Of a stretch of DNA of 64,000 nucleotides, positions 1 through 64,000 are shown piece by piece. Below the pieces are notes generated by a model that worked only from the letters and a program-made list of their open reading frames with translations, had not been told where the DNA came from and searched no databases. The number at the start of each line of letters is the position of its first letter. Position 1 is the first letter of the stretch. The stretch lies in NCBI GenBank assembly GCA_949152475.1, contig OX424564.1:5642001-5706000 (forward strand). Direction: 5' to 3'. Source of the DNA: Terebella lapidaria. Lineage: Eukaryota > Annelida > Polychaeta > Terebellida > Terebellidae. Both the position numbers and the translations under genes were made by a program.

Positions 1-125
1 TAAGTAGGCTGTTAGGAGTTACCCGTGTAGTATTATGGAGGTAAGTATAGTAAATAATACTAGTTTTAACCTTTAAAACGACGAATTAGGTTCCACATGA
101 GGAATGTCTTTTATTGTTATGTCTT

Positions 126-405
126 TTTACGGAACCTTGTTCTGATAACCCATTGCATGGCATTGCGTCCTTCATCCGTCGTCGTCCGTCATACGTCTTA
201 CATTTTAATTTTTTTCTCGAATTTACGGTCGAATCTTTTCGAAATTTGTGCTAAAATGCCTAAGAATACAGGGAAGCACTTTTCTGAAAGATTTTTTGGG
301 CTACCGGACCTTTGGTCCGATAACCTATTGGCATCGCGTTGCGTCCGTCGTCCATCCATCCGTCGTCCATCGCCCGTAAACAATTTTATCTTTAAATTTT
401 TGTAA
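126..405 (+). repeat. Two head fragments of the TTACCGG hairpin-ended repeat family
   Basis: Two successive heads are visible, near 126-180 and 300-375. Each starts with a short palindrome (for example CCGGACCTTTGGTCCG) followed by a GTCCGTC-rich stretch. The same head is seen complete at about 40.35 kb and in reverse at about 45.88 kb. Neither copy here continues into the usual body, so these are truncated members. Confidence 0.6.
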
Positions 406-595
406 CGAATGTGACTTCGTTAAGTAGCAACCAGGTTAGTACCGTCATAGCATGGTTAGTAGACAAACATCACATCACATATCACACATCATGTAATGAA
501 TAATAATAGTAATGTTGCCGTTACGTGAGGCCCGAGAACCATGGGAGGGGTCCCCGGAACCACAACGCTTGGGCGTGTTGTTCGTCCGGTTTTGT

Positions 596-1325
596 TGATC
601 CTTGGGCATCCTGAGCCCATTTCCTCGAAAAATAATTCTACTTCCGGTTTGGTGTCATTTGACACCACAGGTGTAATCTGATACCAAACCACACCTAGTG
701 TATTGCCAATTAGCCCTACGGGTTCGAAAATAATGTCCTTTTTGCTCTACGATCAATATTTACTGAGATATGGAGGTTTTTATGGAAAAGTGGGTGATAA
801 TAGGGGAAAGTGTAAATTTTTGGCCTTCAAACACACCAAAACGGCCTAATAACTGATCCTTGGGCATCCTGAGCCCATTTCCTTGAAAAATATTTCTACT
901 TCCGGTTTGGTGTAATTTGACATCACAGGTGTAATTTGATACCAAACCACGCCTAGTATATTGCCAATTAGCCCTATGGGTTCGAAAATAATGTCCTTTT
1001 TGCTCTACGATCAATCTTTACTGAGATATGAAGGTTTTTATGGAAAAGTGAGTGATAATAGGGGAAAGTGTAAATTTTTGGCCTTCAAACACACCAAAAC
1101 GGCCTAATAACTGATCCTTGGGCATCCTGAGCCCATTTCCTTGAAAAATATTTCTACTTCCGGTTTGGTGTAATTTGACATCACAGGTGTAATTTGATAC
1201 CAAACCACGCCTAGTATATTGCCAATTAGCCCTATGGGTTCGAAAATCATGTCCTTTTTGCTCTACGATCAATATTTACTGAGATATGAAGGTTTTTATG
1301 GAAAAATGATGATAATAGGGTAAAG
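596..1325. repeat. 258-bp tandem repeat, about 2.8 copies
   Basis: The word GATCCTTGGGCATCCTGAGC recurs at 596, 855 and 1113, giving a period of 258-259 bp. Copies 2 and 3 are nearly identical and copy 1 is more diverged. The minus strand of each unit stays open for 84 codons, but no protein family is recognised, and conservation of silent and non-silent positions looks the same, as expected for a young duplication rather than a gene. Confidence 0.9.
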
Positions 1326-1405
1326 TATTAATTGTGTAATAGGTTTTCAGAACAAATGTCGGTAACCTAAAAACATTCCTCATGTTGAAGCTAATGTTGT
1401 GTCAG

Positions 1406-1644
1406 ATTTTCACATTTGTGGGCAATTGACAAAAATCGTTTTCACATTTGTGGTTGATTTTTTTTTTCACATTTGTGGGTGAAGTTTTTTTCACATTTGT
1501 GGGTGAAGATTTTCACATTTGTGGGTAGTTGACAAAAAACGTTTTCACATTTGTGGTTGATTTTTTTACATTTGTGGGTGATTTACAAAATTTGTTTTCA
1601 CATTTGTGGGTTTTCACATTTGTGGGCGTTTTAACATTTGTGGG
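1406..1644. repeat. Degenerate minisatellite, core TTTTCACATTTGTGGG
   Basis: About ten irregularly spaced copies of a 16-bp core occur within 240 bp. Spacers contain runs of T and the words TGAAG and TTGAC. The minus strand reads as TNVK-rich low-complexity peptide with no sign of a gene. Confidence 0.85.
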
Positions 1645-2412
1645 TTCAACAATCGACCCTTTCATCTTATAATAGATTGCTGACGAATAAATCAAAGCGT
1701 ACAAAGAATGGATGTTTCGAAAACTTGAGCAATTATTCATTCGCTCTGTTCATAGCACATTAAAATTGAAATTTTACACGAACCCATTGAAACGCATACT
1801 CTTAAGCAAGTTGATTTATCATGATTAGTGATCCAGGAGCTGAATTTGAAATGATGGAAGATGACATAATCATGACTGAGTGAATCTCCGTGGTTCATTG
1901 TTGATGCAGAAATCGAATTGAGCTAGTAACGGATTGGAAATATATGACAGATGGGGCAAATTTAAGCATCCATTACAAACTATATACAAAAGCGGGATAA
2001 ACTTTGTTGTAGTTTCGAAGTGTCAAACTTTTCCAAGACGTTTTCTTATGATAAATATCTAGGACCACATTGGAAATGAATCTTTTCACTTTCATGTGTT
2101 TTTCCTGGTTGTTAACGTCTTTCACGTCTTTCTGTCATTAGTTGTAGCCTACACTTATAAAATAAAATAACATGAAATAAAATTGTAAGTTATGTTTTCA
2201 TTGCAGTTTCAGTCGTTTATTACCATTTCGATTTACCAACTAATCTGATGCAATTTAAACGTTACGCATTGAAATATCACATACCAAATTGAAGTGATCT
2301 ACATATTCTTATCAGTATCACGTCCTCTACTATATCACATGATGAGAACGTGAAGTTGAAATGTCTGTATTCCTCAATATTAACACTGACCATTGACCAA
2401 TGCAGTACTAAC
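1645..2412. other. AT-rich gene-free stretch, probably lectin intron
   Basis: No exon, RNA gene or repeat was recognised. It lies directly downstream (minus strand) of a good splice donor in the C-type lectin exon, so it is most simply intron sequence. No C-terminal lectin exon (WIGL or WND motifs) was found between here and the left edge. Confidence 0.5.
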
Positions 2413-2594
2413 CTCGTTGAACAGGTCGGCCACGAAGGCCTGTTCCCCGGGGGTGCGGACGGTTGCCAGGTCGGCGCCATGGCTACGACATGTGGCGCGC
2501 GCCTGGGGAACACCTCCCTGGATGGGCGGCACGGCGGTGTCCGCAAACATTCGGTAACATCTGTCCTCGAACCCGTGCCAGTCTGGGTCACAGG
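2413..2594 (-). CDS. C-type lectin domain, N-terminal half (exon 2)
   Basis: This minus-strand exon encodes about 60 residues of a long-form C-type lectin domain. It opens with PCDPDWHGFEDRCY, which has the first two cysteines and the aromatic pattern of the N-terminal hairpin. It then shows ARATCRSHGADLATV and EQAFVADLFNE, the usual helix with the third conserved cysteine. It ends at GAG|GTTAGT, a good donor, and starts after an acceptor at 2595-2596 in phase 1. The GC content is far above the flanks. The Ca/sugar-binding half (EPN/QPD and WND motifs) would be in later exons beyond the left edge, so ligand binding cannot be judged. The phase matches the upstream exon at 3441-3531, which supplies a signal peptide. 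The domain call is firm; the complete gene is not visible. Confidence 0.88.
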
Positions 2595-3440
2595 CTTCAG
2601 CAAACAGTGGTCAAACAGTCAGTCAGTTTCATATTATATAAATACTGACCTTTGTGTAAGCCCTATATTGGTATTGTACAAATACCGACCTGCTATTCTA
2701 ATCTATTTGAAATGGCAAATGTTTCATTCTGCCATTACATTACATACACTTTTTCACCAAATCTTCTCACTTTACTTTCAAAACTCCATGAATATCGAAA
2801 TTAAAACTCCAAGATCGCTATCGAATAATCCACATTGGTGACTTACATATTTTGGGAAATTCTGGATGCAGCCGATTTACATTGAAATTTTGGATCAAAT
2901 TGTCAAAATGCAGAATTTTTGGATCAAATTGTCAATATATGCATAATTTCTGGAAAGAAACTGTTTGAAACATTTCGGCGATTTTTTTATTTCAATGGGG
3001 TTGAAAGGACTGACCGAGGATAAACTGCATACAAAAATTGCTTGTCGAAATGTCCATGTGTGAATATATGAGAATATGAACTAGTGTTAGTTATCGGTCC
3101 TGATAAGCACATGTTCATTTGATATATTCACGCTCGAATATTTTTTAGTTCGAAAACAATGGCAAATTTCTTTGGACAGATGAATTTACAGTTTAAAAAC
3201 TCGGTTTTTTATATTCTAAAATCACATAGTACTTCTACAGGTACCAAACCGTTTCATTTACTCATTAATTCTGGATTGTTAAGCACTAGGCTCATAGGGA
3301 TTCAAGTTTCGAAAATAAAATGTCAAAGGATCACTTTAAATCAAACTTAATTTTATAAAACATTATTCCTCTTGTTTTTTTTTCTCCAAAAGTCAGCTGC
3401 TTTTCGAGGATGCACGAAAAAAACATCTAGAGCTACTTAC
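2595..3440 (-). other. Intron between lectin exons 1 and 2
   Basis: 846 bp of AT-rich sequence between a perfect GTAAGT donor and a CTGAAG acceptor, both minus strand. Nothing else was recognised inside it. Confidence 0.6.
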
Positions 3441-3531
3441 GAGAAACCCGGTGGAATAAATTCAAGAGCACGCAGCAGACGACAAGACGGACGAACGTTT
3501 TGACAGACAACAGGACTACCGAGGAATCCAT
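3441..3531 (-). CDS. Signal-peptide exon of the secreted C-type lectin (exon 1)
   Basis: The exon reads from an ATG through 30 residues and one extra base, then a consensus donor C|GTAAGT. The peptide has a short polar N-region (MDSSVVLLSVKTFVR) and a hydrophobic core (LVVCCVLLNLF), as in a signal peptide or signal anchor. The phase-1 end joins the phase-1 start of the lectin exon, creating a proline codon and giving HRVS-PCDPDW. A signal peptide directly before a lectin domain is a common layout for small invertebrate lectins. An in-frame ATG lies further upstream at 3615; I prefer the inner one because it gives the best signal-peptide shape. The start is inferred and has not been checked against RNA. 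Confidence 0.65.
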
Positions 3532-4320
3532 GTTTATCCAAACTATCCCGGAGATGACGCGCGCTGAGACTGACGCACGCAAGAACAGGCGAACTGTCTC
3601 GATTCCTGAGCACACGACATGTGATCGCGCCCGCCGCCCGCCCGCTCTGCCCCGGCCCGCCAGATTGACGAGGTGAGATAATGATCCGTCTTGGCCCTCT
3701 TTTTCCCCTGCCGCTCCCGAGCGTGACTGGCGTTTTGACGGTCCATTGACTGTCTATAAACAAGTGTCGGTCGCGCTCCAAGGAGGGTGCACTGGAATTC
3801 TAGACGCCCATTTTAGCAGAGGGGGTGGAATAAACTGTCTCCAGGATAAACAGCCCGCCGAGGAGTACGGTTACGTTGGTGGAAATGTCAAAGGGAGAAG
3901 AAAAGTTAGAATGTGAAACTCGTATGACTCTTGTGAAACACAATGTGCTAAAATGTGCTTCGGGGTTGTTGCGAAAAATATGGTTGACATTCAACCAGGT
4001 CTTGATTTTCGTGTGACATAGATTTTCTTTGCCAGATTGCTAAAGTAGGACAAGATCAGAAGCCCCAGATACTGCTGTTTCTATATATTGAAGCTATTCC
4101 TGTCATTCAGAGGAAATCATAAACTAACACGTTTAAATGGCTTTAAAACAGGCTTAACCTTAAAGCCTATAATTTTCAGATCGATGAAAACTATTGAATG
4201 GAAAATATAAATGGATTGATAGAATTTTATCAACTTCGAGCAAAATATGTTGCTTTCCTTTACGCGTTTATATGAGAGAAAAATCCTAAAATTAATGTTG
4301 ATCGCCAACACCAAGAGCCA
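3532..4320 (-). other. GC-rich 5' flank of the lectin gene, then AT-rich spacer
   Basis: The first 250 bp upstream of the lectin start (to about 3790) are strikingly GC-rich for this window, with CpG-rich patches near 3550-3720. This fits a 5' UTR and promoter region. A TTTATAG word on the minus strand near 3755 could be a TATA-like element, but this is weak. Beyond 3800 nothing was recognised. Confidence 0.35.
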
Positions 4321-4324
4321 CACA

Positions 4325-4560
4325 CATTCAATCAACCATTAGACATCGAACGGAAACCACAAAATGTTATGGATTACGCAATTCAGTTAGCAAGCACAAA
4401 ACATAGTCTTAATAAATTGCGTGCAATGCATCATCAGTGATCATGGGTGGCAAAGTCAACTGTTTCACTGCGTGCGCATATGCGTTTACTCGTCTTTTAC
4501 GTTTCCTGCCTTTGATCTTTATAGGCACTTATTTGGTAGCAGAAGTGAAAATGATTAGTA
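4325..4560 (+). repeat. Dispersed block R1 (GCATCGGAAACGGAAGCC family)
   Basis: A diverged copy of a roughly 200-bp block whose landmarks are an ACCATTAGGCATCGG-like start, TACTCACTTCAGTTAGCAAG in the middle, and TGCGTGCAATGCATCA followed by a pyrimidine-rich end. Other copies occur near 7.95, 9.98, 11.06, 13.5, 17.6, 31.57 and 36.55 kb, all in the same orientation. Confidence 0.7.
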
Positions 4561-4639
4561 TTGGAAAATATTAGTTATTCATTTAAACAGTATCCTCGAT
4601 CCCACATCATTTTTTGGGGCTTATTTCTGGGGAAAAACC

Positions 4640-4860
4640 CGTACTGAATGCCGTAAAGTCGAGTGGGTTAAAACACTCGACCGGAAAAGTTTTAATTCAC
4701 AAACCAAATGTTGAAATCAATTGTAGTCGTCATTTGCACTTCATAGCTTTTAACAATCTATCCTTAAAATCGATCATCAAGGAAACCAGTCACAATCACA
4801 GAGAGACATGAATTTTCACTCCAGGATATATAGAACAATCTGTCAAATGATAAAGTAACA
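4640..4860 (+). repeat. tRNA-like-headed repeat (possible SINE family), copy 1
   Basis: The head (GTTAAAACACTCGACC, then AATTCACAAACC) resembles a decayed tRNA A and B box. The body carries TCGTCATTTGCACTTCATAG, ACCAGTCACAATCAC and GAGAGACATG. Related copies start near 6.97, 8.28, 10.32, 11.33 and 37.29 kb. The tRNA origin is inferred from the head only. Confidence 0.5.
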
Positions 4861-5244
4861 CACAAAGTGGACCACACGAGTGTTGACATGCGTTTCCCTT
4901 GAGAACACATGTATGAAATATTCAATACAGAGTTTTAGCAGTTCAATTTTTCTAATTTAATACATTCCATTAAAATATGATTCATAAACACATTGATTAG
5001 AATGACATCTGTATGTCATCGCATCTCGAAATGTGCAAGAATATTCAAAAATTTCCTTCAGCGAAATTATCAATGATGGATGAGCTACTACTCCCCTATC
5101 TTTTGTTTTCAATTATAAACATGATTAAATTGAGTTCTTACTGTTTGTATCGACATATTGTCGTAAGAGCAACATTTTGATGGAGGCCATAAAAAATATT
5201 CACTTATATTAACATATCTTATTGGATCGTATCTAGGCGTATAA

Positions 5245-6753
5245 GGGGCCGGTCATTATTTATCAGGTGAGGGGGTTGGGTAAAAACTGGGGGGGGTCAC
5301 ACATTCATTTTCAACATTATTGGGGGGGTCATACTTTTATTTTCAATGGGACTGGGGGGGTCGGAGTTTGAAATTGAGTTATTTTAGGAAAATCTGAATG
5401 GTGAAATAGTTAAATAATTAGGTGGAAACAATCCACTCAATATCAGTAGATGGACTCACTGGAGTACGCGATGGAATTTCATGACATTTTCAGTCAAACC
5501 ATAATCTCACTGAAACCGGATCCGACGGCGGATCCTGCAGAGGACCATCCAGGAACACCAACATCAAGAGATGACGAAATCCATGTTTATAATTTCATCC
5601 AGGAGCCAAAGGCTCCTAATTCGCTCCTATTCAACAATTTTCAGGAGCCAATTTGCTCATAGAAGCATATTTCAATATTACTTTACAGATTTTCATCAGC
5701 CAATTGGCTCGTGAACTCTACTGCAATGGAGCAAATCTGAAATGTTATGAGCCTATTGCTACCCACAAGTGGTAATTCTGAGCCCTGATGTGCATTGATC
5801 AACGCTCATCAATCAGATTGAAACATTGTCTCCGAGAATCAACTTTGGACCTGACGGAGCAGCACTACAGCTGAACACGGTGCCAGCAAGGACAAACCCA
5901 GATCAGCAGGACCCTGTCACAAACAAACCACGGATCAACCAGTCCATACCACCCTGAGCAACATATCATCCCTTCCGATGAACCCGGACTAGCATGTCAG
6001 AACCACAGACCGATTTTCCACTCAAAATTTTGTCAACACATGACCCCAATGAGGATATTCCCCAAAGACCTCAGGACTATCACAAACCACCATGTAAAAG
6101 ACATGGACCTTTCCACACAGAATGGCAAAATAGTCCTGGATCGCCCCGGATGACCCGGGTAGTCAGAACATTATGAGCCCATCATAGAGCCAGCACAGAC
6201 CTGATTCAAGACCAGTTCTGAATGGCCTGATTCACCAATTCTTCCCTGCTCATCAATGATATGTGGAAGAGCCCTGAAGAGTTCAGTAATAATCCAGTGA
6301 AAATCCGTGAGGGTTTTCATACATTTTTTCCATTCCATCAAAAATTTCGGAGTCAAGGAATCAACCGAATGATCTTTGACCTAGGTCTCGAGTGTTTCAA
6401 ATGGGCTCCGAAACAAATGGCTGTTAAGTGCCCATATAAAGTATGCATACAAGTAATAATTGTTGTAATGGCATTCACACTTGAAGCGAAGGAATGATGG
6501 ATACACGAAGAGCACAAATCATAATATTCACTGACCTTATCGTATCATAAATTTGCGACAAAAGTCACAATTGTTTCAATAGAAATTGGGATTGGGGGGG
6601 TCATACTTTCATTTTGGATCTTGTTGGGGGGGGGGGGGGGTCATAGATTGGTTTTCGATATCGATGGGGGGGGGGGGGGGGGGTCAAACTTTGAAAACTC
6701 ATTTCTCGGAAAAACCATCCAACCCCCCCACCCAGTAAATAATGACCGGCCCC
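5245..6753. mobile_element. Non-autonomous Harbinger-type element with TAA target duplication
   Basis: The element begins GGGGCCGGTCATTATTTA and ends with its reverse complement. It is flanked on both sides by TAA, the 3-bp TWA duplication typical of PIF/Harbinger. Both subterminal regions carry repeated (G)n-TCATACTTT-type units, including G runs of 13 and 18 near 6628 and 6665. The 1.1-kb core has short open stretches (5450-5662 and 5994-6176) that match no family I recognise. There is no transposase, so it would depend on one in trans; the Harbinger at 26.1 kb has different ends. Confidence 0.8.
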
Positions 6754-6969
6754 TAAGGAACCTGGTGAAAACCCACTAGGAGATATATTTATACTGGTAT
6801 CAGAAATGGAAACTACCGGTATTGAAAATATACAATTGATTCATTGTATTATAGCTTATCATAACAGCCTAAAAATGCATTATTCATACTTTATCGATCC
6901 CAAATCAAGTATTTTGTTTTAGTTTTTAGTTAGTATTGTGCTATAGTTTTAGAAAAAAAACCACTATTA

Positions 6970-7190
6970 CATGTCATGAAGTCACATGGTTCAAAACACT
7001 TGACCTGGAAGGTTTGAAATCATAAATAAAAACCAGAAATCAATTGTAATCAATCTTCATTTGTACTTCATAGCATGGACTAATCTACACACCAAGAAAA
7101 CCAGTCACAATAACAATAGTCGTTGGAGTGAAAGACATGGATTTTCACTTCACGGTATATAAACAATCTGATAAGTATAAAAGCTTCCCA
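6970..7190 (+). repeat. tRNA-like-headed repeat, copy 2
   Basis: Shares the head (GTTCAAAACACTTGACC) and the body words ACCAGTCACAATAACAATAG and GAGTGAAAGACATGGATTTT with the copies near 4.64 and 8.28 kb. Confidence 0.5.
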
Positions 7191-7439
7191 GGATGGCATA
7201 CAACACTCGTGTTTATAGTCCATAGCCATCGTACTTGTATCACGTGTTCGATATCTGATTGGTTCCAGTCTCCAATTTGTTTAATATTGTGACCTATAAG
7301 TCATAAAATGCAAAACAGTATCTCTTTTATATAATACAAATATATTTTTTTTAACAAATAACATAGACAATACAGCCTTGTGCATTATCGCACTGATATT
7401 AACCAATGTTCAAAACACACCAAGTGTCCACAAGTGTGC

Positions 7440-8520
7440 CACCCATGAGAGCACGAATAGGTCACGTGCAGCCATCAATATCACCCCCATAGAGTGACCA
7501 ATGCCATAATCCCCGAACGAGGTCAGTGGTCATAATAGCCGGATATCAATAGTTGATCCAAGGAAATGAGTTTGGTGACCAAAATACCGCGACTTGTCAA
7601 TGGTTTGAAGTCATCAATGACGTCTTCCACGGTGTGTATGAATGCTAAGAGACTAGCTCGTTCGCACGATTCAAAAGTGTATTGTATTTGTAATATGGCT
7701 ATCATTATTGTTTGATCTTGCCAATGCTGGTCCATTTTCGAAAGTATTGTTACTTTGAAATGTTACCTTATCTCAGACATTGATGCTGAGTTAGGTTTTT
7801 CTTTGTCTGGAATGTTTATTTACCAGTTAGTGATTTCATAAGTATTGTTTGAAAGTACATGAGAAAGAATCCATAAATTAATCTGCGTTGATTTTTTTAT
7901 CGCTACAACACGATTCTGGAACTATAAATGTCACACAGGTAGGCCATTCGGTGAACCATTAGGCATCGGAAACGGAAGCCACAATGTCCAGGATTACTCA
8001 CTCCAGTTAGCAAGCACAACATTCTGTCTTACTTTGCGTGCAATGCATCATAGGTAGCAAACTCAACTGTTTCACTGCGCGCGCATGTGTGTGCTACTTG
8101 TCTCTTACGTTTCCTGTCTTTGACTTTTATATTTGGTAGCAGAAATGGAAACCATCAAAATTATAAGATATTTACAATACACGTGAACAATATCCTAACA
8201 TAGTCTAGAAAATGCATTTGCCATACTTTGTCGATCCCAAATCAATTCGTTTTTGGTTTATTTCTGGGAAAAAACAACACTGCATGCCATAAAGTCACCT
8301 GGGTCAGAGCACTCGACCTGAAAAATTTGATTTCACAAAGCAAGAGTTGAAACCAATTGTAATCGTCATCTGCACTTACTAGCATTGAAAAATCTACCCT
8401 TAAAATCGATTATAAGAATCGATTTTCAAGAACACCAGTCACAATTGCAATAGCTAATGGAGTGAGAGACATTGATTTTCACTTCAGGATATCTGACAAG
8501 TATGAAAGCTTCCCAATGGA
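7440..8520 (+). repeat. Composite repeat unit A (R2 + R1 + tRNA-like blocks)
   Basis: Contains in order an R2 block (ATAATCCCCGAACGAGGTCA through GTATGAATGCTAAGAG), an R1 block and a tRNA-like-headed block. The same order recurs from 9.44 and 10.48 kb, so the whole composite was duplicated as a unit of about 1 kb. Confidence 0.75.
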
Positions 8521-9249
8521 ATATGATACTCGTGTTTGAGTTCATCGTTCCCATATCACGTGTCTGCTATTTGATTGCTTAAATTGGAATAATCGCTTTT
8601 TAGTTTACCGGCTGAAAGTGATCAATAGCTGTTCTCAGAGCAGCTGTGCAATGCAAAAGTTCCAATGCGCACAAGAATTTGTTTAAATTTGACATTGATA
8701 ATCGAATTTTAAAAATAGTTTCGCACGGAACGGTTCCCATGTAGTGATACAAAATTAACAAAAATAACTGAAAAGATAGAAAAAACACACAGCCCCATCA
8801 CTTGACATATGTACCGGTATATGTATGGTATATTATAGTGATGGAACCGCAAATATTCAGTTCGATCTTTTTGTGTTGAAAATAACGAGAATATAGAGAA
8901 ATTCATGTCTTTGTATATGTTAGCATTGCTGTAAACAATTCGTTCACTTCAAGGTTAAGTTATGTTCAAACGCCACTGAATGGTCATGCGGACGTATATT
9001 GGGGGTTGTAACTGTGCTATATCATCTAATATATGCTAGCATATCGATTGATAACGATTTTCAGAAACCGACTATTCCACTTTAAAGTCTTCTTGTTGCA
9101 TATTTTTTTATATTGTGACCAATAAATCATAAAATGCAGAACATGTTTTATATCAGGTGGTTCTTTGACTGCATTGTGTATTATCGCACATGTAACAAAT
9201 CTCCATTATCACACATGTAACCAATGTTTATCATCACACAGATAACCAA

Positions 9250-9440
9250 CGTAGGTATCAATCTATTACCACCGGAACAACTAGATTTTGATGATGCCAA
9301 TATCAATCGTGAAATAAAACGCAGTGTGTGGAATGTAGTTGTTTCTACTGTATACCTGATGCAATTAGTATACAACTGCTCAACGACCTATGACACTAAC
9401 TCTGAAATCTTTCTGTCCTTCATCACCAGGTAACCAATGT
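9250..9440 (+). repeat. Dispersed block R3 (CTAGATTTTGATGATGCCAA family)
   Basis: One of several copies of a 150-200 bp block with the landmarks AGATTTTGATGATGCCAATA and GTAGTTGTTTCTACTGTA. Others lie near 38.4, 44.5 and 51.9 kb, with inverted copies near 51.7 and 53.2 kb. Confidence 0.65.
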
Positions 9441-10410
9441 CCAGTATCACTCAGATAACCAGTGTTCAAAACATACAAAGTAGTTCACACGAAGTGTTCA
9501 CATGCGCGATACGCTTGGGCACACGAATATGTCACATGTAGCCATCAATATCATTTCAAAAAGTGACCAATGCTATAATCCCCGAACAAGGTCAGTGGTC
9601 ATAACAGCCGGATATCAATAATTGATATAAGGAAAATGAGATTGATGACCAAAATACCGCGACTTGTCAATGGTTTGAAGTCACCAATGACGTCATCCAC
9701 GGTGTGTATGAATGCTCAGAGACCAGCACGTTCACGCAACACAAAAGTATATTGTATTTGTAATATGACTATCACTATTGTTTGATCTTGCCATTGCTGA
9801 TTCATTTTCGAAAATGTTGTTACTCTGAAATGTTATCTTATCTCAGACATTGATGCTGAGTTTGTTTTTTCTTTGCCTGGAATGTTTATTTACCAGTTAG
9901 TAATTTTATTAGTATTGCTTGAAATTACATGAGAAAAATCCCAAAAAAATAATTTGCGTTGAAGAATCTGGAGCTATACTGTCACACAGGTAGGCCGTTC
10001 GGTCAACCATTAAGCATCGGGAAAGGAACCCACAGTGTCCAGGGTTACTCACTTCAGTTCGCAAGCACATTATATCTCACTTTGCGTTCAATGCATCACA
10101 GGTAACTGTGTCACTGCGCGCGCATGTACGTGCTACTCGTCTGTTCCGTTTCCTGTCTTCGACTTTTGTATTTGGTGGCAGAAATGGAAACTATTAATAT
10201 TGTAAGATATCCATAATACACGTGAACAAAAAGCCACGTTCCTAACATAGTCTAGAAAAGGCATTTGCCATACTTTGTCGATGCCAAACCAAGTCTTTTG
10301 GGTTTATTTCTGGGTAAAATCAACACTGCATGCCATAAAGTCACCTGGATCAAAGTACTCGACCTGAAAACTTTTATTTCACAAATCAAAAGTTGAAATC
10401 AATTGTAAAG
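9440..10410 (+). repeat. Composite repeat unit B
   Basis: R2, R1 and a truncated tRNA-like block in the same order as unit A. The R2 landmark starts about 1,060 bp before that of unit C. Confidence 0.75.
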
Positions 10411-10479
10411 TTGTTTGACTGTATACCTGATGCAATCAGTATATTCAACAACCTGTGAAACTAATTTAGAAATCTTTCT

Positions 10480-11420
10480 GTCCTTCATTACCAGATAACC
10501 AATGTCCATTATCACTCAGATAACCATTGTTCAAAACACACAAAGTGGTTCACACGAAGTGTTCACATGCGCGATAACCGTGAGCACACGAATCGGTCAT
10601 GTGTAGCCATCAATATCCCCTCACAAAGTGAACAATATTATAATCCCCGAACGAGGTCAGTGGTCATAATAGCCGGATATCAATAATTGATCCGAGGAAA
10701 TGAGATTGGTGACCAAAATACCGCGACTTGTCTATGGTTTGAAGTCATCAATGACACCTTCCACGGTGTATATGAATGCTAAGAGCACGTTCACACGATT
10801 CAAAAGTATATTGTATTTGTAATATGGCTATCATTATTTTTTGATCTTGACAATGCTGATTCATTTTCGAAGGTATTGTTATTTGAAATGTTATCTTATT
10901 TCAGACATTGATGCTGAGTTTGGTTTTTCTTTGTCAGTTAGTGATTTCATTAGTATTGCTTGAAATCACATGAGAAAAAAATCCAAACAAATAATTTGCG
11001 TTGGTTTTTTTTTTATCAATACACCAAGAGTCTGGAGCTATACAGTCACACAGGTAGGCCATTTGGTCAACCATTATGCATCGGAAACGGAAGCCACAAT
11101 GTCCAGGATTACTCACTTCAGTTAGCAAGCAGAAAATTATGTCTTACTTTGCGTGCAATGCATCACAGGTAGCAAACTTAACTGTTTCACTGCGCGCGCA
11201 TGTACGTGCTACTCGTCTGTTACGTTTCCTGTCTTTAATAACTACGTTCCTAACATAGTCTAAAAAATGCATTTGCCCTACTTTGTCGATCCCCAATCAA
11301 GTCTTTTGGGTTTATTTCTGGGTAAAATCAACACTGCATGCCATAAAGTCACCTGGATCAAAGCACTCGACCTGAAAATTTTTATTTCACAAATCAAAAG
11401 TTGAAATCAATTGTAAAGTT
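10480..11420 (+). repeat. Composite repeat unit C
   Basis: Nearly the same content and order as unit B, including the TAACCAATGTCCATTATCAC lead-in. It begins immediately after unit B, so B and C form a direct tandem pair. Confidence 0.75.
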
Positions 11421-11499
11421 GTTCCTACTGTATACCTGATGCAATCATGATACTCAACAACCTGTGAAACTAATTTACAAATCTTTCTGTCCTTCATCA

Positions 11500-12380
11500 C
11501 CAGATAACCAATGTCCATCATCACTCAGATAACCATTGTTCAAAACACACGAAGTGTTCACATGCGCGATCCTGTTGGGCACACAAATATGGCACATGTA
11601 GCCATCAATATCATTTCAAGAAGTGACCAATGCTATTATCCATGAACAAGGTCATTGGTCATAACAGCCGGATATCAATAACTGATCCAAGGAAATGAGA
11701 TTGGTGACCAAAACACCGCGACTTGTCAATGGTTTGAAGTCATCAATGTCGTCTTCCACGGTTTGTATGAATGCTAAGAGACCGTTCACACGATTCAAAA
11801 GTGTATTGTATCTGTAATATGGCTATCATTGTTTTGTTTCACTAACGGCTATCCATTTTCGAATGTTTCCTCACACAAATTTGTCTTCCCTCGGATATTG
11901 CTCAGAAGTGCAGGGCTTGATTTTTTTTTTACCTGTGATGTCTTTTTACCAGTTGGTAATGTTATTTGTTTACTGGAATAACAACACTGTTTTGAAACTT
12001 GGAATTTGGGGAAAGGTGAGTTAGCCATCAATGTCATTTCAAGAAGTGACCAATGCTATTATCCATGAACAAGGTCATTGTCCATAACAGCCGGATATCA
12101 ATAACTGATCCAAGGAAATGAGATTGGTGACCGAAATGTCGCGACTTGTCAATGGTTTGAAGTCATCAATGACGTCTTCCAGGGTGTGTATGAATGCTAA
12201 GAGACCGTTCACACGATTCAAAAGTGTATTGTATCTGTAATATGGCTATCATTGTTTTGTTTTACTAACGGCTATCCATTTTCGAATGTTTCCTCACACA
12301 AATTTGTCTTCCCTCGGATATTGGTCAGAAGTGCAGGGCTTGACTTTTTTTTACCTGTGATGTCTTTTTACCAGTTAACA
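11500..12380 (+). repeat. Tandem pair of a 420-bp R2-derived unit
   Basis: The word ATTTCAAGAAGTGACCAATG recurs at about 11612 and 12035 and the following 340 bp are almost identical. This is a younger local duplication inside the older array. Confidence 0.8.
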
Positions 12381-15024
12381 TACTTTAAGAAACGTTTGTC
12401 ATAACATCCATCACTCGTTGGTAATCGACCCAGTCCTCAGAATTGGTGGTAATGTTCATATCAATCTGCTTGTTCTCGCGAAGAATATTTTGGCAGCAAA
12501 TATTCTTGAATTGCCAAATTACTGTATGAGGATCAAGGTTATATGTGCATATGTAATGTCGGTAAGGCATCACTAATTGTCCTGTTTCATATATTCCGGA
12601 CCTTAATGATTTGTACCATACAAAACTTTTTCTCCTATATTTACTTCTTTACTGATACCTTGTGGATCTTTCAATATTTTGTCATCTCAAATACTGTAAA
12701 TATACCGAAACCTGGGAATTCTTCACCGTTGATTTGATTTGCGTGTAACGAATTTAGCGTTCTCAACTTCTCAAAACTCCACAACCAACCACTTCTGTTT
12801 AATGTGTACTTTGCTAGTGCATACTCTTATGAACATAAAAAACTATTTGTATAAAAATATTTTTGAAACTATTTTGATGAGGCAACACTCATGTTTACGA
12901 AATACGATTAGCTGATGCAATTTTAGCTATAATTCTATTGGAATATAGTACCAAGCATCCTCACTCTGGTAACAATAGACCAAATGGAATGGTGTTTTCG
13001 ACAGACCTGTTCTACACCAAATAAACATTTAGGTTTTGAGAACGAATGCACACGGATGATCTGATATGATCACCAGACTATCGCGTTTAGAGACTTGTGG
13101 CATTGAAGTAAACATTGACATGAAAAACATAACAAACATGACGTAAGGAGGATGCATGCTGGGCAAATGCACTCTGTGCAATGGTTCTAGGAAATACCTC
13201 CAATTCAAACAAAATACACAAGAATGAAAACATGGAAGAACTTCCTTCTGATCTGACAAAATTTGATGATGTTATAATTAGTTGATTTCAGATAAACTCA
13301 CTGTGTAAGAAAATTTAACCTAAACAAGTGACAGGTGTACATTCTTTAGACCTCTCCCTGGCTCTGTGCTGGATTGTTATGTTGACACTTCAGAATAGAG
13401 ATAGCCAGTAATGCTCAGAATCACATGCAAAAAAATCCATAAATTGATGTTATTGATCTTATTAGGTCTTGATGTCACAATTTTTCCCATTCTATCAACC
13501 AGTAGACATCAGAAACGAAGCCATGAATCCCCAGTATTACTCACTCCAGTTAGCAAGCACAAAACACTGTCTGAAATTCCTGTCTGTTTCGTTCCTTGTC
13601 TTTGACTGGAACATGATCAATTCACGCAATCAATTCAGTTCACCCGATCTGTATCAATCAAACTGACTTATCAGCTCACGCTTCAACTTGCTTACGCAAC
13701 AATTATTGATTAGCTATAACATGTAGTAGTCTGTACTGGCAATAGCTTATCAACACTCTAAAACTGAGAGGAAATTAGCGGTCTCTACCAATTGATTGGG
13801 CTTGATTTATTAGTGTCGTATTAGTTTCGAACAGGCTTAATTTTTTTGTCACTATGCATTTGAAAACATGACATTCTGATAAACTAATCTGTTCAATGTG
13901 ATTTCATGGGTAACTTCAGCTCAAAACCAACTGCGAAAGGGTTAAACCTGACGTTCAAAATATTTCGTTTTCCCAATAAACTGGTCATTTTTACCTTCAA
14001 CAAAAGTTCACCACGTGACTTTCTACATGCTTAGAATACAGACGTTATCTATATATTGATCTGTTTGTACTCCAGGTGCCAAGTTGTTAATTTCATACCA
14101 GCCATAACCTCGATAACCCCCTCTAAACTTCAAATGAGATCAACAAGATCACTTTCTATATAATTGTACTCATAATACAAAACTTATACATATACAAGAT
14201 TCACGAATCAACAATGAGGTCAATTTCAGTTTCACTAAAACATCTGCTATAGCTGACTCCCTGGGTACTCATAATAGAAACTCCAGCACGGTCTACAAAC
14301 TTTTTTTCTTCACAAAAGCGAAGTATGACATTTCAGGGTGAATATATGAGTTTGAAATTCGCTGCTCAAAGACATAGACGTGGAATCAATACCCAGTATT
14401 AAGTATTCCGAGCAAACAAAACAAGGTCCGTTATCCAATCCCATAGTCCGGGGACAGAAAGTCATATCAGGCATACGAAGTGAGAGAAAACAAAAATGAC
14501 AGGGAAACTCATGAACCCCCAAAAATGGCCATTAGGAGGTGAAAGTGTTCCGGAAAGAGTGAGCATTTCCTGCCCCACTAGTGGCACCCGTAATGATGGT
14601 AAGTTCAAATTTCGGTACATACGTGTACATGCATAATCTTGACATTCACCACTCAAGGTTATCTCAGGTCGAGTAAAAGGTCCCCATAATATCGGATATG
14701 TACATGTATTTGAATCCTAATATGCTCGTAATACAAATCTGAGCGCTATCTACACTGTTTCGACTGGAATGACCAATTCACACATTTCAGGTCAGACGCG
14801 AGGTCAACTTCAAAGCCACCAAGATATCTCCATATACACTTTATATATGCTATAAGAAAACCTTAGCTCCATCTTACAGTACATGTTCGTTAGTTTGTGT
14901 TGAAAGACCCCCTCCTGCAAAATTACTGATGCTTTGTCAACAGCTAGAGTTTCTGGATAAGATATAACTCGATTATATTATGCAAAATAATTACATGCAA
15001 AACGAGACAATCAGAGATTGCAGA
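12381..15024. other. Gene-free stretch with faint repeat copies
   Basis: Contains a diverged R1 copy at about 13490-13610 and a block at about 12990-13100 (CACCAAATAAACATTTAGGT) shared with 17.28 and 33.05 kb. The remainder shows no gene, RNA gene or clear repeat. Confidence 0.5.
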
Positions 15025-16343
15025 CCCTCGCCCTTCAGATTTAGTCACTAAAATTAGGCGATAATTGAGAGTTTTGGTCTTGAGACCATCGGTTGTACGC
15101 CATACGATTGGGAATTGGCCAAAGAAAAATACAAAAATAGGTTGAACATTTAATATTGATTAGAACCGGAGTTATAGTCAATTATGTGATTTTATTTTTT
15201 CAGTTGCAATGGCAACCGTTTTCACCCGATTTTGGCAAAATTTGAAATGGATTGAGCCACTATCATAGCACTCCAGCCCTATAAATTTCAAATCGATCGG
15301 ACCGTTTGCCTTTGAGTTATGAGCACAGAAATTTGCACTGAAACGTCGCTGGCCAAAAATGACCGAAATCGTTACCCCCAATTTTTCGACATCCGGCGAT
15401 AATGGAGAGTTTTCGTCGTACGACCATCGGTCGTACACCAAACGATCGGGAATTGGCCAAAGAAAAATACAAAAATAGTTGGAAAAATTAATATCAAATA
15501 GAACCGGAGTTAGAGCCAATTATGTGATTTTCTTTTTTTCCGTTGCCATGGCAACCGTTTTCATCCGATTTTGGCAAAATTTTGAAGGGTCTGAGCCACC
15601 ATCATAGCACTCTAGTTCTATAAATTTCAAATCGATCGGACCGTTTGCCTTTGAGTTATGAGCACAGACATTTGGACTGAAACGTCGCTGGCCAAAAATA
15701 ACTGAAATCGTGACCCCCAATTTTTCGACATCGGGCGATAATGGAGAGTTTTCGTCGTACGACCATCGGTCGTACACCATACGATCGGGAAATGGCCAAA
15801 AAAAAATACAAAAATAGTTGGATACATTAATATCAAGGAGAACCGGAGTTAGAGCCAATTATGTGATTTTATTTTTTCCGTTGCCATGGCAACCGTTTTC
15901 ACCCGATTTTGGCAAAATTTGAAAGGGATTGAGCCACTATCATAGCACTCCAGCCCTATAAATTTCAAATCGATCGGACCGTTTGCCTTTGAGTTATGAG
16001 CACAGAAATTTGCACTGAAACGTCGCTGGCCAAAAATAACCGAAATCGTGACCCCCAATTTTTCGACATTGGGCGATAATGGAGACTTTTCGTCGTACGA
16101 CCATCGGTCGTACACCATAGGATCGGGAATTGGCCAGAGAAAACTACAAAATTAGTTTGAAAAATTAATACTGATTAGAACTAGAATTATAGCCAAATAT
16201 GTGATTTTCACATTTTTCGTTGCCATGGCAACACTTTTGATTCGATTCTGACAAAAAATGAGGAGGACCGAGCTACGGTGATACTGCTTCATTCCTATGA
16301 ATTTCAGGTAGATCGGACCATTTGTTTTCGAGTTATGCGCGCG

Positions 16344-16387
<44 letters not shown>

Positions 16388-16443
16388 TACAAACGGACAG
16401 ACCCAATTACATTACCCTCTGCCCCTATCGGGGCGAGGGTAAT
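15025..16443. repeat. 340-bp tandem array ending in a GC hairpin
   Basis: Landmark AACCGTTTTCACCCGATTTT recurs near 15216, 15555 and 15890, with a diverged fourth copy near 16228, giving a 335-340 bp period. The array starts near ACCCTCGCCC (15034) and ends at GGGGCGAGGGT (16430-16440), so the outer edges form a short inverted repeat. It may be a mobile element with a tandemly expanded core. Open frames of 90-113 codons on the minus strand follow the repeat and are not treated as genes. Confidence 0.85.
16344..16399. repeat. (ACAG)n microsatellite
   Basis: About nine units of ACAG followed by a slightly decayed tail, at the edge of the 340-bp array. Confidence 0.9.
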
Positions 16444-16589
16444 AATTACATGTTTGTTGTACACATACAAGGAATGGTTCCACATTATAAGGTTAATTTG
16501 ATTTACATGTAACAAGCATATTGTTTTCATACTCCACAACCAACCGTTTCTGTTACGTATGAACTTTGCACCCCTCTCTATATTATGGT

Positions 16590-17066
16590 CATACGTATGA
16601 GATACCAACACATATGTATGAGATTCTATGTCATACGTATGAAATACTAATCACATACGTATGAGATACTAACTCATACGTATGAAATACTTATCTCATT
16701 GGGGATAATGTATTTAGTCATACGTATGTGATACTAACCCATACGTATAAGATACTAAGTCTTACGTATGGGATACTAACACATACGTAGGATATACTGT
16801 AATATGTTCGTATTCCGTTATTTCCATCTAACCTTCTTGCTTCTTTTATGCTCTCCATGAAAATGTCACATTGTGCACATATCTATCGACTTATAAAGCA
16901 ATATCTCATACATAAGATGAGTATCTCATACGTATGTGTTAGTATCTCATACGTATGAGTAAGTATCTCATATGTATGTGTTAGTATCTCATACGTATCT
17001 GTTAGTATCTCATACGTATGACATATTATTTCATACGTATGACTTATTATTTCATATGTATGAGAT
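16590..17066. repeat. Inverted satellite of the palindrome CATACGTATG
   Basis: At least fifteen copies of CATACGTATG or one-base variants occur. In the left arm (16590-16800) copies are followed by AGATACTAA; in the right arm (16910-17066) the linker is the reverse complement, TTAGTATCT. About 100 bp of unrelated sequence separates the arms. Both the unit and the whole array are therefore palindromic. Confidence 0.9.
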
Positions 17067-17199
17067 AAAAAAAAATACCTTCACTCTTTTGTGGCACGAA
17101 CGGCGCGCCATACGATATGGATTTGAAAACTCATTTTGTAACTGATGCGAAACGATCAGGATATGCTGCTGGTTTCAAGGAAAGAATGCTGGTATTTAC

Positions 17200-18850
17200 A
17201 GACACGAATTGTACTAGTTGATACGATTTCATCAATAACGATGTTGAATTTCCAGTGTCAAGCATCCTCAACTTAGAACAGATAGATCAATTGAATTGGT
17301 TATTTTGACAGGCCTGGTTTACACCAAATAAACATTTAGGTTGATGAGGAATAGACATAGTGATCTCACAATCGATCACCACAGTTCTAGACATGTGCTG
17401 CAAAACAAAACATGACGTAGAAAGGATTTGAGTGAGATGCATAAGGTTAATATATCGACAATGGCCTTCTGAATTTAGCAACCTTTCTCATTCTGTCGGT
17501 GATTGTTTTATTTTCCAGCTAGTGTCGTTTGACATGATAAAAATTCACTAATTGTATAGACTGAACAATTATTGCTAAAACCAAGGTAACCCGAATTAAA
17601 TGTCACACACATTATCCATTCGACCAAACATCAGACATCTGAAAGAGGAGTCACGAGTTGCCATGTATTGCTTACTTCAGCTAGCGAGCGAAATACTATA
17701 CTTTACTTGGTTACGCACCTGGGTGTCAAAACTATTGTTGTGGGCACATACGTGTGTGCCCCGCGTGTTTCGTTCCCCAGCTTTGATGCAGAAGACGTTT
17801 TGTTCATGTAAGACCAGCGGCCCATTATACAGAACAATACATTGTGATATATTTATTTTTTCTTATTTTCACTTGTTACTTTATTTTTATCTAATGTCAG
17901 TATTTTTACCTGATTGGTACTAATCAGGTAAAAATTCATCACGTTTCCCCTTGCTACTGCAACAGTTGTCGTCGATCAATAGTACACACCCAAATATCCA
18001 AATACATATTTTCCACGATTCAAGTTATTAGTTCGAATATCTGCAGAAATTGCCAATAGTATATCAATATCAGATAATTTCACAACTAAATAAGAAGTCG
18101 TTGCAAGTCAAGTCTTGCAAATGAAATTTTCAGCACATGCATTTCTCCATAAGTATTAAATGAAACAAGACACATGTGTATGGCCATATATCATATACAT
18201 AATGTATCTCTAACTATACACAGAGTGTTTCGGTAGTTTCCATACAACTGTTTCTCATTAAAAATAATCTATACACATCTAAATTAGCGTGAATCATTAT
18301 GCACTGTGATGATATAACATATCTGATTGCCGTCTGATCACTGTACTGTCCACGTTTGAACCCCTCTGTGTGAAGACACATTACATCAAAGATGAACCAT
18401 GATGTATTTGTTCAAACTTCACAAGTTGCACAACCAGGGTTCCATCTATTGACACGAGAATGACAATGGTGGAGCATTTCCAACAACAGGACACATATAT
18501 TTTGGGGACCCCGAGTTTTGACATCAAACACATATTACGTGATAATCTGAGGTAAAATCCAACAACAAATTCAATTGATCAATCTACTCCTCATAATCAT
18601 CGATGGCTTTCATATCGATCTGCGTGTTTCAACAAAAGATGTGTGCCAGCAATCACTCCAGCAACAGTTTGCTCAATCGTTTTTGTTATTTTAGTATTCG
18701 AGAATATGCAATCTTTGTGTTTGGACTGTCTCACCTATTTTGAAGTATTTTTATTTTCTCAAGCTCCACAATCAACCACTTTTGTTCATGATTTACTTTG
18801 CTCATATCCGCGTATGGAACTGACACTCATTGGTTCATTCTTGCTATGAA
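17200..18850. repeat. Old segmental repeat related to 31.5-35.8 kb
   Basis: Includes ACACCAAATAAACATTTAGG (17322), an R1 copy (17600-17790) and a block at 18500-18780 with CATAATCATCGATGGCTTTC. The last matches 35455-35700 (CATAATCATCGATGACTTTC) in the same order. No gene is seen; the frame at 17600-17923 lies within the R1 copy. Confidence 0.6.
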
Positions 18851-19975
18851 AACCACAAATATACTAAAGGTTCCAGCGAACTTCTGTCTTCAGCCCCTGC
18901 ATTATGACAGAAATCAGTTGCTTTTTAAACTCATCTTATTTGGGTTTAAAAAAATGATCTAAAATGAATATTTCGCTTTTCGTGTTCATAAAAAAAAAAC
19001 TCTGAAAAAATTGTTGCCAAGAAAGTAGAACATCATTGAACACGTTCTTCATTGTTTAGTAGCTACGTTTCGTTGTTCGTCTACTTCACAGGTATGACTA
19101 CCGGTAGTTGGTAACACTTCTATTGTGGAGTGTGTGTTATAACATTATACCGTGAACCCTGGTTTGTGATTGTGTACTTATGTACTCTGTTCCTAATTAT
19201 TTTAAATAATTATAAGGTAATTATACACTATAGTTCCATCATGTGTACAGTCGAAAAACTAGGCATGTAACGATAAATCGATGATATCGATGATCGATCG
19301 ATTGTACTGGGCCGAGCGATGATCGATGTGAAATACTTGGAATCGATTTTTTTCATATCGTAAATTGTTTCGGATATTTTCGTGAGTGGGCAGTTTTGGC
19401 CGTGCGCCTTTTTTTTTTAAAAAAAGCTAGTTCTTGTTTTGTAGCCGCGTATGAATACATCGAGAGAACTCCAACAGCACGTCTATGCAGCCTGTGTCAG
19501 ACCGGTGGGTGCCGACCGTAATGCAAATTGTTTTCACCGCATGTTTCCGTCATTACTCAATTGCAAAAGACAAACGACACATCACTTGGCCCACACATAC
19601 ATCTAATTCTGTAGACTTTATCCCAGTCCCTGTCAATGTCAGTCTGTGGTCAGCTTCATGCTTCCGGTGGGCCATGCTGGTGCAACACATTCATTCCATG
19701 GGTAGCATCGTGGTGTTGGAAACACGCGTTCTATTGTAGTGTTTCCATGGTGCTGCCTAGGGTTTCCATGACGTTTTTGTTTTGTGATTCGTTATATGTT
19801 GTCCAGTGTGGCAAATTGTTGGCACATAGTAGTAGGCCTAACTACCTATTCAGCGCCACTCCATTTCAATTTCAATTTCAAAAATATTTATTCAACATTC
19901 AAATTCATGTACATATACAGATATACACATTGACAATAAAAAGAATGTTGAAGGGGAAACTAGAAGCTGTAGCTT

Positions 19976-19984
19976 ATAAATGTA
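19976..19984. repeat. 9-bp target duplication, left copy
   Basis: ATAAATGTA occurs here and again at 20589-20597, exactly bordering the inverted ends of the foldback element. A 9-bp duplication is typical of Mutator-like elements. Confidence 0.9.
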
Positions 19985-20588
19985 CAGCCTGAGCGACGCG
20001 CAGCGTCTGAGATGGCTGTCATTCACCCTCGGGACGGAAATCGTTTGGACATCTTTTCAACTAAAAAATCAAAATCTTCCACAACTGTACCATCTAGGCC
20101 TCATCTATATACCGAGAGGACATAGGGGATACATATTTGACAAACAATCAATGACTTTATCACTGAAATATCCCAACTTGAAAACGCGAACCAGATTTTG
20201 ACAAGCTCCTGGCCGAGCCATGGGTTTATCCATTTTCCCAATAGTATGACATCGAATTCGCTTGGTGGCGCCACAACTCGATCTCAGATAATGAGAAGTG
20301 GCGCCACCAAGTGAATTGTGAGGTCAATACAGCTGAAAAAATGGATGCGCCCATGAGATGTGTCAAGTTGTCACAATCCGGTTCGCGTTTTCAAGTTGGG
20401 ATATTTAAGTGATAAAGTCATTGATTGTTTGTCAAATATGTATCCCCTATGTCCTCTCGGTATATAGATGAGGCCTAAAAGGTACAGTTGTGGAAGATTT
20501 TGATTTTTTTAGTTGAAAAGATGTCCAAACGATTCCCGTCCCGAGGGTGAATGACAGCCATCTCAGACGCTCCGCGTCGCTCAGGCTG
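19985..20588. mobile_element. Foldback MITE, Mutator-like (9-bp target duplication)
   Basis: The 604-bp element is almost entirely one inverted repeat: arms of about 290 bp (19985-20274 and 20298-20588) around a loop of about 23 bp. The ends are CAGCCTGAGCGACGCG and its reverse complement. The outer 200 bp of the arms differ at only about a dozen positions by eye. The target duplication ATAAATGTA is perfect. Long inverted ends with a 9-bp duplication point to the Mutator superfamily. It has no coding capacity and is inserted in the 3' UTR of the LINE. Confidence 0.88.
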
Positions 20589-20818
20589 ATAAATGTATCT
20601 CCCCAACAAAAAGAAAACAACAACAAAACTGATAACACAATATACTTGATAATGATAGCAAAAAAATAAACAACAATAACAAAAAAGCTATGATAGCACC
20701 TTTTACTGTAAATATAATACTAATTATCTTTGAACAATATACTGTTTACTGGATTAAGGTATTACCAGTTATGAAAAAACAACAACAACAAATTCTGGAT
20801 ATTCTGCAATAAAACAAT

Positions 20819-23167
20819 TCAATAGCTGCTGAAAAGATATTTTTTTAACTTTGTACGAAATGATGAGACAGTAGAAACTTTACGCAAATCCACATTTAAC
20901 TGATTCCATAACTTAACACCAACTATACTAATGGACATTGATCTTAGCCTAGTTTTGCAAAATTTAACATTGAAATTACCTTTAGAACTTGACCTAGTGT
21001 TGTGACTATGTACATCGATGGATTTTTTGAACATGTCTTGGATATTCTGAGGTAAATTTTCATGTTCGGCTTTGTATACAATGACAAGTGTTTTTAATTT
21101 GACAATATCAAGGAACTTCAAACATTTAAACTGTGCAAACAAGGGAGGTGTGTGATCCAGATAGTCTGCTTTTGCTACATTGCGAATAACTTTTTTTGTA
21201 GAGTAATAATATCATTCAATCTAGTTATATAATTATTTCCCCAAATTTCACAGGCATAGTTGAGGTATGGCAAAATTAATGAACAATAAAGTGTATATAG
21301 ATATTCACTGCTTAGGATGTGTTTGACTTTGTATATAACACCATTACTTTTTGCGATCTTTTTACATACATCATTAATATGGTCAGTCCAACACAGATTT
21401 TCATCTACCAACACACCAAGGAATTTCACTGTTTTTACTCTGGACACCTTCATACCATCAATTGCTATTCCAAAATTGTCATTCCTCAACTTGTTCTTAA
21501 AAACCATGTAATTTGTTTTTGTGACATTCAATGATAATTTGTTTACTTTAAACCATGTAGACATTTTACAGAGTTCGGACTCCAATGTTTTGTTGACATC
21601 ATTAACAGTACTACCAGAATAAAACACATTTGTGTCATCAGCAAAAAGTATAAATTTCAGTTTTTCTGATACATTTGGAAGGTCATTGATATACAATATA
21701 AAAAGAATTGGACCCAATATTGAACCTTGAGGAATTCCACAAGTAATAGATTTCTCATCCGATGAAACATCATTATAAACCACATATTGACTTCTATTTG
21801 ATAAATAACTGTTAATCCAATCCAACGAAGTACCCCTAACACCATAATAGGTCAATTTGTTCAGTAGTATAGAATGATTTATTGTATCAAAGGCCTTTTT
21901 TAGGTCAATAAAAACGCCTGTTGTTATCTTGCTATTATCAAAACTATCTGACAGATCTTCAACCAGTTCCATAAGTGCCAAATTTGTAGAATGATTTTCT
22001 CTGAAACCGTATTGACTATTATAAATCAGATTGTTTTTAGATATAAATTTGACTAATCGGTTGTAGAATATTTTTTCTAAAATTTTAGAAAATTGTGGGA
22101 GAATTGAAACGGGTCTATAATTTGATACTTCTTTCTGATCACCACCTTTGAACAGTGGGACGACTTTAGCTTTTTTCATTCCATCTGGAAAAATTCCACT
22201 TTGTAAAGATTTATTGCAAATAAATGTAAGAGGAGTTTTTATAGAGTTAATAACTGCTTTGACTAACATCATACTAATGCTGTCTGTCATAGCCATAAGA
22301 TTTTTTACTTTTGAACTTTGAAGTTATTCTCACCAATTCTTCCTCACCAACTGGTTCGAGAAATAGTGTTTTGTTGAAACTATTATTCATGAAATCACGA
22401 AATGATGTATCCGAACAAGAATTGATTTTAGCGGCTAATGTTGGTCCGACATTCACAAAGAAATTATTAAAATTATTGGCAATTTGTTTTTTATCTGATG
22501 TATAATTCTCACCATTGCGGAATTGTGATTCTGAACCAGTGCCATTTTTCTTCTTTCTGCTTGTGATTTCATTTAATACACTCCAGGTTTTCTTGATATC
22601 ATTTTTGTACTCATATAGCTTATCAGAATAGTATTTTCTTTCCACAGACCTCAGTATACTAGTCAATTTGTTTTTATATTTTTTATACTTTTGTTGTGAC
22701 TCAACAGTTTTGAATTTCAAGTAGCTTTTATACAAATTATTCTTTTTCTTACAAGCATTTTTCAAACCAGATGTATACCATGGTTTATAATTACACCTGT
22801 TATTGATCTTGACCTTTTTTATAGGAACATACATATTGTATTTTTCCTTGAAAACATCATAAAAATTAGAAAAAGCTTCATTCACATTTTCACACTCCAA
22901 TATTTCAGACCAGTTTTGCGCTTCTAAAGCATTTGTGAATAGTGATAGATTTTCTTCACTCACATCTCGTATATATTTGTATTTCATTTTTGGGTCAGGA
23001 GAAAAACCTGGCGCACAAGGCATTAAAGCAAATATGGGCAAATGGTCAGACAGGTCATCAATCAACAGCCCATTCTTAATATCAATACCAGCTACATTGG
23101 TATATATGTTGTCAATAAGAGAGTAACTGTTTTGAATTCTAGTTGGTAAACTTATGAGCGGATAGTA
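20819..23167 (-). pseudogene. LINE ORF2: endonuclease C-terminus and reverse transcriptase
   Basis: Reading from high to low coordinates: the end of an APE endonuclease (PLISLPTRIQNS, then DDLSDHLPIF), a linker, the reverse transcriptase (SNYRPVSILP, GFRENHST, VFIDLKKAFDTINH, GIPQGSILGP, FADDTNVF) and the C-terminal region ending in LKKYLFSSY. Two frameshifts interrupt it. One near 22280 is a 4-bp duplication (ACAG) in what should read GYDSISMM. The other is a one-base length change in the A-run near 21192. Otherwise the frame is open, so the copy is fairly young. The N-terminal endonuclease and ORF1 are missing through 5' truncation. Confidence 0.92.
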
Positions 23168-23223
23168 ACTCCGAGACAGTACAGGTTTTCATTTCTTGAT
23201 GAGCAGTTCAATGACTTCGCACA

Positions 23224-25089
23224 ATGGAGTCAACTGTAGAAAAAGTGATTGTGGATTTTCCTGGAAAAGCAAAATCACATGTTTGGCGATATTTTGGTTT
23301 CTATGAAATTGACAAAACAAAGGCGATATGCAGACTCTGCAAAGCAGAATACAAGTATGTCGGGAACACAACTAATCTTCAGCAGCACATATCAAAGAGT
23401 CATCCAAATAATGTTCCTGGAGGGGCTGGAACAACCAACCCTAAAGAACAAAACATCGCAGATGCATTCAAACATCACCAAAAACTTCCATTCCATAGTC
23501 CTCGAGCACAAAGGATCACCGAAGCAATCATGGATTATATAGTGGATGACCTGCGTCCATTTAGTACTGTGGAAACGCCAGCCTTCAAGAAACTTCTCAG
23601 CGTGTTAGAGCCTCGGTATACTGTGCCAAGCCGGGCATATTTCTCGGAAACATTATTGCCTAAATTGTATGCAGATAATGTTGAAGCTGCGAAAAACAAA
23701 ATCAAAGAAACAAATGCCGTAGCCATCACCACCGATGGTTGGACGTCTGCTGCAGTGGAATCCTATGAAACCATCACTTGCCACTTCATCGCTGAAGACT
23801 GGTTGTTGAAGTCCTTTGTGCTTCAAACACGCGTCATGACTGAATCACACACAGCGGAGAGGTTGTCAGAAGAGATCCTACAAGCACAAGCGGAGTGGGG
23901 ACTGCCACAAAAGCCAACTGTTGACTGACAACGCGCAAAACGAAGTCAAAGCTGTGTCAATTTTAGAATGGTCACACCAACCATGCTTAGCTCATACCAT
24001 CAACTTGGCTGTCAAACGGGGCCTGGACATCCCAGAAGTATCTAGGGTGGTGAGAAAAGGCCGTACACTGGTCACATACTTCCACAAAAGTGCACTTGCC
24101 ACAGCAGCTCTGAAAACCAAACAACAAGCTCTCCTCGATCCTGAACACCACAACCACAAGTTAATCCAAGATGTTCCAACACGTTGGAATGCTACATTAG
24201 ACATGTTGTGCAGACTTATGGAGCAAACTCCAGCCCTCCACGCTGTTGCACATGATGACAAAATCAAGAAGGACCTGCGTTCTCTTTTGTTCACTGTTGA
24301 TGAACAAATTGCTGTTGAAGAACTTGTCTCCTTGTTGAAGCCAATGAAGGAGGCGACCGTCATCCTGTCACAAGAGTCCTTGCCTACCTTGTCCATGGTA
24401 ACGCCTACCCTTGTGAAACTGAAGAGGTGTCTAACAGTCCCAGAAAATGACTCTGGTACCATGAAGAAAGTCAAGAAGGCCATGTCCGATGACTTGGGCA
24501 AGAGATACTTTACTGAAGTGTCACAACTCAAGCTCAACCATGCAAGCGTTTTGGATCCGAGATTCAAGTCCCTCCTATATTTGTCCGAAGAGGAGAAAGG
24601 TCAGACCAAGGGGAATCTGGAAGACGAGCTGGTAGAGCTCTATGAAGCAGCACAGGAGGCTGAAGCTGAGACTCCACCGAACTGCAACAACAATGCTGAG
24701 AGTGACAATCCCCCCAAAAGACCAAAGAATGACTCGCTGACCACTGGTGGGACTGATTGGTTTGACGATGTTGCACTGCCAACAACTGAAACACCAACTG
24801 GGGGAAATCAAGCAACTCCACAAGAACGAGCTGCTTCAGAGTTGCAACGGTACCATGCAGAAGATCAAACGAAATCAGACCCCCTTTTGTGGTGGAAAAA
24901 TCACGAGGCATCATATCCTGGACTAAGTAAGCTTGCAAAAAGTACTTGTGCATACCAGCCACCTCGGTATCCAGCGAAAGGATGTTCAGCCTAGCAGGGA
25001 ACATTGTTTCCAAGAAGCGTGCCCAACTCAGAGCTGTCAATGTTGACAAATTGATATTTCTTAACAAGAACCACAAGTGTGCCGCCTAG
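23224..25089 (+). pseudogene. hAT transposase with BED zinc finger, frameshifted
   Basis: The first frame (23224-23928) starts with a BED finger: HVWRYFGFY, then C36-x2-C39 and H55-x4-H60, followed by the hAT domain with TTDGWTSAAVESY around the first catalytic Asp. A frameshift near 23925 separates it from the second frame (to 24994), which resumes at TDNAQNEVKAV and carries PCLAHTINLAV, the RWNATLDML motif and VLDPRFK. A second frameshift near 24978 leads to the C-terminal dimerisation segment ERMFSLAGNIVSKKRAQL and VDKLIFLNKN, ending at 25089. All expected hAT parts are present in order, so the element is complete but inactive. Relatives are the ZBED-like transposases of animals. Confidence 0.93.
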
Positions 25090-26090
25090 AGAATGGGTGA
25101 CGTCGCACAGCCGATATCAATTAGTTAGGTGTTCGTTAATTAGCAGTTAGTATTGGTTAAATTGATCCATGACTTTGGCCATTCCTGAATCATGTTTGTG
25201 TAGTTCCCGAATAATATGATATGCTTGATGTAACGATGTATGCACTATACCATACTATGTTCAGTATGTTGGTGTCCTCGAATATATCTTCCACATTTTT
25301 GCTGTGAAATGTCCTCTTTGTATTCAATTTACTAAGTGTGATCAGTACACTCTTTAACACCTGATAAATTAAGTCACACAACACATACAATAATCCAAGG
25401 TCCATTGTAGAAGTGCCTTTATTTGGTCTGATATTAAATGAGGTGGTATCCAACGTGAATACATGTGTAGTATTGTGTACTGTAACTGTACAAGTATTCC
25501 GTTCGTTTTTCTATGAGCTGTTGATGATCCATTGTTATGCCTGATCGGGCTACGTTACGGTCTCATGCGGTATTTGGATGAACTTCAAAAGCAGTGGCGC
25601 CATCTTATGGTCTAAAAGTACAAAGTAGGCAAGAGACTTGAATGATATACTACAATGTACTCAGTACTTACGTAGTAGTATACGTACATTAATTTTCCTC
25701 ACAAATACTAAATTAGTTACATTGTAAACTATAAGATTAGATTACGTAACCGAATTTATGCAGATTTTTCAAAAGGATTAGGCGAAGTATATTGCTTAAA
25801 TTATGATCTAATTTCGGGGATTGTTGAGGACTGTTTTTGCCGCGTTTGTGCACCGTGTAGTGTGGATACACATGAGGTGTGAAATGGCTCCACATTTGAT
25901 GATTCGAATGAAACTTCTTCAAACATTGCTATTTTTGACTCGGATCATCAATTACCAAACAACTTTTTTGGACTATTATTAAAACCTTGTGGTTTATTCA
26001 TTTATTTCTTCCTGTGCCCTATAATACATGCTAACCCCACCATCGTATCATGGCACTAGCGCCTCAGTGACTGCGGCGGTTCCAGCCGAT
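25090..26090. other. AT-rich stretch without recognised features
   Basis: No gene, RNA gene or repeat was recognised. The right end of the hAT element should lie here, but no reverse complement of its 5' end was found. Confidence 0.5.
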
Positions 26091-26093
26091 ATT

Positions 26094-26105
26094 AGAGACC
26101 TTTAG
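26094..26105 (+). repeat. Left terminal inverted repeat of the Harbinger element
   Basis: AGAGACCTTTAG; exact reverse complement at 30908-30919; preceded by ATT. Confidence 0.85.
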
Positions 26106-26767
26106 CAGGCCGCGTTTTACGTTTAACGCAGGGATTTTGCGTACTACGTCACAACTTTTTGTGTAGGCCGTAAAATTTCTCGCGTGACAACGCACGTGAA
26201 ACACGCCGGACAGCAGGATTTCAGGTGAAATGTTTAACTTCGCACGTTGATCAAATATACATCTAATTAGGACATAATTGACGAATATATCTCATAGATT
26301 ATGTCATTGCAAGTGTTTGTTGACAATTCTAACAATAACAAAAGTTTCATGCAGGGTTTTTTTTGGCAAAACACAGGCGAGATTGGACTCGTGAATTTCG
26401 TCACAGTGTCAATGTCTTTCTCTGGTAGTGGTAGCGTCAGTCAGGGTAGCGTCGTTGGAACTCGTTTCAAAAACTTGAGTGTTGAACAAAATTGTGTATC
26501 CGATAGTAGCTTTGCCGCACTAACTGACTAATGTCGAGATTTTAGGTGCGATTTTTTTACCCGTTTTTGACACTGAGATTTGATAAAATGCGAACTGCAA
26601 AAAGAAAAACTTGGTGTTACTTTGGACACGACAGCCGTATAGCTCTATATTTTTGCACGAGTAACTGGGCACAGTTCGGTTAAAAAGTAGTAGAGTCTAG
26701 ACCCTCTAGTAATCAGTAACCGGTTATAAAATTTATTACATGTTGAAGCTCTACCTAATCCCTTATA

Positions 26768-26973
26768 CTGTAAAAAGACAAATTTTGGCGGCTACTAAAT
26801 TTGGCGGTTGTGAGCCCCACGTTATTTGATGGAAATTTAATTTGGCGGTTTCAAAACCACTCATATTTCTTAATATATATCTAGTTAATTTGGCGGACGA
26901 TTTAATTTGGTGATTTTTCCCCTGCAGCCAAATCCGCCAAATAAATCGTCCGCCAAAAATAGTCGTTTTACAG
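26768..26973. mobile_element. MITE with CTGTAAAA ends and TA duplication
   Basis: Ends CTGTAAAAAGAC and GTCGTTTTACAG are inverted and flanked by TA on both sides. The interior carries repeated TTTGGCGG words. TA duplication and size (206 bp) fit a Tc1/mariner-type MITE. It is inserted in the 5' non-coding part of the Harbinger element. Confidence 0.8.
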
Positions 26974-27282
26974 TAGGCCTACTAGTCCTGTGAATAGTGG
27001 ATTGTGTTGCATATTGCTGGTGAAAACACTCCGTAATGCGCTAGATTATAACAATCATCCAAGAACTCCCGCTCCATTCCAACCCTGGCCACGTACCTAT
27101 TCTGTGTTCATACAGTTACAATTTACAGTTGCAGTTTAGCGTTACAGTGAGATATGTGTTAAAGTTTTTTCATTGTATTTTATTCAGGTGAGCTGCATAC
27201 AACATAATCAACACATGTGCTTACAACACTTCAGAACAGAGATTCCAACAACCATCTAGGCCCATTACGTTAGCTGAGAGAC

Positions 27283-28705
27283 ATGGTGAGTATGATATTA
27301 TGTTTACTTGATAAAAAATATATACATGGAAAGAGTGAATATTCTGTGAGCCTCTCTAACAAGAATACTTGAGCATAAATACTGACTGGTATCGCTGGGT
27401 ATATTGAAAACCACATCAAGGTCAATTGGTTCAGCATATTGCATTGAAATTTTATTAAAACAATGGCATTCATGTTGAAGATATTTTTCTGTCTTTCCTA
27501 AGGCATCGGTGAAGTTCACTTCAAAAATGAATCTTCATCTTTTGCGGGAGGTGGTGGCTATAAATCCTTATGGCTACACACGGAAACAGCTGTTGACATG
27601 CTTGCCAGAAAGAAAGCCCTGGAATCGCATCATCTCTTCCTTGAAAGAAGCAATGACCGAGTTCGAGTCTGTGACTGCCAGGTCTTGTCAGGACCACACG
27701 TTACTTCTTATAAAGCAGTGGAAAAAAGAAGATTATAGAGCCTTCAGAAGGTATACATGTACTGCTTTCTTTCATGTTTCACTATCTTGAGAACTCTCTT
27801 CTATGACATCAAGCTGCTCTGTTGGGTGATTCTCAGTACAGTAAGGTACAGTACAGTACCTTTCCACGGTAACAAGTTACAGAATAGAGATATATGTTCC
27901 AAACCCAAATACCCCAAAGCATTTACCTTTAACCAAAGTTTACATTATAGTCGTGATTCACAATAAATACTTTTCCAGATCAGGCAATGATGATGAGACA
28001 TTCGACGAGCTCACACAGCTGGCAGCAGAAATAAGTGAGCTGATGCAGCTGGGACCCGACCAGCAGGAACCGGATCCTCAACCTGAAAAAGCACCGGCCC
28101 AGAAAGATGTACGACGGGTGGCCATGGAAACTCTTTCAGAAAAGAAAAAACGCAAAGCATCAGATGGTATTTATGGCTATCATAGAATTAGGATGTCGTA
28201 ATCAATATCTTATCGGTGGAGTAGGACTGATGCATATGTTCAACAAAAAAACTTGTGGTACTGCTTCTCAAAAGTCATAATTTTATTTCTAAGATCTATG
28301 ACAATTCCAAGTAGAATGGTATATTACAACTTACAACTATGCTGGTAGTTAATCGTCTTTTTTCGTAACTTATTTCCATACAGTAAAATATGACTATTAA
28401 AAAACGTTTTCAAATGGATTGAAAAAAAAAATCTTTGATGATATCTACCTGGTAAGTCTTATAATATTGCAGACTCAGATGATGCTGACCCAGTACCAGG
28501 TCCGACAAAACGCGCCAGCAAATCCAGTGTCCTGGCCTTCATGCAGAGTAAGCATGAGAAAAACGTGGAAATACGTCAGCAGGAAATCGAAATCAGAAGA
28601 GAAGAACTGGCTTTGGAACGCAGAAGAATTGAAAACCAAACAGCAGAAAGACAAACACTGATACAAACTTTAATCCAATTAAGCAGCAATGTTAAGCAAC
28701 ACTGA
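27283..28705 (+). CDS. Harbinger Myb/MADF-like DNA-binding protein, four exons
   Basis: Exons are 27283-27285, 27503-27750, 27979-28166 and 28473-28705. The first exon contributes only the start codon: ATG is followed at once by the donor GTGAGT. Phases 0, 2 and 1 fit at the three junctions, giving 249 codons and a stop. Exon 2 carries a Myb/SANT- or MADF-like helical region (KFTSKMNLHLLREVVAINPY, KPWNRI, LIKQWKKEDYRAFRRSG). The C-terminus is a charged helix likely to form a coiled coil (EIRQQEIEIRREELALERRR). A poly(A) signal lies at 28742. In known Harbingers the second protein binds the transposase and the transposon ends and brings the transposase into the nucleus. The exact fold class is uncertain. 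Confidence 0.85.
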
Positions 28706-29192
28706 ATGTTCTTAACTACGTGTACGCTACAGTTGTTGTTGAATAAAGAGAAGATCAACAGGCGTTTAATTGTATCCCCTAAACAAAGTTGACACTAACC
28801 AGAAAGAGTCTAATTTTTACATGTGGACAGACAGTATTTATTTTTCCAATATTCTAGGGTGATGTACATACCAGTAAAAATATTGGTATCTTTTTTTTTT
28901 TGCTGCTGACTGCTGAGATTACATCGACCAGTAGTGAATGTGAGATGTTACTACATGTGATATGAATTGAACAACCTGTAACATGGTCATTAATTAAGGT
29001 GATATGATGGTTTACTAGAGCTTGTCTCTGTTTTTCATCACATACTTAGAAGTGATAGTGGGGTTTTGTTTGTACTGGCAGTTGGTAGTCAAGTGCTTAG
29101 TTTGATTGTTGGACCAATTTGATGTTAATGACCTCATGTCATTGTTCTTAATAAATGTGAGTTATGTTATATTTCATGGACAGGTAGTCAGT
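28706..29192 (+). other. Spacer between the two Harbinger genes
   Basis: 487 bp with a poly(A) signal for the upstream gene and an AG|GTAGTCAGT just before the transposase ATG, which could be an acceptor of a 5' UTR intron. The open frame extends 29 codons upstream to 29106, but that part does not resemble transposase. Confidence 0.5.
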
Positions 29193-30233
29193 ATGGATTT
29201 TGCATTAATGTCATTAATGCTGGAAGAAGAGGATGATGCACTACTCTGGATGACAACAGATGAAGATGCTGATGGATGGCATGATGTCGAGTTTTCGTTA
29301 GACAATTTTTCTGATGAGGAGTGTAAGCGTTTATTTCGTTTCGGAAAAACTGATTTGTACAGCTTGTGTGAATTGTTGCGTCTCCCAGACAAAGTGGTCG
29401 GGGCGAACAAAAGCTGCACAACGGGAATTAATGCTCTCGCAATGTTTCTTAGGCGCCTGGCTTATCCCAGTCGGTTAAGTGATTTACAACTTCTGTTTGG
29501 TCGCTCAGAGAGTGAGTTGAGTGTTTCCATAAGCTTTGTTCTCAAGCATGTATATGACCATTTTTCTCATCTGGTTCAAGATATGGGACTTTCTTATCTT
29601 CGAGAGCCATATTTGCAGTTGTATGCAAATGCCATTGGAGCAAAGTGCCCTCTGAAGAATTTGTTAGGATTTATTGATGGAACAGTTATGGCTACATATC
29701 GACCAGGAGAATATCAAAGGGAGTATTTCTCGGGCCACAAAAGAGTACATGGACTGAAATTTCAATTACTGATGCTCCCAAATGGGTTAATTGGTAACAT
29801 TTTTGGGCCGGTAGAAGGCAGGCGCCATGATGCTTTCTTACTCAGGGAATCTGGCTTGCTCGCTCATCTAGAAACTCTCCCCCTTTCGTGCAACGGAACC
29901 CAGTTTGCTCTGTATGGTGATCAGGCATATCCTATGCGTGCTCAAATTGTATGTCCTTTTCGTGGTGCCAGGCTAACCGATGAACAAAAAGAATTCAATA
30001 AAGAAATGTCCTCAGCCCGAGAGTGTGTCGAGTGGGGTTTCGGTAAGATTGTAACTCAGTTTGCGTTCTTGGATTTCAAAAAAAAATTGAAAATATTACT
30101 TCAACCTGTCGCAAAATATTACATTGTGGGCACACTCCTCGTAAACTGTCATACATGCCTATATGGGTCTCAAACAGGAACATATTTTGCACTAGACGCC
30201 CCAGTATTGGATGGCTATCTAACATACCGGTAA
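29193..30233 (+). CDS. Harbinger DDE transposase (DDE_Tnp_4 type), intact
   Basis: An uninterrupted frame of 346 residues. It opens with an acidic leader (LEEEDDALLWMTTDEDADGW), then a helical region (ALAMFLRRLAYPSRLSDL). The catalytic core follows: first Asp in GFIDGTVMATYRP, a conserved RVHGLKFQLLMLPNG strand, GPVEGRRHDAFLLRES, second Asp in LYGDQAYP, and Glu in ARECVEWGFGKI. All three catalytic acids are present. Length matches the family. I chose the ATG at 29193 (MDFALMSLM) because the 29 upstream in-frame residues look non-coding and an acceptor-like AG precedes it. A poly(A) signal lies near 30325. It acts in the nucleus to cut and paste the element, together with the upstream Myb-like protein. 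Confidence 0.95.
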   Translation: MDFALMSLMLEEEDDALLWMTTDEDADGWHDVEFSLDNFSDEECKRLFRFGKTDLYSLCELLRLPDKVVGANKSCTTGINALAMFLRRLAYPSRLSDLQLLFGRSESELSVSISFVLKHVYDHFSHLVQDMGLSYLREPYLQLYANAIGAKCPLKNLLGFIDGTVMATYRPGEYQREYFSGHKRVHGLKFQLLMLPNGLIGNIFGPVEGRRHDAFLLRESGLLAHLETLPLSCNGTQFALYGDQAYPMRAQIVCPFRGARLTDEQKEFNKEMSSARECVEWGFGKIVTQFAFLDFKKKLKILLQPVAKYYIVGTLLVNCHTCLYGSQTGTYFALDAPVLDGYLTYR

Positions 30234-30427
30234 TATGTTACTGATAGAGTTCTAAATGTGTACTAGTATGGAAATCACTTCTCGTGTATATGTTCCTTGA
30301 GGATGAGCCTCAATTCTGATTTCAAAAATAAACTATTACAATTCTCTGTATTGTTTTTGCTCGAAATGTTCAAATATCACATGACATAAATAAAGTCTGG
30401 TGGTATCAAATAAACAGCGTCAGAGTA

Positions 30428-30622
30428 CCTAATCATCGACCCTCTCCCTAATCGTCGACCCCTGCAAACGGCTGGACAAAACTTCAATAAACTAAAATGT
30501 GAAATGTGCTGAAATGTGCATTAGAAGTACTTTCAATGTGGTTATTGTCAGATGTCTGTTTTGCACAGCTGTTTGGCAGTGCTTGCAGGGGTCGATGATT
30601 AAGGACAGGGTCGATGATTAGG
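30428..30622. mobile_element. 195-bp MITE with TA duplication inside the Harbinger
   Basis: Inverted ends CCTAATCATCGACC, extending about 50 bp inwards (TCGACCCCTGCAA), are flanked by TA on both sides. A Tc1/mariner-type MITE is most likely. It lies between the transposase and the right end. Confidence 0.8.
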
Positions 30623-30907
30623 TACCCCGACGATAAACTATTGTATCATTAGTACTACTATATAATATGCCCGTTTATCATATTCATCCGTATTTAGATA
30701 TAAATTTCACCCGACAAATTGTCTCCTTTCACATGCAACATTAGTAATCATCATAATGTTCTGTCATCTAGACCATATAATTTTAGATCGAGACTTGCAA
30801 AGTAGTAAATTACTTCCCTATTATTTTCACAACTAAAGGTCATATTCAGGTTTCGCTTCAACTTCACCGTGGTTAGAAGTTGTAAGTTTGAAGTTTAACT
30901 TCAGTAA

Positions 30908-30919
30908 CTAAAGGTCTCT
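30908..30919 (+). repeat. Right terminal inverted repeat of the Harbinger element
   Basis: CTAAAGGTCTCT, exact reverse complement of the left end; followed by ATT. Confidence 0.85.
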
Positions 30920-30922
30920 ATT

Positions 30923-33900
30923 GCCCATCAACAAGCGCGAGTATTGCCGAGTCAAGGGTCAGATTCGATGATCGCTCAGTGGAAGGCAACGCTCATCGAT
31001 ATCAAAATCTCCCACCGATTTACATGCCTACGAAAAACTATATATGACACAATGTCCGCTCCAGTCTGATAACGCCAGTGTGTATCCATATCACCCTATA
31101 TAAATGGTTGAATGATCTTCGCTGGTGTCCCAAAATATATTCATTTTGTATTGTTCTCATCATAATCTTATGGTATCTTACGATATGTCGATATAAATAC
31201 AGTGACTATGAATGATTCATATTTCGTGGTATCACAACAAAGCAAAATACGAGTATGAGGCAATGTATCAGATGCGCATATTGATAAGCGATAAAATCAT
31301 TGTGTGATATTTGCACATATTCACCCACGACGACAATGTAACAGAAAATCTCAGAATCGGATTTGAGGAGTTCATGTCATTCTGATAATTGAATCCTGTA
31401 ACCTAGATTTACTCAACATTCTATTGACTTTCCCTGGCACTCTGTTGGTTTGGTCCGCTCACACTCCAGTAGGTTGAATGCAGCAAGTAGTAGAATTCCT
31501 TGGATAAAAATCAACAGATTGAAGTGTATTGATTAATCATCGCTAACACCAAGAGCCTGGGTGTAATGTCACACACTCTTTCCATTGTATCAACCAGTAC
31601 CCCTCAGAAACGGAAGCCACAAATTGCCATGAATTACTCACTTCAGTTAACAAGCACAAAACTCTGGCCCAATTTCGCGTGCAATAAATCATGGGTGGCA
31701 AAATACTATGTGCACATGTGCGTGATACTCGTCTGGTGAACTTCCTGTCTTTGACGGCAATGTGATAAATTTACCGAATTCATATTGATCAAAATGACTT
31801 ATTGGATCACGCTCCTACCAGTTTGAACAACATTTATATATTTATCACTGAAATAGTAGGTTGTAACCCATCACCATGCCCAAATAATGAGGTAGAGCTT
31901 CCCCCAATACAGTATGTGATGGTATTCTTGATGTGGTCCAATACGCCCCTTTTTACACATTTGCAGTTTAGTTCAGAAATTTTGTAATGTCGTTGGATTT
32001 CTCTTTTTGAGAAATTTTGTTCGGTTCGGTCCACACTCCCTGCTTTGTAATATATGAAATTCTGTTAAACATGGTAACATAATTGTTCTGTTGAACAGGT
32101 CACAGACACATGTGTCTTCGTGTGGTAGCACGGGAAAATACAAGTTATTTATGTGTTGTTTTATGTTACAGTTTAATCATGTTAATTGTACAGATGTATT
32201 CTCGGAATAAACACCTACCCACCTACATACCTCTCCAATCAACCAGAATATCATTTTGTTCAGCTTCTGCCAAAATCCACATGAATTTCAGCAATTAATG
32301 CTAACGGGTCCACCAACCGGTATACTCATTAATCCATTCTTTGAGGTCTTTGACCACTTTCATACCATTTTTTTTGTCATGGCCAGGAGTATATGAACAG
32401 AGTCATTTCATGAACCGCGAAGATAGTTCGAAGATCAACGATGTCGTTGCAGGCTTATAATTCAGCGCTAATTGTATTGTATTGTGTCCACTGTCATCTA
32501 AGCCTTCGAGTTTTGGTAGCTCTATACGATTATCAATACTTCCCAGACAAATGCGAACAGACAAATACTGACCAAAAATCATCTTTTGATGCATTTTTTG
32601 TTTGGATTAGATAATCTGTAACATAAGTGTTATTGCTCGATGTATTTTCACAAATCATGAACTATATTTCACATTTTTCAAATTCACAATTTTTTTGTAG
32701 ATTGCGCATTGTCTGGAATACTGTAGCCTAGGCACAGACAGTTATTAATTGCAAATAACTAAAAGTTCAATGCACATGTACATCTCACTGCAACGTCAGG
32801 TTTATGAGTGTGTAAGGTTTTCGACTCGTCTTAATACAACCAACTACATAATTTATACTTTGAATATCTCGGTTTGAACCTCAGACTCAGTAGTTCGATG
32901 ATGCGATAACAATCACAGATACTGTATATCGCTGGTTTCTGGGAATGAATACAATAGAAACAAAAACACAACTAGCTCTATTTTATACAATAATGTCAAT
33001 GACGATGTTGGATTCCTTGTGTCAAGAATTCTCAGCCCTAAACAGATCAATTGAATTGGCCGTTTCAAAAGATCTGGTTCACACCAAATAAATAATTGGG
33101 TTTGAGAACAAATGGACCTAAATGGTCTTATCCTACAATTGAACACCACACTTCTGGGTTATAGCTCTATGAAAATACGGACACCCAAAAACAACGCTAT
33201 CAATATGAAATATCTTCACTCAGCAAAACAACAATTTATTATAAGGAAGAACGTGGCAGAACATTCGATATAATTAGGATTTTACAACATTTGTTGACAT
33301 GATAATTGATGTTTTTGATCAGATATACGATTGTGTTATTATATGTTTAATCTGTCCATTCGAAAGTGACCAAAACAGGGTGCAAATTATGTCCTGCAAC
33401 TCAGTCATCTATGTATAAAACATATCCTGCAACTCAATCAATCCACAGACAGCCGTTGTCCAGTTATCAATATCTGTTAGAACCTCGAATTGCATCGGTT
33501 CGTATGTTTTATTCGTAGATTATCAATGAACCATCCAATAGATCGATAGTGATAGCACCTTAGTTCGTGACCAATGCCAGAATCCCCGAATAGGGACAGT
33601 GGTCATAAGAGCAAAATACCAATAATCGATCCAAAGAAAGCACATTGATGACCAAATGCCACGAATTGTTAATGGTGTAAAGTTGCGGATGATGTTTTCC
33701 AACTTCAGTATGCTGACACATTCAGATTCCCAACACTGGTTTTGATTACACAGTAACACAACCGAGTACCATAAGTAATCCATTCAAGAGGTCATACGTA
33801 TATACAAACATTTCAATAACTAGAAATAAAATCTCAATAGTTTTTTTTACCTAGGGTGTACCTTCTGTTGAATGGGCAATCGTATTGGCTAAAAACTTTC

Positions 33901-34360
33901 TTGATCTCTTACCTGGGGATAAACACATTCATAAGTTTGCATAGAAACAAATCGTTGTATTGTGAGTCCTATCAATTCAGGCAATCAGCTTGCGCAAAGT
34001 TGTCGTATGTTGTTGTATATTAGGTTTGCTTTTGTCATCATCACAATCTGGTTATATTTGAGGTAATAGGTTGCTAATATGATAGTCACCATAACGTTCG
34101 TCCCAAACGTCAAGAACCAGATTACTTGGAGAAACAAAAGCTGAACCTATTTGCCAGATAATTTGGAAAACATTCATAAAATAGTACACTGATGCAATAA
34201 GATGGAATAATGGGGGTATGCAGCCATTAAAGAAGGACTTCCTATCAATATCAAACGCAATTTGGTAACAAATTAGTTTCACACACATGAAGTATTCATT
34301 CAGATGATTTCAAAATCGAAGAAATCATACTTTTAAAACTACTCTCGAAGGTAAAATTGA
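30923..34360. repeat. Gene-free field of old dispersed blocks
   Basis: Contains an R1 copy (about 31540-31790), a block at 33000-33180 (GATCAATTGAATTGGCCGTT and ACACCAAATAAATAATTGGG) shared with 12.99 and 17.28 kb, and a diverged R2 copy (33560-33780). No host exon was recognised; short open frames here follow the repeats. Confidence 0.55.
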
Positions 34361-34369
34361 AAAGAAACT

Positions 34370-35050
34370 AAACTTAGCGGGCCACGCCCTCCAACCAGGG
34401 AGAATGAATGAGTAGCAACCGATGACGTCATTGTTTTGATGATGCCTCGGGCAACGGAGCACTTCCAGCATCTTTCTTGTCTTTTTTTTTCTTTAAACGT
34501 AATTTATTTAGTGAGGATTTTTACACGCATATAAAATCTCCTCATCCAGAACGTATCATACAAATCATTTTAGCAAATATTTATAGTCATAAAAAGCGTT
34601 CAGTTTCTGAAATGTACTGGTAGAATGCATCAAATATTAATGTGTTTTCTCCCAAAGAAAGCTGATTATTTCCTTTAATAAAGCTGTCACATATGATCTT
34701 CTTTTGTTGCATAGAAAAGCTTTGCAGGTTGAAATTTGTAATAACTTGTGACAGGAGGGGGCTGGAAGCGACAAGCATTCTCTGGCGGGCTGCTCGATAG
34801 GTTGGACAATCCAGTCAGCCGCCTGAAAAGGCTTCTCACAGAAACATTGACGTCACAGAAATTTACGTCATGTTTGACGTTTCTGTCAGCCAAGCTCTGC
34901 TGTGTGGCACAAAAATGCAGATTTTCGGTGTTTTTTGATGTTATATCTTCCGTACGATTTGTTTGTACTGAACAAATATATACATATTTCATATGTGAAC
35001 GAAGCTCAGTCTTCTCCATTCAAATGCATTGAAATATATTTGCTATATGG
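34370..35050. promoter_or_regulatory. Patch with CRE-like TGACGTCA sites, origin unknown
   Basis: TGACGTCA, the full cAMP-response or ATF site, occurs at about 34422 and 34850. ACGTCA half sites follow near 34865, with TGACGTTT near 34877. The region around 34750-34830 is GC-richer than its flanks. Partly overlapping short frames exist on both strands (34687-35032) but match no family I know. It could be promoter-like sequence or part of a mobile element. Confidence 0.3.
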
Positions 35051-35429
35051 AAGTTTTAACCGTAAAATCATGGGTCGAAGCCAATACACATTGATAGGAA
35101 GTCCTCCTTTACTAGTGAAGGTTTATTGACTGGATTTCAATTATATCTGCACATGTTATACGCTAATGGATTTATAATACTCTGTCGAAGGACTGATCCA
35201 AACCATAAAACGCAAGTAAACGTGACCAGAAAGTTGTCTGCTTCTCAATTTGACACTGAGATGTAATGCCAATCTGCTTCAGAATAAAATTATAATCCTA
35301 AACAACAACAAACTGCAGCGAAACGCATCGTGTGCTGTGTCATAGACATAGACTAACCAGTGTCAATAAAATCGAATTGTCTCCACCACGTCTCCCACTA
35401 TTAGGAAGAAAGGATAGTGATTATAAGAG

Positions 35430-35810
35430 GTTCATACATGAGAGGGACCCGAGCTCCGACATCAGACACGAATTACGTGACTGATTGGGGGTAAAATCTA
35501 CCACTAAACTCGGTTGATCAATCCACCCGTCATAATCATCGATGACTTTCTTATCGATCTTCTTGCTCCAACAAGAAATTGTGGCGGCAATCATTCGAGC
35601 AACAGTTTGCTTAATGATTCCTTCTGTATTTACAGATAATAAACAATTTTGTTTGCATTGCCTCACCTATTGGAATGTAGTCAAATGTCTCAAAACTCCA
35701 CAATCGACCAATTGTATTCATCACGAACTTGAATACGTATTGAACTGTTGTATTGAATATACAAGTATCACTTGTATCTTGTATCACTATCACAAATACT
35801 TTGAGTAGTA
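35430..35810 (+). repeat. Segmental repeat copy matching 18.48-18.85 kb
   Basis: GGGACCCGAGCTCCGACATC, CATAATCATCGATGACTTTC and GCAACAGTTTGCTTAATGAT occur in the same order and spacing as diverged counterparts at 18510-18680. Confidence 0.65.
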
Positions 35811-35834
35811 CAAGTTGGTGATATGACCAGAACG

Positions 35835-36365
35835 CCTAACATGAAACATTTGCCCAAGGGTTGAGGAAGTGTACCGGAGAAAACTATATTATTAAATCAC
35901 AAAAATACCTATCAAAGTCCAAAATTAGGCGTTTTCGACTTAAAGGCCTTTCAAGTTCATTGAAGGTCGAATTCAAGGTCACAACTGAAACCGCAACATA
36001 TGATTTCTCCAAACAGCTCCCATTATGAAGAAAAAATAATGTTCAATGGCAAAATATTTTTCGCTGATTGGGAACCGATGTTTTTTTTACCGACCCATCG
36101 AAAAATGGAAATGGCCACACAAGCAAACTGGCGATTCAAGGGCAACAAAATTTATACACATCACAAAGGTACATATGAAAAAATCCTACACATGAAAACA
36201 AAATTACTGAGCAGATATCAACAATATGGCAGCTAAAGTCAAGAAATCGTTTTTTTCCAACAAAAATTTCTTTGTCAGAAAAAAGCTGTTTTGACGTCTC
36301 AAGGTCATTGAAGGTCAAACGCCATTATCAGACCATATGGTTATCAGACCATATGTTTGGTAACC
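35835..36365 (-). repeat. TTACCGG hairpin-ended repeat, short copy
   Basis: In reverse orientation the head (GGTTACCAAACATATGGTCT) lies at the right and the tail with CAACCCTTGGGCAAAT and CCGGTACACTTCC at the left. The body contains the family's paired GGTCAAA/AAGGTCA words. Confidence 0.55.
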
Positions 36366-36524
36366 TAAATATCCCGACCAAACGGTCATGATTGTGTCAA
36401 GAAAGACTGGCTTTATCGGAGAGAACGTTTGTCCTATGACACTCTTGGTACAGCTGTGAAGTCAGGTGGAATTGTTTGGAAGTACAAATAAACTTCCAAA
36501 AATTGATGTTTATTGGTTGCTTAG

Positions 36525-36790
36525 TTATCGCTAACACCAAGAACCTGGAGTCGATATCAACACTTTTCCATCAAACCAACTTTAAGTTATCGGAAACGGA
36601 AGCCATCAGATGTCATGAATTACTCTCTTCAGTAAGTAGACACAGAACACTGTCATGACTTGGGGGTACAATGCCAATGGATGACAATCAGTTGCCTCGT
36701 GCTACTTGTCCGTTTACTGTTCTGGTTCTCGACTACAGTATGATCAATTGACCGGATTTGTTTCGATCAAAATGACAAAAATCGATCACG
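36525..36790 (+). repeat. Dispersed block R1, copy near 36.55 kb
   Basis: ATCGCTAACACCAAGAACCT followed by ATCGGAAACGGAAGCCATCA and TGAATTACTCTCTTCAG, as in the 31.57-kb copy. Confidence 0.65.
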
Positions 36791-36988
36791 CTCCCACTTG
36801 CTTGCTAGTTGCTACACACAATTAACCCGAATGCAATGTTTCACATCAATCAAAATGAAATGTTTTTTGACATTTTCAAGAACCAACTGTCAAAATTTTA
36901 CCTCTTACTAAAACACTTTAAAGATTTAGTGAAACGGTTGGAATGTGAATGAATTGGAAAATTCATAGGGGCGTGGATACCTGAGCCC

Positions 36989-37015
36989 TACCCCCCCTCC
37001 CCCCCCCCCCCCCCC
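36989..37015. repeat. Poly(C) tract
   Basis: A run of C broken by one T, including 18 consecutive C; G-rich on the minus strand and able in principle to form a quadruplex. Confidence 0.9.
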
Positions 37016-37284
37016 TACGTGGATGAATCTGTTTATCGGTTGGAAATCATTTTGGTATTTATGTCTCATTCATTTTTATGCGATTTTGTGCAATACCATT
37101 TCCTTGGCAATGATGGCATGTCGCCCGCTCCTGGTGTGGATGCTTCAATGATAACATGTCACAACCAGTTCTGGAACGCGTGATTTCACCAAATTTTACA
37201 CACAAAACATTATTATGGTAAACGTGGGACAATAGTCTGTTTCTTTCGAGTAAAGAAAAACAATGACATCTACCCATGAAGGCA

Positions 37285-37530
37285 TAATGGTCTAAGCACT
37301 CGACTTCGATTCAGTCAAGTGCTCATATTCAAATCCAATCTGTCAATCCCACCCACGTGGTACACTCAATCAGTCACATCATCATCCGCACTGAATGACA
37401 TGGGAGTCACTTCAACTTAAAATCGATGGGGGGCAGTTTCACAGATCGATCTTCCAGAGTTCCAAAAATCAATCACAGAGATCCACTGAGTGAGAGACAT
37501 GGAAATTCAATCCACAATAAACGACAATAA
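37285..37530 (+). repeat. tRNA-like-headed repeat, best-preserved head
   Basis: The head reads GCATAATGGTCTAAGCACTC followed by a 12-base stem-like stretch and ATTCAAATCC. It resembles the A and B boxes of a tRNA gene with a CACTCGACTTC anticodon arm. The body ends with GAGTGAGAGACATGG as in the 4.64 and 8.28 kb copies. It cannot fold as a full tRNA, so a SINE-like element is more likely than a tRNA gene. Confidence 0.5.
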
Positions 37531-37959
37531 AAGATACGTACGAGGTATATGATAAGTGCCCAAAATGGATTATGAGTATCGCGTTATAGTATAAGGATCG
37601 TACGTCAATTTATTTCACATTAATAATTATTTTAGGAGTTTCATTGCATGATAGCACTAGCGTTTACTGAACTGGAGTTTCGTTTTGAATATTCTTGACG
37701 AGGTAAAATTTTCAGTAATATTCATAATAGTTTTCACAATTCAAATTTTGTGTTGTGAATGCAGTTATTGCTTGACAAGTGGCGACCTCATGTGGTATAC
37801 TATCTGGATAATATACAATCAGGGACACGTCAGTAATGTTCACAAATCAAAGTTTCTCACAAGTTTTCTGACTAGTTTTCTGCTCTCGTAAGGGAAACAG
37901 GCACAAATGCAATGATCCAGATGGATTCACACAATAAGAGACACACACAGTGAAGAGAT

Positions 37960-38260
37960 CAGAGACACGTACGTGGCATCAAGCACCAGTCATGTGCATA
38001 AGAATTTTATTCCATGCCCTGGGAACTGGCATATTTCTTACAATGTGAACACAACGCCAGCTACTCTATCCAAAATATGACACTTAGAAGAAAAAATGGA
38101 CTTTTGATTGGACAATGATTGTTCTTCGACAACTTTATACAAGATCTGAAGAAGATTTATTATATACTTGATCAAACATATCTCGAGCCTGCGCTTTCTA
38201 TGTGAAGCAATATAACGGAATCAATCAACACATGAAATCACTAGCCACTCTGTAAAAGGA
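37960..38260 (+). repeat. Dispersed block related to 39.95-40.24 kb
   Basis: Shares GCAACTTTATATAAGATCTGAAGA-like words and AGGCAATATAAC with the block at 40060-40225; similarity is partial and old. Confidence 0.5.
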
Positions 38261-38369
38261 ACTGACAATGATAGGCTCTGTGTGGTTATGTTCATGGAAT
38301 ACATTTCCATATTGTCCACGCTAGCAGCATCCGCTGTGTTCTATTGGTTAAGTCATGGTTGATGGTGGT

Positions 38370-38516
38370 ATGTAAGTTTGACCACCAATATAATCCGATT
38401 CAAAAAATGCCAAAAAGAAACCTGAAATTCATCGTTTTTTGGAGTAAAATAAACCCCAACCAAATAGTAACAGTCGGAGCCACACTGGCGTCATCAGGTG
38501 AATACAGTGTAAGAAT
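38370..38516 (+). repeat. Dispersed block R3, diverged copy
   Basis: GACCACCAATATAATCCGAT through CACACTGGCGTCATCAGG parallels the 44.5-kb copy and is cut off by the MITE that follows. Confidence 0.5.
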
Positions 38517-38759
38517 CAGGGGCCCGTTTCACTAAGATGATAAAGAGCTCGTTAGCAGCCAAATTCTCGTTAAATTGAAGAATCCTCGTTAATAACGAGG
38601 GTTTATCAATCACTAAGATTTCCATCGTTAGAAATGCTCGTTGTATCCATCGTTAACAATATGTTGTCATAGTTATTTTTGTGTTTTTATTTCTATCATT
38701 AAAAACTTCAACGAGGACTTTATATAACAAGCTCGCTATCTTAGTGAAACGGGCCCCTG
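38517..38759. mobile_element. 243-bp MITE with CAGGGGCCCGTTTCACTAAG ends
   Basis: Near-perfect inverted ends of about 25 bp or more (CAGGGGCCCGTTTCAC and GTGAAACGGGCCCCTG). CTCGTTA/TAACGAG words recur inside. No clear target duplication was found, so the superfamily is open; the end sequence is of hAT or P-like style. Confidence 0.8.
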
Positions 38760-39929
38760 GTGTTGTAACTGCATAACCAACAACCTTCTTTTGATGGTTA
38801 TGCAGTTTATGCAGAAACAATTAGGGGATTCGAAAAAACAACAATATTTAATAGGTGTACGGTGAGTGTGTACCAGCTTATGCCAATTTTTGTTCATCAC
38901 TATGAGATAATCGAAGCAAGTATCGCACCTTGATCTGTCAATACTACTCACCCACTGAATGTATACCATATTTAATCCGTCTGGTACATTTTTAATCTTC
39001 ATTGAATTTAGGAGAAATAGTAAGCAGCGGTACATGGGCCAGATAATCTTTAGTAGCGACCAGGTTAACAATTGAAAAATGAGTTGACACAGTGCAAATT
39101 TAATACACACTCAGAGCATAACCTTTCGGGGTCTTTTGTTATCCAAAGGACCCCCCTGCAGAAATATGAGAAAAATTTCAATATTTATATGTATATACTA
39201 TATCGCTTGATCACTGGTAATAGTCCTCGAAGAAACAAAATACGACAACTATCTGATTCAAAGATAATGGGATGTAATTACCGCCAATTAGTATATTCCA
39301 GGTGCATGGTAATCAACACTTGTACATCCAGTTAGGTCATGCATCGTAGCATGGTCCATATAACGATTAGTCGAAAGGGAAATGGCTGCTGTTAGTTCAA
39401 TAACACATAGCCCACACCATCAAAACTGAATTTCATTGTATTCAGGTAAATTTCATTATATTCAGGTAGAAAATATTGGTAAAAAATGCCACTTAGTTGT
39501 GCATTATTTTGTCTTTGGTGTCGGGGAAGCTTGTCTATAGTTATACTAAATTAGACAATAGCAAACTCTAGGAAGGTAATTATCAAGCTATCTCAATCAA
39601 TACAACCAGATTTTGATGACGAAAGTACCTAATAGATTTGATAATTGGGGTAACTACCCGAATCCGATGTCTAAAGCACCGTTTTCTATTTGAGCATTGT
39701 GGAAATTTCAGTGACCGTTATAAGTACATTACATTTTCCAAATAATGTAATTATTTAATTACATTAATTAGGGTCTTGTTGGAACATATCATGGGGAATA
39801 TCATATGATCATGCTATGCGATATATGCATCCAATGTACAGGGACATCCAAACCATGGAATATCGCTACGCAATTGCCTTTCTAGTTTGCTGGTCCACTC
39901 ACAGAACGCACATGTAAGTGTTCATTGTG

Positions 39930-40240
39930 TATTTTCCGCTTCGTTCTGAATGAAAGCAAGTATTCCTCCGCCAAGGGAATGTAATAGTTCTTATAATGTG
40001 CAGAAATATGGGCGACGTCAACGATGCTGCCCACAATAGGAAACCTGGAAAAGAATTGCAGATGATTGATTGGAAATCGATTGTACTTCGGCAACTTTAT
40101 ATAAGATCTGAAGAGGATTTATCGGATCCTTGACCAAACATCTCTCGTGCCCTGAAAACCTTTTTCTGTTCTTCTCACCAAGTCATATCTTGTGCTGCCC
40201 GCGTGAGGCAATATAACTGGGGAATCAATCCACATAGAAA
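39930..40240. repeat. Dispersed block, related to 38.05 and 55.7 kb
   Basis: GATGATTGATTGGAAATCG with AGGAAACCTGGAAAAGAATT (minus strand NHLQFFSRFPIV) corresponds to 55700-55790 (plus strand NHRKLFSMFPFV). Whether the shared reading frame reflects an old protein or simply shared DNA cannot be decided. Confidence 0.4.
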
Positions 40241-40345
40241 CCTTCACCCCAGAAGGATCACACGAAATGAACAGGATATTGAGAAATATATTCAGAAAAA
40301 ATCCCGATATAGCCATCGTTGTAGCATTGAAGTATGCTCATTTTT

Positions 40346-41773
40346 AGCTTACCGGCCCTTTGGGCCGATAAGCTATTATCGTGGTTTTTCGTCCGTCGTC
40401 CGTCCGTCGTCTGTCGTCCGTCCGGGTCTGTAACTTTTTTTTGGCATGATGAATTTCCCCATAAATTTGTCAGAGCATACCTTAGGCCAATATCTAAAAA
40501 CGTTTTTTAAATTTTTTTGATTGAATCGTTTTTGCCGATTTGGCGGCCATTTTTGACGAAAAATTGCCAATTTTGGACTTTGGTGGCCATTTCGCAAAAA
40601 CTGTCGGATCAGTTTTGAGATTTTTGTTTCAAAACATTCCTTTCATGTACCTCTATGACATGTTTCGTTGCCCTTGAATCGCCGGTCTGCGTGTGGCGGC
40701 CATTTTGATTTTTTGACGGTTCGGCGAAAATATTTTTGTTTGTTCCAAATCAAGTCACTATTCGTTTTGAGCCATTTCCAGCAAAAAAAAAAATTTTTTT
40801 TTTGACCATTGAAAATTTTTTGGGACTTAAAAAATTTCACCCAATTTTTCCTTCATAATGGGAGCTATGCAGAGTAATCTCATAGAACACTTCAAGATAG
40901 AGCCTAAGTATTGGCACATTCAAATGGGAAATCATATATTGCGGTTTGAGTGGTGACCTTGAATTTTACCTTCAATGATCTTGAAAGGTCAAAACGACCT
41001 TTTTTGTCGAAAAAACAATGAATTTTGCCTTTGGTGGTCATTTTCTCGAAAACTATTCAGACAGTTTTCCTCAAAATCATGTATAAGATTCTCCTTATGT
41101 ACCTTCGTGATGTTTATAAATTTTGTTGCGTTTGAAATGACGGTCTGCGTGGGGCGGCCATTTTGATTTTTTGACGAGTCGGCAAAAAAATTTTTTTTGT
41201 CCCAAATCGAATCACTATTCGTTTTCGGTCATTGAAAATTGTTTTGGACTTTGAAAATTTCACCCAAGTTTTCCTTCATAATGGGAGCTATGCAGAGTAA
41301 TCTCATAGAACACTTCAAGATAGAGACTAAGTATTGGCACATTCAAATGGGAAGTAATATATTGCGGTTTGAGTGGTGACCTTAAATTTGACCTTCAATG
41401 ACCTTGAAAGGTCAAAACGACCTTTTTTGTTGAAAAAACTATGAATCTTGCCTTTGGTGGTCATTTTCTCGAAATTCATTTAGACAGTTTTCCTCAAAAT
41501 CATGTATAAGATGATCCTTACGTACCTTTGTGATGTATATAAGTTTTGTTGCCTTTGAATCGACTGTCTGTGAAAATTTGTCATTAACAAAAAAAATCTT
41601 TCAAGATGTAATTTGATTTCGTAATAAAGTCCATACAGAAAATGTGTTTCTATCAACATTTACGACATGTATTAACATATAGATTTTAACATCAGTGTAA
41701 CAATTTATATGTATTCAGTATTCCACGCAATTCACATGATTGCCGGTAAGCTACAGCACCCTTGGTGCTGTGT
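40346..41773 (+). repeat. TTACCGG hairpin-ended repeat, full-length member
   Basis: The left end is a palindrome (CTTACCGGCCCTTTGGGCCG) followed by GTCCGTC-rich sequence. The right end is GCCGGTAAGCT followed by the stem-loop ACAGCACCCTTGGTGCTGT and a T run. The core holds two copies of a roughly 430-bp unit with CATAATGGGAGCTATGCAGA (40855 and 41278) and AAGGTCAAAACGACCTTTTT. No coding capacity was seen. Related copies occur at 35.84-36.37 and 44.69-45.89 kb and as heads at 0.1-0.4 kb. Confidence 0.75.
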
Positions 41774-43934
41774 TTTTTTCTTACAGGAATTTGTTCTGCC
41801 ATAAAGGGCACGAAAGTGGATGAAAGTGATATATATGCACACAATATTGGAAACTGTTTATACTATAATAGATTTTCTTTATTAATTACTAGATTACATG
41901 TTTCAAGACTATTAATCCTTCGTAACATTGCCTTTGAAATCGACCCAGTGTACAGTGTTTTACCCATCCACACCATGACATTGTGACAGCCTTTCCTTTT
42001 TGCACTGCGAAGAACACTCTGCTGTAGAAGCTCGAATGGATACCGACAAACAGACAAATTCATATTCCAAGACAGAATTCAAGGATGAAAAGCACAAAAT
42101 CATTGTAACTGGTAAAATCCGAGTGATACAAGAAGTAACATATTCAAAGCCTGTGAATATAACACACACCAGCCTGCTGAGTGTAAGATCAGGTGCTCGG
42201 AAAAGTGAGCATCTCGGTCCCGCGCTTATCATGTTGTGTAGGTTGTGTAAAATACGGAAAACAATCTTGTTCCAACCAGCAAAATATTCGCCTTCTCCTA
42301 TGGGTAATAGTTTGAAGCGTTCGCAATACTATTGACTGTAATAGTTCAGTTTATTTACATCATTACAAGAATATTGTTGTATTGGTTGTAAAAGGTCCAC
42401 AGATGCTGTAGTAAGCCACATCGTATATAAGCAAGTTCGATATCTTATTTTGGAAATTTATGAAGTCACACCGAAAACTGTACTTGATTTTGAGTCTATA
42501 TCAATTTTGAAATACCATTCGCATGGGACACTCAATTCACACCATGTACAGGAGAACAATTTCAACTTGAAATTGATCGTTCGATGGGGCATTCCTCCGA
42601 AACAATTGATCTACTGTATGATAGACATCGAAATGCAATCCATGATACATTATAGAAGTGTTATGGGGTAAACGCGCCTTGAGTGCAATAAGAAGTGTTC
42701 TTTTTGAGAATGGCTATAGTGTTAACTTTAGTGTTACACAAAACAATTTTTGACATTTTATCGATGCCGTTCCTGGACGCAACGTGTATGTGAATGCACA
42801 GCTTCCGGCAAATACAAGTAGGTATGCAGATGGCATAAAAGTGGTAGTTTTCGACTCCATTTCCATGTTGGAAACTGTTTTCTGATTGTTACATTCACGT
42901 AGTCATAACTTGGTTACATTCATGTGTATCTCCTCAGGTGGCATCATGGCATCAATTTAGTTTCACGGGCTCAGGAAACGAGCAATTGGTCTTGACTAAC
43001 CCCATTATATCATTAATTTTCAATATTTAATATTATCATATTATCATACTAACAGTTCAACCTTGTACCGCATCTTGTAAAAGTGCCAAACGTTTACTCT
43101 TGTTGTGACGTGTAGATTGATTGGTGTATTGGAATTCATTCTGGTAGAAAAATTTCAATCTCCTTGAAAAGTCCATGTGCCAAATTCTCTATATAGAGAC
43201 ATCAATAACGTGCATAGACTGCCCACACGTACTTGACCAACGCCGACGTTTGTTGAGTTCTTTGCAAACGTCGATTGAGTGACCACCTCAGTAATCCATG
43301 GACAAGGTTAGTAACCATAGCATGCTGGATCAAAGTCTGATGGCTCTCCGATGTCGGGAATGTTCATCTCTCAAAACGTCACGAGTGTATTGCGATAGAC
43401 CACTTGGCAAGGGATCACTCAAACTGATTTTACAAAAACATAGCACGTATGAATTGCCACTGTCTAGTTGGTGTGAATAAAATTATCACCGAATTCCCTG
43501 ACAGTTTCGATATGGAATCCATCGAGGATATTCAAAAGAAAAAAAATAAAAACGTATTACATGAAGGATGACATACTCTGTGGCCAGATATGTATTATCT
43601 GAAGTACACGTGAAGTCGATTTGTGTTGTTTTGATCAAAGAACTTTTAGTTTAAAGAGTATATGTGACGTCATTGAATGAAACTAGTCAATGCATGTACA
43701 CGAACAAGTGTTTTTTTACAGTTACTTTCACATCTATAAACATGGAAACAATACCGAAGTATAGAGTATCTATCATATCATATTATATATCATATTATCT
43801 ATGATAGATAATTTTACACAGTCATCTATGAATCCGTACATTGGGAATGTCCACCAAATTAGTAATCTAAGAATGAAAAATCGAACCAATATGCATCCCG
43901 TGTGATCGTAATGAAATAGGACTAACTTGAGAGA
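41774..43934. other. Gene-free stretch
   Basis: AT-rich, with a short open frame at 42000-42335 that I do not recognise and that lacks any domain. A very faint R2-like passage may lie at 43220-43330. Nothing else was seen. Confidence 0.45.
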
Positions 43935-43939
43935 GTTGT

Positions 43940-44200
43940 TGCACAAACAAATGTTTTATCATGTAGGAGGAGATATATACTGAATGGTAAGCAATTAACG
44001 AGCACATTGGATATATTGATCACCCGGGTTGTGTGCGGTGTCGTAATTCTGTCAGTCACTTCACTCTGTGGTGTGAGAAACTGTCCATCAGGATAACATC
44101 GATCACATGACAAGTCAATATCTGATAGGTTTGATCTATGGATGATCCTGTTACGTGTTTGATCTATTGTGCAAATGAAAGATGCATCGGTTGATTGTTA
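43940..44200 (-). repeat. Inverted repeat R4, arm facing 49.9-50.15 kb
   Basis: Almost identical to the reverse complement of 49890-50160, including GGTTGTGTGCGGTGTCGTAA and CTGTCCATCAGGATAACATC. It lacks about 38 bp present in the other arm. A more diverged copy lies at 54190-54430. Confidence 0.88.
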
Positions 44201-44477
44201 TTACGATTATGACCTGGAAGCATAAACATAATTTTAAGGCTGCAAATCCGTCATAATGAATCCAACAGATTTAGGACCAAAGTATACTCGTGGATTTGTT
44301 GCAGATGTTATGTCGTCAGTCATTGCGAGTCCTTCGCCCTTTTAAAATGCAAAATTCTTTGAAAAACAAAAACACGGTATTTGGAGCACAGTGCTAAACT
44401 ATGTATGTCTATTTCAAAGTCGAGTGCATACCGAATTGATTTTGGATCAAGCAAAATAGACATATATCGAATGTAAG

Positions 44478-44690
44478 TATCAATCTATTAACACCAATAC
44501 ATCCAGATTTTGATGATGATAATAACAAACGTAAAATACAACATTTTGCAATAGAAACAAAGCCCGACCAAATAGTTTATCAAAGACACACTGGCGTCAT
44601 CAGGGGCAGACCGTGTGCTAATGTAGTTGTTTCTACTGTACACCTGATGGAATTAGTATGCAACTGCCCAGCAACCTATAAAAATTAGCC
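44478..44690 (+). repeat. Dispersed block R3, copy near 44.5 kb
   Basis: GTATCAATCTATTAACACCA, CCAGATTTTGATGATGATAA, CACTGGCGTCATCAGGGGCA and GTAGTTGTTTCTACTGTACA appear in order as in the 9.25-kb copy, with an additional middle part. Confidence 0.7.
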
Positions 44691-45885
44691 CAAGGGCTAA
44701 GACAGGTTACCGGACAAAATATGTTTTATATTCCTGGGACCTTGAATATAAGGTCACTGGTCAAATGCAACATCATGAGAATATCCAGTAAACATGTATA
44801 TCATTTCCGGTATGTCCATTGTTTGCTAAGCTGTAAATTCAATAACAAGTAAAACAAGCCATACAGTCAATAGAGGAGCAAGATATGAGCCAGTTTGTCC
44901 TTGGACCTTGAAAATGCCGTCAAAGGTCAAATTCAAGGTCATCGGAATATTCAGTATATATCATTTCCTATATGTCCACAATTGATTCCTAAGCTGTAGA
45001 GTCGATAATAACTGAGATATTAGCCATTTTGTCCTATGACCTTGAAAATGAGGTCAAAGGTCAAATTCAAGGTCATGACAATAATCTGCATATATCATTT
45101 CCTATATGTTCATAACTGATTCCTAAGCTGTAAAGTCGATAACAAGCGAGATATTAGCCATTTTGTCCTATGACTTTGAAAATGCCGTCAAAGGTCAAAT
45201 TCAAGGTCATCAGAATATTCAGCATATATCGTTTCCTATATGTCCACAATTGATTCCTAAGCTGTAGAGTCGATAATAAGCGAGATATAAGACATTTTGT
45301 GCTCTGACCTTGAAATTGAGGTCAGAGGTCAAATTCAAGGTCACGAGAATATTCAGCATATATCATTTCCTATATGTTCACAATTGATTCCTAGTCTCTA
45401 ATCTCAATATTAAGTGAGATATTAGGCATAATGTGTCCCATTATAAAGCATAGTAGAATTTATAATGGGAAAGTCCCATTTGGGCCTAGTTTGGGCCAAA
45501 ATGGTCCACTCCGAGCGATTCAAGCGCAACGAAATTTATAGACATCATAGGAGTACATATGAGGAGTGTTATGTATCAAAAAGAAAAAAAGTTACTGAAC
45601 AGATTTTGAGAAAATGGCCACCAAAGTCCAAAATCAAGCATTTTTCGTCGAAAACGGCCGCCATTTTGAAAAAAATGCGAAAATCAAAAAACTAAAAAAT
45701 ACCCCCTTCTTGAATTATTTTTAAGTATTTTTGTGCAAAACTTCAGAAGAATTCGCTCATAAACAAAAAAGATAAAAATGTGGACGACGACGACGACGAC
45801 GACGACGACGTCGTCGTCGACGACGACGACGGACGACGGACGCAACGCCATGCCAATAGGTTATCGGACCATAGGTCCGGTAACA
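44685..45885 (-). repeat. TTACCGG hairpin-ended repeat with expanded 135-bp core
   Basis: In reverse orientation: head palindrome at 45870-45885 (GTTATCGGACC) next to a (GAC)n tract, and a tail hairpin TTAGCCCAAGGGCTAA at the left. The core has about four tandem units of roughly 135 bp carrying AAGGTCAAATTCAAGGTCA, CATTTCCTATATGT and TTGATTCCTAAGCTGTA. The 45.5-kb part matches the 36.1-kb member. Confidence 0.75.
45780..45842. repeat. (GAC)n / (GTC)n trinucleotide tract
   Basis: About nine GAC units, then GTC units, then GAC units again, so part of the tract is self-complementary. It corresponds to the GTCCGTC-rich zone of the family head. Confidence 0.85.
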
Positions 45886-46026
45886 CAAAAACTATAAATC
45901 CGATACAAACCCCATGGAATAGATATATACACGTTCAATATTACCTTATCAAACGCCAAAAGGCTACTAAGTTGATGACATCTCCCAAGCGATAGAAAGC
46001 CATGAACCTCTTACCTGTTATATTAA

Positions 46027-46446
46027 CGTAGTATGCTACAAACAGGGAGGTAAAGAAAAGTCAAAATTCAAAAGTCATATCTTGAATATTATCTCTTCAA
46101 AATGACCTATTTTATAGAGTAACTGCTCAGCATTCTAATACTGAAAAGAAAATAGGGGGTCACCGTGCTGGTTTCTTCTACATATTCGATCAAAATCACA
46201 AACATTTACCTAAAATGACATAAATTATGGTATTTTTACACATTTTTTGTCCATATTCACATCTTGCATAGTGTTTTCCATGCGAACGGATACGGTGATC
46301 CCCTATTTTCTTTTCAGTTTTAGGATGCTGATCAGTTACTCTATAAAATATGTTATTTTGAAGATGTAGATTTTGTTGATACAGTTATTTATTTTGAAAA
46401 AAAAAACTCTTTGACCCCCTCCCCTCACTGTTTGGAGCGGACTACC
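46027..46446. mobile_element. 420-bp inverted-repeat MITE flanked by TTAA
   Basis: TTAA lies at 46023-46026 and 46447-46450, the target duplication of piggyBac-like elements. Inside, two arms of about 150 bp are inverted copies, clearest at 46085-46170 versus 46285-46375 (ACTGAAAAGAAAATAGGGG). The extreme ends (CGTAGTATGC and the inverse of GCGGACTACC) match less well. No coding capacity. Confidence 0.7.
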
Positions 46447-46450
46447 TTAA

Positions 46451-48360
46451 TTCACTGCTGCATGACATGTACTCGCAACGGCAGGCTTCTGCTTTTAGAG
46501 GAGTTCATAGCTACCTCATCATCATCATCATGATCTTATTAAATTAATACAATGACACAGGACAAAGCCTGTGGATATTATAACACGTGCGTGGGAGAAT
46601 GTGTTCATCGGTGCCTTTTGTATGAGTACATAGAGTACTGAGTACCAAACATTGTTATTAGAGGCTGTCCAATCCCGGAAACGTGCGATGTATTGCGTCC
46701 ATGTGTTTAAACGTTATTACAATGGCACGATGGGAAACTCAGCCAGGTTACCAGTCTAGATGTCTCTTTCTTTCGTTCAATTTGCCTCCAAATCGTTCCG
46801 TTCCAATGCCTGTCACCTTTTGTCAGTGATCATCACAGAGGGATCACACCTTAAACTTGTTATTGATTTTTGTTTCACTTCTCTAGATTTTGATGATTCC
46901 GTGCAAAGGAGTGTACCTTTGTCATATCCAGTAGAACACCATGGGTTTTTCGAGTGCATCCCACTCGTTCTTTTGAAGAAGTGTAGGAATACCTGAATAT
47001 CTTGGAAAGTACGGATGAAAGATGCGGCATGCGTTTCTATGCACCCAACAGTGGAACAAAGAATACATTACACACAGTATTTTTTTGTAATAAAATTATC
47101 AATGTGTACATGATGATTACAATATCTTTTTTCAGAAATATAATTAGCGTTATTTCAATAAGAAAATATAAGCATCGTCATGAATGTTTTTTACGTTCCT
47201 GTTTTCTGGGTGACTACGATTCAGGTATTCAATCTGAACGTTTGGTCGGAAGTTCTTTTGACCACGCTGGGCAATCTTTACTTACCCAATCATATAAGTG
47301 TGCATCACTTTGAACAATCGTTATGTGATAAATGTATCAAATGAAATGTGCTCTTGGAAAATGTCAACATTCGTGATAAATAAAATCACTCAAAAGTAAG
47401 GACATACTTGTACATAATAAAGTGAATTATTTCTTCAATTGCAATTCCACTCCCAATGTTCAAGTTAGAATGATGCTTACATTTTCGGACTGACGTTGGG
47501 AAATGTCACCAACAGTAATTTAAACATGAGCAAGGCCAATCTATTTTTGGTCTATCACAGTGTTTAATCAAGAAGAAATCCTTTTCATTCAAGAGGCAGA
47601 AGATCGATCAGTTGCCAATCAGTTATAGCTGGATTTTGTAACTTGCTTTTTTTTAAATATATTTTGGACCGATTCAAAGTCGTTGTTCGGCCTTTTAACG
47701 TTGTTTTTTTTTTAAAAAAACATTTATGCCACTCAAGACCTACCAACAGTCGTCAAAGTGTGCACAGTATTCCTGTAGTGGAATTACTAGAAGCCTGCAA
47801 ACATTGCCAACACAACTTGGGAAAATTAACGGTAAGTGGAATTTGGAAACACGTTTCAAACTAGGTTTCCAGCAACTGGGACTCAGCAGATAGACTAACA
47901 TAGTGATATTCTTTAGTGTGCTGGTTTCATTGGGTGTTGACACTTTTGTTATTATTACCTATAAACACGTGAAGTTCATTGGCCTTATTCTCCATGCCAT
48001 TGGTGGACTATTATACCAGTAATATTTTATCAATACATGTATGTGTGATATACACAGGTTGTGTTTGGCTCATTGTTTTATTTGTACTTTATGTTCTCCC
48101 ATACCCCTGTAAGGGGTCGCCATTTTGAGAAATAAAGATTTATTTTTATCTGTCCGTTCGCCCTTAGTGCATGGGAGTAGATTGGTTCACAGTTGATCGA
48201 ATTCAATCAGTTAGTGAGAGGTGACACTCGGTTGTTTGTGATTGTCAAGCAATTGTATATCGTCCCACACGAGATATGCGCTGCCTCATGGCACCTCAGT
48301 GTCATGAAGTCGTACCATAGAGTACTGTACTAAATCATGATTTAAATCAAGCAAAACAAT
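46451..48360. other. Gene-free stretch
   Basis: Only short unrecognised open frames (for example 46760-46996 and 47002-47313) without domains, and two poly(T)/poly(A) runs near 47650-47730. Confidence 0.45.
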
Positions 48361-48364
48361 CAAA

Positions 48365-48540
48365 CACAACCTTTGTGCGAATGATGTAGTACTTCGTGCG
48401 ACCGACTTAGTATTTCATGCTGACATCTTAGTACTTCATGCAAACGACTTATTACTTCATGCGAACAATTTAGTGCTTCGTGCACACGACTTAGTGCTTC
48501 GTACAAACGACTTACTTCTTCGTGCGAGCAAAGTCGTTCT
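48365..48540. repeat. 21-bp minisatellite, about eight copies
   Basis: The unit is close to CTTAGTGCTTCGTGCACACGA with 10-30 percent divergence between copies. On the minus strand each unit encodes seven residues of the type SRLHEVL, and a 76-codon frame crosses the array. The heptads would form an amphipathic helix, but there is no sign of a gene around it. Confidence 0.85.
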
Positions 48541-49370
48541 TTTAAGCATGTCCTATCAGGGGCACCATGCCTGTCTCCTACATGTAGCATTATGGATCAT
48601 GAGACATAGGTTTCGGTAACTACCAAAAGCTGATAAAAATGCTGCATGTTACTTGAGCGGGGACAAATGATGCTTTGTTAGGTGCTTGGTCCTTTGCTCC
48701 CTGACAGCCAATGATTAGGTCCACGGAGACCCAAGATTCCATCCATGGATATATCGATATCAGATGTTATTTATACATCATGTCTGGCGTATTTTTGTAA
48801 TGATGTTCCTGTGTAAACAGATAAAATGGACAACACTGTCACGGACTATTTCCCGTCATGATTTTCGCTTTCCTTCTTAAGATGATATCGGCAGGTAAAA
48901 CAAAATTGTTTGGTGATGAATCTATATTGTAGCGTCATTATCTGTGTACAGGTCAAACCCTGGTGAGGATACTAAATCAATAATGGTGACCCGATACCAA
49001 AAGAAATGTACGCAGTGGGTACGCAACATTTCCTTCTATAGCTCACGTGGGTTGAATAACATGGGATATGATAAAAAGTGTCTTTATCCATGATGAAATT
49101 ATTTCTGCCAATCATGGATACTTGTATTCTAGATTTCACGTGCTGCACGTTGATGGCATTCACCGTGATCAAATAACTATTATACTTTGAATTGCTCCGG
49201 CAGGTATACTACATAAAAAAATCATGTAATTTGCCCACCCCATATGATAACTGGGATCAGCTTTCAACTATTCTGGTGTTCTAAGGTCGTGATATCACTA
49301 TGCATCACCCCCTCCGCCTCTGAATGTCCTGGCTACGCAATTTAGTTTCGACTTTTGGTAAATTCATTCC

Positions 49371-49673
49371 TACCATCACAAACTAAGATTTGCCTATATC
49401 GTATATTGAATTGGCGAAAGCACATCAGCAAATTAGGTAGATACTCATAATTAAGTGAACAACTTACAAGATCAACTCATTCGACAGCTCAAATCAAAAC
49501 AGTTTCACAACCTGAAATTCAATCCTACCATCACAAACTAAGATTTGACTATACCGTGTATTGAATTGGCGAAAGCACATCAGCAAATTAGGTAGATACT
49601 CTTAAATGAGTGAACAGCTTACAAGACCAACACAATGGACAACTCAAATCAAAACTGTTTCACAACCTGATGA
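49371..49673. repeat. 155-bp direct tandem duplication
   Basis: TACCATCACAAACTAAGATT begins at 49371 and 49526; the copies differ by a few substitutions and small indels. Both contain GAATTGGCGAAAGCACATCA. Confidence 0.9.
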
Positions 49674-49889
49674 AATTAGTGATATACATTTATTTTGAAT
49701 TTGTTGTCTGTAGATGATAATAGCTAAGCATAAAAGCCTATACCAAAACCCACATGTTCTGTCAAAATGTGTATGTGCATGAAGTCATGATAAAAAAATC
49801 ATTTCTGAACAGTGTCCATTCTTCTCGCCGATGATACGTTTGTGATTCTTCACTGGGAATATTCATGCCTATAATTATATCATACACTG

Positions 49890-50160
49890 GAATGATGCAT
49901 CATTCAGTTGCACAACAGATCAAACACGTAACAGGATCATCCATAGATCAAACCTATCAGGTATTGACTTGTCATGTGATCGATGTTATCCTGATGGACA
50001 GTTTCTGACACCACAGAGTGAAGTGACACCCGAGCCTGAGATCAGACACGGGTTACGTGACTGACAGAATTACGACACCGCACACAACCCGGGAGATCAA
50101 TCTATCCAACGTGCTCATTAATTACTTGCCAATCAATATGTCTCCTGGTTCATGATAAAT
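49890..50160 (+). repeat. Inverted repeat R4, arm facing 43.94-44.20 kb
   Basis: Same sequence as the 44-kb arm in the opposite orientation, with an added segment (GAGCCTGAGATCAGACACGG) also seen in older copies at 35.45 kb. This arm therefore keeps the ancestral form. Confidence 0.88.
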
Positions 50161-51600
50161 ATGCATATATGTTCGTGTGCAAGGAACGTTAGTGTAGTTT
50201 TAATCCGGGATGCATATTTTGGCTTGCTAGATATCGTTTGTGGGCAATTCATTTGCTACATATTTCTAACATATATTGTCAGTTTTTGATGACCATGGCA
50301 GACATATCGAAGATGATGGATATTTCATAGATTGAATGTCTTTTCAAGGATCCTCTATAATCATATCGACGATCCTTGATCTTTTCTTAAATTTAAATGA
50401 TCTCTTGCTATTTTTGTCACTCGCAATGCACTGTGAACAGTGGCTGATTCGGAGATGAAAAACAATTGACATCGAAGTGCGTTCCAGGATATTGTCATTG
50501 TTCTGAACACTAACTTTTTCCATAGATTACTAAGGCGTTCACTCCACTAGGTGCTATTGCTGTCTGCAAGAAAAATCATTCAAATTTTACATTACTCAAG
50601 TACATGTGGATACTTCATTTGATGATTCAATAAGATTATATATGCAATTGATGATATAATATATGGGACATTGAATCTTTAATGAGATGGAAGCTGTTTC
50701 TACCGGCATGTGTTTCAGTAAACTACTCAAATTACACGACTTAATGAGTACATAATGTTGTTATTCCGGTATTGGCACAATATGTAATACACGATAGTGA
50801 ATCATAAGTCATGGGACTTGAATGCAAAAACTAATCGAAGAATGAAGTAAATCTAATATAATATATCGTTTTCTGAACCTACAAAAATTAAGTGATATAC
50901 ATTTAATGCTGGGAAAAATAGATAAACTCGAGGTATGAGTAATGCGTGAAGAAATGCCACAAACAGGAAACACTCCCGAAAGCGAATGGAACGACTCGTC
51001 TACGACAAATTCCCGCCACCTCTATACTGTTAGATGATGTAGTGCTGTTCACAGGTCATGGTTTGAATCGATTGTGTCCTGCGACTAGCATATAATTTTG
51101 AAAATGTTGATATATTTCAAATCACATGCAATGAGTGGTTACGGAATTCCGAAATAAGACTACAAGTCCTTGGTATAGAACTGGCTTACCACCCGATACC
51201 ACACCACTCCCGTAATGATATAAATAGAAAATCAAAACTGAAACATTTTTGGGATACGAACGGATCGCAATCATACGTTCACGTTCAGCACAAACCCTGC
51301 TCGTCCAGCGCCTTATGTGGTATTGTGCTATATGCTTTGCTGCTTGCAACAAAATATGGCAAAACGTCATTATGAATGTAGAGTAGTCGTGAATTGTTTT
51401 CTCATATTCTACAGCAGAGTGTCCTTCGGAGTGCTGTTGTTGTGTGAAACGCTGTGCACAGGGTCGACTCCATAATCAATTGCTACTTGGATTGGTACCG
51501 AAGATTAACAGATTAATGGCCTTAAAACATGTAACGTAGTGATGGATAAAAAGAATATATATGTACATTCATGTACATATTGATAAACACTAACGCAACA
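50161..51600. other. Gene-free stretch
   Basis: AT-rich; one unrecognised minus-strand frame at 51122-51370. No repeat or RNA gene was seen. Confidence 0.45.
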
Positions 51601-51609
51601 CTTAGTGCA

Positions 51610-52050
51610 AATGTTTTATTTTGATTTCTAAATGGTTTCAGTAGGTCGCACATTGTCTGTACCGAAATGTTTGGTCGGATTTTGTTTTTATTCCAAAAAT
51701 GACATAGTTCAGATTTGGTTTTGGCATCGTCAAAACCTGGTTGTAGTGGTGGGAAAAGGTAAAAATATCCCCCAAAAACAGTTCCGGAATATATTAGTCA
51801 TATGATCACGCTGTCACTGAGTCGCAGCGCATTTTATCAGATTTTGGTAGCCACAGAAACTCAGAAAAGTAACTTATATATGAATCAACCTATTTCCACC
51901 AACGCCACAAGAGTTTGATGATGCCACTAAAAACCTCGAAACATTTTGGAATCAAAGCCCGACCAAAATTGTTAATCCAAAAACACACAGGCGTCACCAG
52001 GGGTAGACAGTCCGGTGTAGTTGTTTCTACCATACAGTGTACAGGTAAAC
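51610..52050. repeat. Two R3 copies in opposite orientation
   Basis: A minus-oriented copy (51610-51760, reverse complement reads CCAGGTTTTGACGATGCCAA) is followed within 130 bp by a plus-oriented copy (51885-52050, AGTTTGATGATGCCACTAAA). Confidence 0.6.
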
Positions 52051-53120
52051 TACTTAATTCAATTTAAAATATCAATATTTTCCACACGAGTATGTATCAT
52101 GTGACCTTTTGTACATTTGCTCCAACGTTTGTTCATACACTGGTGAACTGACAAACATTGATGACCAACTGTATCTATGTGAAATAGCTCAAGGTCACTT
52201 GGGTCAATTTGCCGATAAGAAAGCTTCTTTTCCCAAGACTGAACTGTCAATAACATCCCACACTTATCAAAATGGGACTACTAAGAAAACAAGAAGTAGA
52301 ACGCAACACGAAAACAATGTTGCAGTGGTGAAACCAAGGATCCTTGGTAAAACCACTATAACGCCCACATAAGTGTCAAAGTTATTGACACCAGAACATG
52401 CACAACAGTAATTTGTTCCATATACCACAGTGCTGGCAGTGTTTGTTCTATTACTTATACAGTTGGTGTACATATATACTGGCTTCAAATAAGATGCTTT
52501 ACAAATACATGTACGCAAACATGTGGACAACATTTTCCGATTTCACTTAATACGATTTACTTTCAGGACACAAACAAAACACTATTGTCAAAAATGTAAT
52601 CAAAAGGTCTTGAAGAGTGAAATTACACATAAATACGTGTGATGGTATGGGTACCAGTTATATGAAGAAGTAAATCTCCTGATACGTTGAACTGGTTTGG
52701 TCTAATAAGAATACATAATCTTCGTCAAATGCCCCCTCCCCGTTGAAGTTCCAATTAATGGTTCTCTTCCATTTGATTGTTGACGTGTTTCATGTTTCTG
52801 TGGTCGAACAGAAATATGAAACACAATCATTCTCGGTCATGAGTGGCTCAGATACGTTGTACATTTTGGGGAGGGTAAACAACGACATTGATTCGGTCCA
52901 CAATAAGAAACTTTTCGAAGATCCAAATATGACTGATTATCAACTGATTTATTTTCTTTTTCCTAACATGAAGAACATCTCCTTGAAGAAAAACTATGGC
53001 AGGCTCATGAAAGAATGACCTTACTCTGGTTTGAATTACTGCCCGTTACATTTCTCGACGTCTCTCCAACAATAAAATAATCATTCTAAAATGAACAACA
53101 GTAGGAGAATAAAAAATATA
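52051..53120. other. Gene-free stretch with two unrecognised frames
   Basis: Open frames at 52109-52372 and 52743-53018 have no recognisable domain, signal peptide or splice context, and are near the length expected by chance in this composition. Confidence 0.4.
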
Positions 53121-53129
53121 GTGTTTTTT

Positions 53130-53290
53130 TTTCACGAATGTGGACCGATTCCAAGAGTACACATCATCAGTGTGTCTTTGGATAAACTATTCGGTAGGGA
53201 TTTGTTTCTATTGCATGTGTTGTATTTTAAGTTTGCTATTGGCACCATCAAAATCTAGCTATATCGGTGGTAATCGATTGGTACTTACGT
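53130..53290 (-). repeat. Dispersed block R3, inverted copy
   Basis: The reverse complement reads CCACCGATATAGCTAGATTT, TGGTGCCAATAGCAAACTTA and AAAGACACACTGATGATGTG, matching the R3 order. Confidence 0.6.
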
Positions 53291-53825
53291 TGATGCATTG
53301 AGTATATATCGGTTGTTTAGATTGATGCACATTTCTATAATCGGATGCATAAAAGTTGCCTAGCGTGGTCAAAATTGTTTCCGACTGGAAGTTGGAAGTG
53401 AAGCTATTACCATCTTAATATGCTTGTTTTACCTTATCGAAATAATGCTAGTCTAAAGAACCTTGCGAGAGGAACAACCTCGTGAATCTCCAAAAGTTAG
53501 ATTCAAAAATAAAAACATAGAAGGCATAAAATACGAAATGCCGGCATGGATACTAGAAAGTCCCTGGTATGATTTAGTGTATTCAATATTACCTGGCTGA
53601 ATTCGGAGCGATCATGAATGATTTCGATTAATGATAACTGGTTAGCCTGGACAAATAATATCGTTTCCATTGATTCGATTGAACTACATCTGTGACTTAG
53701 TCTCAGTGGTGTGCTACCCACCAAGAGATTCGTTAACATATTTCCCATGCACATGACCTAATATTTACATGCTTGTGTAATAATATAATCAAATCATGAT
53801 GATGTCAATAAAAAATATGCGTCTC

Positions 53826-53840
53826 GGGGGGGGGGGGGGA
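53826..53840. repeat. Poly(G) tract
   Basis: About 14 consecutive G in an AT-rich context. Confidence 0.85.
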
Positions 53841-54113
53841 AAGCATAAGGTCGTCGACGCTAGTACATACTACGATGCACTGAATTGAAAAGAACACTAC
53901 AAGAATAGCATTGATATATCACTAGTTTGCATGTTTCAAGATTATTATTCATTGGTTGCACTCGACTACGATAGATACACCACAATATGATACTGTTGAA
54001 AGGATGTAGGATTTTTCACAGGGTGAAGGACTTGTTTTGACTGATGGCACATCTGTAGCAAATTCACGGATATCGTAAGGTCTAACCTTCGATTAAAAAA
54101 CGAGTGGATTATT

Positions 54114-54116
<3 letters not shown>

Positions 54117-54150
<34 letters not shown>
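54117..54150. repeat. (GATT)n microsatellite
   Basis: Eight perfect units of GATT. Confidence 0.95.
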
Positions 54151-54189
54151 AGCTATACTGCTGGCGTTTGAGCTTGTAAGTCAATTATA

Positions 54190-54430
54190 ATCAAAACAAA
54201 TTCATGCATCATTTAGTTACTTAATGGATCAAACTGGTAATAGATTCATCCATAGATCAAACTGGTCGGATATCGACTGGTCGTGTGGTGTTCTGCTAAT
54301 GAACTGTTCTTCATACCAGAGAATGAAGTGACACTCCTTGATTAACATAACTCACAAAATTACAACACCGCACATACACGTGACGTTGACTAATACTAAG
54401 CAATATATGTCTCATCATCTGTGAAAAATT
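54190..54430 (+). repeat. Diverged R4 copy
   Basis: CATCCATAGATCAAAC, CAGAGAATGAAGTGACAC and CACAAAATTACAACACCGCAC follow the order of the 49.9-kb arm at clearly lower identity. Confidence 0.65.
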
Positions 54431-55680
54431 TACGTCTGTTTCTGGAACAATTCCACTGCATCTTCAGTATCAAGTTCAGTGGAAATTCTCATGGAAAATA
54501 TGTCACCAGAACAGAACGATACTTTCTCTTCCGAATGAAGATTCGTCACGAGTTGTAATAACCATCCAGGGTGATTGAAAGCCTATGTAATCCAAAAGGA
54601 TCACTCGTCAATCTTTCTCACCTGACCCAGATCCTCCACCAACTTCAGCTTTGCTTTAAACACATTTGACGAATCATCTGTCCAAGTTCTAAAAGAGTGA
54701 AATCGCTCCTCTGACAATCGATATATTATTCCGATTCCTTTATTGACATTGCTTCAGCTAATGTATTTCACTTGTGTGTGATTGCCCTAGATCACAAGTA
54801 TCATGGTTACCTTTCGTGTCTATTGTTTTTTTTTAAAACTAACTGCTTATCATGGCTTATTTGATGGGGAATAGGTCGGTTAGAACAATCAAGATAATTG
54901 ATATGTCTGTTCTACGTCGACAAAGGTTTAGATTTATTTCACACAAGGAATCCAACGTCATTACTAGTGAAACTATATGAGAAAAAAACACAGTTCAAAT
55001 GAGCATGTAATTGTTTTTTTCCTCATAGTCGAGACTGTCGAATCTATTCCTGATGTCACAATGTATGGACTCTGCAGATGTAATACCAAGTCTTCTATCT
55101 GTTATAGAATCAATGAGAACTGAACTGTCACGAAATGCAAATATCAACATTGATCTATGTGTCATTAGCGTGGCTGTTTCCAGAACGATCTACGTCGTTT
55201 ACTTCTTGCTCAAAGTAAACAGATCAGTATGAAAGTTATCAATGATTACGAGGAGCGGTTTGATCTACCAGGCTGGAGGGTGGGTTGTTAGTTCACTGGT
55301 CACGTGGATGATGTTTGGTGTCAAGACTCGTGGCACTTAATGGGTCCCATAATTCCATAAGCCACTTTTGTAATGATTGTATGGATTTGAGTTGTTCCTC
55401 TCCCAAGATGAACCCCTGATCTTAAAACTTATGATTTATAGTCATTAATACTGATGTCTTTGATTCTGATGCATACTGATGTTTCTCGGTGGTGGAATGT
55501 GACTATAATTCTATGAAGTGTTATACTATTGCTTTTGTTAAGGTTATCCTCAGACTTGATGGGTTTGGTGTTTCAATTTTCATTTTGGGTTTGGTGTTAC
55601 AACACACTCATGTGATAGAAGGTCGTCCATTTGATCGACTAGAGATGTTTGGTCAAGGAAAATAAACCCCTTTCATATCT
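54431..55680. other. Gene-free stretch
   Basis: A short passage at about 54880-55010 resembles the inverse of 32930-33070 (CACAAGGAATCCAACGTCAT). Nothing else was recognised. Confidence 0.45.
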
Positions 55681-55683
55681 TGC

Positions 55684-55917
55684 ATGCAATTGCAGGAAAC
55701 AAATCAATCACCAATCAATCATCGGAAGCTCTTTTCCATGTTTCCTTTTGTGAATGGACTCATTGATGTTGTTCATCTTTTTGACAGTCGTTCGATTATT
55801 AATGACTGTTTGAGTCCTTTTGTGAATGGACTCATTGATGTTGTTCATCTTTTTGACAGTCGTTCGATTATTAATGACTGTTTGAGTCCATCAGGGCATG
55901 GAATATTTCTTTTTTAA
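55684..55917 (+). repeat. Exact 72-bp tandem duplication
   Basis: CCTTTTGTGAATGGACTCAT and the following 50 bp occur at about 55745 and again 72 bp later without visible change. The duplication is in frame in a 77-codon open stretch, so the peptide word FVNGLIDVVHLFDSRSIIND appears twice. It is related to the block at 39.95 kb. I treat it as a young local duplication in a repeat, not a gene. Confidence 0.8.
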
Positions 55918-56039
55918 GTTCTCCAGCTATTGAAACTTTTATTTCATCCGCAGATAACAATACACGTGTGCTCTAGCTTTTCATGTGGGCCAGGGCGGTG
56001 CTTCAAGGGCTGACATCTTCCATCAGATGAATGAATACG

Positions 56040-57600
56040 ATTGTGAAAACGCATGCGATTCTGCGATATTCCCTTCAGATTATGTAAATCGTTAAAATTT
56101 TCCACTTCTCACTTCATCCACAACACAACTTACGGAAATCAAAACGACCTGAAGATGAGTAACCCTCATTTCTCTGGAGAATTCAACACATTTTATGGCA
56201 ACAAACCTCGAGCCCCAATGCCATACATAAGAATATCGTTACCAAGTACACTAAACATGATGAGCGGTAAGTAAAATTGAAATGAAATTAAAATGAAGAA
56301 TAAGTGATCAACTTTGCGTTTCTGTACAAACAGAAAATTTCCAATCAGGAAATGTTGCCGTCGACAAATAATTCGTCACCAGTTATTTCTTCATTCTTCT
56401 CATCTATAAAAAGTACCGCGTTTGATGGATTGGCCTGGCGATGCTCTGCAGATAGAGTACAATTGCACGGGCGTAAATTTGTAGTGCAGACTGATTGTGT
56501 CCATGTATTTACCAATGAGGGCGTCATAGATTCAATTGATCGTGTCTACATTACATGTCATTGAAATCTTCAGATGAGGAATCAATTATTGATGACATGA
56601 TGCCATTTTCAAATCTTGCAGGTCCTTTTTCTGGATGACTGGTGGTTTTAAATGTGTTGAATGATATCCTTATGTTAGCCATCATTGGAAAATTAAAATG
56701 GAACTCGGGGTCATTTTTGTCGGTGGGATCCCCTTCGGATCTATAAATTGCAGAAAAATCAGCCGGTTCCCAATCGATCATCAGTGGCTCTTTTTCCATA
56801 TTAACTGATGTGGACATTGACATTACCCATGGCTAATGGCGGACGACGTCACATCTATGTGGAGTGATGGTATTATAATAGAGTAAGGCTGACAGAAACT
56901 AGACTTTCGTAGCCACACAGATGTCAACCTAAGGACAGGATACAGATTTCCCAGCTTCTATTCCAGGAACTTCTATTCCAGGAACTCAAATATATTTGAC
57001 ACCACGTTCACAATATCAACCTTTTTTCCGTCTTGGACTGTTCCTGGACTGTTCCTCATCATCAGTCGATTCTCCCCTTACCTCCTCTCAAGACAGTCCT
57101 TGACTACTGGTCAATTGGGCTGAAGATCACAGTGAGGAGGAAAACACAATTTACATGGGTAGGAATCCATACTGTAACGTGTTTATCTACGTACACAAGA
57201 CTAGGGGTACTATGGATTAATCAATCAGCCAACGACGATGTGATACCAAGAGTGCTGTTGACTCAATGTCCTCATTTCATCACACACGATGTTTTCAAAA
57301 GTTATTTCTTCAATAACTGGTCAAGTTGAACTTACTGTAGAATTTAATGAGCATTGTCGTGAATTCTAGGACAACATAGTGGCGTTAACTACCTTTTTTT
57401 TCAAGAAAAGTTGATTCTCACCATGCAACTTAGTGGTGTATCTTCCAATACCCATCTCTTACATGGTTTGATTGATATCCAGGAATCGTTACTATCTGAA
57501 CTAATGGATGGAGATACTGCTAATTTACCCCCAATGTACCAAGACTTTTTACCGGTAAATTGTACGTAATTGTTTATACAGCATTTCATATAGGCCTAGA
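56040..57600. other. Unrecognised stretch with several coding-like frames
   Basis: Short open stretches lie on both strands, for example 56053-56274 and 56304-56564 on plus and 56551-56823 on minus. Their composition is more protein-like than elsewhere in the gene-free part (for example MEKEPLMIDWEPADFSAIYR and IRISFNTFKTTSHP), but no domain is recognised. They may be remains of an old mobile or virus-like element, or of a decayed gene. No product is assigned. Confidence 0.25.
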
Positions 57601-58576
57601 AATCAACACGAGCAAATGGCTTCTTCGACAAATTACCATATCAAATATGATCCCGCTTTAACAATGGGCTGTGCCTTGTTGAATTACTAGCACTCGGTTA
57701 CATCTTACATCTCATTCAGTAACATGTATTCCCGGGATGTATTCATGACGTATCTATTACGTCATGATGATGTACGTGATAACGAGAGACACAGAGACGA
57801 GTATAACAGCAGCAACCCAACGAGACATCTTACTTTTCAGCAGAGTGGATGTGAGGAAAATAATTTTACTATGTGCTTTGAGTAAATGGGACATATTTAT
57901 ATTGCATTAGCATTATCATCTGAAATTTATGGAGCACTTTCTTTACATTGATTTCACATATCTTCTTACGTCAAACACACTTAAATCTTTCTGTTGATTC
58001 TATGTAAATATGCACTTGAAGAATAACTCGTGTCAAATTGTAACTGAAACTGCCGAATGTAAAATACGACCCAGGAATGTAATAACAGCATTAATATGAT
58101 TGATAATGGTAGTTCCAGGCCGATGTAGGATTGTAATGCATTGCGTGTGTCTCAGATGCATGGAAACTGACTCGATAATGTAAGCTTTCTTCTATTATTT
58201 AATGAGTAGAAATGCAATGAAATAAATAAAAATAAATTACAGTTTTGTTTTCAAGCTCACTAGTAAAAGCCGGAAATAAATTAGATCTCAATAATTTTTT
58301 ACAATAAATAATGACAACAATTATTAAAATTATTGACACGTCTAATGACAGTTGGTGCAACATCAATGATCAAAACGATTCCGTTGTAGGCCCATGTGAG
58401 GTCAGCATCACTGCTCCTGAAACAGATAAAATTGGTATAAACACACGCCCGTGTAGAAATTAATTTGCACTATCATTTTGCTTTCATTGCCATAACAAAA
58501 CGTATTGTCAAAGCAAAATCTTGCAATAAGTTTCATTTTAAACTTTAAAAAGAAAATTTTTAAGTTTCAGACTCAC
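57601..58576 (-). other. 3' flank of the membrane-protein gene
   Basis: AT-rich and without exons that I recognise. A weak ATTAAA poly(A) signal on the minus strand lies near 58196-58201, so part of this is probably 3' UTR. Confidence 0.4.
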
Positions 58577-58621
58577 CATAACCCGGCTGTGACTTGACCG
58601 ACTCCCTATCGCTTGAGGCAG

Positions 58622-59119
58622 TCACTGACCGCCCGCTGCTCCCCCGGGACTGGTTGCCATGGGTACCACGAGACCCTGCTGACTGCTGTTGCTCCCCAGA
58701 GCCTCCCACTCCACGGGCACATCGCCTAGGACCGTGGGGTTCACGAGGCTGGCTCTCTCCACATCCAGGTACAGATTCTCCGGAGTGCCTGGGATACTGG
58801 GCTCCGGACTCAGTGACGACTGGCGCAGTGGCAGCTGCGTCGTCAAGGCGACCACTGGCGACCCCATGCTCTCCCTCAGCACTGCCGGGTCCCCGGGGTA
58901 CATGTTCTCGGGCGTCCTCGGCATGCTGTGCGGCTGTTGTGAGTGTCCCGGCTGTGGGTGCTGTGACGGCAAGGCCGGAACCATGGTCGGGGCCACCACA
59001 CTGCCTCTCCACCCCGCCGGCACCGTGTCCATGTAAACGTTCTCCGGGACCCCCGGAATACTCTCCTCCGAGGCCGCCGACTGTTGATGGGACACCTGTG
59101 ATACCGTCGACTGGCGCGC
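58622..59119 (-). CDS. Last coding exon: tail with three PENxY modules
   Basis: The 165-residue tail is rich in Ser, Pro and Gln. It contains three copies of a 43-45 residue module whose core reads SIPGVPENVYMD, SMPRTPENMYPG and SIPGTPENLYLD (tyrosines 345, 390 and 433), each followed by a RxSxVVxPT-like word. The three DNA copies differ mainly at silent third positions, which confirms this frame. Such repeated tyrosines in a tail are typical docking sites for SH2 or PTB adaptors, though the partner is unknown. A second frame is also open across the exon but lacks this conservation. A further GTGAGT at 58571-58576, 45 nt past the stop, may be a 3' UTR splice site. Confidence 0.85.
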   Translation of the reverse strand, partial: ARQSTVSQVSHQQSAASEESIPGVPENVYMDTVPAGWRGSVVAPTMVPALPSQHPQPGHSQQPHSMPRTPENMYPGDPAVLRESMGSPVVALTTQLPLRQSSLSPEPSIPGTPENLYLDVERASLVNPTVLGDVPVEWEALGSNSSQQGLVVPMATSPGGAAGGQ

Positions 59120-62100
59120 CTACAGGACCCAACGAATATATCACTCAAGCCTTTAAGCCTTCAGACATGTTAAACTTCATTCAGCATGGCACACTTAAGA
59201 GCGTGGTGATTATCTGCGTCAACCGATAACCACTCACCTTCTGATATCGCTGCTTGTGCACAATGGACTTCATGGGAGACTTGTGCGGCTCCTATGTTAA
59301 GGAAACAAGTAATAATACCAAGATATCCAGCAACATAAGAGCACAAGTCCGGTTTTAAATAGAATGATCATTATAATATATTATATTAATATTATAGAAT
59401 AATCACTTGAACTGTAGACTTGCATTTATAATTGTTGTTTTCATGACGAGGAATGACTCGGAACAATTTGGAGATTGACAGTAGATAAAAAATAACGGTG
59501 TGTTAGGTATACTGTTAGATTCACTAAAACACATTATATCAAACTTATCAGAATGACCTCAGTATCTTGTGAAGTTTCTCGCTCACTTTGATCGATGCAT
59601 ACATACATTGTATATTTGTGCATTCACACCAAATTAGCAACACACGACGAAAGGTTAGGTCCAGCAATTTCAAAATCTAAAAGGATGGATTCACTGCAGT
59701 TGAAATAGTCATTACTTTGTGGCATCATAATCGACATTATATAATTGTTAAGAATGAAAATGTGAGTCAAACAATACTACAATATTTTTTTTTTGTGGTT
59801 GGAAGAAGGCGAAGAAGGATACAAAACATTTTGCGTCACTCTGCACAGAGAAAGGGCATGTCACCACACACATTGGCAAATACACACTTACGGTTTGCTT
59901 AGCTGTTTTCAAAGAAACGTAACACAGACAAATTAACGAAATGACAACACTGAACTCTACGTGCAAGACGCATGCATGATTTGAAAACAGAACGGAACAA
60001 TCAGCACAATTGCAATTGAATCTCTCAATGGCAATGACCCAATTGCCCATGCATGGATTAAGTCGGCTGTGGTGAAAACAGATCATGCAAAGAAAATCGA
60101 CAAACTCCCGAGCATGCATAGAATGTAGAACTGTAGCTACCGTATAGAATGTTACTACTCGGAGCAGAAGCAGTTATAAACGGGTCCTCGTTGACATCAT
60201 AAACCTTGGCTATAAATAATATCGGCAGCAGAGAGCTGATTACACGAGTTCAATAGACAGAAACAAACACAATATCTTATTGATTAGAAAAATCAAATGA
60301 CATGCGCTGTTCATCGGACTATTCACCGTTGGAAAACATTCACATTTAGGAGGCCTCTTTACATGCAGGGTATTTTGGGGATGCTAGCGCATGTGTGTAA
60401 TAGCTTTTTCCACTATTGTAAGCTCTTAGACAATCAACGATTGAAATCAAGAGAATACATCCTCAAAAATGACTAAGTTAGAAGACTTACAAGAGTTCTG
60501 GTACGGGTCCTCGGCACTGCTGGTGTCTATCTTCTCTTTGTTCTTGGCTTTCTTGAGCAGGACGACCAGTATGACCATGATGATGACCACCAGCACCACA
60601 GCCGCCACCACCGACACGCTGATTATGATGATCAGTTTATTGTCCTCGGCAGCCGCTATTAATGGATAGTTGCGGTTATTTTCTAATGATCACTTCCATT
60701 GGGGATGTCATCAGTGCAAACTTTATTTATTGTGAAGATACGTAAACGTATGTATAGATCATTTGATTGCCCAATCCATTGATTTTGTAAAAGCAATACG
60801 TTTCGAAGTGAGAGCAGACAGTACTCATCGACAAAAGAATAAGATTATTTTTCCTGGAAAAGTTAATTTCACATGATTTGTAAAGAAAACCCTGCAAAAA
60901 TGTTTCAACTGCAGCCAGTAAATGTCATATCTCTAATAGACGTCTAAAAAGCCGCGTTAGCAGTTTCATGGTGAATACTCTGATCATCTGAAACCATGCA
61001 ATCCGTTGGATGTTGTGGCTGCAACTGGAATTTATGAATATTTCCCGTACCTGGCACAGACTGGGTGGGGGACTGTAGCGTGACACTGAAGGAGCTTGTA
61101 TCCACGGTCAGCACGCTGTTGCTAAGGTCGGTGATTGCTAGGAAGTTGGACGTGACGGCATCCTGCAGGGTCGTCAAGGCAGCAGATAGGCTGGTCCCGC
61201 CTCCAGCAGACAACAGCTCAAATGTCACCACAATACTCCCTAGAAACAGAGGCAGGCATTTCAGTATATCTCGAATTTTCAGATTATCTCCTCATGATAT
61301 GATTTTACGATGACATAATAGGCATATTTCAAAGACTCAGACAACCGCTTTTCAACCCACATTTTTAAAGACCATCTCAACCCCGACTTGTTCACCCCCT
61401 TACCACTGGTGACGTCAAGGTTGGAGATCCTATCCTCACTGACGCCCATCAGACTGGCGAGCTGAGGCTGGATGTGTGTGATGAAGGCCGCCTTGTCCGA
61501 GCCCACGACACTGGCGTAGTCCGCGACCCAGGAGAACTGGACCTGAGCTGACTCCACGTCCGAGCCCACAACCACTGCCACCGCCGCCTGTACGAGGGGA
61601 AAAGCGAGAAAGTTTGATACAATTTGGGGACAACTTCTTGCACGAACATTTCAGATATTATGGGAATATCTGACGAAAATGTGCTCGTTTTAAGTTACAA
61701 ATTTCATATCATTGGTTAATATTATTAACCATATTGAATATCAAATTTTGAAGTAAGCAAGTCACGTACATTTCCGGATTCTGTTGTTTCTGGAAGTTCC
61801 GTTGTCTCTGGAAGCAAATCATGGATATTTGCAATTGATATGTCCTATCATATTCATTGTACAAATAATGAAGAAAGGCTTCCAGATTAGCGAATATATC
61901 ATATTGCACATGTACAGCATGCATACCACGTGAAGAGGATATGCCATTTAACAGATTTGTTAAACTGGCAAGCGTGTCATCTAAACTGATTTCATAAAGG
62001 TAGAAATTGCGAACATCAGACTCGTGTGTGAATGTATATCGTGCCAATACAGCCCATAAAGATAGAGCTCTGTCATGTGAAAATACACATTCAAACAAAA

Positions 62101-64000
62101 ATACACATTCAAACAAACATTCAATCAAACATCACATTCAAACAAATAGAGGGTACATGGAAATGTCATGCAACCATAACTTTCGAAAATATCATCAGGA
62201 TAAACAAAACTGTTCCGCAAACCTATTTCATGAATTATCAACACAATTGAATCCGTGAAGTTTTTATCAAGTGATATCTTTCTACATGCAACCTTTCCCC
62301 GATGACATAGGATAATATCCTCCCGCGAAGGGATGTGTCATGTCTTTGGTGAACAAAAGCAAATACAACTAGAACGATGGCAATGATTACCGTAAGGATA
62401 ATTGGTATTTCCTGATGCAGTAACATCTGAAGTCGAAAGTTGTACAATAAAGGTTACAGATTTCAACTGATCTTTCTGTACGATCATGAGTCGGTGTATT
62501 TATAAGCAAAGTAATTCTGTGTGTGACATTTCAGCCTCTCACCCTCACAACGTCATAAGACCCCCTGTAGTACAAAAAGTGTCACCCTGTCTACTTCCCA
62601 ACATCATGTGACCCCGCTGTATTACAAGAAGTGTCACCCTGTCTACTTCCCAACATCATGAGACCCAGCTGTATTACAAGAAGTGTCACCCTGTCTACTT
62701 CCCAACATCATGAGACCCAGCTGTATTACAAGAAGTGTCACCCTGTCTACTTCCCAACATCATGAGACCCAGCTGTATTACAAGAAGTGTCACTCTGTCT
62801 ACTTCCCAACATCATGAGACCCCGTTGTATTACAAGTGTCACCCTGTCTACTTCCCAACATCATGAGACCCCGCTGTATTACAAGAAGTGTCACCCTGTC
62901 TACTTCCCAACATCATGAGACCCCGCTGTATTACAAGAAGTGTCACCCTGTCTACTTCCCAACATCATGAGACCCAGCTGTATTACAAGAAGTGTCACCC
63001 TGTCTACTTCCCAACATCATGAGACCCCGCTGTATTACAAGAAGTGTCACCCTGTCTACTTCCCAACATCATGAGACCCCGCTGTATTACAAGAAGTGTC
63101 ACCCTGTCTACTTCCCAACATCATGAGACCCCGCTGTATTACAAGAAGTGTCACCCTGTCTACTTCCCAACATCATGAGACCCCGCTGTATTACAAGAAG
63201 TGTCACCCTGTCTACTTCCCAACATCATGAGACCCCGCTGTATTACAAGAAGTGTCACCCTGTCTACTTCCCAACATCATGAGACCCCGCTGTATTACAA
63301 GAAGTGTCACCCTGTCTACTTCCCAACATCATGAGACCCCGCTGTATTACAAGAAGTGTCACTCTGTCTACTCATCATAAGACCTCTGCATGGCAAGAAT
63401 TGTCAACATGTGTACATTCATTCTTCATACATGTAAGTCATCGCTGTAGGCATATTACAAGACTTGTCAACGTCTTTACCTTCCATTTTCATAAGACATC
63501 CCGGTATTACAAGACATGCTCACCTTCCATCGTTTCCTGCTCTGTGGTGTACATGACTTCTGTTGTTGTCTCTTCATCGACTATTGGATCCGCCTCAAAC
63601 ACGCTGCAAATATCATAATTCTTGAATGTTATATTTCGTCTTCCAATTTTCTCATTGGAACTCAACATCTTACAACTTGACATAGTTACACTGCTCTGAT
63701 TACCACAATTACCTAAGCAGACCAAGTTGGCTGCAGGAGCAGACGACAAATGTAGTTCCCGCCTCCTCCACTGGGAGCGCTGACTGACAAGTATCCACCG
63801 TCCAGTCACCACCGTCCCATTGACGACACTGTCAAATCATTGGGGGGAATTTTAGAAAATGACTTGCACCATATTAGGACAAAGGAAGAAGCAAACGTTC
63901 TAGTTTTGAACACGCAGGCTACAGCAACCGACTGCACACAAGCCATCCAAACATGTACCTGTAGGCTGTGCTCTGTGAGGTTAACTTCCCCCTCTATCGG
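58622..64000 (-). CDS. Single-pass membrane protein: GPS-like, SEA-like, TM, phosphotyrosine-type tail (5' partial)
   Basis: Eleven minus-strand exons are placed: 63959-64000 (continues off the edge), 63713-63828, 63524-63603, 61770-61807, 61404-61587, 61051-61239, 60491-60655, 60141-60209, 59892-59902, 59238-59291 and 58622-59119. All junctions are GT-AG, phases agree throughout, and the sum is 1,446 nt, or 481 residues plus a stop. Domain order by residue: GPS-like Cys/Trp module 15-57, Thr/Glu linker 58-92, SEA-like region 93-216, membrane span 224-250, basic stop-transfer 251-258, cytoplasmic tail 259-481. The design is that of a cell-surface receptor or mucin-like adhesion protein. The N-terminal ectodomain is outside the window, so the family name is open. 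Exon GC content is much higher than the surrounding DNA. The model rests on splice logic and needs transcript support. Confidence 0.82.
59238..59291 (-). CDS. 54-nt cytoplasmic exon
   Basis: Symmetric phase-0 exon encoding EPHKSPMKSIVHKQRYQK between TTAACATAG and GTGAGT. Basic, with an SP site. Because it is a multiple of three it could be skipped without changing frame. Confidence 0.72.
59892..59902 (-). CDS. 11-nt microexon
   Basis: CTAAGCAAACC lies between a pyrimidine-rich acceptor ending AAAACAG and the consensus donor GTAAGTGTG. It converts phase 1 to phase 0 and adds A-K-Q-T. Without it the flanking exons do not share a frame: direct joining leads the tail out of its coding frame. It is far too short for ordinary gene finders. 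Confidence 0.65.
60141..60209 (-). CDS. Cytoplasmic exon with two tyrosines
   Basis: Encodes SKVYDVNEDPFITASAPSSN followed by ILY, phase 1 at both ends, after acceptor TTATAG and before donor GTAGCT. The EDP(Y/F) word repeats the EDPYQNS of the preceding exon. Confidence 0.7.
60491..60655 (-). CDS. Transmembrane exon
   Basis: Encodes AAAEDNK, a 27-residue hydrophobic span (LIIIISVSVVAAVVLVVIIM plus VILVVLL) and the basic KKAKNKEK that sets the cytoplasmic side, then SSAEDPYQNS. The acceptor and the consensus donor TT|GTAAGT are clear. A type I single-pass topology is implied. Confidence 0.9.
61051..61587 (-). CDS. SEA-like module in two exons, split at GSIVV
   Basis: Exons 61404-61587 and 61051-61239. 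The first encodes two strands (AAVAVVVGSDVESAQVQFSW) and a helix (KAAFITHIQPQLASLMGV), ending RISNLDVTS. The second begins GSIVVTFELLSAGGG and a helix (LTTLQDAVTSNFLAI). The pattern of an I-x-x-L...GS-V-V-V turn is that of SEA modules, which self-cleave between the Gly and Ser. The phase-1 intron interrupts exactly the Gly codon of this site. Membership in SEA is inferred by motif, not by profile search. Confidence 0.6.
61770..61807 (-). CDS. 38-nt small exon continuing the Thr/Glu linker
   Basis: Reads ETTELPETTESGN after joining in phase 1 and leaves in phase 0. The acceptor TTGCTTCCAG and donor AAT|GTACGT are adequate. The repeated ETTELPETTE composition continues that of the previous exon, which supports it. 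Confidence 0.7.
61808..63523 (-). other. Intron containing the 52-bp array
   Basis: About 1.7 kb. The left 700 bp are AT-rich with a short ACACATTCAAACAA repeat near 62085-62145; the remainder is the tandem array and its decayed edges. Confidence 0.7.
62530..63520. repeat. 52-bp minisatellite, about 16 units plus decayed edges
   Basis: The unit CTGTATTACAAGAAGTGTCA plus CCTGTCTACTTCCCAACATC and ATGAGACCC repeats with very few differences from about 62570 to 63365; one unit near 62830 is four bases shorter. At the right edge three increasingly diverged units lead up to the exon at 63524. The high uniformity suggests recent expansion and probable length variation between individuals. Confidence 0.95.
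63524..63603 (-). CDS. Thr/Glu-rich linker exon
   Basis: Encodes the end of the GPS-like module (VFEADPIV) and an acidic, Thr-rich stretch (DEETTTEVMYTTEQETME). It is a likely extended, O-glycosylated stalk. Its donor GAAG|GTGAGC opens the intron that holds the 52-bp array. Confidence 0.75.
63713..63828 (-). CDS. GPS-like (GAIN C-terminal) motif exon
   Basis: The exon encodes CRQWDGGDWTVDTC and then TTFVVCSCSQLGLL, with the next exon adding SVF. The two Trp and four Cys (C15, W18, W23, C28, C44, C46) have the spacing of a GPS motif. In cleaving GPS motifs the last part reads C-x-C-x-H-L followed by S or T. Here the His is Gln and the residue after Leu is Gly, so self-cleavage at this site is unlikely. 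Unusually for a GPS, the membrane span does not follow directly; a linker and a SEA-like region lie between. Confidence 0.75.
63959..64000 (-). CDS. Partial exon before the GPS-like module
   Basis: Encodes PIEGEVNLTEHSLQ and ends at CAG|GTACAT in phase 0. The other two frames of this fragment contain stops, which fixes the frame. The residues would form the strand that precedes the first GPS cysteine. Confidence 0.65.

Follow-up and report, generated by a model that had tools for sequence, protein, structure and literature searches.

ErbB-type receptors have docking tails of the NPxY type. In E-cadherin, the NVYYY sequence binds the PTB domain of Numb when unphosphorylated and the HYB domain of Hakai when phosphorylated, as PMC3507883 describes. 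Known proteins with REJ and GPS regions include polycystins and the sperm receptors of sea urchins, several of which have a channel part, and PLAT is present in most of the structures predicted in PMC1934368; there, SpREJs 1, 8, and 9 have one predicted transmembrane segment, and the REJ domain is partial in SpREJs 8 and 9. In this study, we analyzed an exon of the annelid Terebella lapidaria that encodes three copies of a PENxY motif and lies in the window, namely, the whole stretch of 64,000 nucleotides under analysis. This exon probably belongs to a large one-pass REJ/GPS surface receptor because it ends an in-phase chain with a GPS-like motif, one transmembrane helix, and a tail, and a REJ domain lies upstream. 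No description of a PENxY-type motif was found in open-licence PMC, nor was anything found there on the combination of SEA, GPS, and REJ, and for repeats in receptor tails it offered a single review, on B cells; among the matches listed for annelid REJ in the same collection, no title was on point.

Exon chain and domains of the probable receptor

Eleven exons join in phase, and the ten intervening introns are all GT/AG. The order is a pre-GPS exon, a GPS-like exon, two stalk exons, two exons of a juxtamembrane domain, a transmembrane exon, three short tail exons, and the PENxY exon. Coordinates above 64000 are the window numbering continued into the adjoining DNA.

63959..64000 (full 64091-63959), minus strand: window part of the pre-GPS exon; donor from the chain, acceptor read; the gene continues past the window
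63713..63828, minus strand: GPS-like exon, CRQWDGGDWTVDTCQ...TTFVVCSCSQLGLL; Pfam GPS E 0.0019, 19.1 bits against a cut-off of 22.5
63524..63603, minus strand: stalk exon, VFEADPIVDEETTTEVMYTTEQETME; phase-consistent chain
61770..61807, minus strand: short stalk exon, ETTELPETTESGN; phase-consistent chain
61404..61587, minus strand: juxtamembrane ectodomain exon 1; phase-consistent chain
61051..61239, minus strand: juxtamembrane ectodomain exon 2, TSG/SIVVTFELL; placed by the chain, SEA-like by eye only
60491..60655, minus strand: transmembrane exon, LIIIISVSVVAAVVLVVIIMVILVVLL then KKAKNKEK, ending in EDPYQNS (YxN); hydropathy maximum 3.59 over 21 residues
60141..60209, minus strand: tail exon, KVYDVNEDPFITASAPSSNILY, with DPF and Y308/Y327; phase-consistent chain
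59892..59902, minus strand: 11-base tail micro-exon encoding most of AKQT; required for phase closure, the least certain exon
59238..59291, minus strand: tail exon, EPHKSPMKSIVHKQRYQK; phase 0-0, donor cagaag/GTGAGTGG scoring 12.1
58622..59119, minus strand: PENxY tail exon; acceptor ggtcctgtag/GCGCGC, phase 0 from the preceding exon; supported by the motif and shuffles

The first chain exon was begun at the open-frame start, 64099, and the acceptor places the exon start at 64091; the first two residues of the resulting 515-residue partial protein are intron letters, and its numbering is arbitrary. The sequence-only reading had taken the PENxY exon for part of a receptor tail, and a one-pass receptor tail is supported by the eleven in-phase exons, the strong hydrophobic segment, and the KKAKNKEK stretch ahead of the tail exons. 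The tail comprises 231 residues, of which 57.6% are P, S, G, Q, A, T, or E, and contains seven tyrosines: Y301 (in YQN), Y308, Y327, Y347, and the three motif tyrosines. It is presumably located on the inner side of the membrane and disordered. Pfam detected no kinase domain in these 231 residues and no PLAT domain at E up to 1; an 11-transmembrane part was not found in the spliced 515 residues, which have one strong hydrophobic segment.

Outside the splice chain, a second hydrophobic stretch occurs in an open frame near 62.4 kb. It was dropped as a chain exon because it misfits the chain; should it prove to be an exon, the interpretation as a one-pass receptor would be wrong. A minisatellite at 62548-63372, in which a 52-base unit is repeated 15.9 times with 97% matches, lies in the intron that separates the two stalk exons.

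Approximately 18 kb beyond the window end, upstream of the chain and on its strand, a frame at 82162-82443 matched the Pfam REJ model PF02010 with 53.5 bits (cut-off 25, E 2e-14), and this match spans only positions 58-132 of the 452 in the model. The Pfam GPS model PF01825 gave 19.1 bits in the joined chain and 16.6 bits with a longer query, against its cut-off of 22.5; the best PDB match of the GPS-like region was unrelated (E 0.37), and the region reads QL-G where we take the usual cleavage word to be HL-T/S. The sequence-only reading had assigned the tail to no known receptor family. This can be improved upon, since the REJ domain upstream on the same strand and the GPS-like motif in the chain point to an ally of REJ/PKD1-type receptors. 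The juxtamembrane domain contains TSGSIVVTF, with GSIVV in it, which resembles what we take to be the SEA self-cleavage word (G/SVVV-like); a Pfam search of this domain at E up to 1 did not detect SEA, and its best PDB match was unrelated (E 0.17).

Further upstream, the exon at 64430-64276 joins the pre-GPS exon in phase 2, and the exon at 78571-78296 ends in phase 0, which fits 64430-64276 across an intron of approximately 14 kb with retroelement frames. These long frames inside the receptor gene lie on the plus strand (65243-72357 and 73792-76602) and belong, by sight, to a Gypsy-type retroelement, with another long frame that resembles gag. Farther up, a frame near 98.7-99.8 kb contains a WAP domain with 29.6 bits (cut-off 20.8); strand, order, and family logic suggest that the REJ and WAP domains belong to the same gene as the tail. 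Gly/Ser-rich repeat frames occupy 98658-99791 and 101745-102305 (SGSGSGWGSY and SGSGYGPGYG), the first of them ending in the WAP domain. A start that resembles a signal peptide lies near 102.6 kb, and together with it these frames may form the N-terminal end of this receptor. Cysteine words such as CGVCGG and CAGVCGG recur in several same-strand frames at 93175-94851 and are perhaps a repeated ectodomain cysteine motif.

Two other elements were noted in the adjoining DNA. A 1631-codon minus-strand frame, with an overlapping frame of reverse-transcriptase-like sequence (85159-90051), looks like a DIRS-type element, and a leucine-rich-repeat receptor with a TIR-like inner domain on the plus strand (120354-123175) is a Toll-like receptor by sight.

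Three copies of the motif and their divergence

The PENxY exon runs from 59119 to 58625 on the minus strand (165 codons) and is followed by an in-frame stop at 58624-58622. Its three motif copies are as follows.

59033..59062, minus strand: motif copy 1, SIPGVPENVY; Y codon 59035-59033
58898..58927, minus strand: motif copy 2, SMPRTPENMY; Y codon 58900-58898
58769..58798, minus strand: motif copy 3, SIPGTPENLY; Y codon 58771-58769

The consensus is S-[IM]-P-x-x-P-E-N-x-Y, in which S, P, P, E, N, and Y are identical across the copies (6 of the 10 core positions). The motif tyrosines are exon residues 29, 74, and 117, spaced 45 and 43 residues apart, and residues 378, 423, and 466 of the partial protein; the numbers 345/390/433 given by the sequence-only reading differ from these by a constant offset of 33. 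When 10-residue windows were compared, the best three-copy match was 6/10, whereas the exon peptide, shuffled 1000 times, never exceeded 4 and thus never came to 6. As a look-elsewhere control, every stop-to-stop frame in the window that reached 100 aa (42 in total) was treated in the same way with 60 shuffles: the PENxY frame exceeded its shuffle mean by 2.97, the next best frame by 0.98, and three other frames of at least 100 aa over the same GC-rich DNA gave 0.62, 0.10, and −0.62. The exon frame, the shuffles, and this control together confirm three tyrosine motifs in the same frame at the spacing first noticed. The claim of a 44-residue module holds as a spacing, but the part that is clearly shared is a core of approximately 10 residues. 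After the tyrosine, RxS is common to all three copies at altered spacing; the longer word RxSxVVxPT that had been proposed fits copies 1 (RGSVVAPT) and 3 (RASLVNPT), whereas copy 2 (RESMGSPVVALTT) fits only loosely.

Third codon positions account for 18 of the 27 pairwise base differences in the core (10 codons; binomial p 0.0004, the pairs not being independent) and, counted by variable columns, for 8/12 (p 0.019). By the Nei–Gojobori method, pS in the core was 0.56, 0.84, and 0.89 and pN was 0.24, 0.13, and 0.15, with only 6-7 silent sites in each comparison. Peptide scores of unit against unit far exceeded those of shuffles (2, 0, and 3 of 2000 reached them), whereas DNA scores were no better than those of codon-shuffled sequences (251, 137, and 192 of 2000 reached them); a search for a DNA tandem repeat in the exon at score 30 yielded none. 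These results indicate that the copies are probably old with their peptide core kept and, with pS above pN and the DNA repeat gone, that the peptide has outlasted its DNA. Mostly silent drift between the DNA copies, as had been claimed, agrees with the third-position counts and the excess of pS over pN; selection on the peptide is supported inside the core by the same excess, within one genome, and conservation rests on three copies in one exon, as no orthologue was seen. Past the core, the resemblance among the copies was marginal (the score was reached by 115, 20, and 66 of 2000 shuffles), which makes the RxS word a weak part of the unit.

This weak likeness would also fit a tandem duplication that arose long ago in a GC-rich exon and has no docking function, the resemblance being leftover homology. 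The exon DNA is 55-70% GC (40-base steps, 58600-59119), and open frames come easily in such DNA. We nevertheless regard this explanation as highly improbable because pS (0.56-0.89) stands against pN (0.13-0.24) in the core after the DNA likeness has gone, and neutral remains should not retain the same six residues.

The C-terminal end of the tail is less well defined. GC-rich DNA continues for approximately 45 bases after the stop, as far as a donor at 58577 with a good score (10.0), and codon scores in this segment favor another frame (0.366 versus −0.295); a weaker donor (6.2) at 58630 would skip the stop. No strong coding-like stretch was found on the same strand at 30000-58600, the best (18.6) lying in low-complexity sequence, with a coding-stretch model that is weak, having been trained partly on exons of the gene itself and missing 3 of the 11 chain exons. 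A short last exon beyond the PENxY exon is possible, so that the actual end of the protein is uncertain. All three motifs precede the alternative donors and the stop region. Codon bias did not separate the frames over 59119-58775 (0.288 versus 0.217; some training pieces were perhaps out of frame), but splice phase and the repeat do.

We also searched the 761.6 Mb genome (438 contigs) for paralogues, scoring only the best candidates. Apart from itself, the tail exon gave only two candidates, both weak (E 0.56 and 5.6). The third module, searched together with the residues that follow it, matched only itself, the juxtamembrane domain only its own two exons, and the REJ exon itself and one weak match (E 0.089). 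Thus, this genome search yielded no further copy of the tail. The Pfam REJ model gave 25 genome matches at approximately 13 places, grouped by eye. Beyond this genome, the search for relatives covered domain families (Pfam and NCBIfam), protein structures (PDB), and viral contigs (IMG/VR). The PENxY exon had no match in Pfam, where the whole tail matched only DUF4837 (11.7 bits, cut-off 25); NCBIfam gave no match, and PDB gave none up to E 10; in the viral contigs of IMG/VR, none of eight pattern stretches was confirmed.

The mitochondrial DNA (15973 bases) was annotated by placing protein and rRNA genes from frames and gaps and tRNAs by search. The order is cox1-N-cox2-D-atp8-Y-G-cox3-Q-nad6-cob-W-atp6-...-H-nad5-F-E-P-T-nad4L-nad4-C-M-M-rRNA-V-rRNA-L-A-S-L-nad1-I-K-nad3-S-nad2, which we take to match the annelid ground pattern. 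Two tRNA-Met genes are neighbors in this order, and a long simple repeat (reading MYMYMY) lies between atp6 and nad5. The cox1 frame has an internal TGA and is broken under the vertebrate code but open under codes 5, 9, 13, and 14; we preferred code 5 because code 9 turns what we assume to be the conserved K of NHKD in cox1 to N.

Docking and other readings of the motif

The three motifs are best explained as repeated docking sites in the tail of a REJ/GPS receptor, to which we assign a probability of about one half on the sequence evidence. The Pro/Ser-rich tail of this receptor, whose transcript presumably includes the REJ domain, would present three equivalent linear motifs approximately 44 residues apart to one adaptor. 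The motif would be bound by a domain that reads its N-terminal side, either PTB-like or of some other kind that recognizes PxxPENxY. Phosphorylation of the tyrosine may act as a switch for this binding, and the three copies would raise avidity when a surface or matrix ligand brings receptors together. A reader of this side is favored because five of the nine residues before the motif tyrosine are identical in all three copies, whereas none of the three positions after it (+1 to +3: MDT, PGD, and LDV in copies 1, 2, and 3) is common to all. For this reason, we think that such a reader, PTB-like or other, is likelier than three equal SH2 sites.

In a classical SH2 docking tail, each tyrosine would be phosphorylated, SH2 adaptors would read the residues downstream, and PxxPEN would serve in kinase recognition. 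Copies 1 and 3 have [ML]-D after the tyrosine, giving YMDT and YLDV (hydrophobic +1, acidic +2), which leaves such a reading open for these two copies, and Y301 lies in YQN. By contrast, the residues that should be read differ among the copies while those before the tyrosine are kept, and SH2 specificity lies C-terminal to the phosphotyrosine according to PMC3507883; we therefore consider a tail of this kind unlikely.

The motif is not NPxY, as N is at −2 and not at −3, and the tail had no match to NPxY, to the ITIM/ITSM pattern [ILVST]xYxx[ILV], or to PI3K YxxM, PPxY, and TRAF6 patterns. The Cbl TKB ligand, [ND]xpY[ST]xxP, had no full match in the tail, and its [ND]xY part occurred four times. 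Among 17 patterns compared, only PxxP and [ND]xY lie inside all three cores, with TP in two and YxxPhi at one. Further tail words are YQN at 301, which we take to be GRB2 SH2-like, and DPF at 313, presumably AP2-like.

The recurrence of PxxP in all three copies, together with TP in copies 2 and 3 and RxS after every copy, would suit a proline or Ser/Thr element, that is, a PxxP ligand of an SH3-like domain or a TP site for a proline-directed kinase, with the tyrosine as a side contact. However, neither the class I nor the class II SH3 pattern was matched, copy 1 has VP instead of TP, and the invariant N and Y would be unneeded, which makes this element improbable.

Comparison with known receptors

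Carried further, the docking reading leads to a doubtful proposal: the motif would be an undescribed docking motif, read mainly upstream of its tyrosine, that links a one-pass annelid REJ/GPS receptor to an adaptor in three copies, and a signalling tail would replace the channel part of polycystins. If this is true, the same ectodomain type is coupled to adaptor signalling in another animal branch. The reader can be sought directly with peptides because the motif is short and exact, and removal of the gene may have no obvious backup since the genome yielded no second tail.

The worm receptor, as proposed, resembles sea urchin SpREJs 1, 8, and 9 of the PKD1 family, as described in PMC1934368, in combining a REJ domain with a single predicted transmembrane segment. 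It differs from them in that its GPS-like motif is separated from the membrane by a stalk and an additional domain, and in the three PENxY motifs of its tail. This comparison covers the described domain layout, and the words "tyrosine" and "tail" occur nowhere in the text of PMC1934368. Like polycystin-1 and PKD1-like proteins, the worm protein has a REJ domain and then a GPS-like region ahead of the first transmembrane helix, but unlike polycystin-1 it has one helix in the spliced chain, not 11, and a tail without PLAT. With the E-cadherin N751VYYY and ErbB NPxY tails, it shares tyrosines with N shortly upstream in a tail that is presumably inner in the worm; in the worm tail, which has no kinase domain, this N is at −2, is preceded by P-E, and recurs in three near-identical copies.
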